Origin: Sulfitobacter sp. D7
Lineage (GTDB): Bacteria; Pseudomonadota; Alphaproteobacteria; Rhodobacterales; Rhodobacteraceae
Direction: 5' to 3'
Length of the DNA: 64,000 nucleotides
Assembly: GCF_003611275.1 (NCBI RefSeq)
Contig: NZ_CP020694.1
Coordinates: 248,001-312,000 of the forward strand
Of this stretch, positions 1 to 64,000 are shown piece after piece. The translations under genes and the position numbers were made by a program. The notes under the pieces were generated by a model. It worked only from the letters and a program-made list of their open reading frames with translations. It did no database searches and was not told the origin of the DNA. Each line of letters starts with the position of its first letter. Position 1 is the first letter of the stretch.

Positions 1-27
1 GGCGTCGGGAAACCGGCGCCCTTTTTT
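1..27 (+). terminator. Intrinsic terminator of an upstream gene
   Basis: An 8-bp stem (GGCGTCGG / CCGGCGCC with one G-T wobble) closes a GAAA tetraloop and is followed directly by a run of seven T. This is a textbook rho-independent terminator on the plus strand. It must end a transcript that enters from left of the window. Confidence 0.7.
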
Positions 28-95
28 TGGCCATGCGTAAAGACGGCGGCCATTTGGCCTAAAACCTCTCAACAGGGTCCCCCCGGTGGCACACC

Positions 96-219
96 GGGCA
101 TCGCCCTCCCTCCCCCCGGAGGGCGATTGGGCGAGGTTTCATGATGCGGAGTCGTTTCGAGTACGGCAGCCGTTCCGACGACAGCCTCGTTCCATCGCCC
201 CCCAGGGAGGGCGATGCCC
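96..219. repeat. Nested inverted-repeat element, copy 1
   Basis: The outer arms GGGCATCGCCCTCCCT (96-111) and AGGGAGGGCGATGCCC (204-219) are perfect 16-bp reverse complements. An inner pair (GGGCGATTGGGCGAGG around 121-136 and its imperfect complement around 185-200) nests inside. The same layout recurs at 35657-35838, and a one-armed version lies at 28258-28269. This looks like a dispersed palindromic intergenic repeat of the REP or MITE kind. No coding potential is seen between position 28 and the mtaB stop. Confidence 0.5.
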
Positions 220-225
220 TTCGCG

Positions 226-1479
226 CTAGGCGGTCAGCTGCGCGCCTGAAATTCCGGTGATCTCGGCCCGCACGATGTCGCCCTCGACCTGTGGCGCGGC
301 AAAACTCACCTCGGTGAACTGCGCCGTGCGCCCCATGTGAGGGTTCTCCATCAACACATCATGCGTTTGCCCCACCTGCGCCTCCAGATGCCGCTGCACT
401 TGCCGCTCACCCGCCGCGCGCAGCCGTGCCGCGCGGGTTTTAATCGCAGCACCGTTCACCGCGGGCATCCGCGCCGCGGGGGTGCCGGGGCGGGCGGAAT
501 AGGGGAAGACATGCAGCCATGTCAGGTCACATTCCTCGACAAGTTTCATCGAGTTTTCGAACATTGCTTCGGTCTCGGTCGGGAAACCGGCGATGATGTC
601 GGCGCCGAAGGTCATGTCGGGACGCAGGGCGCGGGCCTCTTGGGCGAAACGGATCGCATCGTCGCGCAGGTGGCGGCGTTTCATGCGCTTGAGGATCATG
701 TCGTCGCCGTGCTGCAACGACAGGTGCAGATGCGGCATCAGGCGTGGCTCAGTCGCGATGGCCTGCATCAGGTTCTCATCCACCTCAATTGAATCGATCG
801 AGGAAATCCGCAGCCGCGGCAGATCGGGCACCAGACGCAAGATTCGCATCACCAGATCGCCGAGCTTTGGCGTGGCGGGCAGATCGGCCCCCCATGATGT
901 CAGGTCGACCCCGGTTAGCACCACTTCGTTAAAGCCTTTGTCGACCAGCCGCTTGATCTGATCCACCACGACCCCTGCGGGGACCGACCGGGAATTGCCG
1001 CGACCGTAAGGAATGATGCAGAAAGTGCAGCGGTGGTCGCAGCCGTTTTGCACCTGCACATAGGCGCGGCTGCGGGTGCCGAATCCGTCGATCAAATGGC
1101 CTGCCGTTTCGGTGACTGACATGATGTCGTCGACCTGCACAGTCTCGGTCTCGCCGATGAAATCGGCGGCCATGCCCTGCCATGTCGCGCCCTGCATCTT
1201 TTCGGTGTTGCCGATCACGGCGTCGACCTCGGGCATGGCGTTAAAGGTCTCGGGCTCGGTCTGTGCGGCGCAGCCGGTGACGATCAGCCGCGCATCGGGG
1301 TGCGCCTTGCGCAGCTTGCGGATGTCTTGGCGCGCTTTGCGCACGGCCTCGGCGGTGACGGCGCAGGTGTTGACCACCACGGCGTCTTGCAACCCGGCCT
1401 GTTCGGCCAGTTCTTTCATCGCCTCGGTCTCATAGGCGTTGAGCCGACAGCCCATGGTGCTGAAGATCGGGGCGCTCAT
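226..1479 (-). CDS. mtaB: tRNA t6A37 methylthiotransferase MtaB
   Basis: This radical-SAM methylthiotransferase converts t6A at position 37 of ANN-decoding tRNAs to ms2t6A. The 417-residue protein has an N-terminal UPF0004 domain with cluster-binding Cys11, Cys39 and Cys70. The radical-SAM CxxxCxxC motif is Cys147/151/154 ([10 protein letters not shown]), and a C-terminal TRAM-like segment follows. An in-frame extension to 1698 exists, but it lies wholly inside dapF and has no family-like sequence. The ATG at 1479 overlaps the dapF stop as ATGA, so the two genes are probably translationally coupled. Confidence 0.9.
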
Positions 1480-2318
1480 GTCAGGCTCTCCAGAAAGCCG
1501 GGGGTGAAGGTGCCGGAAAAGACATGGGCGGTCGGCCCCGTCATCCAGACGCCATCCTCGCGCCAATCGATGTGCAGTGTGCCGCCGTCGAGGTCGATAC
1601 GCACGGCGCGGCCCGTCAGGCCCCGGCGCGCGGCGGCCACGGCGGTGGCGCAAGAGGACGAGCCAGAAGCCAGCGTCACCCCCACGCCGCGCTCCCAAAC
1701 GCGCATGCGGATGTGATCCGGCCCGACGATCTGCGCGACTTGCACATTGGTGCGCTCAGGGTAAAGCGGATCATGCTCGGCGCGGGGGCCGAGATCGGAG
1801 AGGTCCATCGCCTCGGCATCATCGACGAAGAAGGTGCAATGCGGGTTGCCCATGCCGGTGGCGACGGGGTCGCCGTTAATCGGCAGGTGCAGCGTGTCCA
1901 TTTCGCGCGCCAGTGGCACCTCGTCCCAATTCAACTGCGGGTGGCCCATGTTGACGGAGGTCAGGCCGCCCCCGGCGTCTTTCGCTGCCAGATCGCCCCG
2001 CGCGGTGGTCAAATGCAGCGAATCGCGCCCCGACTCATCCATTAGGTAGCGCGCGATGCAGCGGGTGGCATTGCCGCAGGCAGCAGAGAGGGATCCGTCG
2101 GAATTGTAAAAGGTCAGATGCGCGTCGCCCGTCCCTTGTGTAATCACCGCAAGCTGATCGAATCCCACGCCAAATTGCCGGTGCCCGATGGCCTGCGCCA
2201 TCGCCGGGGTCACGTCGATTGCCTCCGCGCGTGCGTCAAACACGACGAAGTCATTGCCTAGCCCATGCATTTTCATGAAGGGCAATCCGGGGGTCTGATC
2301 GCTGTACATTCGGGGCAT
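1476..2318 (-). CDS. dapF: Diaminopimelate epimerase
   Basis: Interconverts LL- and meso-diaminopimelate in the lysine and peptidoglycan pathway. The 280-residue protein carries both catalytic cysteines of this cofactor-independent racemase: Cys81 in AACGNATR and Cys223 in GSSSCATAV. The core starts with [10 protein letters not shown], as the family does. An ATG at 2276 would start exactly there, but related Rhodobacterales proteins often carry a short N-terminal extension, so 2318 is given; neither start has a strong ribosome-binding site. First gene of a dapF-mtaB operon. Confidence 0.92.
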
Positions 2319-2374
2319 ATAACCCCGGCATGAAAACTAATCCAGCATCTCGCATTATTTTCGTAATTAAGGGC

Positions 2375-2403
2375 TTGACCCTGCCGCCCGTAATTTCTAG
2401 TTA
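2375..2403 (+). promoter_or_regulatory. Sigma-70-type promoter of tRNA-Lys
   Basis: TTGACC (2375-2380) and TAGTTA (2398-2403) are separated by 17 bases. The -10 box ends 10 bases before the first tRNA base, the expected spacing for a tRNA promoter. Confidence 0.6.
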
Positions 2404-2413
2404 CCCGCCTAGT

Positions 2414-2489
2414 GGGCCGTTAGCTCAGTTGGTAGAGCAACTGACTTTTAATCAGTAGGTCGATGGTTCGAACCCATCACGGCTCACCA
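2414..2489 (+). tRNA. tRNA-Lys (anticodon TTT)
   Basis: A 76-base cloverleaf. The acceptor GGGCCGT pairs with ACGGCTC, followed by discriminator A and an encoded CCA. The D arm holds TAGCTCAGTTGGTAGAGC. The anticodon stem CTGAC/ATCAG frames a loop with anticodon TTT, and the T arm contains GGTTCGAACC. It reads AAA/AAG. Confidence 0.97.
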
Positions 2490-2531
2490 CTCACCCCCCC
2501 CCGAATATGGTTGTGGATCAGGTGTTTGGTG

Positions 2532-2548
2532 CCGCCCGCGGGCGGTTT
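2532..2548 (+). terminator. Possible terminator after tRNA-Lys
   Basis: A perfect 14-bp palindrome, CCGCCCGCGGGCGG (2532-2545), followed by TTT. It lies between the tRNA and the convergent permease gene. The T run is very short, so termination is only suggested. Confidence 0.35.
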
Positions 2549-2551
2549 CGC

Positions 2552-3400
2552 CTATTCCTGACCGCGCAGCCGCGCCGAGCGTCGGCGCAGGGCTTCCAGC
2601 ACGAAAAGCATCGTCGCCGAGAGCACCACCAGCAGCGTTGCCACCGCCAGAATCGTCGGGTTGATCTGCTCGCGCAGACCCGAGAACATCTGCCGCGGAA
2701 TCGTGCGCTGTTCGGGGCCTGCCAGGAAGAGCACCAGCACCACCTCGTCAAAGGATGTGACAAAGGCAAAAAGCCCGCCCGAGATCACGCCGGGGCGAAT
2801 GAGTGGTATCACCACGTCCCAGAACACTTTGATCGGAGAGGCCCCAAGGCTCAGCCCCGCCACGAAGAGTGAGCGGTCAAAGCCGCTGAGCGTGGCGGTG
2901 ACGGTGATGATGACAAAAGGCACGCCGAGCGCCGCATGGGCGATGATCAGCCCGGTGAAGGTGCCGACCAGATTGAACTGCGTGTAGAAAAAGAACATGC
3001 CTGCCGCGATGATGATCAATGGCACGATCATCGGCGACAGCAGCAGCGCGGTGATGACCCGTTTGAACGGCATCCAAGGCGAGGCGAGGCCGACGGCGGC
3101 CAGTGTCCCCAGCACCGTAGCGATGCTTGCCGCAGCGATGCCGACAAGGAAGGAGTTGCGGATCGCGATGCGCCATTTCTGGTCATCGACAATCTCTTGA
3201 TACCAGCGCGTCGAATAGGCGTCGGGGTCGAGCGACAGCATGCCTTGGGTAAAGGTAAAGAACGGCTCGGCATTGAACGACAGCGGCATGATCACGAGGA
3301 TCGGCAGCATCAGAAAGATGAGCACCAAGGCCGCCATGACGCGCAGGCCGTAGTGGCCCGCTTTGTGCCAGATCGTGTAATAGTCGGGCAATGGGCTCAT
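2552..3400 (-). CDS. ABC transporter permease, PotC/PotI type
   Basis: Inner-membrane permease subunit of a polyamine-type ABC importer, 282 residues. It has about six hydrophobic segments, beginning with one near residues 20-40. The cytoplasmic coupling loop (SLGASPIKVFWDVVIPLIRP) matches the EAA motif of binding-protein-dependent permeases. The ATG at 3400 follows the stop of the partner permease by 4 bases. A further in-frame ATG at 3463 lies inside that partner and was rejected. Substrate is assigned from family resemblance only. Confidence 0.82.
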   Translation of the reverse strand: MSPLPDYYTIWHKAGHYGLRVMAALVLIFLMLPILVIMPLSFNAEPFFTFTQGMLSLDPDAYSTRWYQEIVDDQKWRIAIRNSFLVGIAAASIATVLGTLAAVGLASPWMPFKRVITALLLSPMIVPLIIIAAGMFFFYTQFNLVGTFTGLIIAHAALGVPFVIITVTATLSGFDRSLFVAGLSLGASPIKVFWDVVIPLIRPGVISGGLFAFVTSFDEVVLVLFLAGPEQRTIPRQMFSGLREQINPTILAVATLLVVLSATMLFVLEALRRRSARLRGQE

Positions 3401-3404
3401 GGCG

Positions 3405-4646
3405 TCATCCCAGCTTGAGGTTGTCGGTGCCGACGAAACGGTCGAACAGCCAGTAAAGGACAAGGATCAGGATCAAGAGGAGCGAGCCAAGCGCCGCCGC
3501 CAGTTCCCAGTTGTTCGAGACCTGCATGTGGAAGGCGATGATGTTGGAGATCATCTGACCATCGGTGCCGCCCACCAGCGCCGGGGTGATGTAGTAGCCG
3601 ACCGAGATGATGAAGACCAACAGCGCCCCGGCAGACAAGCCCGGCAGGCTCATCGGCAGGTAGATTTTGTACCACGCGCCGATGGGGTTCGAGCCCATCG
3701 AAATCGCGGCGCGCATGAAGCTCGCGTCGATCCCGCGCATCACCGCATAGAGCGGCAGCACCATGAAGGGCAGCAGGATGTGGGTCATGGCAAGGATCGT
3801 AGAAAACTCATTGTAGAGCAGTTCAATCGGCTCATTGATCAGCCCCGCCCAGATGAGCGTAGAGTTCACCACGCCGCCCGCTTGCAACAGCGCGATCCAA
3901 GCGGTGGTGCGCACCAGAAGCGAGGTCCAGAACGGCAGCAGCACAAAAACCATCAAGAAGTTCGCCGTCGCCGGAGAGGCTTGGGACATATAGAACGCCA
4001 GCGGATAGCCCAGCAACATGGTCAGCCCGGTGATAATCAGCGCCATCTTCAGCGTCTTGGTATAGAGCTGTTTGTAGATCTGCGTGTCGCGCATGACGAT
4101 CTCGCCCTCGGCGTCGTACTCCAGATCGACGGCGGTAAGGTAATAGCTTGAGGTATAGGCCTGCCCGGCACTGCGGATTGCGCGCCATGTGGCGGGTTTG
4201 GCCCAGCGGTCATTCTCTGCCAGCAGCATCTCAACCCCATTGGCGGCGAGTTCTGCATCATCGGCACGGCGCAGACCGCGGGCGGTGGATTTGATCACGC
4301 TCGACATGCCCGGCAGGGCGCGGTTGATCTCATCGGCGAATTTGCCGGAGGTGCGGTTGCCCGCCATGCGCTTCATGTCGATGGCCATTTGCGTCACCAC
4401 AGCCGGATCGGGCAGGGTCTCACCCTCCCAGTCTTCCAGCATGGTCAGCGTCTCAGGCACCAGTTCGGCGACGGTCGGGTTATAGACACTGCGAAACAGC
4501 ATCGTGGTGATCGGGGCCACAAAGGCAAAGAGGATAAAGACCAGCAGCGGCACCACGAACAAAAACGCCTGCGTGCGGCGTCTGCGCAATTGGCGACGGG
4601 CGTTGGCGGCGTCTTCGGAACTGAGGCTGGGCACGCGATTACTCAT
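3405..4646 (-). CDS. ABC transporter permease, PotB/PotH type
   Basis: Second permease of the polyamine-type importer, 413 residues, longer than PotB because of an insert. An Arg-rich cytoplasmic N terminus (RRQLRRRRTQ) precedes the first membrane helix (AFLFVVPLLVFILFAFVAPI). A polar periplasmic region of roughly 150 residues follows, then about five more helices. The EAA-like loop SMGSNPIGAWYKIYLPMSLP is present. It is separated from the binding-protein gene by a stem-loop at 4663-4686. Extended periplasmic loops of this kind are common in alphaproteobacterial homologues. Confidence 0.82.
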   Translation of the reverse strand: MSNRVPSLSSEDAANARRQLRRRRTQAFLFVVPLLVFILFAFVAPITTMLFRSVYNPTVAELVPETLTMLEDWEGETLPDPAVVTQMAIDMKRMAGNRTSGKFADEINRALPGMSSVIKSTARGLRRADDAELAANGVEMLLAENDRWAKPATWRAIRSAGQAYTSSYYLTAVDLEYDAEGEIVMRDTQIYKQLYTKTLKMALIITGLTMLLGYPLAFYMSQASPATANFLMVFVLLPFWTSLLVRTTAWIALLQAGGVVNSTLIWAGLINEPIELLYNEFSTILAMTHILLPFMVLPLYAVMRGIDASFMRAAISMGSNPIGAWYKIYLPMSLPGLSAGALLVFIISVGYYITPALVGGTDGQMISNIIAFHMQVSNNWELAAALGSLLLILILVLYWLFDRFVGTDNLKLG

Positions 4647-4662
4647 CTGTAAGGTGTGGGGT

Positions 4663-4686
4663 CCCCGCGCCCGGAAAGGCGCGGGG
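4663..4686 (-). promoter_or_regulatory. Intercistronic stem-loop after the binding-protein gene
   Basis: A perfect 9-bp stem (CCCCGCGCC / GGCGCGGGG) with a six-base loop lies between the solute-binding protein gene and the first permease gene. No T run follows. Such hairpins commonly stabilise the upstream message or attenuate readthrough, giving more binding protein than permease. That role here is inferred. Confidence 0.5.
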
Positions 4687-4694
4687 CAGGGTGC

Positions 4695-5738
4695 TTATTG
4701 CAGCAGCCATTCGTTGAACTTCTCGCCAAGGCTTTCGCCATAGTCGGCCCAGAAGATACCATCGGCCTTCACGCCCTCATCAAGATGCGCCGTGGGCAGG
4801 TCTTTCTTGACCTCTTCGGGCAGCAGCGCCTGAGCAGAGGCGCGGGTCGGGCCGTAGGCCACGTCTTGCATCCCCGAGAGCGGCACGGTGCCTGTGGCGA
4901 ACTTGATGAACTCCATCGCCTCTTCTTTCTTCTCGGTGCCTTTCATGATCGCCCAAACGTCGAGGTCATAGATGTGGCTGTCCCAGACGATCTCGAAGGG
5001 GGCGCCATCGTCCTTGATCGCGGCAAAGATACGACCGTTGGCGGATTGCACCATGGTGGCACCGCCGTCGTTCAGCAGAACGGGGGCCTGAGACCAGCTG
5101 TCGTACCAAGTGATCTCGTCCTTGATGGTGTCGAGCTTGGCAAAGGCTTGGGCTTGGCCCTCTTCGGTGGCCAGCACCTCATAGACTTCCTCGGGGGCAA
5201 CGCCATCGGCCAGCAGCGCCCATTCCATGTTCACTTGGGGGCGTTTGCGCAGACCACGTTTGCCGGGGAAGGCTTCGGTGTCAAAGAAGTCTTCGATGGT
5301 TTTCGGGCCTTCGCCGTTTTCGGTGTTCACGGCAAAGACGACGGACCAAACGATGTTACCCACGCCACATTCATTGGCCAGCGCGTCTTCGATGAAGTCA
5401 TCGGCCGCTGCGGTGCCATCGTCGCCATCGGGCAGGACGGATTGGTCGATCACTTCCAGATAGCCTTCGGCGCAGGCGCGCTCGAGGTCGATCACTTCGA
5501 TGTCGACCACATCCCACAGGATGTTGCCAGCTTCGACCTGCGCCTTCATTTCGGCCACGCCGCCGCCGTAGTCTTCGAACAGGACGTTGGTGCCGGATTC
5601 CTTCATGTAGGGTTCAATCATGTGCTCCATCTGTGCCGCGCCATAGGCGCCGCCAAAAGATGTCACTGTCAGATCCTGGGCCAGAACAGGGCTGGCAAGC
5701 AGCGCCGTCGTGGCCAGATACGTCAGATGTTTCTTCAT
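4695..5738 (-). CDS. Polyamine-type ABC transporter periplasmic binding protein
   Basis: PotD/PotF-like extracellular binding protein, 347 residues. A Sec signal peptide (residues 1-20, ending SPVLAQ) leads into DLTVTSFGGAYGAAQ, typical of the spermidine/putrescine-binding family. Trp- and Asp-rich segments (ILWDVVDIEV, ITWYDSWSQAPVLLNDGG) are consistent with a polyamine-like pocket but do not fix the ligand. AGGAG precedes the ATG. The gene sits between the ATPase and permease genes. Confidence 0.83.
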   Translation of the reverse strand: MKKHLTYLATTALLASPVLAQDLTVTSFGGAYGAAQMEHMIEPYMKESGTNVLFEDYGGGVAEMKAQVEAGNILWDVVDIEVIDLERACAEGYLEVIDQSVLPDGDDGTAAADDFIEDALANECGVGNIVWSVVFAVNTENGEGPKTIEDFFDTEAFPGKRGLRKRPQVNMEWALLADGVAPEEVYEVLATEEGQAQAFAKLDTIKDEITWYDSWSQAPVLLNDGGATMVQSANGRIFAAIKDDGAPFEIVWDSHIYDLDVWAIMKGTEKKEEAMEFIKFATGTVPLSGMQDVAYGPTRASAQALLPEEVKKDLPTAHLDEGVKADGIFWADYGESLGEKFNEWLLQ

Positions 5739-5798
5739 CGGGTCTCTCCTTGTTGTGTCCAGGTCTTTTGCGGGGCCCCGGTTTGCCCTCGGTCGCCT

Positions 5799-6890
5799 TT
5801 AATTGGCAAAGGCGATGCAATCTTTCGTCAGGGACAACAGCTGCGCCGTCGCGCCGTCTTCGAATTCTGGCGCGGACAGATCGTTGAGCACTTTGACGAT
5901 AATGTCGGTGCCGTCGGGCAGGCGGAAATAATAGCGGATGAAATCGCCCACATAGATGCGCGTGACAAAGGTCGCCGTCAGCGCGTTGTCATGGGCGTGG
6001 GTCGTGGGGTGAATGAACAGCTTCTCAGGCCGGATCGACACGCGGCATTGTGCACCTTCGGTCAGCCCTTCGGAGGTCTGGGTGGTGATGGTGCCGGTGT
6101 CTGTCTCAACCTTGGCAAGGTCGCCATCGATCTTGCTGACCTTGCCCTGCACGAAGTTATTCTCGCCGATGAACTCGGCCACGAAGGCATTGACCGGGCG
6201 CTCATACAACTCCGCCGGTGGGGCGCATTGTTGCACGACGCCATCGTTGAAGACCGCGATCCGGTCCGACATCGACAGCGCTTCGGTTTGGTCGTGGGTG
6301 ACGTAGATCACGGTAAAGCCGATCTGCTTGTGCAGGCGGGTGATTTCAAACTGCATCTGTTCGCGCAGGTTCTTATCAAGCGCGCCCAAAGGTTCATCCA
6401 TCAGAATGAGCGTCGGCTGGAAAATCATCGCGCGGGCCAGCGCCACACGCTGCCGTTGGCCGCCGGAAAGCTGACCGGGGCGGCGGTCGCCAAAGGCCGA
6501 AAGCTCGACCAATGCGAGATATTCGGCCACGCGCTCTTTGATATCGGCCTTGGACATTTTGCGCACGCTAAGCGGATAGGCGAGGTTTTCGGCCACCGTC
6601 ATATGCGGGAACAGCGCGTAGTTTTGGAACACCATGCCGATGTTGCGCTTGTTGGGCGCGGTCTTGTTGATCGATTTGCCGTTGATGGCGATATCGCCCG
6701 AGGTGACGCTTTCAAACCCCGCCAACATCATCAAAACGGTGGTTTTGCCCGATCCGGAGGGGCCAAGAAGGGTGATGAACTCCCCCTCCTGCACATCCAT
6801 GTCGAAGCCTTTGACGACGAGGTTTTCCTGATCGTAGCTCTTCTTGACGTTGTCAAAACGCAGAAAAGTCTCTGCTTTGGTGTCTTTCAT
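5799..6890 (-). CDS. ABC transporter ATP-binding protein, PotA type
   Basis: ATPase that energises the importer encoded downstream, 363 residues. Walker A GPSGSGKT (about 43-50), signature LSGGQRQRVALARA, Walker B LILMDEPLGALD and the H-loop VTHDQTEALS are all present. A C-terminal TOBE-like domain covers roughly residues 280-363. It is the first gene of the four-gene operon (ATPase, binding protein, two permeases), an order usual for spermidine/putrescine systems. GGGAGAG lies about a dozen bases before the ATG. Confidence 0.88.
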   Translation of the reverse strand: MKDTKAETFLRFDNVKKSYDQENLVVKGFDMDVQEGEFITLLGPSGSGKTTVLMMLAGFESVTSGDIAINGKSINKTAPNKRNIGMVFQNYALFPHMTVAENLAYPLSVRKMSKADIKERVAEYLALVELSAFGDRRPGQLSGGQRQRVALARAMIFQPTLILMDEPLGALDKNLREQMQFEITRLHKQIGFTVIYVTHDQTEALSMSDRIAVFNDGVVQQCAPPAELYERPVNAFVAEFIGENNFVQGKVSKIDGDLAKVETDTGTITTQTSEGLTEGAQCRVSIRPEKLFIHPTTHAHDNALTATFVTRIYVGDFIRYYFRLPDGTDIIVKVLNDLSAPEFEDGATAQLLSLTKDCIAFAN

Positions 6891-6937
6891 TGTGTCGCGG
6901 CTCTCCCTGTCGCTGGGGGGAGTTAAGCAGGTGCGAT

Positions 6938-6973
6938 GATTCTAAACAATATCTTGTATCGTTTAAGAGAATC
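6938..6973. promoter_or_regulatory. Imperfect dyad upstream of the ABC operon
   Basis: Within the 253-base divergent gap, GATTCTAAAC (6938-6947) faces GTTTAAGAGAATC (6961-6973). The half-sites match except for a 3-base bulge. The local sequence is AT-rich compared with its surroundings. It could be an operator for the ABC transporter or the divergent oxidoreductase. No regulator gene is adjacent. Confidence 0.3.
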
Positions 6974-7143
6974 GGCCCCGCGCTTTGAGCGCTTATCGGG
7001 TGATCATGTGACCATTTTGGCGGCACAGTCGGCGGGTTTTGGCATCCCGGGCGGGAAATTTATGCACCCGCGCCTATGTGGATAGCCAACCGCAAGGGCA
7101 AGATTGTCCGGCAGACTGGGATGACCACAAGGAGACAGCACCG

Positions 7144-8226
7144 ATGGGCAAACGTATCGCAATCGTAGGGGGCGGGTATCTGGGGGCGGAACTGGCCAAG
7201 GCGATGGACGACATCGCCGATGTCACATTGATCGAACCGCGCAGCCATTTTGTGCATGCCTCTGCGATGATCCGCGCCGTGGTCCAGCCCGGTTTGGTCG
7301 AGGACTCGCTGATCCCCTATGACCGCTTGCTGAAGCGCGGCCGCGTCGTTGCGGCGCGGGCGACGGGTGTGGATGGGGAGGGTGTGACCATCGATAGCGG
7401 CGCGCGGGTCGACGCAGATTACATCGTCGTCGCGACCGGTTCAAGCTATGCCGCGCCCTTCAAGCCCAAAGGCGCAGACATCGACGGGCTGCGGGCCGCG
7501 AGCCAAGCCGCGCATGAAAAGCTGCAGGCGGCCAAGACCGTCGGCATCATCGGCGCCGGGGCTGTGGGGGTTGAGCTTGCGGGCGAGATCGCCGAGGCCA
7601 TGCCCGACAAAAAGATCACCGTGATCACCATGGACGACAAGCTCTTTGCGGCCAAGCCGGAAAGCCTTGGGGTTTCGCTGAGCAAGAAGTTAAAGGCCAG
7701 CGGGGTGGAGCTTATCCTCGGCAAAAAGGTCGAAGGGCTCGCCTCTATGACAGAGCCGCATGCGGGCAGTGTGACCCTCGAAGGGGGACCTGAGCGCGCA
7801 TTCGATCTGATCTTTCCCGTGTTGGGGGCGCGCGCTTGTTCTGACCTGCTGAAGAACCTGCCCGGCGCAGAGGTCACCGCCGCAGAGCGGATCAAGACCG
7901 ATGGCCATCTGCGCCCCTCGTCCTTGCCCAACGTCTTTGCCGCCGGGGACGTGGCGGACCCCGGTGACAACATGACCATCGTCGCGGTCAGCCGGCAATT
8001 GCCTTGGTTGAAAAAGACCCTCACCGGGCTGATCACGGGCCGCAAACTGGCGGATATGAAAACCTATCGCCCGTGGGGCACGGAGGCGCCGATCGTGCTG
8101 CCCTTGGGGCCGGAACGCGGCAATAGCTTTTTGATGCTGTTCACAGCAGGCGATTGGATAACGAAAAAGGTGAAAGGCGCGGATCTGTTCGTGCCAAAGT
8201 ACCAAAAGCTGCTGAACCGTCGCTGA
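7144..8226 (+). CDS. FAD-dependent pyridine nucleotide-disulfide-type oxidoreductase
   Basis: A 360-residue flavoprotein related to NDH-2, AIF and FSP1-type NAD(P)H:quinone oxidoreductases. It has an N-terminal FAD-binding Rossmann motif (RIAIVGGGYLGAEL), a central NAD(P)-binding motif (VGIIGAGAVGVELAGEI, about residues 140-155) and the second FAD motif NVFAAGDVADPG. The start is fixed by AAGGAG eight bases before the ATG at 7144; an in-frame ATG at 7039 lacks a site and homologous sequence. Electron acceptor and physiological role cannot be read from the sequence. Confidence 0.8.
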   Translation: MGKRIAIVGGGYLGAELAKAMDDIADVTLIEPRSHFVHASAMIRAVVQPGLVEDSLIPYDRLLKRGRVVAARATGVDGEGVTIDSGARVDADYIVVATGSSYAAPFKPKGADIDGLRAASQAAHEKLQAAKTVGIIGAGAVGVELAGEIAEAMPDKKITVITMDDKLFAAKPESLGVSLSKKLKASGVELILGKKVEGLASMTEPHAGSVTLEGGPERAFDLIFPVLGARACSDLLKNLPGAEVTAAERIKTDGHLRPSSLPNVFAAGDVADPGDNMTIVAVSRQLPWLKKTLTGLITGRKLADMKTYRPWGTEAPIVLPLGPERGNSFLMLFTAGDWITKKVKGADLFVPKYQKLLNRR

Positions 8227-8355
8227 CGGGGCGCTTTTCGTGGTCTGAACGTGACGTGGCATATACCTAAGAATAGGGCCGTTATCCTGACGCCAGCAGG
8301 CATTGAGCGGCGACATGTGTGAAGGTTGATTAACGTCAACTCAGGAGCACAAGCC

Positions 8356-8535
8356 ATGTCCATTCAGTTCAGCCACAGTTTTGATGCCGCCCAAAACGTC
8401 ACAGAGATGACCCCGATCACCGCCTGCGTCAGCATGGGCAAATACGCGACCGCGCAGGGGGAGCTTGTCTGGCAAAAGGGTGAGATCGCCTGCATCCGTT
8501 CCGACACTGCGCTGTTTGTCGGCAAACGCATTTAA
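8356..8535 (+). CDS. Small hypothetical protein
   Basis: A 59-residue soluble protein of unknown function. TCAGGAG lies eight bases before the ATG at 8356. The upstream in-frame ATG at 8326 falls in a dyad (GTTGA-N6-TCAAC, 8325-8340) and is less likely. No membrane segment or known motif is visible. It precedes a response-regulator gene by 75 bases in the same direction and may share its transcript. Confidence 0.55.
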   Translation: MSIQFSHSFDAAQNVTEMTPITACVSMGKYATAQGELVWQKGEIACIRSDTALFVGKRI

Positions 8536-8610
8536 GCATTCACACGATATTAAGTGCCGCACCGCTACGGTGGCCCTCGGGGCGTTATTTAGAATGTAAG
8601 GTGCGGTGAA

Positions 8611-9006
8611 ATGAACTGGAATGCTATCGTTATCGACGATTCAGAGATTGCGCGGCAGTTCATTCAGGCGTCCCTCGCCGAAGTCGGATTTTCATGCGTG
8701 GCGGATTATGGATGCCCCGCCCAAGCCTTGGACGCGCTGGCGAAGGAGCGGATCGCGACAGACGTGATCATCACGGATTTCATGATGCCCGCGATGGACG
8801 GGCTTGAGTTTTGTAGCCATGTCAGAGGTCTGCCATTCTACCACGGCGTTCCGGTCGTCATGATTTCAACCCGGAAAGACGCAGATCTGCTGCGCCGCGC
8901 TTTGGCCGCGGGGGCAAGTGACTGTTTGAAAAAGCCTTTTAGTCTGCCAGAGCTTGGGAGACGGCTGCAGATATGTCTGAAAAACGCAGGCGTTGCCGTG
9001 CAATAG
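8611..9006 (+). CDS. Single-domain response regulator (CheY-like receiver)
   Basis: A 131-residue stand-alone receiver with no output domain. Acidic pocket Asp9/Asp10, phospho-acceptor Asp56 (TDFMMP), switch Ser86/Thr87 (MIST) and conserved Lys108 (KKPF) are all present, so it should be phosphorylatable. No histidine kinase or chemotaxis gene is next to it, so its partner is unknown. It is the last chromosomal gene before the island's left attachment site. Confidence 0.85.
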   Translation: MNWNAIVIDDSEIARQFIQASLAEVGFSCVADYGCPAQALDALAKERIATDVIITDFMMPAMDGLEFCSHVRGLPFYHGVPVVMISTRKDADLLRRALAAGASDCLKKPFSLPELGRRLQICLKNAGVAVQ

Positions 9007-9102
9007 GGGGTGCGTCTGTACGCAGACTGGGCGGCATAACGCCCCCTTGCGGGGCGCGTATCATCGGGGTCGGTTAAGACCTGATCTACAGTCAATCATC
9101 TG

Positions 9103-9127
9103 TCGGGGAATATTGGTGCCCAGGAGA
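9103..9127. repeat. Left attachment site (attL)
   Basis: This 25-base sequence is identical to 19140-19164, which covers the last 14 bases of tRNA-Leu(CAG) and 11 bases beyond it. The core reads TTGGTGCCCAGGAGA. At this copy the match stops and no tRNA follows, so it is the duplicated 3' fragment left by integration. Confidence 0.85.
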
Positions 9128-9279
9128 TGCCTTGAAGACTTGAACCTCTTCGTTTCACCTTGTTTCAAGCTGCACCTATTCTAATATTAACGCGTTGAAA
9201 TAGTTAAAATATATGTTTCATATTGCCCCAGGCGGAGCCATACTATCCCACAAGAAAAGGTGGTTAGGTAGGTGGATAG

Positions 9280-10464
9280 ATGGCGGCGAAAAACAAGCTT
9301 ACTGTGATGCAGGTGAAGAGTCTTCCGGCCGGAAAGTATGCAGATGGTATGGGACTGTGGTTCCACCGGAGAAAAGATGGAGGGGGGCAGTGGTTCCTGC
9401 GCGTCACGATCCATGGCCAACGCAGGGAAATGGGTCTCGGATCGATGGATGCTGTCGGACTTAAAGAAGCTCGTGAAGCTGCTAATCGCTGGCGTGCGAT
9501 TGCTAGGAAAGGCATGGATCCTATCAAAGAAAGAGACCGACTCCGCCGTAAAGCAGCGAGAGAGGACCATTCCTTCGCGACTATCGCTCGTCAAACCTTT
9601 GAAACGAAGAAAGCCGAATTGAAAGGGGATGGCAAGGCTGGGCGCTGGTTCTCGCCTCTAGAGCTACATGTTGTGCCCCGAATCGGACGGACTCCGGTCG
9701 AAGAAATTGACCAAAGAGACATTAAGAACGCCCTTTTACCAATCTGGGATAGCAAAGGTGAAACCGCAAGAAAGGCTCTGGGGCGTATTCGCATAGTTCT
9801 GCGCCATGCCGCTGCAATGGGCCTAGACGTCGATATCCAGGCTGCTGACAAAGCCAGAGAATTACTTGGTAAATCACGGCAAAAAAGCAAGCATGTCCCC
9901 GCCTTGCCGTGGGCAGAAGTGCCGTCGTTCTATGAGACTTTGTCGGATGGTACCACCACCCATCTTGCGCTACGGCTCCTCATCTTAACCGCTGTTCGTT
10001 CAGCAAATGTGCGCTTCCTACATCTAAGTGAAGTTGAGGGGGATACATGGATCATTCCCTCCGAAAAGACGAAAGCAGGTAGAGAGCACCGGGTACCCCT
10101 GTCTAATGCCGCGCAGAATGTCATTGCTACGGCAGCTGAAACTTCGCGAGATGGCTATCTATTTCCTAGTGTCAGGCGTGGAGTTATTTCAGATGCAACT
10201 ATGTCGCGTTTGATGGAGAGGCGTAATTTAAGAGCGCGGCCTCACGGGTTTAGGTCAAGTTTCCGGACATGGTGCGCTGAAGTTACTGATGTGCCACGAG
10301 AAATTGCGGAAATGGCATTGGCACACTCAGTTGGGACCAAAGTAGAGCTAGCATACCGCAGGACTGACTACTTGGAGCGGCGTAGGGCCTTAATGGATCA
10401 ATGGGCTAGCTTCGTGACAACAAATGAACCAAGCGGACCTCCGGTGTCTGGCGCGAACGCGTGA
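9280..10464 (+). CDS. int: P4-type tyrosine site-specific integrase
   Basis: Catalyses integration and excision of the island at the tRNA-Leu site. The 394-residue protein has an N-terminal arm-binding DUF4102-like domain (about 1-90, KYADGMGLWFHRRKDGG), a core-binding domain (about 100-190) and a catalytic domain. Visible catalytic residues are Arg in LTAVRSANVRF, the HxxR of HGFRSSFRTW, His in ALAHSVG and the nucleophilic Tyr in RRTDYLERR. It appears intact. It lies about 150 bases inside attL and its GTGA stop overlap couples it to the next gene. Confidence 0.92.
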   Translation: MAAKNKLTVMQVKSLPAGKYADGMGLWFHRRKDGGGQWFLRVTIHGQRREMGLGSMDAVGLKEAREAANRWRAIARKGMDPIKERDRLRRKAAREDHSFATIARQTFETKKAELKGDGKAGRWFSPLELHVVPRIGRTPVEEIDQRDIKNALLPIWDSKGETARKALGRIRIVLRHAAAMGLDVDIQAADKARELLGKSRQKSKHVPALPWAEVPSFYETLSDGTTTHLALRLLILTAVRSANVRFLHLSEVEGDTWIIPSEKTKAGREHRVPLSNAAQNVIATAAETSRDGYLFPSVRRGVISDATMSRLMERRNLRARPHGFRSSFRTWCAEVTDVPREIAEMALAHSVGTKVELAYRRTDYLERRRALMDQWASFVTTNEPSGPPVSGANA

Positions 10465-11171
10465 GGTATTTGCCTATCATGGAGGGGATGCCCCGACGCA
10501 TTAGGCCTGATGCTGGTTTGCGTACGATGGCGCACATGCTGTATCCAAACAACCCGTTCTCTATTCACCAATATATGCGGCTGCCGCAGGATGAGGCAAA
10601 ATTGGGTGCAGAGGTCTACGGTACTGATTGCGAGCCCCAATCTTCCGCAGGATTTCAATACTCTAATCAGTTTCTGCAGCTGCTAAAACGTAGAAAAAAA
10701 GATGTAGATAGAGGAATGAAAGCAGGTCGAGTTTTCAGAAAAAAGATTCAGTTACTGCAGCATCTTGGTGAAGGAAGCGACCTACTTGCAACTTGGATAA
10801 TCGCTAGCGAATTAGTGCAATCGCGCGAAAGTGGCGCGAAAAAGGAAAATGCTCATGCAGGACTCAAGGCAACTTTTAGAGCATATCAGGATGTAGCGCA
10901 TCTCTGGGCTGCCCTAGGATTGCTGGATGCTGTGCAGGTTACCACCTTGCAAGGCTGTTCAGTTAGCACGGGCGCTAAAAGCCTCTATCAACTTCTTTCG
11001 ACGGGTTACTGGTTTCAAGAGTGTGTGAAGCCTTCCGATCATCAGCGATCCTATAATAGCAGCTTAAACCGCTGGCTCGTTCCGGTGTACTTTGGCATTC
11101 GGCCTCTCAGCCTGCCGGTACCCGAACTCTCCACAGAAGACTTACGGAGTATAGAGATGTATCGCCGTTAA
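10461..11171 (+). CDS. Island protein of unknown function
   Basis: A 236-residue, largely soluble, mixed alpha-helical protein that I do not recognise. It contains a basic stretch (LLKRRKKDVDRGMKAGRVFR, about residues 72-91). The GTG at 10461 overlaps the integrase stop (GTGA), suggesting coupled expression; an ATG at 10479 is an alternative. Position between integrase and AlpA-like gene is typical of island accessory genes. No catalytic motif, signal peptide or membrane helix is evident. Confidence 0.55.
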   Translation: MRYLPIMEGMPRRIRPDAGLRTMAHMLYPNNPFSIHQYMRLPQDEAKLGAEVYGTDCEPQSSAGFQYSNQFLQLLKRRKKDVDRGMKAGRVFRKKIQLLQHLGEGSDLLATWIIASELVQSRESGAKKENAHAGLKATFRAYQDVAHLWAALGLLDAVQVTTLQGCSVSTGAKSLYQLLSTGYWFQECVKPSDHQRSYNSSLNRWLVPVYFGIRPLSLPVPELSTEDLRSIEMYRR

Positions 11172-11275
11172 AACCGACTCTTGCCAGGCTGTGGGTAAAA
11201 ATTCTTTCTACCCACGCTTTATGGCGAGCCCTATGCCAATTCTGGGTGCAGTTGATACAAGCTGGAGCCCCTAGA

Positions 11276-11452
11276 ATGACCCCCCTTTACTATAACTTTC
11301 ATGATATCATGATTTTGACCGGACTTGGTCGCTCAACTATCTACCGTCGCATCGAAGACGGTACGCTGCCGGGGCCCGTAAAAATCGGTCACCGCTCGCT
11401 CTGGAGAAGGGATGAGTTCATCACAGCGTTGGCGCTCTTGGAGCGTCCATGA
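11276..11452 (+). CDS. AlpA-family DNA-binding regulator (excisionase-like)
   Basis: A 58-residue winged-HTH protein of the AlpA/MerR-like class that in P4-type islands regulates integrase or serves as excisionase. The diagnostic sequence is LTGLGRSTIYRRIEDGTLP followed by PVKIGHRSLWRRDEF. GGAG precedes the ATG at 11276; an in-frame ATG at 11246 has no family sequence. The stop overlaps the next start (ATGATG), so the two are coupled. It is a good candidate to bind dyads in the island. Confidence 0.85.
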   Translation: MTPLYYNFHDIMILTGLGRSTIYRRIEDGTLPGPVKIGHRSLWRRDEFITALALLERP

Positions 11453-11751
11453 TGAAGGTAGATGAAACCGTCAATCGTTTGGTTCCGGTGCATAGTGAAT
11501 GTTCCGACCTGTATTCCGAAGTTGTCTTCGTCTGGAAATTTTATCGGGTAATCGTGTGCGAGGATCGGCTCCAATGGATTCTGCAAAAATTTGCCGGACA
11601 AACTGTTCATGCTCAAGATTTTTGGGTTCCACTTGGGTACTTCACCTCTAGGCGAGCGCTTGAAAGGGTTTGGAAACAGGAGACCGGAAATAGTTTTCCT
11701 GCCTCCGTTCTTATGCCGATAAAGTTCAACATACCGGGTCGGAGCGGGTGA
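11449..11751 (+). CDS. Small island protein paired with AlpA-like regulator
   Basis: A 100-residue protein translated from an ATG overlapping the AlpA stop. It contains VIVCEDRLQWILQKFAGQ and a later FTSRRALERVWKQ segment. It resembles short proteins with a WILQ motif that I recall beside AlpA-like genes in alphaproteobacterial islands and prophages; their function is unknown to me. No membrane segment or catalytic motif is seen. Confidence 0.6.
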   Translation: MMKVDETVNRLVPVHSECSDLYSEVVFVWKFYRVIVCEDRLQWILQKFAGQTVHAQDFWVPLGYFTSRRALERVWKQETGNSFPASVLMPIKFNIPGRSG

Positions 11752-12063
11752 GCCGGAATCAATGCAACCCGTTGCAAAACCTGCTTTCTGAGCGGGGCTT
11801 TCGGCGAGAAACGAAATGCATACTGCAGGTGAACTGATTAACTGCGACGTTTACTGAACGGCGGGCCGTTCCCGAGGACCTCTCCCCGTTTCGGGCCATA
11901 GTGCGCAGCAATGCGGTTGCGTCCCATCGGTTTCTCTCCCGCTTCACGTTAACGGTAAATCCGCACCTACGATCAAAAAGCTCCGGCAATAATAGTGCGC
12001 GTATAGAGGCCAGATATGAGGAAAATAGCTATGGAACGATCTGGATCGTTGCAACGGGTTGCA
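11752..12063 (+). other. Non-coding, structured leader of the RT gene
   Basis: About 264 bases without a convincing ORF precede the RT start. TGCAACCCGTTGCA (11763-11776) and its exact reverse complement TGCAACGGGTTGCA (12050-12063) bracket the region and could pair over 15 bp. Inside lie a perfect hairpin GAACGG-CGGG-CCGTTC (11856-11871) and a CCCGA/TCGGG stem (11871-11895). RT systems often keep their template or partner RNA here, but each 14-mer is also a near-palindrome and could be a repressor site. Either reading is inference. Confidence 0.35.
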
Positions 12064-12609
12064 ACGGAAGACGCACAGCGTAGCTGGCGCAAGATGCAGG
12101 CAGACTCCCACTCCGCTTTCATTCAGAAGTCGCAACGCATTCAACTTGCTGCAGAATATGGAAAGCGTACCCAGCCAGTTGTGCGCGATTTTTTGCGGTC
12201 CTCGCATGTCCGGTTGAGCGCAGCATTAAGAGCGCTGGGAGGCACGCCCTGCCAAAGGACTGCGACTGAGCTGAGAGATGCAGTGAACATGTGGGGCGCG
12301 GAAGTTGACCCTGTCTTTTGGTACGAGAAAAAGAAAAATGGAGGCGGAGGTCGGCCAATCTGTAGATTCTCGCCGGTATTAATGTCGCGCCATAAGATGC
12401 TCGAGTTCGCTGTTCGACCCCAACTTCAGCCCGATCCAGGGTTGTTCGGGATTCCACAAGCAGGCCGGAGTCGTGATGATGCCGTCCGGGCCATCCGTAA
12501 GCTAGTGCTGTCCGGACATAGTCTCCTTGCTGAGGTGGATGTGAAGAACTGCTACCAGAGCATTAATCCTGACGCTCTTTATGAACTGCCACTACCAAAG
12601 CAGACATAA
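12016..12609 (+). pseudogene. Reverse transcriptase, 5' part (split by insertion)
   Basis: Residues 1-195 of a reconstructed 430-residue RNA-directed DNA polymerase. Visible parts are a helical N terminus, the motif 1-2 region (KKKNGGGGRPICRFSP, about 105-120) and motif A LLAEVDVKNCYQSI with catalytic Asp175. The native frame ends at the CTACCAAA repeat (12592-12599); three foreign codons and a TAA at 12607 follow. The ATG at 12016 has GAGG at good spacing; 12031 also has AGGA. Without motifs B-C the fragment cannot polymerise. It is not an obvious retron or group II intron RT; the class is unassigned. Confidence 0.75.
12592..12599 (+). repeat. Target-site duplication, left copy
   Basis: CTACCAAA, identical to 16369-16376. 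Eight bases is the usual IS66-family duplication. It marks 12600 as the left end of the inserted DNA. Confidence 0.8.
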
Positions 12610-13226
12610 ACGGGGCCGCCTAGTCAGGGGAACGACAAGCCAGAACTCTTACCCTTTCCCATCCGGGAAAAACTTGGGTCGGCCTGTCTACACATTTTCC
12701 GGGTGGCGCCTGTCACGCGAGCTGATCTTTACAAATCTCGTTCAACCAAGAGCTTCTTCGGGTGAACCTTTGCTGAGCGGCTTTCAGACCGGCGAGACTC
12801 CGTTCTTGTTGACGGCCTCTTCGTTGCTTTGGTGCGTTGCGGCGGCGCGGGCCGAGCTGTGACGCGCAGGACGCGGACGACATGCGCGACGCGCTTCTGC
12901 ATGAGGCGGCAGAGGCGCGCCGCTTGCCCTCTGATCCTGACTGGGACGTCATCGAAAACTCCGGCCTCACCTGGGGCGGGCCGATCAGGGAGCAGGGTGG
13001 ACCGTGGTAGGATCACCTGGAACGATTGGGCGGTTTGGGAGAGCGCACGCCCGACAACTTCAAGACGTTCGATTTCTTCGACGAAGATCGAGGCCTTGCC
13101 ACAAGCGCAAAGACGCTCGAAACCCGCGCGCCGGGATATGCGGACCGGCCCAGCCGTATCTTTGGTGCATTGAAGCGCTATATTGATCAGATCGACAAGT
13201 TTGGAGGGGGTGTCGTAGGAGAAACA
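12600..13226. other. Captured donor flank with no intact gene
   Basis: This stretch belongs to the composite insertion but lies outside the core IS66 element. Both strands hold only short frames without ribosome-binding sites or family motifs. Longer frames reading across it are broken or run into the ArdA-like remnant next to it. It is best read as DNA from the IS66 element's previous location. Confidence 0.5.
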
Positions 13227-13363
13227 GTAATACTGCAAGCTCTCTGGGATTTCACCGTAAAGCCCTTCATCTACAAACTTCTCGGCCAGCTCCCGCAATG
13301 TCTCGACATGGTAGATGTCAATGTCATGCTGACCGAGCATTTCCTCGAAAGTGTATCCGCATT
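13227..13363 (-). pseudogene. ArdA-like antirestriction gene remnant
   Basis: Read on the minus strand, about 45 codons resemble the C-terminal half of ArdA, the DNA-mimic inhibitor of type I restriction enzymes carried by plasmids and conjugative elements. Key pieces are GYTFEEML, then DIDIYHVETLRELAEKF and VDEGLYGEIPESLQYY. The similarity starts exactly at the inner IS66 end (13364), where the upstream half is missing. It degenerates after QYY at 13227. This suggests IS66 once sat in an ardA-like gene elsewhere. Family assignment is by motif memory only. Confidence 0.45.
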
Positions 13364-13426
13364 GTAAGCATCCAGGGAAGCCCCTCTGCACTGTGATCAT
13401 AGCAGCTCGTTGATTGTCATTCGGCG

Positions 13427-13756
13427 CTAATGATTGGCCGTGGTTCCGACCAGTTTCAGCCCAACAATCCCAGCAACAATCAAGAGAAGACAGGCGACAC
13501 GAGCCAAGTCTTTTTGCTCTCCCAAGATGGTCATTCCAATAATAGCAACGCCCACAGCCCCAATACCTGCCCAAACGGCATATGCAGTACCTACGGGAAT
13601 GTCTTTCATTGCTTCAGCCAAGAGCCAGAAGCTTGCGATCATTGCGAGCACGGTCAGGACAGATGGCTGAAGTTTCGTGAAGCCTTGAGTGTATTTCAGA
13701 CCAATTACCCACCCACATTCAAGAAGACCCGCAAAGAACAAGTAAACCCAAGCCAT
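13427..13756 (-). CDS. SMR-family efflux protein, SugE/Gdx type (IS66 passenger)
   Basis: A 109-residue small multidrug resistance protein with four membrane helices. Essential membrane Glu13 (GLLECGW), GFTKLQPS and [17 protein letters not shown] match the SugE/Gdx branch, whose characterised members export guanidinium and some quaternary ammonium compounds; the true substrate here is unknown. GGAGG lies just before the ATG. It is 32 bases downstream of tnpC in the same direction and lies between the IS66 inverted repeats, so it moves with the element. Confidence 0.88.
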
Positions 13757-13788
13757 TTTACCTCCATAGGCGTCAATGAAAAGTTTGA

Positions 13789-15492
13789 TCAGGCGGCGTG
13801 TTGATCCCCGACCTCAGCATTCTGCGCGTTGATCATGCCCTGAGATGCCCAAGGTAGCAACAGGGGGATGCGATTGACGGGATGATCCTGGATGCGTTCG
13901 AGCACCCAAGCGAGCCAGGCTTCGGGATTGACGTTGTTCATCTTTGCGGTCTCGATGAGAGTATAGGCGATTGCTGCGGATTTGCCGCCTGCCTCTGACC
14001 CCATGAAGAGGTAGTTCTTTCTTCCAACGGCCACAGGACGCACTGCCCGCTCGGCTGTGTTATTGTCGATTTCCAAGAAGCCGTTGTCGAGATAAGGCCG
14101 TGCCTTTGGCAGGCGCGCGAGGGCATATCGGATGGCCTTAGCCAGTGGCGTCTTGCCGGAGATTTTACCCAACTGCTCCTTGAGCCAGATCTCCAGATCA
14201 TCAAAGATGGGCTTGGCGAGTTCCTGACGCAGGGCCACGCGCTCATGGGGTGGTAGGAACCGTGCCTGTGTTTCAACGTCATAGAGCTTTCGAATGCGCA
14301 AGACCGCTTCGCCCGCCACAGGCAGCTTCAGGCTTTCATACAGGGCATAAAACTCCCGTCGCACATGGGCCATACAGGCCATCTCCTTGATGCGCCCCGT
14401 GCGGTAGGCATCGTTATAGCCTGCATAGGCGTCCGCATGGGCGTAGCCCGTGTAGGATTTGAGATGTTCGCTCGGGTGTTCCGCACCTCGGTTGGTGGAG
14501 AACTGATACCACACGGCGGGTGGCGCGGCCCCGGACCAGGCGCTCTCATCTCGGGCATAGACCCATAGCCGTGCGGTTTTGCTCTTGTTTTTGCCACGCC
14601 CTTTGCCCTTCTGGAGCAGCTTGACCGTGGTATCATCCATGAAGATGGCTTGTGCCTCAAACACATGGTCACGGATGGCATCTGCCACGCGTTCAAGCAG
14701 CTTGGTGCATTTGCCCACCCAGAGGGCCATGAGCGATCCGCTCAGGTCGATGCCTTCGTTCTCAAACATCTGGCTTTGGCGATAGAGCGGCAGGTGATAG
14801 CCGTATTTGCAGCACAGGATATGCGCCATCAGCGCGGGACCCACAAAGCTCTTGGGGATGGGGCGGCTTGGCATCTCCGCCTGAACCACCTTGTCACAGC
14901 AGCTACAGGCCAAACGCGGGCGGTTGATCTGATTGACGATGTAATGGCCTGGAACATATTCCAACTCTTCCAGAACATCTGTTCCCAGCTCCCTGAAGCG
15001 GCCACCACAGTCTTCACAGGTCTCACCGGGGGTGATGGTCTTCTTGACCCGCTTAAGCCCCTTTGGGAAAGGCTTGCGTTTGCGCGGGGTGCGCGGCGGC
15101 TTTGGGACGTCTGCCTCGGAAGACGTCTGGCCCTCACCATCACCTTCAGTCTCTGCGGCTTGCTCGATCTCCAACTCTTCGAGGATCAGTTCCAGCGCCA
15201 GTTGCGCGCTGCTTTCCGACTTTGACCCAAAGCGGTGCTTTTTGTGACCATGCAATTGCAAGCGCAGATCAGCAATGAGGGTATCTCGGCTCTGGATGGC
15301 CCGCGCATGGGCGGTGCGCTCGGCAGCAAGGGCGGCTTCCATCTCATCCTTGAGGCGTTTTTGGGCGGAGGCATGGCTCAACGATTGGCCCAACAACTCC
15401 GCATCCTTACGGGCCAGTTCCGCCGCTTGTGCGGCTACAAAGGCCTGCACGTCAGGTGGCAGATCAGCCAGATTTGGAGGGGTCTTACGCAT
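13789..15492 (-). CDS. tnpC: IS66 family transposase TnpC
   Basis: DDE-type transposase of 567 residues. Residues 1-60 form a coiled, charged N terminus, followed by a TnpC-specific zinc-binding region with Cys pairs (CEDCGG, CSCCDK, about 165-210). The catalytic core has [21 protein letters not shown] and the Glu motif [11 protein letters not shown]. The start at 15492 gives the family N terminus [15 protein letters not shown]; an ATG at 15507 adds five residues. No frameshift is seen, so it should be active. Confidence 0.92.
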
Positions 15493-15561
15493 GCCATTCC
15501 ATAGCAAAATCGGACATCAGGGGGAATCCCAAAACAGCAAGAAAGCCCATAAAACATTGCC

Positions 15562-15909
15562 TCAGCCCACCATCGCGGGCCGCCATGTCTTCTGCGGCAT
15601 GCGCCAGTCTATGCCTTCCATCAGCATGGCCAACTGCGCGCGGCTCAGGTTGATTTTACCCTCGCTGGCCGTGGGCCAGACAAACCGACCCCGCTCCAAG
15701 CGCTTGGTGAACAAGCATGCACCCTGACCGTCCCACCAGATCATCTTGATCTGATCACCTCGCCGTCCCCGGAACAAAAACAGATGGCCGGAATAGGGAT
15801 CGCCCGCCAGAACCTGCGCGGTCTGTGCCGCCAGACCGTTGAACCCACGCCGCATGTCCGTCACACCCGCCGCCAGCCAGATCTTCGCATCCGCCAGAAC
15901 AGGGATCAT
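15562..15909 (-). CDS. tnpB: IS66 accessory protein TnpB
   Basis: The conserved 115-residue accessory protein of IS66 elements. It contains [29 protein letters not shown] and [19 protein letters not shown], the hallmark segments of the family. Its ATG overlaps the tnpA stop by four bases, the translational coupling usual in this family. It is required for transposition in studied IS66 members; its biochemical role is not established. Confidence 0.93.
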
Positions 15910-16271
15910 GCCGCCAGCCCCCGCGCCAGTTCCAGCACAAAGCCAGCATCAACCCCGTCGCTAACGCTCAGCTTGCGCCCATTCTCCAGCGTGATCTCTA
16001 TCCGGGAGCTGGCTGTAGGCCGCGCTTCCGGCAGCATCGGTACTGCATCGTGATCGCCGCCTGAAATCTCAACAGGCATGAACCCGGCATCATCAGACCC
16101 ATCGGGTTGAAACCTGTCATCGCTGCGCCACGAATAAATCCGGCTTGTCGGCACGCCATGACGGCGAGAAACCATCGGCACACTGACACCATCGGCTTGG
16201 CTCTCTGCCACCAACCGCCGCTTGAACTCATCCGAGTATTTGGAACCCCGCCCAACCCGCCGTTTACTCAT
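15906..16271 (-). CDS. tnpA: IS66 accessory protein TnpA (HTH)
   Basis: A 121-residue DNA-binding accessory protein, first gene of the IS66 operon. The N-terminal helix-turn-helix reads [20 protein letters not shown] then [15 protein letters not shown], the transposase-8-like motif. The C-terminal half has [18 protein letters not shown]. It starts 97 bases inside the right inverted repeat, leaving room for the IS promoter. Confidence 0.92.
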
Positions 16272-16368
16272 CTCAAAACCCTCATATTGCGCCAGTCAAA
16301 TCGCCAGCCTCGCGCAATAATCGCACCTCAAATCAGCCCAAAATAGAGGGGGTTCCCTTGATGCTTAC

Positions 16369-16376
16369 CTACCAAA
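16369..16376 (+). repeat. Target-site duplication, right copy
   Basis: CTACCAAA, identical to 12592-12599. It directly abuts the right IS66 end. From here the RT frame continues without interruption. Confidence 0.8.
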
Positions 16377-17085
16377 GGAGGTGATTTACAGAAACTTAGA
16401 TGCAAGAAACCTCATATTCCAGAGGGACGGTGGAGGGATGCATGCTTCCAATCTGCCTACCTATGGGGTCGAGGACATTGAGAACTCAAGCGGACCTCGG
16501 GGCCTTTTGCAGGGCTCTCCGGCGTCAAGCGTGATCCTTGCATGGTTCATTAACGGTATTCTCCTGCGGATGCCGAAGTGCGACAATGCGAGAATAGTGG
16601 TTTGTTTTGACAACATTTACGTTGCTGGGCGGACCCGCGCGGGGCTACGGACGATGGTGGATATTCTGGCCGAAGCTTTTGATCGGTGCTCCTTCGGTCC
16701 GCTTGAACTCTCTCCTCCAAAGCTCGGTGATGCAGACGGCCTGGACGTCATGGGTTATCTTGTAAGTCCAGATGGAAGAATTGGGTTATCGCACCGGGCA
16801 CTATGTAAATTGGAACGACGTCTTTGTTCCGCGGAGGAGCGAGACAGCTGGGAAACAGGCGAGGTTCCGTTTCGAACTTGGAGAGCTCTGCGCAGGTTCC
16901 GGACAGGTTTTAGCGCAGCAGAAGATATCCGTTCAGAGCTCGCATATTATATCGAAAATTCTAGGGAATTAGCGGAGGCGACAGGCAGTCCTTTAATTTC
17001 TTACCTCCATGAATCGGTGTTTGCCCGCTCGTCGTCTTTTGAAGGGAAGTTTATTGAAGGTCTCATTGAGTACAGAGCTGGGTAA
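16369..17085 (+). pseudogene. Reverse transcriptase, 3' part (split by insertion)
   Basis: Continuation of the RT interrupted at 12599, residues 196-430 of the reconstructed protein. Motif B is RGLLQGSPASSVILAWFI (about 236-253). Motif C is CFDN (271-274) in IVVCFDNIYVAG, where most RTs have YxDD, so the second Asp is Asn. Motif D/E pieces are LELSPPKLG and LDVMGYLV, and a C-terminal helical region of about 100 residues follows. A GTG at 16381 could start a fragment but motif A would be missing. The frame is free of stops, which implies a recent interruption. Confidence 0.75.
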
Positions 17086-17175
17086 CTTAGTGCTTTTGTG
17101 CACTAGCGCGAGACTTCTCAGTAAGAAAAGTTTGGCTGCGTCTTAGGCGCTGTTTGGTGTTGTCTGCAGCTCAGA

Positions 17176-17604
17176 TTAAACGAGCTCGACATTTTCTAGC
17201 TGAACATACCATGTAGCTTCTTGCCGGAGCCCGCGCTTTTGCCCATTGGTGAACTTATTGGGGCGCGGATTTCCCCATACCTCACCGTGGTGTGGATTAT
17301 CATCCACGGGTTCATAACCAATCCACAAATTGAGATTGCGGATGGAGTTTGCAGAAAATTGTACTGAGCCGGTGAAAACTGGCGTAGTCACAAACTCAGC
17401 CGGCTCAACTCCAGCGGCAATTATCTTAGCCTCGATATCCACCGACATACCTCCATAATCACCAGATGAAGGGGAGTAAGCTTTGGAAGATATACGGTGG
17501 CACTGATTGTTTTCGTCCCAAACAATATGTTGTTTGGGGTCAATACGTCGGATAATCACTGCTTCTGGAGAGATATCCTCTTCGTCGTAGGGCGGCACAG
17601 GCAA
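17176..17604 (-). CDS. Hypothetical protein, third gene of TIGR04255 cassette
   Basis: A 142-residue soluble protein of unknown function. It has VIIRRIDPKQHIVWDENN, RISSKAYSPSSGDYGGMSVD and a closing aromatic segment ending WYVQLENVEL. It lies five bases after the second cassette gene. No ATG fits; TTG at 17604 or GTG at 17598 is the likely start, so the N terminus is uncertain. The RRI...SSKAY...MSVD pattern looks like a family rather than chance sequence, but I cannot name it. Confidence 0.6.
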   Translation of the reverse strand: MPVPPYDEEDISPEAVIIRRIDPKQHIVWDENNQCHRISSKAYSPSSGDYGGMSVDIEAKIIAAGVEPAEFVTTPVFTGSVQFSANSIRNLNLWIGYEPVDDNPHHGEVWGNPRPNKFTNGQKRGLRQEATWYVQLENVELV

Positions 17605-17609
17605 GAGTA

Positions 17610-18113
17610 CTAAGTTCCTGTTTGCAGCTGAGGACCGCGCTCCTCACCTAGTTGTGACATCCATTCAGTCAATGCAGTGAAGTCAGCCTGTACTTCGATC
17701 TCTTCATCCTCCCCAGTAAGATGATCGAAGCGGCTAGCATTCACTTCATATGGGGCGAGGACGTCGAGCTCTACATCGAAGCCGTTGATGTGCCACTCTA
17801 GCTGGAGCGTCCCGTCATCACCTGGAACGAGTTGTGGGGCGGGCACATTTGCGCAGAAAAGTCTCTCGATGAGAGCTGCCGCAAATTGCGCACAGGTGAA
17901 TGATACCGGCGCTCCATCATACCCATTCCACCCTCTTGGAAGGGCAGTCAGCTCATTTAAACGGTCTTCTAACTCTTCAAACCAAGGAGAGGTTGGTTGG
18001 GCGACGCGAGCTTTGCGTCCAAACCTGCCAATGGACGATACATTCGAAGTGCCCGCAAAGTAGTTAGGAACCTCATCTTGAAAGGCTGAGCTGGTCAACG
18101 AATTCCGTTTCAT
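17610..18113 (-). CDS. Hypothetical protein, second gene of TIGR04255 cassette
   Basis: A 167-residue acidic, soluble protein of unknown function. The core has LNELTALPRGWNGYDGAPVS followed by an Ala-rich helix, then DDGTLQLEWHINGFDVELDV. A C-terminal acidic stretch (GEDEEIEVQ) precedes the end. Its ATG overlaps the stop of the TIGR04255 gene as TAATG with GGGG nine bases upstream, so the two are translationally coupled. An in-frame ATG at 18128 is less likely. Confidence 0.65.
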   Translation of the reverse strand: MKRNSLTSSAFQDEVPNYFAGTSNVSSIGRFGRKARVAQPTSPWFEELEDRLNELTALPRGWNGYDGAPVSFTCAQFAAALIERLFCANVPAPQLVPGDDGTLQLEWHINGFDVELDVLAPYEVNASRFDHLTGEDEEIEVQADFTALTEWMSQLGEERGPQLQTGT

Positions 18114-18913
18114 TATTTTATGCCCCATATTTCATGTGCAGACTGACTAGTAAGTTCTTCAAATCTCGTAACTATCTTTTCACGACCACCCGCGATAAAA
18201 TCATCTACAGAAGAGATGTCTCGCCCTGCGGGTTTACCTTTATAGGTTAGCGAAAATCGAAATGCTCTTCTCTTCCCGTCTGGAGTAAAAACCGATTGGA
18301 TCTCATACTTCAATCTAGCAAACGGTCTATCGTGTTCGTCCCTTATTACTTCACTGAAGCTAGTGTTAATACCCTCCACTTCAAAGTGAGTGTCGTTCCA
18401 GAAGCTGAACCACTTCGATGGGTGAGAGAAGTCTTCGACTGGAATGATATTAATATAGGCTACTTCAGCTTGGTTTACATCGGTCGAGTGTCCGAAGCTC
18501 TTTTCAAGGTGGGAAAACAGCTTGGTTAGATTTTTGCTGAAAGAGTCTGCGATACCTTCAAATCTCGGATAGGTTCCTTGAGAGTTCTGACGCCGCCAAT
18601 TCGTAATCATTCGGTCTGGCTGGAATTGAAGTATGTGGTTGCCGTCTTCAGAGATGAACCAAAGTCGGCTTCCGACTGGCGGCTGCCCAAAATGAAACTT
18701 TGGGCCTTGGTCGGAGTTGGGGCCGCCGAATGTTTCGAAGTGTGTATCAAGAACTGGCTGTTCCTCGACAGAAGGGAACTCACCTCGGAACAACTCCCAA
18801 AGATCTTTAGAGTGTACGGCAAGATATCCGGGTACAGGGGTAAACTGTACACCCAAGACCACTTCATCAAGCGGAGGGTCGGAAAAGTCTGGAAGGTGTT
18901 CTGGTCGTGTCAT
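18113..18913 (-). CDS. TIGR04255-family protein
   Basis: A 266-residue protein matching the sporadically distributed TIGR04255 family, whose function is unknown. Supporting pieces are PPLDEVVLGVQF near the N terminus, HILQFQPDRMITNWRRQ (about 97-113) and YPRFEGI. It is the promoter-proximal gene of a minus-strand trio at the right end of the island. The scattered family distribution and island location fit a mobile accessory function such as defence or toxin-antitoxin, but nothing in the sequence proves this. Confidence 0.75.
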   Translation of the reverse strand: MTRPEHLPDFSDPPLDEVVLGVQFTPVPGYLAVHSKDLWELFRGEFPSVEEQPVLDTHFETFGGPNSDQGPKFHFGQPPVGSRLWFISEDGNHILQFQPDRMITNWRRQNSQGTYPRFEGIADSFSKNLTKLFSHLEKSFGHSTDVNQAEVAYINIIPVEDFSHPSKWFSFWNDTHFEVEGINTSFSEVIRDEHDRPFARLKYEIQSVFTPDGKRRAFRFSLTYKGKPAGRDISSVDDFIAGGREKIVTRFEELTSQSAHEIWGIK

Positions 18914-19139
18914 TTTTCTCCCCTAGGAGAATTTGTATCTAAGCAACCTACGGTACTCCAGTCCTTTCTTGGGCCCGGAAGTAAATTTCCTTGACTAATT
19001 TGATTCTCGGTGACGCCAAGGCAGCTAATCTGCTAGGCGATTCTCTATGATTGCGCTGTCCAGCGATGTGACTGGGGTGGTCAGGGAGGTGGTTGGAGGT
19101 CCCCCTGATCCCTAATTTCCGATATATTTCAATTACTTA

Positions 19140-19164
19140 TCGGGGAATATTGGTGCCCAGGAGA
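19140..19164. repeat. Right attachment site (attR)
   Basis: The 25-base copy identical to 9103-9127. It spans the 3' end of the intact tRNA-Leu(CAG) (from 19151) and 11 bases beyond CCA. Island DNA lies to its left and the chromosome to its right. Confidence 0.85.
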
Positions 19165-19236
19165 GGACTCGAACCTCCACACCGTTGCCAGTACTAGCAC
19201 CTGAAGCTAGCGCGTCTACCATTCCGCCACCTGGGC
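19151..19236 (-). tRNA. tRNA-Leu (anticodon CAG)
   Basis: An 86-base class II tRNA on the minus strand. The acceptor GCCCAGG pairs with CCTGGGC, followed by A and an encoded CCA. The anticodon arm CTAGC-TTCAGGT-GCTAG gives anticodon CAG, and a long variable arm and the T arm GGTTCGAGTCC are present. It reads CUG, the main Leu codon in GC-rich genomes. Island integration has kept the gene intact. Confidence 0.96.
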
Positions 19237-19252
19237 ACGTATCGTGTGGGGT

Positions 19253-19281
19253 GCTCTAAGGCTCAGCCGGGTGACTGTCAA
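19253..19281 (-). promoter_or_regulatory. Promoter of tRNA-Leu
   Basis: On the minus strand TTGACA (19281-19276) and TAGAGC (19258-19253) are 17 bases apart. The -10 box lies 16 bases before the mature 5' end, allowing a short leader removed by RNase P. Confidence 0.55.
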
Positions 19282-19404
19282 TCGCAATTTGAGCGAAATC
19301 TAGAAAATCCTGCGCGGGGATCGCTACAACCGGGGGTTTGGCCTTGTGACAGCGGCGGCGCACGGGTACATCCTGTCAGAGAATTTATCTACAGGAGCGG
19401 CAGA

Positions 19405-20391
19405 ATGTCTAAGCTGGTCACGATTTATGGCGGTTCGGGGTTTGTCGGACGCTATATCGCGTATCGCATGGCCAGAGCTGGTTGGCGGGTACGGGTGGCG
19501 GTGCGCCACCCCAACGAAGCGCTCTTTGTGCGGACCTATGGTGTGGTTGGCCAAGTCGAACCTGTTTTGTGCAACATTCGCAACGATGGCTCCGTGCGCG
19601 ACGCTCTGCGTGGGGCGGACGCGGTCGTGAACTGCGTGGGCATTTTGGTTGAGACCGGAAAGAACGGTTTCGACGCGGTGCAATCCGAAGGGGCGGAGCG
19701 TATCGCCCATATGGCCGCAACCGAAGGAGTTGCGCGTTTCGTGCATGTCTCTGCCATCGGCGCGGATATGGAGGCCGAGAGCGACTATGCCCGCACCAAG
19801 GGCGAGGGCGAGGCCGCCATTCTCAAACATATGCCTGAGGCCGTGATTCTGCGCCCCTCGATCATGTTTGGCCCCGAGGATGAGTTCTTTAACCGCTTTG
19901 CGGGCATGACCCGCACCGGCCCGATCCTACCGGTCGCCGGTGCCTCTACCCGGTTCCAGCCGGTCTTTGTCGATGACGTTGCCAAAGCGGCCGAAAAGGC
20001 TCTGGAGGGGCAGGCCCCCGCGGGTGTCTATGAGCTTGGTGGCCCTGATGTGGATACTTTCCGCGGCCTGATGCAGCGTATGCTTGAGGTGATTCACCGT
20101 CGGCGTTTGGTGCTCAACATGCCGTGGTTCTTAGCCAAGATCGTCGCCTTTGGGTTCGACATGGTGCAGGCCGCGACCTTTGGTCTTTTCACCAACAAGA
20201 TGCTGACCCGCGATCAGGTCAAAAACCTGCGCAATGACAACGTTGTGGCAGAAGGGGCGCGCGGCTTTACCGAGCTTGGCATCACCCCCACCGCGATGGA
20301 CGCGGTGCTGCCCGACTATCTCTGGCGGTTCCGACCCTCGGGGCAATATGACGCCATCAAAGCATCGGCACGTAACCTGCGGCAGGGATAA
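19405..20391 (+). CDS. NDUFA9-like NAD(P)-binding protein (extended SDR)
   Basis: A 328-residue atypical short-chain dehydrogenase related to the complex I NDUFA9 accessory subunit. The N-terminal Rossmann motif is [19 protein letters not shown]. The canonical YxxxK active site is replaced ([11 protein letters not shown]), typical of this atypical group. AGGAG precedes the ATG at 19405. The stop overlaps the uppP start (TAATG). The pairing with uppP recurs in Rhodobacterales as far as I recall. Whether it assembles with NADH dehydrogenase here is inference. Confidence 0.8.
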
Positions 20392-21197
20392 TGGAACAGT
20401 CGACCACTCTGATCGCCGCCTTTCTGGGTTTGCTGGAGGGGCTGACAGAGTTCATCCCCGTATCTTCGACCGGGCATCTTCTGTTGGCCGGTCACTTCTT
20501 GGGCTTTGAGAGCGCCGGGCGGACCTTTGAAGTCGTGATCCAATTGGGCGCGGTGCTGGCGATCCTGACGGTTTATTCCGCACGGCTTTGGGCGGTATTC
20601 TCGGCCGCGCCGCATGATCCGCAGGCGCGGCGGTTTATCTGGTCGGTGCTTCTGGCCTTTCTGCCTGCGGTGTTCATCGGGGTTTTGGCCCATGATTTCA
20701 TCAAGACGGTCCTGTTCGAAACACCTTTGCTGATCGCCATCATGTTGGTGCTGGGCGGGGTGGTGCTGTTGATCGTGGATCGCATCGCACCTGCGCCGAC
20801 CTATTCCGACGCGACCAAATTCCCCCTTTCCATGGCGTTCAAGATCGGCGTGATCCAATGTCTTGCCATGGTGCCGGGCACCTCGCGGTCGGGGGCGACG
20901 ATCGTTGGCGCCCTGTTGCTGGGGGCCAGCAAGCGCGCCGCGGCGGAATTCTCGTTCTTTTTGTCGATGCCGACGATGGCGGGCGCCTTTGCCTATGACA
21001 TCTACAAGAACCGCGACGTGCTGGATGCCTCTGCCATGGGCGAGATCGCCGTGGGCTTTGTCATGGCCTTTATCTCTGCCGTCTTCGTGGTGCGTTGGGT
21101 GCTCGATTACATCAGCCGCTATGGCTACGCGCTTTTTGGGTGGTGGCGAATCCTTGTGGGTGGTGTCGTGATCATCGCGCTTTGGGCGGGGTTTTGA
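20391..21197 (+). CDS. uppP: Undecaprenyl-diphosphatase UppP (BacA)
   Basis: Integral membrane phosphatase that recycles undecaprenyl pyrophosphate to the lipid carrier for peptidoglycan and exopolysaccharide synthesis. 268 residues, normal for the family, with about eight helices. The active-site motifs are [15 protein letters not shown] (Glu16, Glu20, His29) and PGTSRSGAT (about 165-173). Translation is coupled to the upstream gene. Two hairpins without T runs follow (around 21203-21222 and 21243-21263). Confidence 0.95.
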
Positions 21198-21356
21198 TAG
21201 TTAGGTCCGCATCGGACCCTAAATGACGCATAAAAATGACCTCCGGGCGTTCCATTTGCCCGGAAAGAGGTAAATAGGTCAGCACTGCTGTCTTTTATTT
21301 ACTTGGGCGCTCTCGTATACGAGCCTTCTGACGGAATTTGTCGAAGGAACGGGTAT

Positions 21357-22790
21357 ATGGCGAAGCAGGTCATGCTAAAATTTACAGACGTTGCGCGGGA
21401 TATGCCCGAAAAACGCCCGCCTGATTTGCGCCGGACGGATTTCGACGAAATTTATGCCGAATATGCGGATGCGAAAGCGGCTGAACAGTCCAGCCGGTGC
21501 AGCCAATGCGGCGTGCCCTACTGCCAGACCCATTGCCCTTTGCACAATAACATCCCCGACTGGCTCCGCCTGACTGCAGAAGGGCGTCTGCAAGAGGCCT
21601 ATGAGATCAGTCAGGCGACCAATACCTTCCCCGAGATCTGTGGCCGCATCTGCCCGCAGGACCGCCTGTGCGAAGGCAACTGCGTGATCGAGCAGTCGGG
21701 CCATGGCACCGTCACCATCGGCTCGATCGAGAAATACATCACCGACACCGCATGGGAGCAGGGCTGGGTCAAACCCGCCGCCCCGCGCGAAGAGCGCGCT
21801 GAAAGCGTTGGCATCATCGGTGCCGGCCCCGGCGGTCTGGCAGCGGCGGACATGCTGCGCCGCGCGGGCGTGCAGGTCACCATCTATGACCGCTACGACC
21901 GTGCGGGCGGCTTGCTGACCTATGGCATCCCCGGCTTCAAGCTTGAGAAAGACGTGGTCGAGCGCCGCAATGCGCAGCTTGCCGAAGGTGGCGTGACCTT
22001 TGAATTGAACTGCGATGTGGGCGTCGACCTTAGCTTTGGCGCGATCCGGGGCAAACATGACGCGGTGATCATCGCCACCGGCGTTTACAAAACGCGCGAG
22101 ATCGAAGCCCCCGGTGTGGGTGGTTTCGGCGTGGAGCGGGCGATCGACTTCCTCACCGCCTCCAACCGCAAAAGCTTTGGCGACTCGGTCGATGAATTCG
22201 AAAGCGGTCGCCTGAACGCTGCGGGCAAGAAAGTCGTCGTGATCGGCGGTGGCGACACCGCGATGGACTGCGTGCGCACCTCGATCCGCCAAGGCGCGGA
22301 GAGCGTCAAATGTCTCTACCGTCGGGACCGGGCCAATATGCCGGGCAGCCAACGCGAAGTGCAAAACGCCGAGGAAGAAGGCGTGATATTTGAATGGCTG
22401 AGCGCGCCCAAGGGCTTTGTCGGCGATCCGGTGACCGGGGTCATGGTGCAAAAGATGCGCCTCGGCGCGCCGGATGTCACTGGCCGTCAGGCCCCCGAGG
22501 TGATCGAAGGCGCGGACTACGTCGAAGACGCCGACCTCGTCATCATGGCGCTTGGGTTCGAGCCAGAAGACCTGCCGACCCTTTGGAACGAACCGGAGTT
22601 GCCGGTGAACCGCTGGGGCACGATCAAAGCCGATTACGTCACCGGGGCAACGGCGCTTGATGGCGTCTATGCTGTGGGCGACATCGTGCGCGGGGCGAGC
22701 CTTGTGGTCTGGGCCATCAAGGATGGCCGCGACTGCGCGCAGGCAATCCTTGATGATTTCAACGGGGCGCAGCGCATCGCTGCGGAATGA
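21357..22790 (+). CDS. gltD: Glutamate synthase (NADPH) small subunit
   Basis: Supplies electrons from NADPH through FAD and 4Fe-4S clusters to the large subunit for glutamate formation. The 477-residue protein has N-terminal cluster cysteines (C48, C51, C56, C60, then the CGRICPQDRLCEGNC group). FAD motif GIIGAGPGGLAAADMLRRAG and NADPH motif VVIGGGDTAMDC follow, and the C terminus has YAVGDIVRGASLVV. The ATG at 21357 follows GAAGGAAC. A 12-bp palindrome CTCGTATACGAG lies upstream at 21312-21323. gltB is separated from it by two GFA genes. Confidence 0.93.
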   Translation: MAKQVMLKFTDVARDMPEKRPPDLRRTDFDEIYAEYADAKAAEQSSRCSQCGVPYCQTHCPLHNNIPDWLRLTAEGRLQEAYEISQATNTFPEICGRICPQDRLCEGNCVIEQSGHGTVTIGSIEKYITDTAWEQGWVKPAAPREERAESVGIIGAGPGGLAAADMLRRAGVQVTIYDRYDRAGGLLTYGIPGFKLEKDVVERRNAQLAEGGVTFELNCDVGVDLSFGAIRGKHDAVIIATGVYKTREIEAPGVGGFGVERAIDFLTASNRKSFGDSVDEFESGRLNAAGKKVVVIGGGDTAMDCVRTSIRQGAESVKCLYRRDRANMPGSQREVQNAEEEGVIFEWLSAPKGFVGDPVTGVMVQKMRLGAPDVTGRQAPEVIEGADYVEDADLVIMALGFEPEDLPTLWNEPELPVNRWGTIKADYVTGATALDGVYAVGDIVRGASLVVWAIKDGRDCAQAILDDFNGAQRIAAE

Positions 22791-22791
22791 G

Positions 22792-23265
22792 ATGAGTGCT
22801 GGTGCAGCCATCAAAGCGGACAACGCCATGGGGGGTGAAGCACACCACGGCCACTGTCTGTGCGGCGCGGTCACGGTGGATGTGACCGGGCCGTTGGCTG
22901 CGATTTCGGCCTGTCATTGTGACCTCTGCACCCGGTGGAGCGGCTCTGTCCAGATGGGGATCGAAGTGCCACGCGCGCGGGTTTCCTACAAGGGGCCGAT
23001 CCGGACCTATGCCTCATCCTCCTTTGCCGAGCGGGCGTGGTGCGAGACCTGCGGCACGGCGGTTTGGTTCGCAGATACGGAAGGCGAGAACGCGGAGCTG
23101 CTGGAACTGGCTCCGGGGCTCTTCGACGGGTTTGGCGGGGCAAAGCTGGCGCGCGTGGTCTATGCCGACCGCGCCCCAAGCAACTTTGCCTTGGCCGGGG
23201 AACTGGAGCGGGTGAGCAAAGCCGATTACGGGGCCCGCGCCCTGCATGTGGAGGACAAGCGATGA
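22792..23265 (+). CDS. GFA-family zinc-binding protein 1
   Basis: A 157-residue member of the GFA (glutathione-dependent formaldehyde-activating enzyme-like) family. The family zinc ligands are all visible: HCLCGAV, CHCDLC and CETCG. A gene starting one base after the gltD stop implies cotranscription. The family name derives from an enzyme whose activity has been questioned, so no reaction is assigned. It is paralogous to the next gene. Confidence 0.82.
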   Translation: MSAGAAIKADNAMGGEAHHGHCLCGAVTVDVTGPLAAISACHCDLCTRWSGSVQMGIEVPRARVSYKGPIRTYASSSFAERAWCETCGTAVWFADTEGENAELLELAPGLFDGFGGAKLARVVYADRAPSNFALAGELERVSKADYGARALHVEDKR

Positions 23266-23696
23266 GCCTTTTGAGCGGTCATTGCCTTTGCGGGGCGGTC
23301 ACGGTCAGCTTTGAGCCGTTGAAAGACGCGCTTGGTGCCTGCCACTGCGAGATGTGCCGCCGTTGGACCGGCAGTGCGTTCCTTGAGATTGACGCGAAAC
23401 CGGGCAGCCTGACCTATGACGGCCCGGTGAAATCCTATGCCTCTTCGGACTGGGCTGAGCGGGCATGGTGCGACAGTTGCGGCAGCACGCTTTGGTATCA
23501 CCTCACGCTGCCGGGGCATGACTATTACTCACTCTCTGCCGGATTGGTGGAGAATGCGGGCGGCCTGCCGCTCAAGACCGAGATTTACATAGATGTGAAG
23601 CCCGACGGCTATGCCTTTGCCGGGGACCACGAGATCAAAACCAAGGCCGAAGTCGAAGCAGGATTTGCGGCGTTTGTGGAAGGAACCAAGCCATGA
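23262..23696 (+). CDS. GFA-family zinc-binding protein 2
   Basis: A 144-residue paralogue of the preceding protein with the same cysteine pattern: HCLCGAV, CHCEMCRRWTG and CDSCGSTLW. The ATG overlaps the stop of GFA 1 (ATGA) and its own stop overlaps the gltB start, so it is wedged into the glutamate synthase operon by tight coupling. No catalytic function can be inferred. A link to nitrogen assimilation is suggested only by position. Confidence 0.82.
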   Translation: MSLLSGHCLCGAVTVSFEPLKDALGACHCEMCRRWTGSAFLEIDAKPGSLTYDGPVKSYASSDWAERAWCDSCGSTLWYHLTLPGHDYYSLSAGLVENAGGLPLKTEIYIDVKPDGYAFAGDHEIKTKAEVEAGFAAFVEGTKP

Positions 23697-26600
23697 CCAA
23701 ATATGATGACGCCTGGGTGGCCCGCGAAGAAGCCAAACGCGCGATGATGGCCGATAAGGGCATGTATAGTTTCGAGGAAGAGCATTCTTCCTGCGGCGTG
23801 GGCCTTGTGGTCAACATCAACGGTGAGAAGACCCGCGAGGTCGTGCTGAACGGGATCAACGCGCTCAAGGCGATCTGGCACCGCGGCGCGGTTGACGCAG
23901 ATGGGATGACCGGCGATGGCGCGGGCATCCACGTGCAGATCCCTGTGCCCTTCTTTTATGAGCAGGTCCGCCGCACCGGCCACACCCCGCGCGAGGACGA
24001 GTTGATCGCCGTGGGCCAAGTCTTCCTGCCGCGCACCAACTTTGCCGCGCAAGAAACCTGCCGGACCATCGTGGAGACCGAAGTGCTCCGCATGGGCTAT
24101 TACATCTACGGCTGGCGGCATGTGCCGGTGGACATCTCCGTGTTGGGCGAAAAGGCCAATGCGACCCGGCCCGAGATTGAGCAGATCCTGATTTCCAACG
24201 CCAAAGGTGTCGACGAAGAGACCTTTGAGCGTGAGCTTTATGTCATCCGCCGCCGCATCGAGAAAGCCGCCATCGCCGCGCAGGTGCCGCAGATGTACAT
24301 CGCCTCGATGTCCTGCCGCAGCATCATCTACAAGGGCATGATGCTGGCCGAACAGGTGGCCGAATTCTATCCCGACCTGAAAGACGACAAGTTCATCAGC
24401 GCCTTCGCGATCTATCACCAGCGTTACTCCACCAACACCTTCCCGCAGTGGTGGCTGGCGCAGCCCTTCCGCATGTTGGCCCATAACGGTGAGATCAACA
24501 CCCTCAAGGGCAACATGAACTGGATGAAGAGCCATGAGATCCGTATGGCCTCTGCCACCTTTGGTGACATGGCCGAGGACATCAAACCGATCGTGGCCTC
24601 GGGGTCCAGCGACTCTGCCGCACTGGATTCCGTGTTCGAGGTGCTGGTCCGCGCGGGCCGCTCCGCGCCGATGGCTAAGACGATGCTGGTGCCGGAATCG
24701 TGGTCGAAACAGGCGGTGGAACTGCCTCAAGCATGGCGCGACATGTATTCCTACTGCAACTCCGTGATGGAGCCGTGGGACGGCCCCGCCGCATTGGCGA
24801 TGACCGATGGCCGCTGGGTTTGCGCCGGGCTTGACCGGAACGGCCTGCGCCCGATGCGCTATGTGGAAACCTCCGACGGCATGTTGATCGCCGGGTCCGA
24901 GGCCGGGATGGTGCCACTGGACGAGGCGCGGGTCGTGCGCAAAGGCGCGCTTGGCCCCGGGCAGATCATCGCGGTCGATATGGAAGAGGGCAAACTCTTC
25001 AACGATACCGAGATCAAGAACAAGCTCGCGTCGAACCAGCCCTTCGGCGAATGGGTCGGCAAGATCACCGAGATGGATGATGTCCTTGGCCGCGTCACCG
25101 AAAAGCCGCTGTTTGACGGGGCCGAACTGCGCCGCCGTCAGGTGGCTGCGGGCTATACCATCGAAGAGTTGGAACAGATCCTCGCGCCCATGGCCGAGGA
25201 CGGGAAAGAGACGCTGGCCTCAATGGGCGATGACACGCCCTCGGCGGTCTTGAGCGGCCAGTACCGCCCGCTGAGCCACTTCTTCCGTCAAAACTTTAGC
25301 CAGGTTACCAACCCGCCGATCGATTCCTTGCGCGAATTCCGGGTGATGAGCCTCAAGACGCGCTTCGGCAACCTCAAGAACGTGCTCGACGAAGACAGCT
25401 CCCAGACCGAGATCCTCGTGCTCGACAGTCCCTTCGTCGGCAATGCGCAATTCGAAGAACTGATGGCGCAGTTCAAGGTGCATACCGTCTCCATCGACTG
25501 CACATTTGAGGCGGGCAACGGCAATCTCAGCGCCGGGCTGGCGCGGATTCGGGCCGAGGCGGAAGACGCCGTGCGCTCTGGCGCGGGCCATCTGGTGCTG
25601 ACCGATCAGCACAGCGGGGCCGACCGGGTCGCGATGCCGATGATCCTTGCGACCAGCGCGGTGCACAGTCACCTCGTGCGCAAGGGTCTGCGGACCTTTA
25701 CCTCGCTCAACGTGCGCTCGGCGGAATGTGTCGATCCGCATTACTTTGCGGTGTTGGTCGGCTGCGGCGCGACCGTGGTGAACGCCTATCTGGCCGAAGA
25801 TTCCTTGGCCGACCGGATCGAGCGCGGGCTCTTGGACATGACTCTGACGCAGGCGGTGCAGAAATACCGTGAGGCGATTGACCAAGGTTTGCTCAAGATC
25901 ATGGCGAAGATGGGGATTTCCGTGATCTCGTCTTATCGCGGCGGCCTGAACTTCGAGGCCGTGGGCCTTTCGCGCGCCATGTGCGCCGAGTATTTCCCCG
26001 GCATGACCAGCCGCATCTCCGGCATCGGTGTCGTCGGCATTCAGCGCAAGGCCGAAGAGGTCCACGCCAAGGGCTGGCAGGGCGACGGGGTCGTGATGCC
26101 GATTGGCGGTTTCTACAAGCAGCGCAAGACGGGCGAAAAACACGCTTGGGAGGCGAGCAGCATGCATATGCTGCAAATGGCCTGCAACAAGGCGTCCTAT
26201 CAGATGTGGCAGCAGTATTCGAAAAAGATGCAGAGCAACCCGCCGATCCATCTGCGTGACCTGCTCGACATCAAGCCCAAGGGCACGCCGGTGCCATTGG
26301 AGGAGGTGGAGAGCATCACCTCGATCCGCAAGCGTTTCGTAACGCCGGGCATGTCGCTGGGCGCGCTTTCCCCAGAGGCGCATAAGACGCTGAACGTGGC
26401 GATGAACCGTATTGGCGCGAAATCTGACAGCGGCGAGGGCGGCGAAGATCCGGCGCATTTCGTGCCAGAAAGCAACGGCGACAATCCGTCGGCCAAGATC
26501 AAACAGGTCGCCTCGGGCCGCTTTGGCGTGACGGCGGAGTATCTGAACCAATGCGAAGAGTTGGAGATCAAGGTCGCACAGGGTGCCAAGCCCGGTGAGG

Positions 26601-28225
26601 GTGGGCAGCTTCCCGGCATGAAGGTCACCGATCTGATCGCGCGGCTGCGGCATTCGACCAAGGGCGTGACGCTGATCTCGCCCCCGCCGCACCACGATAT
26701 CTACTCGATCGAAGACCTTGCGCAGCTGATCTATGACCTCAAGCAGATCAACCCGCGCTGCAAGGTGACGGTCAAGCTGGTGGCGTCGAGCGGTGTCGGC
26801 ACGATTGCTGCGGGCGTGGCCAAGGCCAAGGCCGACATCATCCTGATCTCGGGCCATAACGGTGGCACCGGGGCCTCGCCTGCGACCTCGATCAAATATG
26901 CGGGTCTGCCGTGGGAGATGGGCCTCACCGAGGCGCATCAGGTTCTGTCGATGAACAACCTGCGCGACCGGGTGACATTGCGCACCGATGGTGGCCTGCG
27001 CACCGGACGCGACATCGTCATGGCTGCGATGATGGGGGCCGAGGAATATGGCATCGGCACCGCCGCGCTGATCGCTATGGGCTGCATCATGGTCCGCCAG
27101 TGCCAGTCGAATACTTGCCCCGTGGGTGTTTGCACACAGGACGAAGCTCTGCGTGGCAAGTTCACCGGCAATGCGGACAAAGTGGTGAACCTCATCACCT
27201 TCTATGCCACCGAAGTGCGCGAGATTCTGGCCAGCATCGGGGCGCGCAGCCTTGATGAAGTCATCGGCCGCGCGGACCTGTTGACGCAGGTCAGCCGAGG
27301 TTCGGCGCATTTGGATGATCTGGACCTCAACCCGCTGTTGATCACCGTCGATGGCGCACATGAGAACGTCTATGACCGCGACAAACCGCGTCAGGTGGTG
27401 CTTGATACGCTTGATGCGCAGATCGTCCGGGATGCCGCGCGTTTCCTTGAGGATGGTGAGAAGATGCAGCTGTCCTACGCCGTGCAGAACACGCACCGGA
27501 CGGTCGGCACGCGGGTTTCGAGCCATATCGTGAAACGCTTCGGTATGCGCAATTCCCTGCAGCCGGACCACTTGACGGTGAAGCTGACCGGGAGTGCCGG
27601 ACAATCGCTCGGCGCCTTCGCGGCACCGGGGCTGAAGCTCGAAGTCTCGGGCGATGCCAACGACTATGTCGGCAAGGGTCTGTCGGGCGGTACGATTGTG
27701 GTGCGGCCTTCGATGGCGAGCCCAGTGGTGGCGTCGGAGAATACGATCATCGGCAACACGGTGCTTTATGGTGCGACGGCGGGCTATCTCTTTGCCGCGG
27801 GCCGGGCGGGCGAGCGTTTTGCGGTGCGCAACTCGGGCGCGCATGTGGTGATCGAAGGCTGCGGCAGTAACGGTTGTGAATATATGACTGGCGGTGTGGC
27901 GGTGATCTTGGGCGAGATCGGCGCGAACTTCGCCGCCGGGATGACCGGGGGGATGGCCTATCTCTATGACCCCGACGGGCTGGCGCCGAAGCTGATGAAT
28001 GCCGAAACAATCGTGACCTGCCCGGTCAGCGTCGAGCATTGGTTGGACCAGTTGCACGGGCTGCTGGAGCGTCATGTCGCCGAGACCAACAGCCGCAAGG
28101 CCGCCGATATTCTTCAGCATTGGGAGACTGAGAAGCACAACTTCCTGCAGGTCTGCCCGAAGGAGATGTTGGTGCATCTGCCCGCGCCGCTGTCGGTGGA
28201 AGAGACGGCAGTTCCAGCGGAGTAA
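23693..28225 (+). CDS. gltB: Glutamate synthase (NADPH) large subunit
   Basis: Makes two glutamate from glutamine and 2-oxoglutarate. The 1,510-residue protein has an N-terminal class II glutamine amidotransferase domain whose nucleophile, Cys34 (HSSCGVGLV), is exposed by propeptide removal. A central domain, the FMN-binding synthase domain with the 3Fe-4S cysteines (GCIMVRQCQSNTCPVGVC) and the C-terminal beta-helix GXGXG domain follow. Length is normal for alphaproteobacteria. It is translationally coupled to the GFA gene upstream. A hairpin at 28233-28256 may end the operon. Confidence 0.96.
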   Translation: MTKYDDAWVAREEAKRAMMADKGMYSFEEEHSSCGVGLVVNINGEKTREVVLNGINALKAIWHRGAVDADGMTGDGAGIHVQIPVPFFYEQVRRTGHTPREDELIAVGQVFLPRTNFAAQETCRTIVETEVLRMGYYIYGWRHVPVDISVLGEKANATRPEIEQILISNAKGVDEETFERELYVIRRRIEKAAIAAQVPQMYIASMSCRSIIYKGMMLAEQVAEFYPDLKDDKFISAFAIYHQRYSTNTFPQWWLAQPFRMLAHNGEINTLKGNMNWMKSHEIRMASATFGDMAEDIKPIVASGSSDSAALDSVFEVLVRAGRSAPMAKTMLVPESWSKQAVELPQAWRDMYSYCNSVMEPWDGPAALAMTDGRWVCAGLDRNGLRPMRYVETSDGMLIAGSEAGMVPLDEARVVRKGALGPGQIIAVDMEEGKLFNDTEIKNKLASNQPFGEWVGKITEMDDVLGRVTEKPLFDGAELRRRQVAAGYTIEELEQILAPMAEDGKETLASMGDDTPSAVLSGQYRPLSHFFRQNFSQVTNPPIDSLREFRVMSLKTRFGNLKNVLDEDSSQTEILVLDSPFVGNAQFEELMAQFKVHTVSIDCTFEAGNGNLSAGLARIRAEAEDAVRSGAGHLVLTDQHSGADRVAMPMILATSAVHSHLVRKGLRTFTSLNVRSAECVDPHYFAVLVGCGATVVNAYLAEDSLADRIERGLLDMTLTQAVQKYREAIDQGLLKIMAKMGISVISSYRGGLNFEAVGLSRAMCAEYFPGMTSRISGIGVVGIQRKAEEVHAKGWQGDGVVMPIGGFYKQRKTGEKHAWEASSMHMLQMACNKASYQMWQQYSKKMQSNPPIHLRDLLDIKPKGTPVPLEEVESITSIRKRFVTPGMSLGALSPEAHKTLNVAMNRIGAKSDSGEGGEDPAHFVPESNGDNPSAKIKQVASGRFGVTAEYLNQCEELEIKVAQGAKPGEGGQLPGMKVTDLIARLRHSTKGVTLISPPPHHDIYSIEDLAQLIYDLKQINPRCKVTVKLVASSGVGTIAAGVAKAKADIILISGHNGGTGASPATSIKYAGLPWEMGLTEAHQVLSMNNLRDRVTLRTDGGLRTGRDIVMAAMMGAEEYGIGTAALIAMGCIMVRQCQSNTCPVGVCTQDEALRGKFTGNADKVVNLITFYATEVREILASIGARSLDEVIGRADLLTQVSRGSAHLDDLDLNPLLITVDGAHENVYDRDKPRQVVLDTLDAQIVRDAARFLEDGEKMQLSYAVQNTHRTVGTRVSSHIVKRFGMRNSLQPDHLTVKLTGSAGQSLGAFAAPGLKLEVSGDANDYVGKGLSGGTIVVRPSMASPVVASENTIIGNTVLYGATAGYLFAAGRAGERFAVRNSGAHVVIEGCGSNGCEYMTGGVAVILGEIGANFAAGMTGGMAYLYDPDGLAPKLMNAETIVTCPVSVEHWLDQLHGLLERHVAETNSRKAADILQHWETEKHNFLQVCPKEMLVHLPAPLSVEETAVPAE

Positions 28226-28232
28226 CCTTTGC

Positions 28233-28269
28233 CCCGCGCGGCTCCGGTCGCGCGGGCGGGCCATCGCCT
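28233..28269. repeat. Hairpin plus one-armed copy of the dispersed repeat
   Basis: A perfect 8-bp stem CCCGCGCG / CGCGCGGG (28233-28240, 28249-28256) follows gltB. It is succeeded by GGGCCATCGCCT (28258-28269), the same arm sequence found at 35657 and, reversed, at 35827-35838. The hairpin may terminate gltB transcription although no T run follows. Confidence 0.4.
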
Positions 28270-28342
28270 TCGGCTTGATTCGGGGCAAGGGTGGTTTTGA
28301 AAAACCTCTGCGCTATCTCTGCCTCTCCACAGGAGGCGGATC

Positions 28343-29047
28343 ATGCGAAGAATTCTAGCGGTATTGGCGATAGTCACAGGCCTCAGCGCCTGCACCGACA
28401 CCGCACCGCGTGGCGGGGGCGATATCCTCGTGCTGGGCGATTCCATCATGGCGTGGAATGGAGGCCGCTCCATCCCCGATGTCATTGCCAACCAAACGGG
28501 CCGCAGCGTCACCAGCCGTGCCGTGCCCGGCGCGCAGCTCGACAATGGCTCGACCATCGCCTCTGCCGTTGGCTTTGACATCCAGCAGCAGTTCCCCGGC
28601 GGGCGCTGGAACTGGGTGGTGGTGAATGGCGGTGCCAACGATTTGAGCGCCGATTGCGGCTGCGGGGCCTGCGGGGCCTCGGTGAATGCGCTGATCGCAC
28701 CGGACGGTCAAAGCGGCAGCATCCCCGCCTTCTTGCAACGCCTCCGTGCCCAGACCGGGGCGCAGGTCATGTGGATGGGCTATTACGCAGGCTCCGGCTC
28801 AGGCTCCTTTGCCGGATGCCGCGATGATCTGGTCGAAATCGAATCCCGCATCGCCACTTTCGCCGCAGGCCGCCCGAGGATCCATTTCGTCGATTCCGAA
28901 GACGTGATCGACCGGGGGGACCGCGGTCTATTCGCCGGGGACAACGTGCATCCCTCCGCCCGTGGCTCTGCCCGGATCGGTGCCTACCTCGCTCAAGAAA
29001 TCACCGCGCGCGACAACCGTTCACAAAAACCCGCAGACGGCCTATAG
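28343..29047 (+). CDS. SGNH/GDSL-type lipoprotein hydrolase
   Basis: A 234-residue predicted lipoprotein esterase. The signal peptide ends in lipobox LSAC (Cys17). SGNH blocks are visible: VLGDSIMAW with the catalytic Ser, a block around RAVPGA, VNGGANDL, and DNVHPS with the catalytic Asp/His pair. A Cys-rich insertion (CGCGACGA) follows the Asn block. AGGAGG precedes the ATG. Substrate is unknown; related proteins act on acyl esters or polysaccharide acetyl groups. Confidence 0.8.
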   Translation: MRRILAVLAIVTGLSACTDTAPRGGGDILVLGDSIMAWNGGRSIPDVIANQTGRSVTSRAVPGAQLDNGSTIASAVGFDIQQQFPGGRWNWVVVNGGANDLSADCGCGACGASVNALIAPDGQSGSIPAFLQRLRAQTGAQVMWMGYYAGSGSGSFAGCRDDLVEIESRIATFAAGRPRIHFVDSEDVIDRGDRGLFAGDNVHPSARGSARIGAYLAQEITARDNRSQKPADGL

Positions 29048-29054
29048 CTGATCC

Positions 29055-29783
29055 ATGGCGACACGGAAAAAGACCGCCCCCAAGGGCAAGAAATCGAGCA
29101 AGACAAGCCCCCCGTTGAAGAAACGCGCGGGCCGCTGGGTGGTGCGTGCCTTGGCGCTGGCCTTTGTCTTGGCTGTGCTGCTGGTGTTGCTGTTCCGCTT
29201 CGTCAACCCGCCCACTGGGGTCTACATGCTTTCGGAATCGCGCCGTCTGGGTGGGGTGCAGCGCGACTGGGTGCCGCTTGAGCAGATCGCCCCCGTGATG
29301 GCCCGCGCGGCTGTCGCGGCAGAGGATGCGAATTTCTGCAACCACTGGGGCTTTGACATGCAGGCGATCCGCACCGCGATTGAAAATGGCTCTGCCCGCG
29401 GGGCGTCCACGATCAGCCAGCAGACGGTCAAGAACGTCTATCTTTGGCATGGGCGCTCGTGGCTGCGCAAAGCACTTGAGGCCGGGATGACTCCGCTGGT
29501 CGAAACCCTTTGGCCCAAGCGCCGGATCATCGAGGTCTATTTGAATGTGGCCGAGTTCGACGAAGGTGTCTTTGGCGTTGGTGCTGCGGCCCCGCATTAC
29601 TTTGGCGTCGCGGCAGCAGACCTGAGCCCGACGCAGGCCGCCCGGCTTGCCGCGATCCTGCCCGACCCGAAAGAGCGTTCCGCCTCCCGGCCCGGTGACT
29701 TTACCCGCAAGCGCACGGCCCAGATCATGGACGGGGCGGCGACCATCCGCGCGGACGGTCGTGCCGCTTGTTTCGAGAGTTGA
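29055..29783 (+). CDS. mtgA: Monofunctional peptidoglycan glycosyltransferase MtgA
   Basis: Polymerises lipid II into glycan strands at the inner membrane. 242 residues: a basic cytoplasmic N terminus, one membrane anchor (about 35-56), then a GT51 domain. The motifs include catalytic Glu in AAEDANFCNHWGFD and GASTISQQTVKN. No transpeptidase domain is present. It starts 7 bases after the lipoprotein gene and probably shares its transcript. FzlA, a constriction factor, follows. Confidence 0.92.
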   Translation: MATRKKTAPKGKKSSKTSPPLKKRAGRWVVRALALAFVLAVLLVLLFRFVNPPTGVYMLSESRRLGGVQRDWVPLEQIAPVMARAAVAAEDANFCNHWGFDMQAIRTAIENGSARGASTISQQTVKNVYLWHGRSWLRKALEAGMTPLVETLWPKRRIIEVYLNVAEFDEGVFGVGAAAPHYFGVAAADLSPTQAARLAAILPDPKERSASRPGDFTRKRTAQIMDGAATIRADGRAACFES

Positions 29784-29841
29784 AAATCCTCCCGCCAGCA
29801 GGCATGGAAGAGTGCAATCCCTTTAACCACACGGACTTTAT

Positions 29842-30510
29842 ATGACGGCTCGCTTGTTTCACGTTCCCTTGTCCCCCTTCTGTCGCAAGGTGCGGCTTAG
29901 CCTTGGGGAGAAGAAGATCGAGGTGGAACTGGTCGAGGAGCGCTATTGGGAGCAAGACCCCGATTTCCTGCGCCGCAATCCGGCGGGCAAGGTGCCTGTG
30001 CTGCGGCTTGACGGGATCATGATGGCGGAAAGCGCCGCGATCTGTGAGTATATCGAAGAGACCCGCCCAGAGGCGTCATTGCTGCCCAGCGACCCGGTGC
30101 AGCGCTTGGAAGTGCGCCGTCTGGTCAGCTGGTTCGACGACAAATTCCACGACGAGGTGACCTCGAAACTGCTGTACGAGCGGGTCAACAAGAAGGTCAC
30201 CAAACAGGGCTACCCGGACAGCAAGAACGTGAAGGCCGGGGCCAAGGCGATCAAATATCACCTCGACTATATGGCTTGGCTGCTGGATCACCGCCGCTGG
30301 CTGGCGGGTGACGTGATGACGCTGGCAGATTTCGCCGCCGCCGCGCATCTGTCGTCGCTCGACTATATCTCGGACGTGGATTGGAACCGCTCTGACGTGG
30401 TTAAGGACTGGTACGCCAAGATCAAATCGCGTCCCGCCTTTCGGTCGATCCTCGCCGACCAGTTGCCGGGCTTCCCGCCGCCGGTGCATTACAACAACCT
30501 CGACTTCTGA
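29842..30510 (+). CDS. fzlA: FzlA-type GST-fold cell division protein
   Basis: A 222-residue GST-fold protein. The thioredoxin-like N domain has [16 protein letters not shown], and the helical C domain has [21 protein letters not shown]. The C terminus [14 protein letters not shown] resembles FzlA, the FtsZ-binding protein that sets constriction rate in Caulobacter and whose C-terminal tail matters for function. This points away from a detoxifying GST. The stop overlaps the queG start (TGATG). Adjacency to mtgA suits a cell-wall role. Confidence 0.78.
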
Positions 30511-31574
30511 TGCCCGCCGCCCCCCGCGCCGACCCCGGGCCGGAGGCCCTCAAGGCGCGGGTGGTGGCTCGGGCGCTTGAGGAAGGCTTTGTCGCCTGCC
30601 GTATTTGCCGCCCCGAAGACGTGCCCGAAATGCCCGAAAGGCTCGCCCGCTTTGTCGAGGCGGGGTTTCACGGGCAGATGGGCTGGATGGAAGAGCGGAT
30701 GCATTGGCGCGGCAATCCCGCAGCACTCTGGCCCGAGGCGCGGTCGGTCATCATGCTGGCCGAAAGCTACACCCCCGACCATGACCCCCGCGCGGTGTTG
30801 GAGCATCCCGACAAGGGGGCGATCTCAGTCTATGCGCAGGGGCGTGACTACCACGATATCGTCAAGAAACGGCTGAAACGGCTGGCGCGTTGGCTGATGG
30901 AGGAGGCCCGCGCGGCTGACCCTGAGGTGAAGGTTTTCGTCGATACCGCCCCGGTGCCGGAAAAGGCGCTGGCGCAGGCGGCGGGGCTCGGTTGGCAGGG
31001 CAAGCATACCAACCTGCTGAGCCGGCAGTTCGGCAATTGGGCCTTTTTAGGGTCTGTTTTTACCACGCTTGATCTGGCCCCTGATGCGCGAGAGGTGGAT
31101 CACTGCGGGTCATGCCGCGCCTGCCTTGAGGCTTGCCCGACAGATGCCTTCCCCGCGCCCTATCAACTCGACGCGCGGCGTTGCATTTCCTATCTGACGA
31201 TCGAACACAAAGGGCCGGTCGATCTGGACCTACGTGAGAAGATGGGCAACCGGATCTATGGCTGCGACGATTGCCTTGCCGCTTGCCCGTGGAACAAATT
31301 CGCCGTGGCGGCCAGTGATATGCGCTATCACGGCCCCGCTGTGCAGCCGGCGGATTTGGCAGAGTTGGCGGCGCTGGATGATACCGCGTTCCGCGCGCGC
31401 TATTCCGGCTCTCCGATCAAACGGATCGGGCGGGATCGCTTTGTGCGCAACGTGCTCTATGCCATCGGCAATTCCGGGCTGGCGCGGCTGCGCCCGGTGG
31501 CGCAATCTCTGACCGAAGATGCTGACCCCACCGTGGCCGATGCCGCGCGTTGGGCGGCAGAGCTGTTGGCATAG
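30510..31574 (+). CDS. queG: Epoxyqueuosine reductase
   Basis: Cobalamin-dependent iron-sulfur enzyme that reduces epoxyqueuosine to queuosine in tRNA. The 354-residue protein has the DUF1730 N-terminal half ([29 protein letters not shown]) with [19 protein letters not shown]. Two 4Fe-4S motifs follow, [16 protein letters not shown] (about residues 197-212) and [13 protein letters not shown]. The start overlaps the fzlA stop. No other queuosine gene is in the window. Confidence 0.93.
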
Positions 31575-31585
31575 GAGGCACGCCC

Positions 31586-33592
31586 ATGGCGGTGTTATTG
31601 GGTGTGGACACGGGCGGCACCTATACCGACGCGGTGCTGATCCGCGATGAGTCAGAGGTGATCGCTTCGGCCAAGGCGCTGACGACCCGCGCCGATCTGG
31701 CTGTTGGCGTGGGCAATGCGGTCAGCGCGGTGCTGACGCAGTCCGGCGTGGCGGCGGATCAGATCGCCATGGCTTCGCTCTCCACCACGCTGGCGACCAA
31801 CGCGCTGGTCGAAGGGCAGGGCGGGCGCGTGGCGCTGATCTATGTCGGATTTCGCGCTCCTGATCTTGAAGCGCATGGGCTGTCAGAGGCGCTGCGGGGT
31901 GACCCTTGCCTGCTGCTGACTGGTGGGCACGACCATGCGGGGGCCGAGGTTGCGCCGCTGGACGAGCCAGCCCTAATCGCCTTTTTAGAGACGCATAGGG
32001 CCGATGTAAGCGGCTTTGCCGTGGCCAGCCAATTCGCCACGCGCAATCCGGCCCATGAGCAGCGGGTCGCGGAACTGGTGGCAGAGGTCTCGGGGCGTCC
32101 GGTGTCGGCGTCTCACAGTCTTTCAGCCAAGCTGAACGGGCCGAAGCGGGCGCTGACGGCTTTGCTGAACGCGCGGCTGATTGGCATGATCGATCGGCTG
32201 ATTGGCCGGGCCGAGGATCAGTTGCGCAGCTTGGGCATCAGCGGCCCGATGATGGTGGTGCGCGGCGACGGTGCCTTGATGTCGAGCGCGCAGGCCCGCG
32301 AGCGCCCGATCGAGACGATCCTTAGCGGCCCTGCTGCGTCGCTCGTGGGCGCGCGCTGGTTGACCGGGGCAGAGACGGCGCTGGTGTCGGATATCGGCGG
32401 GACGACGACCGATGTAGCGCTGTTGCGCGACGGTCGCCCGGCGATTGATCCGGCGGGTGCGCAGGTTGGTCCCTATCGAACCATGGTCGAGGCGGTGGCG
32501 ATGCGGACCCATGGCTTGGGCGGTGACAGCGAAGTGCATTTCACGTCCCAAGGTCTGACCGCGGGCGTGACCCTAGGGCCGAAGCGGCTGCTGCCGGTCT
32601 CTCTCCTTGCGGTGGAGGCGGGCGAGGTGGTGCATAGAGCCTTGGACGCCCAACTGCGGCGGAGTGTCGTGGGGGAGCATGATGGCCGCTTTGTGCGGGC
32701 CGTGCCGGGTCAGGAGGTCGAGGGTCTGGTCCCGCGCGACTTGGCACTGTTGGAGCGGATCGGCACCGATGTCTGGCCCCTGGGTGACGTGCTGCGGAAC
32801 CGGGTCGAACAGGGCGCTTTGGCCCGGCTGGTGGCGCGAGGGCTGGTGCAGGTGGCGGGGGTTACGCCCAGCGATGCAAGCCATGTGGCCGGGCATCTTT
32901 CGGCATGGGACCGCGCGGCTGCCCACAAGGCGTTGGCGCTGTTCGGGCGCAAGCGCGGCGGCTCGGGGCTGCGGTTCTGCCCCGAGCCTGAGAGTCTGGC
33001 CAAAATCATCATCGACCAGCTGACCGATCAGACTGCTTTGGCCCTGTTAGAGACTGCTTTTGCCGAAGAATCCCCCGCCTTTGATCTGCCGCCCGAGACC
33101 TTGGCACGGCATGTTTTGATGCAGCGTGGCCTGTCGGGGCATCGCGGCGTGCTGCGGATTGATGCGGGTCTGAACTTGCCTGTCGTGGGCTTGGGCGCTT
33201 CGGCGGCGACCTATTACCCGGCGGTAGGAAAGAGACTGGGCAGCGAGATGATCCTGCCCGACCACGCCCATGTCGCCAATGCCATCGGTGCGGTGGTGGG
33301 CCGGGTGATCATGCGTGAAAGCGGCACCGTCACCGTCCCGCACGAAGGGGTGTTTCGCGTTCATCTGGCCAATGGCCCACAGGATTTCCCGGATGCCGAA
33401 CGCGCTTTGGCCGAAGCAGAGACTGCTTTGACCGAAACCGCCCGCGGGCGGGCCCAGTCAGCCGGGGCCGCACAGATCGAGTGCCACGTGACGCGCGATA
33501 TTCGTATGGCGGAGATTGAGGGGCGGGAGGTGTTTGTCGAGGCCGCACTTACCGTCGAAGCCTCGGGGCGGCCGCGCGTGGCGGCGGGCTAA
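31586..33592 (+). CDS. Hydantoinase/oxoprolinase family protein, HyuA-like
   Basis: A 668-residue ATP-grasp-unrelated, actin-fold type subunit of the hydantoinase A/5-oxoprolinase family. The two phosphate-binding signatures are GVDTGGTYTDAVLI (N terminus) and SDIGGTTTDVALL (about 265-277). Characterised members need a HyuB partner; none is adjacent. TAGGAGG precedes the ATG at 31586, immediately after queG. Substrate cannot be assigned. The pxp 5-oxoprolinase elsewhere in the window is unrelated by sequence. Confidence 0.82.
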   Translation: MAVLLGVDTGGTYTDAVLIRDESEVIASAKALTTRADLAVGVGNAVSAVLTQSGVAADQIAMASLSTTLATNALVEGQGGRVALIYVGFRAPDLEAHGLSEALRGDPCLLLTGGHDHAGAEVAPLDEPALIAFLETHRADVSGFAVASQFATRNPAHEQRVAELVAEVSGRPVSASHSLSAKLNGPKRALTALLNARLIGMIDRLIGRAEDQLRSLGISGPMMVVRGDGALMSSAQARERPIETILSGPAASLVGARWLTGAETALVSDIGGTTTDVALLRDGRPAIDPAGAQVGPYRTMVEAVAMRTHGLGGDSEVHFTSQGLTAGVTLGPKRLLPVSLLAVEAGEVVHRALDAQLRRSVVGEHDGRFVRAVPGQEVEGLVPRDLALLERIGTDVWPLGDVLRNRVEQGALARLVARGLVQVAGVTPSDASHVAGHLSAWDRAAAHKALALFGRKRGGSGLRFCPEPESLAKIIIDQLTDQTALALLETAFAEESPAFDLPPETLARHVLMQRGLSGHRGVLRIDAGLNLPVVGLGASAATYYPAVGKRLGSEMILPDHAHVANAIGAVVGRVIMRESGTVTVPHEGVFRVHLANGPQDFPDAERALAEAETALTETARGRAQSAGAAQIECHVTRDIRMAEIEGREVFVEAALTVEASGRPRVAAG

Positions 33593-33613
33593 CCCCCGGC
33601 GCGGTGCCGGGGG
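33593..33613. terminator. Bidirectional hairpin between convergent genes
   Basis: A perfect 8-bp stem CCCCCGGC / GCCGGGGG with a GCGGT loop lies between the hyuA-like gene and the convergent msrA. There is no T run on either side, so it may act as a weak or factor-assisted terminator. Confidence 0.5.
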
Positions 33614-33621
33614 CAGCATCG

Positions 33622-34131
33622 TTACTCAGCCGCTGCGCGTTTGGGCAGCACCCAATCGGCGCGCGGGAAATGGCAGGTGTAGCCATTGGGCAGACGTTCC
33701 AGATAGTCCTGATGCTCTGGCTCTGCCTCCCAGAAATCGCCAACGGGTTCGATCTCGGTCACGACTTTGCCCGGCCACAGGCCAGAGGCTTCGACATCGG
33801 CGATGGTATCTTCGGCGACCGCTTTTTGTTCATCGTCGACATAGTAGATCGCGGAACGGTAGCTCATCCCGCGGTCATTGCCCTGACGGTTCGCCGTGGT
33901 GGGGTCATGGATTTGAAAAAAGAACTCCAGCAGCTCACGGTAGGAGGTCTTCTCGGGGTCGAAGTTGATCTCGATCCCTTCGGCATGGGTGCCGTGGTTG
34001 CGGTAGGTCGCATTGGGCACGTCGCCGCCGGTATAGCCGACGCGGGTCGAGACCACACCGGGGCGGCGGCGGATCAGATCTTGCATCCCCCAGAAACAGC
34101 CACCGGCCAATACTGCGCGTTCGGTTGTCAT
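33622..34131 (-). CDS. msrA: Peptide-methionine (S)-S-oxide reductase MsrA
   Basis: Repairs methionine-S-sulfoxide in proteins. 169 residues with the catalytic motif GGCFWG (Cys12) and substrate-pocket residues EGIEINFDP and HDPTT. Another Cys near the C terminus (GYTCHF) could be the resolving residue. The ATG overlaps the msrB stop (ATGA), forming an msrB-msrA operon that covers both sulfoxide stereoisomers. No signal peptide is seen, so the enzyme is cytoplasmic. Confidence 0.95.
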
Positions 34132-34577
34132 GTCACATTCTCCACTTGGTTGAGATACTCGCCATAGCCTTCGGCCTCCATGTCGTCACGGTGGACGAAG
34201 CGCAAAGAGGCGGAGTTGATGCAATAGCGCAGCCCGCCGCGATCCGGTGGGCCGTCGGGAAAGACGTGGCCAAGGTGGCTGTCGCCGTGTTTGCTGCGCA
34301 CCTCGGTGCGGACCATGCCGAGCGAGGCGTCTTCCAACTCTTCGACATAGGCAGGCACGATCGGTTTGGTAAAGCTGGGCCAGCCACAGCCGCTTTCGTA
34401 TTTGTCACCGCTGGCGAACAAAGGCTCGCCCGAAACGATGTCGACGTAGATGCCCGGCTCTTTGTTGTTCAGGTATTTGCCGGTGCCGGGGCGTTCGGTG
34501 CCGCTGCGCTGCGTGACGTGGAATTCTTCGGGGCTCAGCGCATCAATCGCGGCGTTGGTTTTCTCGTATTGGGGCAT
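34128..34577 (-). CDS. msrB: Peptide-methionine (R)-S-oxide reductase MsrB
   Basis: Repairs methionine-R-sulfoxide. 149 residues with SGCGWPSF (Cys64), [10 protein letters not shown] and the catalytic [11 protein letters not shown] (Cys119). The structural zinc CxxC pairs of many MsrB proteins are absent (the first site reads IYVDIVSG), placing it in the zinc-free form. GGAGG sits five bases before the ATG at 34577; an in-frame ATG at 34589 overlaps that site and was rejected. Confidence 0.93.
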
Positions 34578-34656
34578 GGGGTCCTCCATTCATGGGCTTG
34601 GCCTATTAGATGGTGTGTGGCGGTGAAATTCAAAGGGTTTGCGGCTCACACTGGCG

Positions 34657-35526
34657 TTACGCCTTGCGTTGCCGCGAGACCTGCACGGCAAGGATGCCGC
34701 CTGCAATGATGGCGACGCCAAGGATGTCGCGCGGACCCAGCGTTTCGCCCAGCAGCAGGGCCGCGATGGCCACGCCAAAGAACGGGTTGAGAAAGTGGAA
34801 GGTGGCCGCCCGCGTGGCGCCAATGCGATTGACCAGCCAGAACCAGACCACGGTGGCGGCAAGGCCGGGGACAAGGCAGGTATAGGCGAAGGCGAGCGTC
34901 AGGCGCAGGCTGGGGTCGATGCGGGGTGTCTCAAACAGCAGGGTGGCGATGGAGAGGGCCACGCAGCCGACAAGCATTTGCAAGCCGACGACCATGAGGA
35001 AGTTGCCGCCCGAGGTCGCGCCGCGCACCAACAGGGTGGCTGCGGTGAGGGCCACCACGCCGATGGCGCAAAGGATGAGACCATAGAGGTCGACTTGCCC
35101 GCCGAGGCGCGCGCCCATGATGATGGCGACGCCAATGACACCGGCAAACAGTCCCGCAATGCCCAAAGGGCGCAGCTTCTCACCCAAAAACGCCCATGCG
35201 GCGAAGCCCACAAGAAGCGGCATGGTGGAGGCGATGATCGCGGCGAGGGACGCCTCGATGGTCTGCATGGCGATGAAGTTAAGCCCAAGGTAAACCGCGT
35301 TTTGTAGCACGCCAAAGATGATCGTCGCCCGCCACTGCGCGGGGGTGAGCCGCCAGCTTTGCCCCAGGGCCAGCGCGATGCCGACGCCGATCAGGCCAGA
35401 GATCAGGTAGCGTAGAGAGAGAGCCAGCAGGGGCGAGGCATCCATCACGATGATACGGGCAGAGGTGAAGGCCGAGGACCACATCACGGCAAAGGCCAGT
35501 CCCATGAGAATTGCGCGGATGTCCAT
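34657..35526 (-). CDS. EamA/DMT-family transporter
   Basis: A 289-residue inner-membrane protein with about ten helices in two EamA repeats, for example LAFAVMWSSAFTSARIIVMD at the start and FLNPFFGVAIAALLLGE near the end. This family exports amino acids or other small metabolites; the substrate here is not predictable. It ends with a basic cytoplasmic tail (QVSRQRKA). It stands alone between msrB and the repeat-bearing intergenic region. Confidence 0.85.
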   Translation of the reverse strand: MDIRAILMGLAFAVMWSSAFTSARIIVMDASPLLALSLRYLISGLIGVGIALALGQSWRLTPAQWRATIIFGVLQNAVYLGLNFIAMQTIEASLAAIIASTMPLLVGFAAWAFLGEKLRPLGIAGLFAGVIGVAIIMGARLGGQVDLYGLILCAIGVVALTAATLLVRGATSGGNFLMVVGLQMLVGCVALSIATLLFETPRIDPSLRLTLAFAYTCLVPGLAATVVWFWLVNRIGATRAATFHFLNPFFGVAIAALLLGETLGPRDILGVAIIAGGILAVQVSRQRKA

Positions 35527-35916
35527 GAAATGCCCCCTGTGCTGAACTTGCTAAGCAATGGCGGGTTTGAAGGGGGAGGGCAAGGTGGGTTTGGTGAGTT
35601 GAAGAATACCCAAGCTTTAGGAATTCGACACTGCCCGGAATCAAGCCGCAGGCGCCGGGCCATCGCCTGCCCGCCCGCCACGCCAGAGGCGTGCCGTGGT
35701 AGTTCGGGCGCACCGCTGGTGCGACCGGGTAGGCGATTTGGCGAGGCTGGACACGACATTGAAAGCGCACATTATGGCTGAACCATAAAGTGCATGGAGC
35801 GTCTGTTGGATCGCCGACCCGCGGGCAGGCGATGGCCCTGCGAAATGCAAACCTCAAACGGGAAAACGCGAGATCGCTAATCTGTGTACTGGCGCGCACC
35901 TTCCTCCTCCCAAACG
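35527..35916. other. Long intergenic region carrying the dispersed repeat
   Basis: About 390 bases between the EamA gene and the HU terminator. Apart from the nested inverted repeat at 35657-35838, I see no ORF with a ribosome-binding site, no tRNA and no clear promoter. Short GC-rich hairpins such as GCGCACCGCTGGTGCG (around 35708-35723) occur inside the repeat. Confidence 0.45.
35657..35838. repeat. Nested inverted-repeat element, copy 2
   Basis: The outer arms GGGCCATCGCCTGCCCGC (35657-35674) and GCGGGCAGGCGATGGCCC (35821-35838) are perfect 18-bp reverse complements. Inside are GGCGATTTGGCGAGG and a separate ATCGCC near the right arm, the same order of parts as in the 96-219 copy, although the spacer differs. 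The shared architecture with diverged interior suggests a family of structured repeats. Confidence 0.5.
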
Positions 35917-35944
35917 AAAAAGGGCCGCCCGAAGGCGACCCTTT
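35917..35944 (-). terminator. Intrinsic terminator of the HU gene
   Basis: On the minus strand a hairpin AGGGTCGCC-TTCG-GGCGGCCCT (one mismatch) is followed by TTTTTCG. It lies about 20 bases after the HU stop, with a stable UUCG tetraloop. Confidence 0.75.
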
Positions 35945-35965
35945 CGCAAACATTCAGCCCAGGGC

Positions 35966-36253
35966 TTACTCGTTCACGCTGTCCTTCAGCGCCTTCGCGA
36001 TGGTCATCTTGACCACTTTGTCGGCGTCTTTCTTGAACTGCTCGCCAGTGGCGGGGTTGCGGACCATCCGCTCGGGGCGCTCACGGCAATAGATTTTGCC
36101 AACGCCCGGCAGGGTCACGGCACCGCCGGCGGACACTTCACGGGTGATCAGGTTGCAAACGGCGTCGAGCGCTGCGCCTGCGGATTTCTTGTCGGTGTCC
36201 ATCTCTTCTGCCAGAGCAGCAACGAGCTGGGTCTTGGTCATCGGTTTTGCCAT
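35966..36253 (-). CDS. HU/IHF-family DNA-binding protein
   Basis: A 95-residue nucleoid protein of the HU superfamily that bends DNA. It starts MAKPMTKTQLVAALAEEMD, has the dimerisation helices, and its beta-arm region is IYCRERPERMVRNPATGE, with the conserved NPxTGE where the intercalating Pro lies. AAGGAG precedes the ATG at 36253; an in-frame extension to 36325 lacks family sequence. Transcribed alone, with a good terminator. Confidence 0.9.
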   Translation of the reverse strand: MAKPMTKTQLVAALAEEMDTDKKSAGAALDAVCNLITREVSAGGAVTLPGVGKIYCRERPERMVRNPATGEQFKKDADKVVKMTIAKALKDSVNE

Positions 36254-36380
36254 TTTATTCTCCTTAGACTGCCCGCTTTTTAGGGCCTCATGGCCGGAAT
36301 GTAACGGTATGTTGTGGGATAACACAACGAATTGTGGCGCTCTAAACGTGAAAACATGCGATTTTCCGCTGTTTTAGCCC

Positions 36381-37844
36381 CTATAGGAACGCCGTTTCGT
36401 CGAAGGATCGAAGTTTCCGGCTGTGGATCCGCTCCAGCGGCATGCGGCGCAGCAGCTCCATGGCGCGAATGCCGATCATCAGATGGCGCGCGACTTGGGT
36501 CTTGTAGAAGTCCGAGGCCATGCCGGGTAGTTTCAATTCACCATGCAGCGGTTTGTCCGACACACACAGCAGCGTGCCATAGGGCACCCGGAAGCGATAG
36601 CCATTGGCCGCGATCGTGGCGCTTTCCATATCCAATGCCACGGCGCGGGATTGGCTCAGGCGCTGCACCGGGCCGCTCTGATCGCGCAGTTCCCAGTTGC
36701 GGTTGTCGATGGTGGCGACGGTGCCGGTGCGCATGATGCGTTTGAGCTCATAGCCCTCCAATTGCGTGACCTGCGCCACCGACTGCTCCAACGCGATCTG
36801 GATCTCGGCCAACGCCGGGATCGGCACCCAGACCGGCAGGTCGTCATCCAGAACGTGATCCTCGCGCAGGTAGCCATGCGCCAATACGAAGTCGCCCAGA
36901 GCCTGCGTATTGCGCAGCCCGGCACAGTGTCCAACCATCAGCCACGCATGGGGGCGCAGCACGGCGATATGGTCTGTTGCCGTTTTTGCGTTCGACGGGC
37001 CAACACCGATATTCACCAGCGTGATGCCCGAACCGTCGGCGCGTTTCAGGTGATAGGTCGGCATTTGCGGGGTCTTCAGCGTCTCTGCCAAAGGCGCATC
37101 GGGATCGGTGATCTCGGCATTGCCGGTCGAGACAAAGGCGGTATAGCCGCTCTCGGGGTCGCGCAGCATCTCGCGGGCGTATTGCTCAAACTCGGTCACA
37201 TAGAACTGGTAGTTCGTAAACAGCACATGGGTCTGGAAATGCTCAGGGTCCGTGGCGGTGTAATGCGCCAGCCGGGCGAGGGAGTAATCGACGCGCTGCG
37301 CGGTAAAGGGCGCGAGCGGGCGCACGTCGTCCTCAGGCACGTAGGTCCCGTTGACGATATCATCATTGGTGGTCGACAGGTCCGGCACGTCAAAGACATC
37401 GCGCAGGGTGAAATCGGCGGCCCCTTCTTGGGGCACGTTCAGCGCATTATCACCCGTCATGGCGAAATGTACCGGAATCGGTGTGGTCGACGGGCCAACG
37501 ATCACTGGCTGGTCGTGATTTTCAATCAGCAGGCCGATCTGCTGGATCAGATAGTTCCGAAAGAGATCAGGCCGGGTGATCGTCGCGGCGAAGGTGCCGG
37601 GAGAAGAGACATGGCCGAAGGACAGGCGCGTATCGACATGGGCATAAGACGAGGTGCGAAACCGCAGTTCGGGATAAAAGGCACGCACGCGGGCATCGGG
37701 GGCCGAAGTCTCCATCGCCTTGGCAAAGGCATCATGCAGGAAGGTCGTGGCCTGCTGATAAAGTTCGGTCAGGCGGTCCACGGCAGCTGTCGCATCGCGG
37801 AAGCTTTCCGGGTTCGGGGTGTCCGGGGTCAGGATCGTTGTCAT
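36381..37844 (-). CDS. amn: AMP nucleosidase
   Basis: Cleaves AMP to adenine and ribose 5-phosphate. 487 residues, the usual length, with an N-terminal regulatory domain (about 1-180) and a C-terminal nucleoside phosphorylase-like domain containing VNIGVGPSNAKTATDH, VGHCAGLR and ALDMESATIAANGY. The ATG overlaps the ade stop (ATGA). Pairing with adenine deaminase gives a route from AMP to hypoxanthine. Confidence 0.93.
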   Translation of the reverse strand: MTTILTPDTPNPESFRDATAAVDRLTELYQQATTFLHDAFAKAMETSAPDARVRAFYPELRFRTSSYAHVDTRLSFGHVSSPGTFAATITRPDLFRNYLIQQIGLLIENHDQPVIVGPSTTPIPVHFAMTGDNALNVPQEGAADFTLRDVFDVPDLSTTNDDIVNGTYVPEDDVRPLAPFTAQRVDYSLARLAHYTATDPEHFQTHVLFTNYQFYVTEFEQYAREMLRDPESGYTAFVSTGNAEITDPDAPLAETLKTPQMPTYHLKRADGSGITLVNIGVGPSNAKTATDHIAVLRPHAWLMVGHCAGLRNTQALGDFVLAHGYLREDHVLDDDLPVWVPIPALAEIQIALEQSVAQVTQLEGYELKRIMRTGTVATIDNRNWELRDQSGPVQRLSQSRAVALDMESATIAANGYRFRVPYGTLLCVSDKPLHGELKLPGMASDFYKTQVARHLMIGIRAMELLRRMPLERIHSRKLRSFDETAFL

Positions 37845-39643
37845 GTTTGCGGCTCTAACAATGGGATGATTTCAAATTTCTGCACATCGACCAGCCCGAG
37901 GTCCGAGATCCGCAACTCAGGGATCACCACAAGGGCCAAAAGCGAATGCTGCATATAGGCGTTGTTCAGCTTGCAGCCACAGTCGATCATCGCCTGCACA
38001 AGGGCTTCGGCATCGGCGGCGACTTCAGCGGCGGGGCGGTCAGACATCAACCCGGCGATGGGCAGGGCGACAAGCGCCAGTTCCTCGCCCTCGCGGAAGA
38101 TCGTGATGCCCCCGCCGACTTCGCGCAGCCGGTTGGCGGCCAGCGCCATCTGCTCGGTATCGGTGCCCACGACGATCATGTGGTGGCTGTCATGCGCCAC
38201 GGTCGAGGCCATGGCCATGCGCCCCTCATAGCCGAATCCCGAGACGAAAGCGTTGGTCACCGTCCCGGTGGCGCGGTGGCGTTCGACCAGTGCGATCTGG
38301 CAGACCTCGCCAGTGCCCTGCACGCGGCCTTCGGTCACGGGCAGTTCAAACTTCAGCGCGCGTGCGGGCGCTTGGTTTTCGACCACGCCGATGACATTGG
38401 CGGTGACTGCGTTCGCGCCTTCGGGTGCGGCGATGTCGAAGTCATCGGCGCTCAGGTCTCGGGCCATGTTTACGGTCTGGCGAGCATTGTTAGGCCAGTC
38501 GAAATGCGGGCAATCGACAAGGCATTTGCCATCTTCCGCCACCACGTCGCCGCGTGCGATCACCGTCTCTACCGGGAAGCTCGCAAGGTCCGATGTCAGG
38601 ATCACATCAGCTCGGCGGCCCGGCGTGAGCGAGCCGATCTCCCGCTCCAACCCGAAATGCGTCGCGGTGTTGATCGTCGCCATTTGCAAGGCAATCAACG
38701 GCTCGCAGCCGCAGTCGATGGCATGACGCACCACCCGGTTCATATGCCCTTCGTTGGTGATGGTGCCAGAGTGGCTGTCATCGGTGCACAGGATCATGTT
38801 GCGCGGATCGAGCCCTTTTTCGGTGATCGCGGTGATCTGCGTCTTCACGTCATACCACGCCGAGCCGAGCCGGATCATTGAGCGCATGCCCTGCCGCATC
38901 CGCGCCACGGCGTCGGCTTCGCAGGTGCCTTCGTGGTCATCCGCCGGACCGCCCGCCACATAGGCGGCAAAGGCGGGGCCGAGGTCGGGAGAAGCGTAAT
39001 GCCCGCCCACGGTCTTGCCCGCCCGCTGGGTCGCTGCAATTTCGGCCAGCATCTGCGGGTCGGCGTTGCTGACACCGGGGAAGTTCATCATCTCGCCCAA
39101 GCCCACGATGCCGGGCCATGCCATTGCTTCGGTCACGTCTTCGGCGGTGATCTCAAAACCCGTGGTTTCCAGCCCCGGGGCCGAAGGCGCGCAGGAGGGC
39201 ATTTGCGTGAAGATGTTAATCGGCTGCATCAGCGCTTCGTCATGCATCATGCGCACGCCGTTCAGCCCCAGCACATTGGCGATCTCATGCGGGTCGGTGA
39301 AGGCCGATGTCGTGCCATGCGGGATCACGGCGCGGGCGAACTCCGCCGGGGTGAGCATGGTCGATTCAATATGCATATGCCCGTCGCAAAGACCGGGGAC
39401 CATATAGCGGCCATTGGCCTCAATAATGCGGGTATCATCGCCGCGGCAGTGGCTGGCATCCGGCCCGACAAAGGCGATGCGCCCGGCGGCGATGGCGATG
39501 TCGTGATCGGGCAGGCATTCGCGGGTGTGCACATTCACCCAAATGCCGCCGGTGATGATCGTATCGGCCGCGCGCCGCCCGGCGGCGACCTCGACCAATT
39601 GTGCGGCCACATCGGGCCAAGTGGGGAACGTTTTATCTGTCAT
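37841..39643 (-). CDS. ade: Adenine deaminase
   Basis: Metal-dependent amidohydrolase converting adenine to hypoxanthine and ammonia. About 600 residues with the metal site CDGHMHIESTMLTP (about residue 90), a second-site His region (TDDSHSGTITNEGHMNRVV) and the C-terminal DHHMIVVG-like segment (HDSHHMIVVG). The ATG at 39643 is preferred; 39658 adds five residues. First gene of the ade-amn purine salvage operon. Confidence 0.92.
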   Translation of the reverse strand: MTDKTFPTWPDVAAQLVEVAAGRRAADTIITGGIWVNVHTRECLPDHDIAIAAGRIAFVGPDASHCRGDDTRIIEANGRYMVPGLCDGHMHIESTMLTPAEFARAVIPHGTTSAFTDPHEIANVLGLNGVRMMHDEALMQPINIFTQMPSCAPSAPGLETTGFEITAEDVTEAMAWPGIVGLGEMMNFPGVSNADPQMLAEIAATQRAGKTVGGHYASPDLGPAFAAYVAGGPADDHEGTCEADAVARMRQGMRSMIRLGSAWYDVKTQITAITEKGLDPRNMILCTDDSHSGTITNEGHMNRVVRHAIDCGCEPLIALQMATINTATHFGLEREIGSLTPGRRADVILTSDLASFPVETVIARGDVVAEDGKCLVDCPHFDWPNNARQTVNMARDLSADDFDIAAPEGANAVTANVIGVVENQAPARALKFELPVTEGRVQGTGEVCQIALVERHRATGTVTNAFVSGFGYEGRMAMASTVAHDSHHMIVVGTDTEQMALAANRLREVGGGITIFREGEELALVALPIAGLMSDRPAAEVAADAEALVQAMIDCGCKLNNAYMQHSLLALVVIPELRISDLGLVDVQKFEIIPLLEPQT

Positions 39644-39766
39644 GTCCAAAGGTGCCATAGGGCCGGGGGAGGTTCAAGCGGGCCCGCGATATGAAAGGGC
39701 GCGGGATGTTGCCAGAACGCGCCGCTTGCGGCTAACTGGGGCCCAAGGCATTTACGGAACCATCTG

Positions 39767-41011
39767 ATGAATTTTCTCTTTGTGCACCAGAACATGCCCG
39801 GCCAATACCGGGAGTTGGTGCAATGGCTGGCGCAGGCGGGCGGGCATCGGATTTATTTTCTGACCCAGCGTCAGAACGCCCCAAATCTGCCCGGCGTCGA
39901 AACCCGGGTCTACCGCCCCCATCATCGGCCCGACGACAAAGCCTATGGGCTCTCGCGCGTTTGGGAAGAAGCCTCGGGCAATGGTTTCGGGGCCGTCAGC
40001 GCGGCCCGGCAGATCGAAACGCAAGAGGGCTTTCGCCCCGACATCATCATCGGCCACGTCGGTTGGGGGGAGTTAAGCTTTTTCAAAGAGCTTTGGCCCG
40101 ATGTTCCGATCATCGGCTATTTCGAGTATTATTATAACATGACCGGTGGGATGGTCGGCTTTGATCCAGCCGAGAAAATCTCGACCCATGCGCCTTATCT
40201 TAACCATGCGCGCAATATCGTGCCGCTGGCCAATATCGAAACCGTCGATCTGGGCCACTGTCCGACCCATTGGCAACGCGACCGTTTCCCCGAAAGCTTT
40301 CACCGCAAGCTTTATGTCTGCCATGATGGCATCCGCACCGATCAGCTATTGCCCGACCCGGATGTCAGCCTGCGGTTGGGGCGTTTGGCAGAGCCCGTGA
40401 CGCGCAAGGATGAGATCATTACCTATGTCGCGCGCAATCTGGAAAAGACGCGGGGCTTTCACACGATGATGCGCGCTCTGCCGCGTATCTTGGCCGAGCG
40501 GCCCGCTGCGCGGGTGGTGATCGTCGGCGGCAATGAGGTGTCCTACGGCAAGCAAAGCGACCATCCCGGCGGGTTGCGCGGAGAGATGGCGGCAGAACTG
40601 CAGGGCAAGGTCGATTGGGAGCGGGTGCATTTCGTCGGCAAAGTGCCATACCCCGATTTCAAGAAGCTTGTGCAGATCAGCCGCTGTCACATCTATCTGA
40701 CGATGCCCTTTGTGCTGTCTTGGTCACTGCTCGAAGCCATGTCGATGCAAGCCACGATCGTGGCCTCTGATGTGGCCCCGGTGCGCGAGGCGGTGAGCCA
40801 TGGCAAGACCGGGCTGCTGGTGGATTTCTTTGACCCCGATGCGCTGGCGGCGCAGGTGGTGGAGGTGCTTGCCAATCCGCAGGATCACGCCCATCTCGGC
40901 CCGGCGGCGCGGGCGCATGTGGTTGAGCATTGCGATTTCCTTACCCGCTGCCTGCCCGAACACCTCGCGCGGATCAACGCATTGGTGCCCGACAGCAAAC
41001 GGATCAGCTAG
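39767..41011 (+). CDS. Glycosyltransferase family 4 protein
   Basis: A 414-residue GT-B glycosyltransferase. The N-terminal half starts MNFLFVHQNMPGQYREL, typical of the Glyco_trans_4_3 domain. The C-terminal nucleotide-sugar domain has VARNLEKTRGFHTMMRALP and the donor-site segment PFVLSWSLLEAMSMQATIVA, whose Glu is the conserved E of GT4. It opens the exopolysaccharide block and is convergent with the export lipoprotein gene. Donor and acceptor are unknown. Confidence 0.85.
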   Translation: MNFLFVHQNMPGQYRELVQWLAQAGGHRIYFLTQRQNAPNLPGVETRVYRPHHRPDDKAYGLSRVWEEASGNGFGAVSAARQIETQEGFRPDIIIGHVGWGELSFFKELWPDVPIIGYFEYYYNMTGGMVGFDPAEKISTHAPYLNHARNIVPLANIETVDLGHCPTHWQRDRFPESFHRKLYVCHDGIRTDQLLPDPDVSLRLGRLAEPVTRKDEIITYVARNLEKTRGFHTMMRALPRILAERPAARVVIVGGNEVSYGKQSDHPGGLRGEMAAELQGKVDWERVHFVGKVPYPDFKKLVQISRCHIYLTMPFVLSWSLLEAMSMQATIVASDVAPVREAVSHGKTGLLVDFFDPDALAAQVVEVLANPQDHAHLGPAARAHVVEHCDFLTRCLPEHLARINALVPDSKRIS

Positions 41012-41017
41012 CGAGGA

Positions 41018-42136
41018 TCAGTTGCCAAGGTTTCCAGCGGTGTTCACCAGCCCAAAGACCGATCCGACGAGGCCCAGAATGGTGCGCGTGTCCGACAGTG
41101 GGCTTTCGGTTGCAAGCACCAGATCGCCGGATTGAATGTGGAAATTCCGCGCCGAGAACAGCCCGTCAGATGTGGTCAAATCCAGTGTGAACACCACCCG
41201 CGTGCGGCGCGGGCCGCGCACCCCGGCGCTGACCGCGCTGGCGGGGTATTCGCGCAGGATCAAAATGCCCTCGGGGTCGGCGCGGGATTCGTTTACCCCA
41301 CCGATGATCGCCAGCGCATCCAGAGCAGAGACCTCATCGCGGTTGAAGGGAAACTGTGCCTCCCTTCCGGCGGCACCCAGCGACAGGAAGTAACGGCGGT
41401 CATCCTCGATGATCAGTTTGTCGCCCCCGATCAGCCGGGTATCAAGGCTGGGGTTTTCGTAAAGCCGGTCGATCGACGTGGTATAGATGTTTGGGCCGCG
41501 CAGCAGTTTGACCTGCGGGTTTTCGATGCCGCTTTGCACCCCGCCACCAGCCGAGATCGCCGCCAGCACGGTAAAGTTATTGTCGGGCATCAGGATGTTG
41601 CCGGGGCTGCTCACGCCGCTCACCAGATCGACGGAGTTGCTGCGCCCTTCGGTCATGGCCAGTTGCACCTGTGCCGAGGGCACGATCGTCTCAAGCCGAC
41701 GCTGAAGCAATTGCCGCGCTGAATCCGGGGTCCGGCCCGAGACCTGAACCTTGCCGATATAGGGCATGAAAATCGTCCCGCTCTCAGAAACGCGAATGCC
41801 GGACAGGGTGGCAACCTGTTGGCTTGGTGAAGTCAGCAGCGAGTTGTCGCTGCTGTCCCAAACCAGAATGTCCAGCCGATCACCGGGGCGGATGACTTGG
41901 GCGCTCGACCCTCGGCTGGCACCGATCCAGCCATGGCGTCTTTCGCCGGTGCGGGGCCACTGAGCAACACTGGGCAGAAAGGCACGGGTGACGGGATAAA
42001 CGGCGATATCGGCATCCGGCGCGGCCGCTTCCTCTGTGACCTCTTTTTGGATGGCTGCACCACGCGGAAGGTTGCTGCATGCCGCCAGCGAGAAGGTCAT
42101 CAGGGCCAAGAGGAACAGTTTGCTCAGGTGCTTCAT
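41018..42136 (-). CDS. Outer-membrane polysaccharide export lipoprotein (Wza-like)
   Basis: A 372-residue member of the outer membrane polysaccharide export family. The signal peptide ends in lipobox LAAC (about Cys20). A Poly_export domain (RPGDRLDILVWDSSDNSLL, about 85-103) and SLBB-type repeats follow (MPDNNFTVLAAISAGGGVQ, then a second one near EVSALDALAIIGGV). The ATG at 42136 begins a good lipoprotein signal; 42166 adds ten residues. No Wzc kinase is next to it. Confidence 0.87.
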   Translation of the reverse strand: MKHLSKLFLLALMTFSLAACSNLPRGAAIQKEVTEEAAAPDADIAVYPVTRAFLPSVAQWPRTGERRHGWIGASRGSSAQVIRPGDRLDILVWDSSDNSLLTSPSQQVATLSGIRVSESGTIFMPYIGKVQVSGRTPDSARQLLQRRLETIVPSAQVQLAMTEGRSNSVDLVSGVSSPGNILMPDNNFTVLAAISAGGGVQSGIENPQVKLLRGPNIYTTSIDRLYENPSLDTRLIGGDKLIIEDDRRYFLSLGAAGREAQFPFNRDEVSALDALAIIGGVNESRADPEGILILREYPASAVSAGVRGPRRTRVVFTLDLTTSDGLFSARNFHIQSGDLVLATESPLSDTRTILGLVGSVFGLVNTAGNLGN

Positions 42137-42279
42137 GAGATGCGCAGTCGCTTTCTTGTGTTTCACCGGTAAACCGGGGTACTTGTGCCTGTATGCAGTG
42201 TTAATTGGCGGCTTGCAAAGGATGTTGTAAACCCGGCCCCCATCCGAAATTCTAGCCCCTCAGGATAGAGGCTGAACCT

Positions 42280-43173
42280 ATGGCGTCAATGACTACGAAA
42301 GACAGCGCGGTTTCAAGCGGCCCGGCGGATTTTGACGGGGTTCTCTTGTTGGGCGCGACGGGGCGTTTGGGCAGCATGCTGCGCCGTCATTGGCCTGAAC
42401 CGCAGGCTCTGCGCAGCCAGTCGCGGCAGCCTCGACCCGGATTTTACAATTTCGATCTGCCAGCAGCGGGAGAGGGGCCAAGTGATGCGGCGATATCCAC
42501 CGCGCGTGGGGCGCGGGCGGTGATCGCTTTGGCCGGGGTGACCCCGGCCCGGGCGGGGGCCTGCGGCGCAGCGCTGGAGGATAACGTCACCCTCGCCCTC
42601 GCCGCGCTGAAACTGGCAGAGGCGGCGGCGGTCCCTCGGTTTTTTGTCGCCTCTTCGGCAGCGGTCTATGGCGCGCAAGACGGTCCCCTGCGAGAGGATA
42701 TGCCCTGCGCTCCGCTTTCGGAGTACGGCAGGCAGAAGCTGGCGATGGAACAGGCGGTGCGAGAAGCGGGAGGCAAGACTGCCGTCACCGCGCTGCGGAT
42801 CGGCAATGTGGTCGGCGCGGATGCGATCCTTGGCGGCTGGCAACCGGCAATGCAGATTGATCGCTTCCCCGATGGCGCCACGCCTAGCCGCAGCTATATC
42901 GGGCCGGTGACCTTGGCGCGGGTGCTCTGCACGCTCTGCCATGTGGACGACCTGCCGCCCGTTTTGAATATCGCGGCCCCCGGCGCGGTGCAAATGGGGG
43001 CGCTGCTCGATGCGGCGGGGCTGGCGTGGCAGCCCAAACCGGCCCCGGCCACCGCCATTCCTGAGGTGCGGCTGGATACGAATGCGCTTGAATGCCACGT
43101 CGATTTCACGCCAGAAACTCAAACGCCCGCCGGTATGGTACGTGAATGGCAGCAGGATATGAACAAACGATGA
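42280..43173 (+). CDS. NAD-dependent epimerase/dehydratase family protein
   Basis: A 297-residue extended SDR. The Rossmann motif VLLLGATGRLGSML (about 21-34) lies behind a short N-terminal extension. The active site reads FVASSAAVYG and YGRQKLAMEQ (YxxxK). It probably edits a nucleotide sugar for the polymer. An ATG at 42289 is an alternative start. It lies 10 bases before the initiating sugar transferase gene. Confidence 0.8.
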   Translation: MASMTTKDSAVSSGPADFDGVLLLGATGRLGSMLRRHWPEPQALRSQSRQPRPGFYNFDLPAAGEGPSDAAISTARGARAVIALAGVTPARAGACGAALEDNVTLALAALKLAEAAAVPRFFVASSAAVYGAQDGPLREDMPCAPLSEYGRQKLAMEQAVREAGGKTAVTALRIGNVVGADAILGGWQPAMQIDRFPDGATPSRSYIGPVTLARVLCTLCHVDDLPPVLNIAAPGAVQMGALLDAAGLAWQPKPAPATAIPEVRLDTNALECHVDFTPETQTPAGMVREWQQDMNKR

Positions 43174-43183
43174 AGACCCTTCA

Positions 43184-43795
43184 ATGACGTGGCGCAAGCG
43201 CATCTTCGATCTGTTCTTCGCCAGCCTGCTTGTCATCATCTTGGGGCCGATCCTGCTGGGGTTGCTGGTCTGGTTGCTGCTGAAAGAGGGGCGGCCGCTT
43301 TTTCATGTGGCCGAGCGGATGAAAACGCCTGAGCAGAGTTTCAACCTTTGGAAACTGCGTACGATGACCGTGGCAGAGAAGGATCAGGGCGTATCGGGCG
43401 GCAACAAAGCCGCGCGGATCACCCCCACCGGCGCATGGCTCAGGGCGCGGCGCTTGGATGAGTTTCCCCAGCTTTGGAATATCCTGCGCGGCGATCTAAG
43501 CTTTGTCGGCCCGCGTCCGCCGCTGCGCGAATATGTGGAGCGTTTTCCCGAGGTCTATGCCGAGGTTCTGAAATCCCGGCCCGGCGTGACCGGGTTGGCC
43601 ACGATCCGGTTTCACAAACATGAAGAACGGCTGCTGTCGCGCTGCGAGACCCCGGAAGAGACCGACCGTGTCTATTGTCGTATCTGCGTCCCGCGCAAAG
43701 CCCAACTAGATCTGATTTATCAGCGCCATCAAAGCACATGTTACGACTTCGATTTGGTGTTTCAAACTATCAGCAACCTTTTTAGACGCAGATGA
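43184..43795 (+). CDS. Bacterial sugar transferase (initiating phosphoglycosyltransferase)
   Basis: Transfers a sugar-1-phosphate to undecaprenyl phosphate to start the repeat unit. The 203-residue PglC/WcaJ-like catalytic domain has a single N-terminal membrane segment (LFFASLLVIILGPILLGLLV). The basic KLRTM motif (LWKLRTMTV), the DEFPQLWNILRGDLSFVGPRP segment and RPGVTGLA are present. There is no extra WcaJ-type membrane domain. The C-terminal part contains five cysteines. Confidence 0.9.
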   Translation: MTWRKRIFDLFFASLLVIILGPILLGLLVWLLLKEGRPLFHVAERMKTPEQSFNLWKLRTMTVAEKDQGVSGGNKAARITPTGAWLRARRLDEFPQLWNILRGDLSFVGPRPPLREYVERFPEVYAEVLKSRPGVTGLATIRFHKHEERLLSRCETPEETDRVYCRICVPRKAQLDLIYQRHQSTCYDFDLVFQTISNLFRRR

Positions 43796-43886
43796 AGGTG
43801 GCGGTGGCCCGCGGCGTGACCGGGGGCAAATAGTTAAAAATTGGTGTTTTTTACAAAATCGTGGCATTGTTTGCTGAAAATTTAAG

Positions 43887-43900
43887 CGAATCCAGATTCG
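43887..43900. promoter_or_regulatory. Dyad in the AT-rich leader of the CapD-like gene
   Basis: CGAATC-CA-GATTCG is a perfect 6-bp dyad within a 242-base, strikingly AT-rich intergenic region (43796-44037). The rest of the gap shows no convincing ORF. The site may be an operator controlling the downstream exopolysaccharide genes; no regulator is encoded next to it. Confidence 0.35.
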
Positions 43901-44037
43901 ATTGATGACACATTGAGCGCTATTTACTGTTTTTCCGCTTGCTGGTGCTCAGAAAGAGCTCCATGGACGAAAGAGAGCTACTAATACGTTTCGGGCGCAT
44001 CGCGGTCGCTAATATACACGTAGACAGGAGACGGCGC

Positions 44038-45921
44038 ATGCTGAGCATCATCAAGTCGCTGACCAAACGGCAAAAGCGCGTGATCATGTTGGCGCTCGAC
44101 TCCCTTTTAATCGTTGTCTCCACGATTGCCGCCTTGGCTGTGCGCGGGCTGCCTGAGCATCTTCTCGAAACACTCGCCAACTATGCCCCGGTATTACCTC
44201 TTACCCTGATTGTTGGTGTGCTCGTATCGATCCGCTTGGGGGTCTGTAGCACACAATTGAACGCCTATGAGACCGCAGCGGTCGGTAGCACCGCTATTTT
44301 GGGGACCACCCTGGCGGGCGTATCCCTGCTGGGCGCGTCCCTTCTGGGGCTGGATTTCCCGCTGGGCGTGCATATCATGTTCGGGGCGATCATTTTCTCT
44401 CTGGTGGTGCTGTCGCGGGTAATCTTGTTGCATATCGTGCTGCAAATCTACCGTACCGGCGACGCGCGCTGCCGTGTCCTGATTTATGGCGCGGGCACCA
44501 CGGGGACACAGCTGGTCTCGGCGCTGCGCGGCCATGAAACGATTGAGCCTATTGCCTTTGTCGATGATAACATTGCGCTGCAAGGGCTCAACGTCTCAAA
44601 ACTGCCGGTCTATTCCTCGCGCGGCATTGCTGAACTTGTCGTCGAGAAACAGATCGACCGCGTGTTGCTGGCCGTGCCCTCGCTAAGCACCCCAAAGCAG
44701 GCGCAGATCGCCCGACGGCTGGAGAAGCTGGGTCTGGAGGTGCAAACCCTTCCGTCCTTCGCGCAATTGATCGGGGAAGAGGCTTTGGTCGACAAGCTTT
44801 CCCCCGTTTCTCCGCGTCGGTTCCTGAACCGCGATGAAATCACCCCTTTGATCAACGAAGGCGGAGAGAGCTATGCCGGTAAGGTAGTTTTCGTCTCAGG
44901 TGCGGGCGGCTCCATCGGGTCGGAGCTTTGCCGTCAGGTTCTGCTTTGCCGGCCCACCAAACTGGTGCTCTTCGAACTGAGCGAACTGGCCCTCTACAAC
45001 GCCGACATGGAGATCCGGCAGTTGGCCGAGGGCAGCGACATCGAAATCGTCTCGGTTCTGGGTACGGTCACGGATACCCGGCAGCTGCGCAAAGTGCTGT
45101 CGCAGCACGGGGTCAATGTGATCCTTCATGCCGCCGCCTATAAGCATGTCCCGCTGGTCGAGGCGAACCCGCTTTCGGGGCTGGTGAACAATGTTTTGGG
45201 CACACAGGCGCTGGCCGAGCAGGCCGCCCGCGCAGGCGTGGAGCGTTTCATTCTGGTATCGACCGACAAGGCCGTGCGACCGACAAATATCATGGGTGGG
45301 TCCAAGCGGCTTGCCGAACTCGTCATTCAGGATATGGCGCGCAAATATGGCGGCGAGGGCGGTGTCATCTTTTCGATGGTCCGTTTTGGCAATGTGTTGG
45401 GGTCGTCCGGGTCTGTCGTGCCGCTGTTTCAAGAGCAGGTTAGCCGCGGCGGCCCGTTGACGGTGACGGATCGGGGCGTGGCGCGCTACTTTATGACGGT
45501 GGAAGAGGCCGTGCGTCTGGTCTTGCAGGCTGGATCGCTGGCCCAAGGGGGCGAGGTCTTCGTTCTGGACATGGGCAAGCCCGTGCCCATCTTGAAACTT
45601 GCGCGGCAAGTGATTGAAACGGCCGGATACACCGTCCGGGACGAAGACAACCCCGATGGCGATATCGAGATCGAGATCACCGGCCTGCGCCCCGGCGAGA
45701 AGATGACAGAGGAGTTAACGCTGAGCGGTTTGCTCATCAACACGGCGCATCCCAAGATCTATTCTGCGCGGGAAAACGGATTGAACGAACTGGAAATCGC
45801 CTCGGTCCTGCGGGACTTGCGCGAAGCACTTGTTGCCAATGACGAAGATCTGGCCCGTCAGGTTGTCTACCGCTGGGTCGAAGGCTTCGCCCCGCCCGAG
45901 GCGCTGAGAAAATCCTCCTGA
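44038..45921 (+). CDS. CapD/WbpM-like nucleotide-sugar dehydratase/epimerase
   Basis: A 627-residue inner-membrane polysaccharide biosynthesis protein. Four N-terminal membrane helices come first, then a CoA-binding-like Rossmann fold (RVLIYGAGTTGTQLVSAL). The catalytic extended SDR domain has VFVSGAGGSIGSELCRQ (about residue 285) and LVSTDKAVRPTNIMGGSKRLAE, where TDKAV marks the group that lacks the usual Tyr. AGGAG precedes the ATG at 44038; an ATG at 43939 lies in the leader. Likely a 4,6-dehydratase acting on a UDP-N-acetylhexosamine. Confidence 0.88.
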   Translation: MLSIIKSLTKRQKRVIMLALDSLLIVVSTIAALAVRGLPEHLLETLANYAPVLPLTLIVGVLVSIRLGVCSTQLNAYETAAVGSTAILGTTLAGVSLLGASLLGLDFPLGVHIMFGAIIFSLVVLSRVILLHIVLQIYRTGDARCRVLIYGAGTTGTQLVSALRGHETIEPIAFVDDNIALQGLNVSKLPVYSSRGIAELVVEKQIDRVLLAVPSLSTPKQAQIARRLEKLGLEVQTLPSFAQLIGEEALVDKLSPVSPRRFLNRDEITPLINEGGESYAGKVVFVSGAGGSIGSELCRQVLLCRPTKLVLFELSELALYNADMEIRQLAEGSDIEIVSVLGTVTDTRQLRKVLSQHGVNVILHAAAYKHVPLVEANPLSGLVNNVLGTQALAEQAARAGVERFILVSTDKAVRPTNIMGGSKRLAELVIQDMARKYGGEGGVIFSMVRFGNVLGSSGSVVPLFQEQVSRGGPLTVTDRGVARYFMTVEEAVRLVLQAGSLAQGGEVFVLDMGKPVPILKLARQVIETAGYTVRDEDNPDGDIEIEITGLRPGEKMTEELTLSGLLINTAHPKIYSARENGLNELEIASVLRDLREALVANDEDLARQVVYRWVEGFAPPEALRKSS

Positions 45922-46074
45922 CCGGACCGTCACATGTCGCGATATTGCCGCGGTCGCGGCGCGCGGCAAAACGGTGGCGGGACAGAGATTGATTTGCAGG
46001 GGCTGTCCGTGCCAAATCTAGCCAACAATATCGCAGGTAAGGGGCGCTTTGTGGATCAGCGGACGAAATTAGGA

Positions 46075-48243
46075 ATGCGTAGGCTGAACCGTGGGCCGCT
46101 GGTGTCGATGCTCTTGGCGGGGGTGGCGCTGCCCGGTGTTGCGCTGGCTGATCCGACTTACGACATCTTTGAAACCCCCGAGCGTCCTTCGCTCAACTTT
46201 TACGGCTCGCCGGGGCTGGTCGATATGCCAACCGCCCATGCACTGCCGGATGGGCAGCTTGCCATCGGGGTCTCAAACTTTGCAGGCATGACGCGCACCA
46301 CCTTGACCTTTCAGGCCACACCGCGCCTGTCGGCCAGCTTTCGCTACGTTGGAATTCGGGATTGGACCGATGTCGTTCCCGGGAATTTCGATACCTATCG
46401 CGACCGAAGTTTTGACCTGCGCTATATGCTGAAAAAGGAAGGCGCTTTCTGGCCTGCGATCACCGTAGGTTTGCAGGATTTCGCAGGCACTGGGATCTAC
46501 GCGGGCGAATATGTCGTCGCGACCAAGACTTTCGACAACACGCTGCTGCCCGGGCGCGTCAAGGTGACCGGTGGTCTGGGCTGGGGGCGTCTGGGCAGCT
46601 ACGGCAGCATCGGTGCGCCCTTTGGTGGCAACCGTGGCTCCTTTGTCGGAGGCAGCACGGGGGGCAAACCTTCGTTTGATCAATGGTTTCGCGGGTCGGC
46701 TGCGCCCTTCGCCGGGGTAGAGTGGGCGGTGAATGACCGTTGGACCCTCAAGGCGGAATACAGTTCCGACGCCTATGAGACCGAAGACGGCTCGCGCGAG
46801 ATCTTTACCCGTAAATCGCAGTTCAACTTCGGCACCGAATACCAATATTCCGACGGGCTGCGGTTGGGGGCCTATTATCTCTATGGGTCCGAGATCGGGG
46901 TGAACCTGCAATACCAGTTGAACCCCCGCAAGCCGCTGACGCCGGTCAAGATTACCCCGGTCGCGCCGCTCAAGGTACGCCCCAGCCGCGCGACCTCTCC
47001 GGCGGCTTGGGATACGCAATGGGCCGCCAGCACCAACCAGCAGCGCAGCCTGCGCGATCAGGTGAAAGAGGTGCTAGATGCCAGCGGTCTTTCCCTCGTG
47101 GCGCTGACGCTTGATTCCGCCAAGGCCGAGTTGCGGTTGCGCAATGACCGGTATCAGGCCCCGGCGGTTGCTGTGGGGCGTGGTGCGCGCGCGCTGGCTT
47201 GGGTGCTGCCCGCCTCGGTTGAGACCTTCCGCATCGTCTTGGTCGAAGAGGGTTTGGCGCAATCCGCCGTGACCCTGCGCCGCTCTGACCTTGAGGCTTT
47301 GGAGTTTGACCCGCAGGCCGCCGACGCGCTGCTGGCGGTGGCGGGCATCGGTGAGGCCACTCCCCGGCTGCCCGGCGCGATGGAAAATGACGACCTCTAC
47401 CCGGATTTCGCCTGGTCCATCGGCCCCTATCTGTCGCCCAGCTATTTCGACCCGGAAGAGCCGGTTCGCCTGGATGGCGGCGTGGAGGTCACGGCCAGCT
47501 ATCGCCCCGCGCCGGGCTGGACCGTCGCAGGCGGTCTGAAGCACCGTCTTTTTGGCTCAGTGGGCGATAAGACGACGCCGAGCAATTCAAGGCTTCCGAC
47601 CGTCCGCACCGAGGGGCCGCGCTATGCCCGCGAAGGCGAGACGATCATCGACAATGCCTATGTGAGCAAGCAATGGAAGCCCGGCAATGACCTCTATGCG
47701 CGGGTCACAGCAGGCTATCTTGAACGGATGTTCGGGGGCGTCTCGGCCGAATTGCTGTGGAAGCCTGTTAACAGCAATCTCGCTCTTGGGGTTGAGGCGA
47801 ATTACGTGAAGCAGCGCGATTATGACGGTGCTCTGGGCTTTCTCGATTACAGCGTGGCGACGGGCCATGTTTCGGCCTATTACGCCTTTGGCGGCGGCTA
47901 TCATGGTCAATTGGACGTGGGCCGCTATCTGGCCGGTGATGTCGGTGCGACCGTGACCCTGACGCGCGAATTTACCAACGGCTGGAAGGTCGGCGGCTTT
48001 TTCACCATCACGGATGTCTCGGCCGAAGAGTTTGGCGAGGGGTCTTTTGACAAGGGCATCAACCTGACGATCCCCATCGGTTGGTTCTTGGGCGAGCCGG
48101 ACAAACGCAGCTTGTCTACCACGATCCGACCGATCCAGCGGGATGGCGGGGCGCGGCTTCAGGTGCCGGGCCGGCTTTATGAACAGGTGCGCAGTGGCCA
48201 TCGCAATTCACTGGAAGATCAATGGTCGAGGGTCTGGGAATGA
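46075..48243 (+). CDS. YjbH-type exopolysaccharide outer-membrane protein
   Basis: About 722 residues with a Sec signal peptide ending ALADP. YjbH/GfcD proteins are predicted outer-membrane beta-barrels for exopolysaccharide secretion. Family segments include LNFYGSPGLVDMPTAHALPDG near the N terminus (split here as NFYGSPGLVDMPTAH) and VGRYLAGDVGATVTLTREF near the end. The ATG at 46075 is used; a GTG at 46051 has a better ribosome-binding site (AAGGGG) and would add eight residues. The stop overlaps the next start. Confidence 0.85.
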   Translation: MRRLNRGPLVSMLLAGVALPGVALADPTYDIFETPERPSLNFYGSPGLVDMPTAHALPDGQLAIGVSNFAGMTRTTLTFQATPRLSASFRYVGIRDWTDVVPGNFDTYRDRSFDLRYMLKKEGAFWPAITVGLQDFAGTGIYAGEYVVATKTFDNTLLPGRVKVTGGLGWGRLGSYGSIGAPFGGNRGSFVGGSTGGKPSFDQWFRGSAAPFAGVEWAVNDRWTLKAEYSSDAYETEDGSREIFTRKSQFNFGTEYQYSDGLRLGAYYLYGSEIGVNLQYQLNPRKPLTPVKITPVAPLKVRPSRATSPAAWDTQWAASTNQQRSLRDQVKEVLDASGLSLVALTLDSAKAELRLRNDRYQAPAVAVGRGARALAWVLPASVETFRIVLVEEGLAQSAVTLRRSDLEALEFDPQAADALLAVAGIGEATPRLPGAMENDDLYPDFAWSIGPYLSPSYFDPEEPVRLDGGVEVTASYRPAPGWTVAGGLKHRLFGSVGDKTTPSNSRLPTVRTEGPRYAREGETIIDNAYVSKQWKPGNDLYARVTAGYLERMFGGVSAELLWKPVNSNLALGVEANYVKQRDYDGALGFLDYSVATGHVSAYYAFGGGYHGQLDVGRYLAGDVGATVTLTREFTNGWKVGGFFTITDVSAEEFGEGSFDKGINLTIPIGWFLGEPDKRSLSTTIRPIQRDGGARLQVPGRLYEQVRSGHRNSLEDQWSRVWE

Positions 48244-48938
48244 AGCATTTTGCAACCGGTCTTTTGTTGATCGCCAGCCTTACCTTGAGCGCCTGTGCGG
48301 GCGGAGGGCGCGAAGAGGAACGCAGCCCGCTGCTCAGCGCGGGCAGCACGTTGTTTAGCATTCTCAAAGACCGCACCGGGCCCGATGCGCCAGCCAAGGG
48401 GCGGGTGACAGTGACCCGCACGCTGCTGGATCAGACGCCCGGCGCGGTCATGCAGGTGGTGCCGGAAAACACCGGGCTGCAGGACTTTCTGAAACGTGTC
48501 GCTCGGCGGTCTGATGGCACGCCGGGGATGGTTGAGGTCTGGCAATCCACGGATCAGGCTCAGATCGTCCTGCGCGAAGGCGTGCTGGTCGGCACCAAGG
48601 GGCTTGGTGGCGATATGCGCTCGGCCCAAGCGCAAACGGTGATTGCGGCGCTGGACGGGCAGGGCGGCGGCGGCGAAAGGCTGATCACGCTGGCGCGGCT
48701 GGATGGCACTGCACAGACGGTGCCCTTTGCCTGCGACGTGACCCATCTGGGTCCGGAAACGATCCAGATCGTGGACCGTCGCCTGTCCGTGCGTCATTTT
48801 CGTGAGGACTGCGGTTATGGCGCAACGACCTTCAGCAATGACTATTGGGCCGAGGTCGGCACCGGCAAACTCCGCCGTTCGCGGCAATGGGCCGGGCCGC
48901 AATTCGGCTATATGGCGATCGACCTTCTGAAAGATTAA
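48240..48938 (+). CDS. YjbF/GfcB-type lipoprotein
   Basis: A 232-residue predicted lipoprotein with lipobox LSAC (about Cys19). YjbF/GfcB proteins partner YjbH/GfcD in group 4-type capsule or exopolysaccharide export. The start overlaps the yjbH stop (ATGA). Supporting segments are DQAQIVLREGVLVGTKGLGGD and FSNDYWAEVGTGKLRRSRQW, whose region is typical of the family. No YjbE or YjbG homologue is adjacent. Confidence 0.82.
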   Translation: MKHFATGLLLIASLTLSACAGGGREEERSPLLSAGSTLFSILKDRTGPDAPAKGRVTVTRTLLDQTPGAVMQVVPENTGLQDFLKRVARRSDGTPGMVEVWQSTDQAQIVLREGVLVGTKGLGGDMRSAQAQTVIAALDGQGGGGERLITLARLDGTAQTVPFACDVTHLGPETIQIVDRRLSVRHFREDCGYGATTFSNDYWAEVGTGKLRRSRQWAGPQFGYMAIDLLKD

Positions 48939-48989
48939 AATCCCTGCTTGGCGCTTGTGATCGCAGCCCGCGCGGGCCAATTTGGCGAG

Positions 48990-49844
48990 ATGGATAAAAC
49001 GCTTCTTTCCCTTGGGCATGGCTATAGCGCACGCGCATTGGCCGCCCGGTTGATCCCGCAGGGCTGGCGCATCATCGGCACCACGCGCAGCCCCGAAAAG
49101 CTTAAAGAGATTGCCGCGACGGGGGTGGAGCCGATGCTCTGGCCCGGCGACGATCTGAGCGCGCTTTTGCAAGAGGTGCCGAACCTGCTGGTCTCTGCCG
49201 GGCCGGGGCCGCAGGGCGATCCGGTTCTGCTGGAGTTGCAGGATCAGATCACCGCCGCCGCCCCGCATCTGCGGTGGGTGGGCTATCTGTCGACCACTGG
49301 CGTCTACGGCGACCACGGCGGCGATTGGGTGGATGAGACCACGCCGCTTGCCCCCTCTACCCGACGCGGCGCGGCGCGGGTGCAGGCCGAGGCGGCATGG
49401 GGCGCGATCCCCGATCTGCCGCTACATATCTTTCGGCTGGCGGGCATCTACGGCCCCGGACGCGGGCCATTTGCCAAGGTGCGCAAGGGCACGGCGCGGC
49501 GCATCATCAAGCAGGGCCAAGTCTTTTCGCGGATCCATGTGGAGGATATCGCTCAAGCGCTGGAATTGTCGTTGGCAAAACCGCAGCCGGGGGCGATCTA
49601 CAACCTGTGCGACGACGACCCCGCTCCGCCCCAAGATGTGATCGGCCATGCCGCCGCGCTTTTGGGCCTGCCCTTACCCCCGGCGGTGAACTTCGACGAG
49701 GCCGAGATGACCCCCATGGCCCGCAGCTTTTATGCGGAGAGCAAGAAGGTCCGGAACGATCACGCCAAGGCGGCGTTGGGCTGGCAACCGATCTACCCTG
49801 ATTATCGCTCGGGTCTGGCCGCGCTGCTGGGGGCGGATGACTGA
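48990..49844 (+). CDS. SDR-family NAD(P)-binding protein (YeeZ-like)
   Basis: A 284-residue atypical SDR. The N-terminal glycine motif is SLGHGYSARALAARL, unlike the GxxGxxG of neighbours but seen in YeeZ-like proteins. YLSTTGVYGDHGGDWVDE and FRLAGIYGPGRGP support the fold, while the usual YxxxK is missing. An upstream in-frame ATG at 48948 would add fourteen residues without homology. Substrate unknown; position suggests but does not prove an exopolysaccharide role. Confidence 0.75.
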   Translation: MDKTLLSLGHGYSARALAARLIPQGWRIIGTTRSPEKLKEIAATGVEPMLWPGDDLSALLQEVPNLLVSAGPGPQGDPVLLELQDQITAAAPHLRWVGYLSTTGVYGDHGGDWVDETTPLAPSTRRGAARVQAEAAWGAIPDLPLHIFRLAGIYGPGRGPFAKVRKGTARRIIKQGQVFSRIHVEDIAQALELSLAKPQPGAIYNLCDDDPAPPQDVIGHAAALLGLPLPPAVNFDEAEMTPMARSFYAESKKVRNDHAKAALGWQPIYPDYRSGLAALLGADD

Positions 49845-49870
49845 ACCCGTGGCACCGCCCGAGGCACCGA

Positions 49871-50467
49871 ATGCGTCAAGACGAACACACGTTGGCCTAT
49901 CTGCTGGACAGTATGGAGCGCGCGGCAGAGAAGGAGACGGTGTCGATCAACGATGTGCTGCATGAGATCGGCGACCGTTCCATCACACCGCTGATCCTGA
50001 TTGTCGCCTTGCTGCTGGTCTCGCCCCTGTCGGGAATCCCCGGCGTCTCGACCCTAGCGGCGGTGACGATCATCCTTTTGGCGGTGCAGGCCGTTACCGG
50101 GCGGCGCAGGCTTTGGATGCCGCAGTTTTTGCTGCGGCGCGAAGTGGCGGGCCATCGGTTAAGCGGCTGCGTGCGCTTTTTGCGTCGTCCCTGCGCCTTT
50201 GTCGACGGGCGCTGCAAGCCGCGTCTTCAGTTCCTCACCACCGGTCCGATGCGTTTCATCACGCTTGTCGTGGTCACGATCATCCCGCTCGGCTGGCCCT
50301 TTATGGAGGTCTTGCCGATGATGTCGTCGCTCGGCGCTGGCACCGTGGCGTTACTGGTTTTCGGTCTTTTCACTCGCGACGGGCTGTTCGTGCTTTTGGG
50401 CTATCTCTGCGTGGCGATCACGCTGAGCGCGGGCGCCCTGCTGGTGTTGACCGCCGCCAGCAGCTAG
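49871..50467 (+). CDS. exoD: ExoD-family exopolysaccharide protein
   Basis: A 198-residue inner-membrane protein of the ExoD family, needed for exopolysaccharide production and alkali tolerance in Sinorhizobium. A soluble N terminus (residues 1-35) is followed by paired hydrophobic segments, including [21 protein letters not shown]. The repeated P-L-S/G-W-P pattern ([14 protein letters not shown]) is typical. Its stop overlaps the convergent dxs stop, so there is no room for a separate terminator. Confidence 0.85.
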
Positions 50468-52392
50468 GCGCGCTGCGCGTCCAGATCGCCGATACCGAGC
50501 ACCTCAAGCACTTTGGCGATGATCTGTTCCGCGTTCATCCCGGCCACCGCATACATATCCGCCGGGCTGGCCTGATCAATGAAAGTATCGGGCAGCACCA
50601 TGGAGCGGAATTTTAGCCCCTTATCAAAAACAGCCTCATCCGCCAGCAGTTGCGCCACATGGCTGCCAAAGCCGCCCACGGCACCCTCTTCGATGGTGAT
50701 GAGCGCTTCGTGGTCTGCGGCCAGTTTCAGGATCATGTCGCGGTCCAGCGGCTTGGCAAAACGCGCATCGGCGATGGTGGGGGTGATGCCCTTGGCGCTA
50801 AGCTGCTCTGCGGCTTTCTCAACTTCTTCGAGCCGCGTGCCAAAGGACAAGAGCGCAACCTTGCTGCCTTCCCGGATCATCCGGCCCTTGCCGATTTCCA
50901 GTGGCGTGCCGCGCTCTGGCATCTCGACCCCGCGCCCCTCGCCGCGCGGATAGCGGAAGGCGATAGGGCCTTCGTCATGGGCGGCGGCGGTGGCGACCAT
51001 ATGGCGCAACTCGGCCTCGTCTGCGGCGGCCATCACCACGAAACCCGGCAGGTTGGCAAGGAAGGCCACGTCGAATGCGCCCGCGTGGGTCGGCCCATCA
51101 GCCCCCACCAGCCCGGCGCGGTCGATGGCGAAACGCACCGGCAGGCGCTGGATCGCGACGTCATGCACGACCTGATCGTAGCCGCGCTGCAAGAATGTTG
51201 AATACATGGCGCAGAAGGGCTTCATCCCCGCCGCCGCAAGCCCCGCGCAAAAGGTCACGCCATGCTGTTCGGCGATACCTACGTCGAAACAGCGGCTGGG
51301 GTAGCGTTCGGCAAAAAGATCAAGCCCGGTGCCATCGGGCATGGCGGCGGTCACGGCGCAGATCTTGTCATCCTCGGCGGCCTCGGCCAGCAGGCTGTCG
51401 GCGAAAACGCGGGTATAGCTCGGCGCGTTGGAGGGGGCTTTCTTTTGCTCGCCGGTCACCACGTTGAACTTTGCCGTGGCATGGCCCCGATCACGCGCGG
51501 CTTCGGCAGGGCCATAGCCCTTGCCCTTTTGCGTCTGGATATGGATCAGGATCGGCCCCGTCGCGCGTTGATGAACGGTGCGCAGCACGGGCAGCAACTG
51601 GTCCATGTCGTGCCCGTTGATCGGGCCGAGGTAGGAAAAGCCGAGGTTCTCGAACAGGGTGCCGCCGACGGCCATGCCCTTGAGCATATCCTTGGCGCGT
51701 TTGGCGCCTTCGCGGAACGGTTCGGGCAGCAGGCTCACCGCGCCTTTGGCGGCGGCTTTGAAGTCCTGAAACGGCGCTTCGGCATAGAGGCGGCTGAGGT
51801 AGCTCGACATTGCGCCGACGGGCGGGGCGATGGACATCTCGTTGTCGTTGAGGATGACGATCAACCGTTTTTTCAGGTCGCCCGCGTTGTTAAGCGCCTC
51901 ATAGGCCATGCCCGCGCTCATCGCGCCGTCGCCGATCACGGCAATCGCGTCGCCCAATCCTTCGGGGATCACGCCACCCAGATCGCGGCCGACGGCAAAG
52001 CCGAGCGCGGCCGAGATCGAGGTCGAGCTATGCGCCGCGCCGAAGGGGTCATAGGGGGATTCGCTGCGTTTCGTGAAGCCCGACAGCCCGTCCTTCATCC
52101 GCAGGCTGCGAATACGGTCGCGGCGTTCGGTGAGGATTTTATGCGGGTAGCATTGGTGGCTGACGTCCCAGATGATTTTGTCGCGCGGGGTGTCAAAGAC
52201 CGCATGCAGCGCCACGGTCAGCTCCACCACGCCAAGCCCTGCGCCCAAGTGTCCGCCGGTTTCCGACACGGCCGAGATCGTCTCGGCCCGCAACTCGCGC
52301 GCGACTTGGGTCAGTTCGGCATCGGACAGGCGTTTCAGGTCCGCAGGGCGGGTGACCTGATCAAGCAGGGGGGTGGCGGGTTTGTCACTCAT
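50464..52392 (-). CDS. dxs: 1-deoxy-D-xylulose-5-phosphate synthase
   Basis: Thiamine-diphosphate enzyme that starts the MEP isoprenoid pathway from pyruvate and glyceraldehyde 3-phosphate. 642 residues. It has [14 protein letters not shown], the ThDP motif [18 protein letters not shown] (about 150-167), the transketolase pyrimidine domain ([18 protein letters not shown]) and a C-terminal domain. The ATG at 52392 gives [10 protein letters not shown]; 52422 adds ten residues. It lies downstream of ispA in an isoprenoid operon. Confidence 0.95.
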
Positions 52393-52433
52393 CGGGGCCT
52401 CTCTGGTGCCGCATTGGCGCATGTGCCGCCCGG

Positions 52434-53318
52434 CTAGCTGTCGCGGGCAATAACGAAGGCGGCAGCGGCTCGCAAGCTCTGCGCCTCTGGTCCATATTCA
52501 GATAGAGCGTCACAGGCCATGTCCACCAATTCGGCGGCACGGGTTTTGGCCCCGGCCAGACCGAGGTGGGACACAAACGTGGCTTTGCCCGCCGCGTCGT
52601 CCTTGCCGACGGCCTTTCCGACCGTTTCAGCGTCGCCTTCGACGTCAAGGATGTCATCGGCGATCTGAAAGGCGAGGCCGAGGTGTTTGGCATAAGCGCC
52701 AAGGGCGGTGGCATCGGCCCGGGCCATCCGTGGCCCGGCCATGGCAGACCATTCGATCAATGCGCCGGTCTTACCGGCCTGAAGCGCCGTGATCTCGGCC
52801 AGCGAGAGCGGCGCGGAGGCGGTTTCGGCGGCGATGTCCAGCGCTTGGCCGCCGACCATGCCGCCCACACCTGCCGCTTGGGCAAGGCTGGTCATCAGGG
52901 TCAGACGCGCCTCTGCAGGGCAGGGCGCTTGCCCGAGCAATTCAAAGGCCAGCGTTTGCAGCGCATCCCCGGCCAGAACGGCGGTCGCCTCATCCCACTT
53001 GCGGTGCACCGTGGGCTGGCCCCGGCGCAGATCGTCGTCGTCCATACAGGGCAGATCGTCATGCACCAGCGAATAGGCATGCAGCGCCTCAATGGCCGCA
53101 GCGGCTGGGGCAGCCATACCGGGGGCGATGCCATGCAGCCGCGCAGATTCGATCACCAGAAAGCCGCGCAGCCCCTTGCCGCCGCCGCAGGCATAGCGCA
53201 TCGCCTCGGCCACCGGGCCCTGGCGCTCGGCGAAGGCCGCTTCGATCTGCGCTTGCGCCAGATCACGGGCATGGGCAAGCGCCTCTGCCAAGGGAAGGGG
53301 GGTGGGCTGGAAGGTCAT
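52434..53318 (-). CDS. ispA: Farnesyl diphosphate synthase-type polyprenyl synthetase
   Basis: Condenses IPP with allylic diphosphates. 294 residues with the first Asp-rich motif [14 protein letters not shown] (about 85-98) and the second DDILDVEGD (about 225-233). Length and motif spacing fit a short-chain GGPP/FPP synthase. The ATG at 53318 is preferred; a TTG at 53330 overlaps the xseB stop. Between xseB and dxs, the usual xseB-ispA-dxs arrangement. Confidence 0.92.
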
Positions 53319-53326
53319 GCAGGCGG

Positions 53327-53569
53327 TCAAAGCCCTTCGACGGGTTTCAGCCCATTGGGGTTGCCATCGCCATCAAGAGTGATCGCGGCGACCTTTTCTT
53401 CGGCCTCTTTCAGCTTGGTCTCGCAGCGCGCCTTAAGCTTGGCCCCGCGTTCGTAAAGCGCAATGCTTTCGTCCAGCGCGACATTGCCATTTTCAAGTTG
53501 GCCCAGCACTTTTTCAAGCTCGGCCATGGCGGTCTCAAAGTTCATCTCTTCTACGGGTGTGTCAGACAT
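53327..53569 (-). CDS. xseB: Exodeoxyribonuclease VII small subunit
   Basis: An 80-residue helical protein that assembles on XseA for single-strand DNA degradation. The family core FETAMAELEKVLGQLENGNV followed by LDESIALYERGAKLK is present. The ATG at 53569 is chosen because the frame upstream has no family sequence. First gene of the xseB-ispA-dxs operon; xseA is not in the window. Confidence 0.92.
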   Translation of the reverse strand: MSDTPVEEMNFETAMAELEKVLGQLENGNVALDESIALYERGAKLKARCETKLKEAEEKVAAITLDGDGNPNGLKPVEGL

Positions 53570-53678
53570 TGCGCGCCTCGTTGGTCGGAATTTCGCGCGA
53601 CAATAGTGCTTCGCGCCGGGCATTGCCAGCGGGCTGGCATTATGAATTTTACCTATGTGTTCTGCTAAAAGGGCCGGG

Positions 53679-54380
53679 TCAGTCCGGGGCCAGCATATAG
53701 CCCGCGCCGCGCACGGTTTGCAGGTATTGCGGCTGTTTCGGATCGCTTTCGATCTTGCGGCGCAGGCGGGTGATCTGAACATCAACCGCGCGTTCCTGCG
53801 CTTGGCCCCGGTCGCGGCCCAATTCTTCGACCAGTTTGGATCGGCTAAGCGCGACACCGGGCTGCGCGGCGAAAATCTTCATCAGCTGCACTTCGGTCGC
53901 GGTGAGACGTACCAGATCGTCGCCCTGCCACATTTCACCCCGCTCCATGTCATAGCGGATCACGCCGAGCGACAGCACTTTTGGCGCGGCGTCGGCGGCT
54001 GAGGTGTCGGGCATACGGCGCAGGATCGCGTTGATGCGCAGCAGCAGTTCTTTGGGTTCAAAAGGTTTGGGCAGGTAATCATCCGCCCCGGCCTCCAACC
54101 CTTCGATGCGGTTGTCGGTCTCGCCCTTGGCGGTCAGCAGCAAGATCGGCGTTTGCAGGGTTTCGCGCAGGGATCGGGTCAGCGCCATGCCGTCTTCGCC
54201 GGGCATCATCACGTCGAGCACGATCAGATCAAACTCTAGCCCCGCCAGCACCCGGCGCGCATGGGCCGCATCGCGGGCCGTGCTGACCAGAAAGCCGTTC
54301 CGCATCAAGAACTTTTTCAACAGGCTGCGGATGCGCTCATCGTCGTCGACAACCAACAGGTGCGCGTCAAGCTCGTTCAT
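53679..54380 (-). CDS. petR: OmpR-family response regulator PetR
   Basis: A 233-residue two-domain regulator. The receiver has VDDDERIRSL, phospho-acceptor Asp56 (LDVMMP), Thr83 and Lys105 (PKPF). The C-terminal winged helix has DVQITRLRRKIE and LQTVRGAGYML. The MarR-type partner directly upstream with ATGA overlap matches the petP-petR pair of Rhodobacter capsulatus, where PetR is needed for cytochrome bc1. No bc1 genes or kinase lie in this window. Confidence 0.8.
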   Translation of the reverse strand: MNELDAHLLVVDDDERIRSLLKKFLMRNGFLVSTARDAAHARRVLAGLEFDLIVLDVMMPGEDGMALTRSLRETLQTPILLLTAKGETDNRIEGLEAGADDYLPKPFEPKELLLRINAILRRMPDTSAADAAPKVLSLGVIRYDMERGEMWQGDDLVRLTATEVQLMKIFAAQPGVALSRSKLVEELGRDRGQAQERAVDVQITRLRRKIESDPKQPQYLQTVRGAGYMLAPD

Positions 54381-54889
54381 GGGGCGCTTTCGCGGAGCCG
54401 GTCAAAGCTCTGGCGCATTTCGGGATCCATCATGGCCTCCAATACCGTTCTGAAACCGGCCACGGCTTCGGGCCCGGCGGTGCGAAAGGCCAGCCGCATG
54501 CGCGCGCGCTGAGCATCGGAAAGCTCTTGTTCCAGCTTGCGACCATCGTCGGTCAGGAACAGATGCCGCTCGCGCTTGTCATTGCGGCCAACCTTGCTTT
54601 GCACCAGACCATCGGCGATCAGCGTGCGCAAGACACGGTTGAGCGATTGTTTCGTGACCCCGAGGATGTTGAGCAGGTTGTTCACCGTTGTGCCGGGGGC
54701 GCGGTTGATAAAGTGGATGGCGCGGTGATGTGCGCGGCCATAGGCCATATCGGCCAGAATCCTGTCGGGATCGGCAGTGAAGCCGCGATAGGCAAAGAAC
54801 ATCGCCTCAATCCCCTGCCGCAGTTGTTCGTCGGTCAAAAACAGCAGGCTGTCGCCGCTGCTAGGGGCCATCATGCGCCCGTCAGCCAT
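54377..54889 (-). CDS. petP: MarR-family transcriptional regulator PetP
   Basis: A winged-helix regulator of 170 residues. The DNA-binding region is TVNNLLNILGVTKQSLNRVL with wing KVGRNDKRERHLFLTDDG (about 75-120). The ATG at 54889 is preferred over a TTG at 54901. Overlap with petR and the class of both proteins match petPR of Rhodobacter. It faces ilvE across a 171-base divergent region and might also bind there. Confidence 0.8.
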   Translation of the reverse strand: MADGRMMAPSSGDSLLFLTDEQLRQGIEAMFFAYRGFTADPDRILADMAYGRAHHRAIHFINRAPGTTVNNLLNILGVTKQSLNRVLRTLIADGLVQSKVGRNDKRERHLFLTDDGRKLEQELSDAQRARMRLAFRTAGPEAVAGFRTVLEAMMDPEMRQSFDRLRESAP

Positions 54890-54942
54890 AGTATGTCTCA
54901 ATCTCTCTCGGGCTTGTTAAGGACCAGTTTACGTCAGCGTTG

Positions 54943-54971
54943 TTGACATTCCAATAGTGAAAGGCTATCGA
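54943..54971 (+). promoter_or_regulatory. Promoter of ilvE
   Basis: TTGACA (54943-54948) and TATCGA (54966-54971) lie 17 bases apart, about 90 bases before the ilvE ATG. The region is shared with the divergent petP. Confidence 0.5.
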
Positions 54972-55060
54972 ATCCCGTGTTTTGCGCAATTAAATGTCTG
55001 CATATGCCGATTTTTGCGCAATTTTTGAAAAGATAGCGCGTCATTTGGGAGGTAAACACC

Positions 55061-55930
55061 ATGGCAGGCGGATATGACAACCGAGATGGGTACATCTGGA
55101 TGGATGGCAAAATGGTGGACTGGCGCGAGGCCAATGTCCACATCCTGACCCATGCGATGCACTATGCGTCTTCGGTGTTCGAGGGCGAGCGCGCCTATAA
55201 CGGCAAGATTTTCAAAAGCCGCGAGCATTCCGAGCGCCTGAAGCGGTCGGCCGAAATGATCGATTTTGAGATCCCCTACACCATTGATGAGATCGAAGCC
55301 GCCAAGGCCGAAGTCCTCGCCGCCTCTGGCCTGCAAGACGCCTATGTGCGCGCGGTCGCATGGCGCGGTGTGGGCGAAGATATGGGTGTCGCCTCGGCCC
55401 GCAACCCGGTGCGCCTGGCCATCGCGGCATGGGAATGGGGTGCCTATTACGGTGACGCCAAGATGAAGGGCGCCAAGCTCGACATCTCCAAATGGAAGCG
55501 CCCCTCACCAGAGACGATCCCGAGCCACGCCAAGGCGGCAGGTCTCTATATGATCTGCACCATGTCCAAACACGCCGCCGAAGCGAAGGGCTGTTCGGAC
55601 GCGATGATGTACGACTACCGCGGCTATGTGGCCGAGGCGACGGGCGCGAATATCTTCTTCGTCAAGGATGGCGAAGTGCACACGCCGACGCCCGATTGCT
55701 TCCTTAATGGCATCACCCGGCAGACCGTCATCGGCATGCTGAAGGACAAGGGGATTACAGTCCACGAGCGCCACATCATGCCCGAGGAACTCGAAGGTTT
55801 CGAGCAGTGCTGGCTGACCGGCACCGCCGCCGAAGTGACCCCGGTGGGCCAGATCGGCGACTGGAAATTCGAGGTGGGCGCGATCACGCGCGAAATCGCC
55901 TTGGACTATGAAAAGCTGGTGCGCAGCTAA
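55061..55930 (+). CDS. ilvE: Branched-chain amino acid aminotransferase
   Basis: PLP-dependent class IV transaminase for Leu, Ile and Val synthesis, 289 residues. The PLP lysine is Lys158 (SHAKAAGLY). The N-terminal THAMHYASSVFEGERAYNG and the phosphate-site GYVAEATGANIFFV are typical. GGGAGG precedes the ATG. A 75-90-base leader separates promoter and start, with no clear attenuator. Its stop overlaps the convergent pxpA stop (CTAA). Confidence 0.93.
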   Translation: MAGGYDNRDGYIWMDGKMVDWREANVHILTHAMHYASSVFEGERAYNGKIFKSREHSERLKRSAEMIDFEIPYTIDEIEAAKAEVLAASGLQDAYVRAVAWRGVGEDMGVASARNPVRLAIAAWEWGAYYGDAKMKGAKLDISKWKRPSPETIPSHAKAAGLYMICTMSKHAAEAKGCSDAMMYDYRGYVAEATGANIFFVKDGEVHTPTPDCFLNGITRQTVIGMLKDKGITVHERHIMPEELEGFEQCWLTGTAAEVTPVGQIGDWKFEVGAITREIALDYEKLVRS

Positions 55931-56694
55931 ACGCTGCCGCCGAACTTTGCCAAAGTTACCCCGCCGTCCTGCAAACCCTTGCGGACGGCGGTTGCGATTT
56001 GAACGGCCTCTGCCGTGTCGCCATGCAGGCAGATCGTGTCGATCCGCGTGGGGATGTGTTTCCCGCTTTCGGTGATGATCGCGCCGGCTTTGACCATCTC
56101 GACCATTCTGGCGGCGGCGTGATCGGCGTCATGGATCACCGCGCCCGGATTGCTGCGGTCGACCAGCGTGGCGTCGTCGTTATAGGCGCGGTCGGCAAAG
56201 ATTTCTCCGGCCCATTTGCAGCCCAGTGATTTCACCGCTTTTTCCTGCGCCGTGGCGGCCAGCACCATGACGATGAGGTCAGGGGCCACGCTGAGCGCCG
56301 CTTCATAAAGATCACGGGCCAAGCCTTCATCTTCGGACGCCATATTCGCCAACGCGCCGTGCAGCTTCAGATGCCGCACCTCTGCGCCAACGCTGCGGGC
56401 CATGCCGACACTTGCCGCGACCTGATAGCGGATCTGGTTTTGCAGCGTGCCGCGCGGCACCGCCATGCGGTTGCGCCCGAAGCCCGCGAGATCCATGAAG
56501 CCCGGATGCGCGCCGATGCCGACGCCGTTTTCATGCGCCGTCCACATGGTTGCCGCCATGACATCGGCGTCACCCGCATGGCCGCCGCAAGCGATATTGG
56601 CCGAGGTCACGATGCGCAAAAGCGCCGCGTCGTCGCCCATCGTCCATGGGCCAAAGCTTTCGCCCATGTCGGCGTTCAGATCGACGGATGTCAT
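55927..56694 (-). CDS. pxpA: 5-oxoprolinase subunit PxpA (LamB/YcsF family)
   Basis: Subunit of the bacterial ATP-dependent 5-oxoprolinase that opens 5-oxoproline to glutamate. 255 residues. The family start VDLNADMGESFGPW and NIACGGHAGDADVM are present, with LKLHGALAN and CLHGDT later. The ATG overlaps the pxpC stop (ATGA). It is the last gene of pxpB-pxpC-pxpA. Confidence 0.93.
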   Translation of the reverse strand: MTSVDLNADMGESFGPWTMGDDAALLRIVTSANIACGGHAGDADVMAATMWTAHENGVGIGAHPGFMDLAGFGRNRMAVPRGTLQNQIRYQVAASVGMARSVGAEVRHLKLHGALANMASEDEGLARDLYEAALSVAPDLIVMVLAATAQEKAVKSLGCKWAGEIFADRAYNDDATLVDRSNPGAVIHDADHAAARMVEMVKAGAIITESGKHIPTRIDTICLHGDTAEAVQIATAVRKGLQDGGVTLAKFGGSV

Positions 56695-57722
56695 GGCGTG
56701 TCCTTTTCGAATGGATCGGCGGTGGCCGAAACCACGCCAGAGATCAGTTGATAGCCCAGCAAATCACGGATGCGCGCGGGATCGCGCAACAGGGGCTGGC
56801 GGCGTTTGGGAAGGGCGGCGAGGTCGGCGCGGTGGCGTGTCTCGGCGGCGAGGGCTTCGTCGAGGTCGATGAACTCGAATTGCAGCGCCGCACCCGGCTG
56901 GGCCTGCGCCACTATTGGCAGATCGCAGGAGATCACGGTCCCAATACGGGGGTAGCCGCCAGTGGTCTGGCATTCGCACATCAGAACAAAGGGCGCGCCG
57001 TCACCTGTGATCTGGATGTCGCCGGGGGTGATGACTTCGGAGACGATGGTCAACTGCCCGCCGGTGGCGAAACCTTCGCCCTCGTGATCCATCCGTGCGC
57101 CCATGCGGTTGGCGCGCGGGTCACGGCGGAAGATGGTTTCGGTAAAGCGTGCGCGGGTTGCCTCATCAAAGGCGTCGGTCTGCATGGAAGCCACGATGCG
57201 CACACGCTCCGCGCCAAAGCGGTTCTCGCGGGGCAGGGTGAGGTTCGTCTCACCGCCCTTGTCCGCCCCCAGCGGCAGCGTCTCCCCGCTTTGCAGCAGC
57301 GCGCCAATGCCAGCGGCCAGATGGCTGGATCGGGACTCCATCACCGGCTCAATATCAAAGCCGCCGCCCACATGCAGGTAGCCATAAGCCCCATCCCGCG
57401 CGCCGCCGATGGTCAGCTTGGACCCCGCAGGCAGCAGGTGGCTGGCGTTCCATGCAATCGGCTCGCCGTCGATGCTTACTTGCATCTGCGCCCCGGTCAG
57501 CGCGATGCGGATGCCTACATCGGCTTGGAAACTGCCACCGCTGCCCGCCATCTCAAGCGCGGCAGAGTTCGGATCTTGCTCTAACAGGGCGGCCCCCTCG
57601 TGCAGGGCGGCCGGGTCCGCCGCGCCGCCATGGGTCAGGCCAAGGGCACGGTAGCCGGGGCGGCCAAGGTCTTGGACCGTCATCGCCGGGCCAGCTTGGA
57701 GGATGGTCAGCGTGCCGCTCAT
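56691..57722 (-). CDS. pxpC: 5-oxoprolinase subunit PxpC (KipA-like)
   Basis: Biotin-dependent carboxyltransferase-fold subunit of 5-oxoprolinase, 343 residues. It begins LTILQAGPAMTVQDLGRPGY, diagnostic of KipA/PxpC, and has GLTHGGAADPAALHEG and ECQTTGGYPRIGTV. It is coupled to pxpB and pxpA by four-base overlaps on both sides, suggesting stoichiometric synthesis. Confidence 0.92.
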   Translation of the reverse strand: MSGTLTILQAGPAMTVQDLGRPGYRALGLTHGGAADPAALHEGAALLEQDPNSAALEMAGSGGSFQADVGIRIALTGAQMQVSIDGEPIAWNASHLLPAGSKLTIGGARDGAYGYLHVGGGFDIEPVMESRSSHLAAGIGALLQSGETLPLGADKGGETNLTLPRENRFGAERVRIVASMQTDAFDEATRARFTETIFRRDPRANRMGARMDHEGEGFATGGQLTIVSEVITPGDIQITGDGAPFVLMCECQTTGGYPRIGTVISCDLPIVAQAQPGAALQFEFIDLDEALAAETRHRADLAALPKRRQPLLRDPARIRDLLGYQLISGVVSATADPFEKDTP

Positions 57723-58447
57723 GTCAGCGCCTCCCGCTCGGCCCCGCCGGTGGGGTCATCGGCGATACGGTCGAACTCTTGCCGGGTGATGGATGGGAAA
57801 ATCAGCTCATCGCCCGGCGACAGGGGGAAGGGCATGTCGCTGCCGGGGCGGAAGGTGCGAAAGGCGGTCTGGCCGATGTGCCGCCAGCCGGTGGGGGAGG
57901 CATTGGTGAAGATGATCAACTGCCGGATCGCCACGACCAGCGCGCCGGAGGGCACGGATTTTGTCAGCCCCTGCTGGCGCGGGATGTCCCAATGCGAGGG
58001 CAGTTCACCCATATAGGGCTGGCCGGGGGCAAAGCCGATGGTGAGGACGCGCACGCGAGCCTGCGACAGCTCGGCTATGGCCGCGTCGGGGTCGAGGCCC
58101 GCGGCCTCGGCGGCTTCCTCCAACTGCGGGGCGAGGTCGGTGCCATAGACGGTCGGCACATGCCACAGGCTGCGCCCGGCGGGCAGGGCTTCGGCGAACC
58201 AATCGCGGGTTTCGAGCAAGTCGCGCAGGCGGTCGGTCATCTGTGTGATGGCGTCTTGGCTGACCTCAAACTGCACGAAGGTTGATACCAGCGAGGTGCT
58301 GGTCTCGCGCACCTCGGGCCAGTCCTGTTCCTCGACCGCCGCGCGAAAGGCGAGGGCGGCGCGGTTGGCCGGTTCGGACATCTTCTCGGCGAAGGTGATC
58401 AACAGGCCAGAGAGACCGACGCTGCGGATGCGGGGCCAGTCAGTCAT
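57719..58447 (-). CDS. pxpB: 5-oxoprolinase subunit PxpB (KipI-like)
   Basis: Second cyclophilin-like subunit, 242 residues. The C-terminal half carries the family motifs TIGFAPGQPYMGELP and PSGALVVAIRQLIIFTNASPTGW. Its start overlaps the end of the membrane protein gene upstream by eight bases. In Bacillus a homologous pair regulates the sporulation kinase KipI/KipA; the three-gene set here indicates 5-oxoprolinase instead. Confidence 0.92.
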   Translation of the reverse strand: MTDWPRIRSVGLSGLLITFAEKMSEPANRAALAFRAAVEEQDWPEVRETSTSLVSTFVQFEVSQDAITQMTDRLRDLLETRDWFAEALPAGRSLWHVPTVYGTDLAPQLEEAAEAAGLDPDAAIAELSQARVRVLTIGFAPGQPYMGELPSHWDIPRQQGLTKSVPSGALVVAIRQLIIFTNASPTGWRHIGQTAFRTFRPGSDMPFPLSPGDELIFPSITRQEFDRIADDPTGGAEREALT

Positions 58448-59375
58448 TGGAGAGCATCCTTTCGTAAAGGCGCGGCAGCAGCACCGGGGTCAGATACATC
58501 GGCAGTTGCCAGCAGCCGATAAAGATCATCAAGGGCGCCAGAACCTCGGGCGGGAGTGCGACGAGGAACAGCGCGATATTGCGGTTGCCCGCGCCGATCG
58601 CCAGTGGGCCAGCCACGGCATGCAGGGGGCCACGGCGCGTCAGAAGCAATGTGCCCGCCTGCAACAGATAGCTTAGGGCGAAGGCCAGCACCGTCCAGCC
58701 CGCCACCGCCCAAGGATCGCTCCGCAGCGCGGGGTTGAGTGCCGCCATGAGCCCGATGACGATGACCGAGAAGGCCAGCACCGACGCCCCGTCGAGCGCC
58801 TCGATCTGACGCGCTGAGGGGCGCGGCAAGAGGACATGGCGCAGGGCAAAGCCCAAGCCCGTCGCCCCAAGGATCACCGCCAACAGACGCAGCGCGGCTT
58901 GGGCCACGTCCGAGGCTGGTCCGAGTTGCGGCAGCAAGGCCAAGACCGGCAGTACCGTCAGCGGAAAAGCCGCGGTGCCCAGCACCATCAGTTGCATCAT
59001 CCGCCCGGCGTCGAGCCGCAGCAACAGGGCAAGGTTGACGCTGCCCGTCAGCGCCGGGGCCGCGGCGGCCAGCGTCACCGCCAGTGCCGCAGGGGTCTGC
59101 CCCAGCCCGGCTAGCACGAAGCCCCCCAGCAGCAGCAGGGGCAGTGCCGTCTGCAATGCCAGTACCGAGGCCAATCCCCAAAGCAGATCCCGTACAGCCC
59201 CAAGGGCCGCGCGATGCCCGATCCTGAGCGCGGTGATCGTCAGCAGCGCGGCGACCATCTGCGGCAACCACTCGGCCAGCGCCGCCGCAAGGTTGGGTAG
59301 TCCCAGCCCCGCCAGCAGCCCCACGATCAGGCAGGCCCGCGCATGGCGCGAGGCCAGTCTGAGGATATGCAGCAT
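58440..59375 (-). CDS. BASS-like integral membrane transporter
   Basis: A 311-residue protein with about ten membrane helices and short loops. APALTGSVNLALLLRLDAGR and GAGNRNIALFLVAL resemble the crossover helices of the bile acid:sodium symporter superfamily, whose members carry organic anions. It lies between a TRAP transporter and pxpB, overlapping the latter, so it could move 5-oxoproline or a related acid. The family call is tentative. Confidence 0.55.
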   Translation of the reverse strand: MLHILRLASRHARACLIVGLLAGLGLPNLAAALAEWLPQMVAALLTITALRIGHRAALGAVRDLLWGLASVLALQTALPLLLLGGFVLAGLGQTPAALAVTLAAAAPALTGSVNLALLLRLDAGRMMQLMVLGTAAFPLTVLPVLALLPQLGPASDVAQAALRLLAVILGATGLGFALRHVLLPRPSARQIEALDGASVLAFSVIVIGLMAALNPALRSDPWAVAGWTVLAFALSYLLQAGTLLLTRRGPLHAVAGPLAIGAGNRNIALFLVALPPEVLAPLMIFIGCWQLPMYLTPVLLPRLYERMLSND

Positions 59376-59381
59376 GATGGA

Positions 59382-60698
59382 TCACCCGCTGGCCGGGCCG
59401 CTGCGCAGGTTTTCAGGCAACCACGTCGCCACTTCGGGGAACCAGATCAGCACGAAAACCATGAAAACCATGATCGCAAACATCGGCAGCGCGGCCTTGG
59501 TGATATAGCCCATTTCGTGATCGGTCATGCCTTGCAGCACGAAAAGGTTAAAGCCAATCGGCGGGGTGATCTGCGCCATCTCAACCACGACCACAACGAA
59601 GATGCCGAACCAGATCAGGTCGATGCCTGCGCCGCGCACCATCGGCTCCACCACGGCCATGGTCAGCACGACCGAGGAAATCCCGTCGAGGAACATGCCC
59701 AGCACGATATAGAAGACCAAAAGCGCCATCAGCAGCTCAAACCGTGACAGCTCCATCGCCGCAATCCCGTCGGCCAAGGCACGGGGCAGGCCGGTGAACC
59801 CCATCGACAGTTTCAGGAACGCCGCGCCCGCAAGGATCAGCGCGATCATGGCGGAGGTGCGCATCGCGCCCATCAGGCTTTCGCGGAAGCTGTGCCAGTT
59901 CAGCGAGCCTTGGAACAGCGCCAGCGTCAGGGAGCCGATCACGCCGATCGCGGCGGCTTCGGTCGCCGTGGCAAAGCCGAGGTACATGGAGCCGATCACG
60001 ACCGAGATCAGCGCAAAGACCGGCAGCAGGAAGCGCGAGTTGCGCAGCTTGTCGGCAAAGCTCATGTCGGTCTCGATATCGGGGTTCCAGTCTTTCGACA
60101 GCTTACTGGTGATCGCGACATAGCCCATGAACATCAGCGCCAGCAGCAGGCCGGGCATGACGCCGGCAAAGAAGAGCTTGGTGATGCTTTCGTTCACCGT
60201 CACCCCGTAGACGATCAGCGCCAGCGAGGGCGGGATCATCAGGCCCAGTGTCGCGGCCCCGGCCAGCGTGCCGATGATCATCTTCTCAGGATAGTTGCGC
60301 GCCCGAAGTTCGGGGATCGACATTTTGCCCACGGTCGTCAGCGTCGCGGCGGAAGAGCCGGAGACGGCGGCAAACACGGTACAGCCCACGATATTGGTAT
60401 GCACCAACCCGCCCGGCAGTTTCGCGAGCCACGGCGACAGCCCGCGAAACATGTCTTGCGACAATCGCGTGCGGTAAAGGATTTCGCCCATCCAGACAAA
60501 GAGCGGCAGCGCGGTCAGGGTCCAGCTAGAGGAGCTGGCCCAGATGGTGGTGATCATCGCGTCGCCGACGGGGCGGGTGGTGAAAAGCTCCATCCCGACC
60601 CAAGCCACGCCCATCAGGGCGAGCCCGACCCAAACACCGGTGCCGAGGAGGAAAAAGAGGACGATCAGGAACAGGGCAATGGCATAGATCTCGGTCAT
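59382..60698 (-). CDS. dctM: TRAP transporter large permease DctM
   Basis: The 12-helix transport subunit of a tripartite ATP-independent periplasmic transporter, 438 residues. Typical pieces are LPLFVWMGEILYRTRLSQDMF, AAVSGSSAATLTTVGKMSIPE and GLMIPPSLALIVYGVTVNES. It is separated from dctQ by four bases. Ligand specificity is set by DctP. Confidence 0.92.
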   Translation of the reverse strand: MTEIYAIALFLIVLFFLLGTGVWVGLALMGVAWVGMELFTTRPVGDAMITTIWASSSSWTLTALPLFVWMGEILYRTRLSQDMFRGLSPWLAKLPGGLVHTNIVGCTVFAAVSGSSAATLTTVGKMSIPELRARNYPEKMIIGTLAGAATLGLMIPPSLALIVYGVTVNESITKLFFAGVMPGLLLALMFMGYVAITSKLSKDWNPDIETDMSFADKLRNSRFLLPVFALISVVIGSMYLGFATATEAAAIGVIGSLTLALFQGSLNWHSFRESLMGAMRTSAMIALILAGAAFLKLSMGFTGLPRALADGIAAMELSRFELLMALLVFYIVLGMFLDGISSVVLTMAVVEPMVRGAGIDLIWFGIFVVVVVEMAQITPPIGFNLFVLQGMTDHEMGYITKAALPMFAIMVFMVFVLIWFPEVATWLPENLRSGPASG

Positions 60699-60702
60699 GG
60701 CG

Positions 60703-61227
60703 TCATTCCCCGAAGCTTTGATCGACTAGGTCACGGGTGACGCGGTGGTCGCCCTTGAAGATGAGATGCAAAAGGTTGTCCGTCAGCGCGATGGCGAGGA
60801 TGCCGCCGCCGATGACCATGACAGATTGCGGTATCCAAAGCGCGGTGGCATCTTGGTCTTGGCTGACCTCGTTGAACTTCCACGACCAGTAGACGAACCA
60901 ATAGGCGTAATAGGTGAAGTACCACGCGACCGCCGCCGCCACGGCGAAACACCAGATATCAAGCAGCCGCTTCCCGCCCGTGCTCAGCGCATTGAGCAGG
61001 ATCGACACGCGGATATGCGAGCCGCGGTTCAGCGCATTGGCAAAGGCGAGGAAGCTTGCCCCGGCCATGGCATAGCCCGCATAGCTGGCCGCGCCCGGAA
61101 AGACATTGCCGGTCCAGCGGGCGACCATCTGGGCCACGATCAAGGTGAGGATGGCCACCAGACAGAGCGCCGCCAGCGCCCCCGCCCCGATGTAAAGTCC
61201 GTCCAATAGTCTGCGCAGCGCCTTCAT
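60703..61227 (-). CDS. dctQ: TRAP transporter small permease DctQ
   Basis: The four-helix small membrane subunit that pairs with DctM, 174 residues. Helices include ALAALCLVAILTLIVAQMVA and the AYWFVYWSWKFNEVSQ turn; FPGAASYAGYAMAGASFLAFA is typical of DctQ. GGGAGAG precedes the ATG. It follows dctP after a stem-loop. Confidence 0.88.
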   Translation of the reverse strand: MKALRRLLDGLYIGAGALAALCLVAILTLIVAQMVARWTGNVFPGAASYAGYAMAGASFLAFANALNRGSHIRVSILLNALSTGGKRLLDIWCFAVAAAVAWYFTYYAYWFVYWSWKFNEVSQDQDATALWIPQSVMVIGGGILAIALTDNLLHLIFKGDHRVTRDLVDQSFGE

Positions 61228-61266
61228 CTGGCTCTCCCTCAGTCAAGTCATGCCCCGGCATGAGAA

Positions 61267-61291
61267 CGGCGGCCCGAATAACGGACCGCCG
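61267..61291 (-). promoter_or_regulatory. Intercistronic stem-loop between dctP and dctQ
   Basis: CGGCGGCCCG and CGGACCGCCG pair at 9 of 10 positions around an AATAA loop. It lies directly after the dctP stop. No T run follows, so it probably protects the dctP message or partly attenuates expression of the membrane subunits. Confidence 0.5.
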
Positions 61292-61303
61292 CAGGTTTCG
61301 TGA

Positions 61304-62293
61304 TTATTGCATCGCCTTATAGTCGTCGACGATCGCCTGACCGTCTTCGCCCGCGGCTTCGAGCCATTCTTGCGTCATGGTCTCACCCACTTCGCGCAGG
61401 CCGGACATCAGCTCTTCGCTGGCAGGCTCCACGTTCATGCCGCCTTCGCGCAGCCCGTCATAGGTGAACTGGGTGTAGTCCTTGGAGGCTTGCAGGCCAC
61501 GTTCTTCGGCCTCGGTGGCGCAGGTGGTGATCGCCTCTTTGTTGGCGTCCGTGACTTCGGCCCAGACATCGGCGTTCACCATCACGTAGTTGCGCGGCAG
61601 CCAAGCGTCGACCTCGTAGAAATGCGTCAGGCTTTCCCAGACCTTCTGGTCATAGCCGGTGGCCCCCGACGAGATCATCGATTCCGCAACGCCCGTGGCG
61701 AAGGCTTGGCTGACTTCGGCGGCTTCGATGGTGACGGGCGACATGCCGGTCAGTTCGGCCAAACGCGCGGTGGTGTTGTTGTAGGAGCGAAACTTGACGC
61801 CCTTCATATCCTCGACCGAGCCGACTTCTTTCTTGAAGTAGAGCCCTTGAGGTGGCCATGGCACGTTATAAAGCAGGACGAGGTTCTGCTCTTCCAGCAC
61901 GGCTTCGACTTTGGGCTTGGCGGCTTCCCAGAGCTTCGCGCTCGCCTCGAAAGAAGGCGCGAGGAAGGGGATGGAGTCAAAGCCGAAGACCGCGTTCTCG
62001 TTCTGGTGGCCAGAGAGCAGACGCTCCCCGATCTGAACCTGACCGGTCTGGATCGCGCGTTTGATGTCGGCCCCAGCGAAAAGTGCGCCGCCCGGATGCA
62101 CAGTGATCTCAATCTCGCCGCCGGTGGCTTCGGTCACGCATTCGGCGAATTGCATGCCGTTCTCGGAATGGAAGTTCGAGGCCGAATAGGCCATCGGCAT
62201 GTCCCATTTCTCGGCCGCGAAGGCGGGCATGGCGGTGCCGAGTGTCAGGGCGGTCATCGCCGCGCCGGCCATCAGTCTTGCTGTCAGTGTCAT
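61304..62293 (-). CDS. dctP: TRAP transporter periplasmic binding protein DctP
   Basis: A 329-residue periplasmic receptor with a Sec signal peptide ending AMPAFAAEKW. The conserved Arg that ligates the substrate carboxylate lies in GVKFRSYNNTTARL (about 165-178). GGALFAGADIKRAIQTGQV and ATGVAESMISSG fit the family. AAGGGAG precedes the ATG. Neighbouring oxidase and pxp genes suggest an amino or 5-oxo acid ligand. Confidence 0.9.
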   Translation of the reverse strand: MTLTARLMAGAAMTALTLGTAMPAFAAEKWDMPMAYSASNFHSENGMQFAECVTEATGGEIEITVHPGGALFAGADIKRAIQTGQVQIGERLLSGHQNENAVFGFDSIPFLAPSFEASAKLWEAAKPKVEAVLEEQNLVLLYNVPWPPQGLYFKKEVGSVEDMKGVKFRSYNNTTARLAELTGMSPVTIEAAEVSQAFATGVAESMISSGATGYDQKVWESLTHFYEVDAWLPRNYVMVNADVWAEVTDANKEAITTCATEAEERGLQASKDYTQFTYDGLREGGMNVEPASEELMSGLREVGETMTQEWLEAAGEDGQAIVDDYKAMQ

Positions 62294-62331
62294 TTGGTTT
62301 CTCCCTTGTTTATTTGCGTGCGCGCTTGGCG

Positions 62332-63573
62332 TTATCTGTCAAAGCGCTGGGGGTGATACGGGGTTAGATCCGTGTTTGGCGGCTGCCCCGTGATCAATCC
62401 GGCGATCAGTCGGCCCGTTTTCGGCCCGCCCGTCAACCCGATGTGGTGATGCCCGAAGGCGGTATAGACCCGGCTCGTCCCGATCTGCCCGATCAGGGGC
62501 AGCGAGTCGCTGGGGGCGGGTCGGTGCCCCAGCCATTCGATCTCTTCCTCGGCGGTGAGGTTGGGAAAGGCGGCCTTGGCCTGACGGCGCAGCAGCGCCA
62601 GTGGCGCTTTGGATGCGCCCGCCTTCAGCCCGCCGAATTCGACGATCCCGGCGCAGCGCAGCCCCTCGGCCATCGGCGTGGCCACGAATTTGCCCGCTGC
62701 CATCATGGTGGGGCGCGACGGGCCGCCCTCAGCATCCTTGAAGACGATGTGGTAGCCGCGTTCGGACTCCAGCGGCACATTGATCCCAAGCTTGCGCATC
62801 AGCGGTTTCGACCAGACGCCGGTGGCCAGCAGCACGTCGTCGCAGGGCAGCGGGCCTTGGTCGGTTAGGACCGAAGTGACCTCTTCATCGAGGATCGTGA
62901 TGTCCTCAACCTCGGCCCGTTTAATAGTGCCGCCCATCCCCTCAAACGCCTTGGCCAGCGCCCGGACATAGCCGCCGGGGTCGGCGATGAAACCGTGGTC
63001 GGCCAACCGGGCGACGCAGGTGATCTGCGGGCCGTAAGCTGGGTCGAATTCCTGCACCGCGTTGCCTTCGATGATCTCTGGCACAAAGCCCGCCTCGTGG
63101 CGCAGCGCCCAAGTGTAGCTCTCGGCTTCGAAGGCAGCGCGGCTGGTATAAGCAAAGCAGTAGTCACTGTCGTGAACCCAATCCTCCAGCCCCAAATCGG
63201 CGCAGAGGGCTTTGTGCTGGGCCACGCTGTCGCTGACGATAGGCGCGAGCCCGGCTGATATGCGGCGCGTGTCGGCATCATTGGCGTGGGCCATGTAGCG
63301 GCGCAGCCACGGCAGCAGGCGGGGCAGATAGGGCCAGCGCAGGAACAGCGGGAACTCGGGGTCGCGCAGCATGCCGGGCGATTTCCGCATCAGGCCCGGC
63401 CCGGTCACCGGCGCAACGCCCGCCGCCGCCAGCACGCCACCATTGCCATGCGAGGTGCCGCGCCCCGGCTCAGACCGGTCCAGCAGCGTCACCTCGGCCC
63501 CGGCGCGGCGCAGCCAGATTGCGGCAGAGACGCCGACAATCCCGGCACCGATAACGACAACATGCTGGCTCAT
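62332..63573 (-). CDS. DadA-like FAD-dependent amino acid dehydrogenase
   Basis: A 413-residue DAO-family flavoprotein resembling D-amino acid dehydrogenase. N-terminal FAD motif HVVVIGAGIVGVSAAIWLRR, SHGNGGVLAAAG, and the C-terminal YTAFGHHHIGLTGGPKTGRL are typical. The ATG at 63573 starts MSQHVVV; an in-frame ATG at 63636 adds 21 unlikely residues. It opens the catabolic operon with TRAP and pxp genes. Precise substrate unknown. Confidence 0.83.
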   Translation of the reverse strand: MSQHVVVIGAGIVGVSAAIWLRRAGAEVTLLDRSEPGRGTSHGNGGVLAAAGVAPVTGPGLMRKSPGMLRDPEFPLFLRWPYLPRLLPWLRRYMAHANDADTRRISAGLAPIVSDSVAQHKALCADLGLEDWVHDSDYCFAYTSRAAFEAESYTWALRHEAGFVPEIIEGNAVQEFDPAYGPQITCVARLADHGFIADPGGYVRALAKAFEGMGGTIKRAEVEDITILDEEVTSVLTDQGPLPCDDVLLATGVWSKPLMRKLGINVPLESERGYHIVFKDAEGGPSRPTMMAAGKFVATPMAEGLRCAGIVEFGGLKAGASKAPLALLRRQAKAAFPNLTAEEEIEWLGHRPAPSDSLPLIGQIGTSRVYTAFGHHHIGLTGGPKTGRLIAGLITGQPPNTDLTPYHPQRFDR

Positions 63574-63736
63574 GGGTGGCGGCTTTCGATTTCGCGTTGG
63601 GTCATGGCTTGTTTCCTTTGGGGCATCTTTACACAAAAAATCACCACGTCAACAAAATGCTGATAAAATGTCATCGTCATGGTTTTGCTTGTCTCCCGCT
63701 GCCCGCAAAGGCACCCTGCGCCCAAACGGAGGGCAT

Positions 63737-64000
63737 ATGGCGAACGAGACAGGCGCGCGGCTGGGGATACTGATGCTCGACACGCGCTTCCCCCGCATTC
63801 TGGGCGATGTCGGCAATGCGGGGAGTTGGTCGTTTCCGGTGCGCTATGCTGTTGTGCCGGGGGCCACGCCCGAAGCCATCGTTTGCGATGATATCGAACC
63901 CTTTGTGCAGGCATTCATCGCGGTGGGGCGGGACTTGGTCGCCGAAGGCTGCTCCGGCATCGCCACCACCTGCGGGTTCTTGGCCCTGATCCGGCCCCGT
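63737..64000 (+). CDS. Asp/Glu racemase-family protein (partial, cut by window end)
   Basis: The first 88 codons of a gene running past the window end. GGAGGG sits just before the ATG. LGILMLDTRFPRILGDVGN and EGCSGIATTCGFLALI match the aspartate/glutamate/hydantoin racemase superfamily; the Cys in TTCGF would be a catalytic cysteine. It is divergent from the DadA-like gene across a 163-base, AT-rich promoter region. Confidence 0.75.
   Translation, partial: MANETGARLGILMLDTRFPRILGDVGNAGSWSFPVRYAVVPGATPEAIVCDDIEPFVQAFIAVGRDLVAEGCSGIATTCGFLALIRPR

Follow-up and report, generated by a model that had tools for sequence, protein, structure and literature searches.

We propose that a single recent transposition from a resident plasmid, in which an IS66-family element used its true right end together with a surrogate left end, broke a reverse transcriptase (RT) gene on a chromosomal island of the marine bacterium Sulfitobacter sp. 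D7, a reading to which we give a probability of about 85%. The transposase of this sugE-bearing element would have used the true right inverted repeat while, on the left, it skipped its own inverted repeat for a look-alike 764 bp further out, where an aminotransferase gene of the plasmid reaches its 3′ end. The resulting 3,769-bp unit would then have inserted into the RT gene, duplicating 8 bp. Use of a surrogate end is the most likely form of the left-hand step, and movement probably ran from plasmid to chromosome because the left part of the insert carries the tail of a plasmid gene.

Interruption of the RT gene

The insert (12600-16368) is flanked by CTACCAAA at 12592-12599 and 16369-16376, which occurs nowhere else in the window, the whole 64,000-nt stretch analysed. 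By itself the pair is weak (0.55 matches expected; two or more in 10 of 100 shuffles), and it counts as evidence because of its positions: the right copy lies directly 3′ of the right inverted repeat of the IS66 element and the left copy adjoins the exact left limit of the 3,769-bp plasmid-identical block, the chance of 8-bp identity at two fixed places being, by arithmetic, 4^-8. The N-terminal RT part (12016-12599, + strand) continues in frame into the insert to a stop at 12609, and the C-terminal part occupies 16377-17085 (+ strand). Insert and one repeat copy total 3,777 bp, a multiple of three, and the open frames of the two halves share one phase, so that the repeat and the restored frame reported by the first-pass annotation hold.

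That annotation had also staked its reading on continuity of homologues across the junction. When the two halves were aligned separately to homologues, without joining, each matched all 90 sequences; the C half resumed at exactly the expected residue, with no gap, in 75 of these and lay 1-24 residues from the expected position in the remaining 15. The RT family profile likewise aligns over adjoining ranges, its positions 5-196 being matched by the N-terminal part and 193-451 by the C-terminal part, and the insertion point falls between motif A and motif B. Asp175 of motif A is correctly placed and motif B (QGSPAS) follows in the C-terminal part, but motif C reads CFDN and not xDD. These results support a transposition that split one RT gene and duplicated 8 bp; the interrupted RT is presumably now non-functional.

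Origin and anatomy of the insert

The right-hand 3,005 bp of the insert (13364-16368, - strand) are a complete IS66-family element with 24-nt inverted repeats (92%) starting GTAAGC. It encodes, all on the - strand, TnpA (15906-16271; NCBIfam NF047595, 9e-21), TnpB (15562-15909; NF033819, 1.2e-35) and the IS66 DDE transposase TnpC (13789-15507; NF033517, 1.7e-128), with Pfam and NCBIfam matches to the three genes, and carries as passenger a sugE-like SMR transporter (13427-13756; PRK11431.1, 133.9 bits against a cut-off of 126). GTAAGC-type ends and 8-bp target duplications, the latter seen at two other copies, are likewise those of the family. The remaining 764 bp (12600-13363) are plasmid DNA holding the last 24 nt of the aminotransferase gene, which form the putative surrogate end, and two hypothetical genes. 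One IS and its adjacent DNA thus lie inside a single CTACCAAA duplication, as in a transposable module. The view of the insert as a simple IS accordingly had to be corrected; a simple IS66 insertion is ruled out, as the element spans 13364-16368 and does not reach 12600, and the 8 bp to its left differ from the right flank.

All 3,769 bp are identical to plasmid contig C4 of the same genome and to S. faviae plasmid NZ_CP116427.1, in which the aminotransferase gene at the left border runs on unbroken; another Sulfitobacter plasmid has the same left-part genes with no IS beside them. The earlier suggestion of a recent insertion gains support because every one of the 3,769 positions still matches the plasmid copy. 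The genome holds four full copies of the IS, and only that in the RT gene, which bears the plasmid's left flank on its left, carries the 764 bp past the regular left end. Two further identical chromosomal copies have GAGACTAC or TGCCGATC (8 bp) duplicated directly at their 3,005-bp ends.

Compared with the right inverted repeat, the left border agrees at 14 of 24 places; among the 23,954 24-mers in the plasmid stretch (counting both strands, the true ends and the border itself), 18 attain this score. The likeness is diffuse, with five of the first eight bases matching, a level met at 485 of 23,954 positions. No surrogate end would be needed had the transposon been composite or larger, with its real end at 12600, and been partly lost later. 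Since the IS on the plasmid lacks a target duplication of its own, the donor site has been rearranged, which in turn leaves room for an older, longer unit ending at 12600. We nevertheless consider this improbable: no end of this IS lies at 12600, the true left repeat being at 13364; the border falls within an aminotransferase gene that is intact in S. faviae; and the 3,769 bp are uninterrupted in contig C4, making later loss within the unit unnecessary. Homologous or illegitimate recombination with the plasmid, the 8-bp repeat arising by chance, is very improbable even though such a pair is not rare in the window, for the repeats mark precisely the two limits of the plasmid-identical block, the duplications flanking two other copies of this IS are likewise 8 bp long, the plasmid reads AACTGGCC instead of CTACCAAA just ahead of the left border, and contig C4 has no match outside the insert (window 12400-16600, E 1e-5).

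Comparison with known mobilisation systems

A parallel to transposition from a surrogate end is ISEcp1, which mobilises DNA through alternative right ends, a true end on one side and a look-alike on the other, with a target duplication. The insert in the RT gene shares all three features, although ISEcp1 belongs to the IS1380 family and the element here to IS66. In the TMos of Paracoccus a single IS1380-family copy moves with adjacent genomic DNA, as in the RT insert, and such modules are easiest to identify where the surrounding sequence is already known; the available portion of that paper names IS1380-family TMos only, unlike the IS66-family insert described here (PMC3281130). Passenger genes within the IS66 family are known from tIS66 elements such as ISPa75 with fosZ, and in the text available IS66 elements are suggested to capture fosZ (PMC12888890). 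Our element resembles these in its tnpA, tnpB, DDE transposase, downstream passenger, size of about 3 kb, GTAAGC-type ends and target duplications; it differs in that the passenger is sugE and that one of four copies extends 764 bp past its left end. IS801, of the IS91 family, moves by one-ended transposition, which also combines one true end with flanking DNA carried along and has a variable other end that bears some likeness to the missing one, but the RT insert has an 8-bp duplication, and the accessible part of the source describes the IS91-family mechanism without naming one (PMC3189936). A limited literature search, covering titles and opening abstracts, found no description of an IS66 element that mobilises neighbouring DNA by way of a surrogate end.

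The interrupted RT and its family

The RT is a member of a sparse alphaproteobacterial family. Of the uninterrupted relatives anticipated by the first-pass annotation, 75 database proteins (P0002-P0076) do cross the junction, the eight best-scoring being 42-48% identical to the N half and 37-43% to the C half, but no close uninterrupted allele was found among these homologues and the genomes searched. The C half was found among 145 relatives in the genome itself only. The family profile recovered the genome itself and two distant RTs from 394 family genomes, and three distant RTs and one full-length member (L015 again) from 390 order genomes; viral contigs, plasmids and phages yielded no relatives. 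Six of seven intact homologues scanned pass the RVT_1 cut-off, with P0022 below it. An AlphaFold2 model matches RTs, with palm motifs A, B and C in order, and in Foldseek and VIA-align several RT classes rank close together in lists that may omit classes. In a midpoint-rooted tree with long branches (95 rows, 90 different), the four rows with Asp-Asp in motif C form one group (100/99) and three distant RTs with Asp-Asn another (98/97); the window RT is placed with weak support (81/42).

Motif C ends in Asp-Asn in 91 of 95 rows and in Asp-Asp in four. The motif A Asp is kept in all 94 rows with a letter, and the first motif C Asp and the motif B Gly in all 95. We predict that intact family members are most likely active polymerases with an unusual Asp-Asn motif C. 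GDN is a working polymerase motif in some negative-strand RNA viruses, and the near-invariant Asn, together with the conserved catalytic residues, argues against decay, since a decayed site should drift. Both considerations make it unlikely that the family is a scaffold or regulator without polymerase activity, so that the insertion destroyed no enzyme, even though the second Asp of the usual xDD is replaced in nearly all rows and, in the accessible part of a 2014 survey, the RT groups with a quoted motif retain DD (PMC4244168).

The family does not fall readily into a described class. By the same survey, as far as its available text extends, DGR RTs carry (I/V/L)GxxxSQ and Y(V/M)DD, G2L4 RTs have YIDD as motif C, and 47% of retron RTs have VTG in domain 7 (PMC4244168). 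Against these partial descriptions, the SQ motif and YIDD each occur in 0 of 95 rows, YVDD and YMDD are absent from motif C, and VTG occurs, at any position, in 14 of 95. With Asp-Asn and no YIDD the family is thus unlike DGR, G2L4 and group II intron RTs. Weak profile matches, to RT_UG4 among others (2.9e-05 for the window C half, 9.8e-05 for P0002), and carriage on an island recall the DRT/UG RTs, but the low matches scatter across several RT models, none giving a clear fit to a UG type. A limited literature search, including the available portions of PMC4244168 and PMC8934634, found no report of Asp-Asn in motif C for any family of bacterial RTs.

The island and its palindromes

The RT sits on an integrative island of about 10 kb at a tRNA-Leu gene (19151-19236, - strand), bounded by 45-nt attachment-like direct repeats that are 84% identical (9092-9136 and 19129-19173), the right one overlapping the 3′ end of the tRNA. 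Upstream of the RT, all on the + strand, lie a tyrosine-type integrase (9280-10464; NCBIfam PRK09692, 8.8e-32; PHROG integrase, 7.7e-48), an AlpA-like HTH protein (11246-11452; Pfam Phage_AlpA, 4.3e-08) and a 100-aa protein (11449-11751), which groups with RT-upstream ORFs in five of 16 other RT loci and also has relatives in two of 17 islands without such an RT (L059, L071). At gathering score Rfam gave two tRNAs and nothing else.

Clustered 16-bp palindromes (TTGCAACNNGTTGCAA or variants, at least three copies) occur in 12 of 16 RT loci, but in none of 17 islands that have a related integrase and no such RT, nor in any of 320 resampled loci. One often lies in or near the first RT codons, with others before and after the gene. 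The window locus has two copies, one with a CC centre and one mismatch to TTGCAACNNGTTGCAA (11762-11777) and TTGCAACGGGTTGCAA within the first RT codons (12049-12064).

It is quite possible, if somewhat short of an even chance, that the palindromes are operators of an ordinary dimeric repressor unrelated to reverse transcription. Each consists of two 7-bp half-sites with a 2-bp spacer, the half-sites vary by element (TTGCAAC, TTGAACC, GTGAACG) as in repressor-operator pairs, and copies lie close to gene starts. Set against this are the absence of palindromes from the 17 islands, 15 of which have an AlpA-like match, the copies inside the coding sequence of RTs, and inside that of the integrases of L018 and L022, and a centre that is not self-complementary in 52 of 55 sites against 75% by chance. 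Integrase or AlpA sites are disfavoured: at up to one mismatch, palindromes were lacking in all 20 stretches beside 58-69% identical integrases (17 without such an RT and three with a distant one; two of the 20 are short contig ends), and AlpA-like genes are present in palindrome-free islands.

Nor do the data support, as a general rule, that the palindromes are the ends of one conserved non-coding RNA. Upstream matches are mostly 16-29 nt, with longer ones in close pairs (L013/L014, L015/L017, L018/L022, L019/L021) and among a few others, for example L012 with L018/L022 and L015 with L021; an upstream alignment with four invariant columns in 548 was left out of the analysis. Folding of 11755-12070 in the window gives z -1.3. 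For a subgroup such an RNA may nonetheless apply: the six downstream units tried fold with z of -8.2 (L015 11788-11856), -7.2 (L017), -4.3 (L015 13536-13604), -2.8, -3.0 and -3.3, values to be read with the caveat that palindromic ends form stems by themselves. Tentatively, and at clearly less than even odds, we suggest an undescribed alphaproteobacterial island retroelement system, in which element-specific palindromes may serve an Asp-Asn RT or its obligate partner as a recognition, priming or template-boundary signal.

Significance

In this insertion one can read how an IS66-family element brought neighbouring plasmid DNA into the chromosome, with donor, regular IS copies and product all in one genome. 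Its mechanism varies one that is already known; the RT family that was hit is unusual. This family is small, its catalytic motif differs from the xDD that the available text of the survey gives for RT groups (PMC4244168), and it is associated with palindromic repeats that are absent from islands with a related integrase but no such RT.

Continuity of the RT gene

The two reverse transcriptase (RT) pieces at 12016-12599 and 16377-17085 are a single gene, as the first-pass annotation had claimed. Each piece is an open frame, the two share one phase, and when searched apart rather than joined, each half matches all sequences of a 90-member homologue set, made up of 75 proteins from databases plus 15 open frames taken from genome loci (five of these duplicate database rows). 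The C half resumes at exactly the expected residue in 75 of these homologues, as expected for one gene rather than two, and its start is off by 1 to 24 residues in the remaining 15. Furthermore, the first piece matches positions 5-196 of the RT family profile, and the second matches 193-451. The suggestion that an uninterrupted relative may exist holds for homologues running through the junction, but not for a close uninterrupted allele, which was not found because even the eight best-scoring homologues are only 42-48% (N half) and 37-43% (C half) identical. Searched against 145 relatives, the C half matched only the genome itself; the family profile recovered, besides this genome, only two distant RTs in 394 genomes of the bacterial family, and in 390 genomes of the order a single full-length member, identical to that of locus L015, alongside three distant RTs.

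Origin of the insert

The 8-bp repeat CTACCAAA is present at both places where it had been reported (12592-12599 and 16369-16376) and nowhere else in the 64 kb. Alone the pair is weak evidence, at least two copies arising in 10 of 100 shuffles; it becomes informative because of where the copies lie, the right one directly after an IS66-family element's right inverted repeat and the left one immediately before a block (12600-16368) identical over all 3,769 bases to plasmid contig C4 of the same genome. The IS66-family element is complete (13364-16368), with 24-nt inverted repeats of 92% identity, and encodes tnpA, tnpB, a DDE transposase and, as a passenger, sugE; the term tIS66 is in use for IS66 elements that carry passenger genes (PMC12888890). 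Four full, identical copies occur in the genome, along with a 78-bp fragment. In two of the chromosomal copies an 8-bp duplication (GAGACTAC and TGCCGATC) sits right at the 3,005-bp ends, and the plasmid copy (contig C4, locus L006) has none, being flanked by TCCGCATT to the left and CATAAAGG to the right, which suggests a rearrangement beside it. The copy in the RT gene bears the plasmid's left flank to its left and CTACCAAA to its right, and therefore derived from the plasmid copy together with 764 bp of adjoining DNA. This left part matches six plasmid records, every one from Sulfitobacter. In the S. faviae record NZ_CP116427.1 it belongs to the plasmid itself, comprising two hypothetical genes and the final 24 nt of an aminotransferase gene; next in line come sugE, an IS66 transposase, tnpB and another transposase gene. 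A second Sulfitobacter plasmid is similar over 628 of the 764 bp and lacks an IS within the 8.6 kb viewed. These plasmid matches point to a marine Sulfitobacter or a close relative as the host.

The simplest account is a transposition in which the true right IS end was paired with a surrogate end on the left. Of the 24 nt at the left border, 14 agree with the right inverted repeat, a level reached by 18 of the 23,954 24-mers that the plasmid stretch contains on its two strands, the true ends being counted. Because this likeness is dispersed rather than focused at the tip, where five of the first eight bases match (as at 485 of the 23,954 positions), the surrogate end is plausible rather than proven. 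Transposable modules, described for the IS1380 family in Paracoccus, consist of one IS and adjacent DNA and are difficult to spot in silico unless the site they enter is highly conserved (PMC3281130). In this case the RT gene provides such a context. The insertion is well explained, as a variant of an already known kind of event.

The RT family and its island

Family searches returned 75 proteins beyond the window's own RT, the named members being alphaproteobacterial and mainly Rhodobacterales. In an alignment of 95 rows (90 distinct), which takes in three distant RTs from islands with a related integrase (L062, L066 and L072, all YADN at motif C), the motif A Asp is retained in 94 of the 94 rows having a letter and the first motif C Asp in all 95, followed by Asn in 91 and Asp in four. 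A 2014 survey of RTs quotes motifs ending DD (PMC4244168). The near-invariance of the Asn, together with retention of the other motif residues, argues for a working enzyme. The AlphaFold2 model of homologue P0014 (pLDDT 89.1) resembles DGR, G2L4 and group II RTs to about an equal degree; the family lacks the motifs of DGR RTs and that of G2L4 RTs, and its PADLOC matches are weak and without class assignment.

The four members that retain the usual Asp-Asp (L018, L019, L021 and L022; YADD, FGDD, YGDD) form one group in the tree, and in L022 (2750-3975) the RT is seemingly spread over two overlapping frames, owing either to a frameshift or to a sequencing error. In a subgroup, the RT is followed by a small protein rich in tryptophan, 142-177 aa long (L015:11367-11876, L016:3828-4265, L019:2956-3384 and L021:12401-12934); scans of those from L015, L016 and L019 gave no Pfam match.

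The window's RT is part of a roughly 10-kb island bounded by attachment-like 45-nt repeats (9092-9136 and 19129-19173, 84% identical), one over the 3' end of a tRNA-Leu, together with an integrase, an AlpA-like gene and a 100-aa protein. Of 17 RT loci, comprising the window and 16 others from genomes, some of them truncated at contig ends, 13 have an integrase homologue, 10 the AlpA-like gene and six the 100-aa protein. Adjoining the RT on the opposite, minus strand (17176-18913) are genes resembling the PADLOC candidates PDC-M32A (5.2e-13) and, weakly, PDC-M32B (0.014), and a gene for a TIGR04255 protein; by tblastn, none of the three turned up at any other RT locus or on the integrase islands.

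Palindromes near the RT genes

A 16-bp palindrome, TTGCAACNNGTTGCAA, lies within the first RT codons (12049-12064) and recurs with one mismatch 287 bp upstream (11762-11777); its 15-base form has one additional site in the genome. Searching without a preset motif for at least three similar 16-bp near-palindromes per locus, we found such families in 12 of the 16 RT loci (L008-L023). These 12 are partly dependent, as L018 and L022 share 90% identity across 534 bp upstream and L009 and L017 are from the same strain. One of the three distant-RT islands, L072, has its own family (GTGAACGNNCGTTCAC), and L062 and L066 have none; nor was any found in the 17 islands that have a related integrase and no RT of this kind, in 320 Markov-resampled loci or in four window tiles. 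The window, with two copies, falls below the threshold, as do L012, L013, L020 and L023. Half-sites are element-specific (TTGCAAC; TTGAACC in L009 and L010; GTGAACG in L072), and the two central bases are not self-complementary in 52 of 55 sites. Of 47 TGCAACNNGTTGCA sites counted in 11 genomes, 34 lie within the fetched RT stretches and 13 elsewhere, with such a centre in 32 of the 34 as against three of the 13. In downstream units, a CC-centre and a GG-centre palindrome form a terminal stem enclosing short hairpins (L015:11788-11856, z -8.2; L015:13536-13604, z -4.3; L017:2892-2963, z -7.2).

The palindromes may be read by the RT, a partner or a regulator, and a role of the RT family and its repeats as a retroelement system is a hypothesis. 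Three points speak against this hypothesis: no conserved RNA surrounds the repeats, four or five loci have few copies or none, and the palindromes may instead be operators of a regulator. For a retroelement role the window's broken gene is uninformative, and intact relatives could be informative. The RT family with its repeats is more novel than the insertion.
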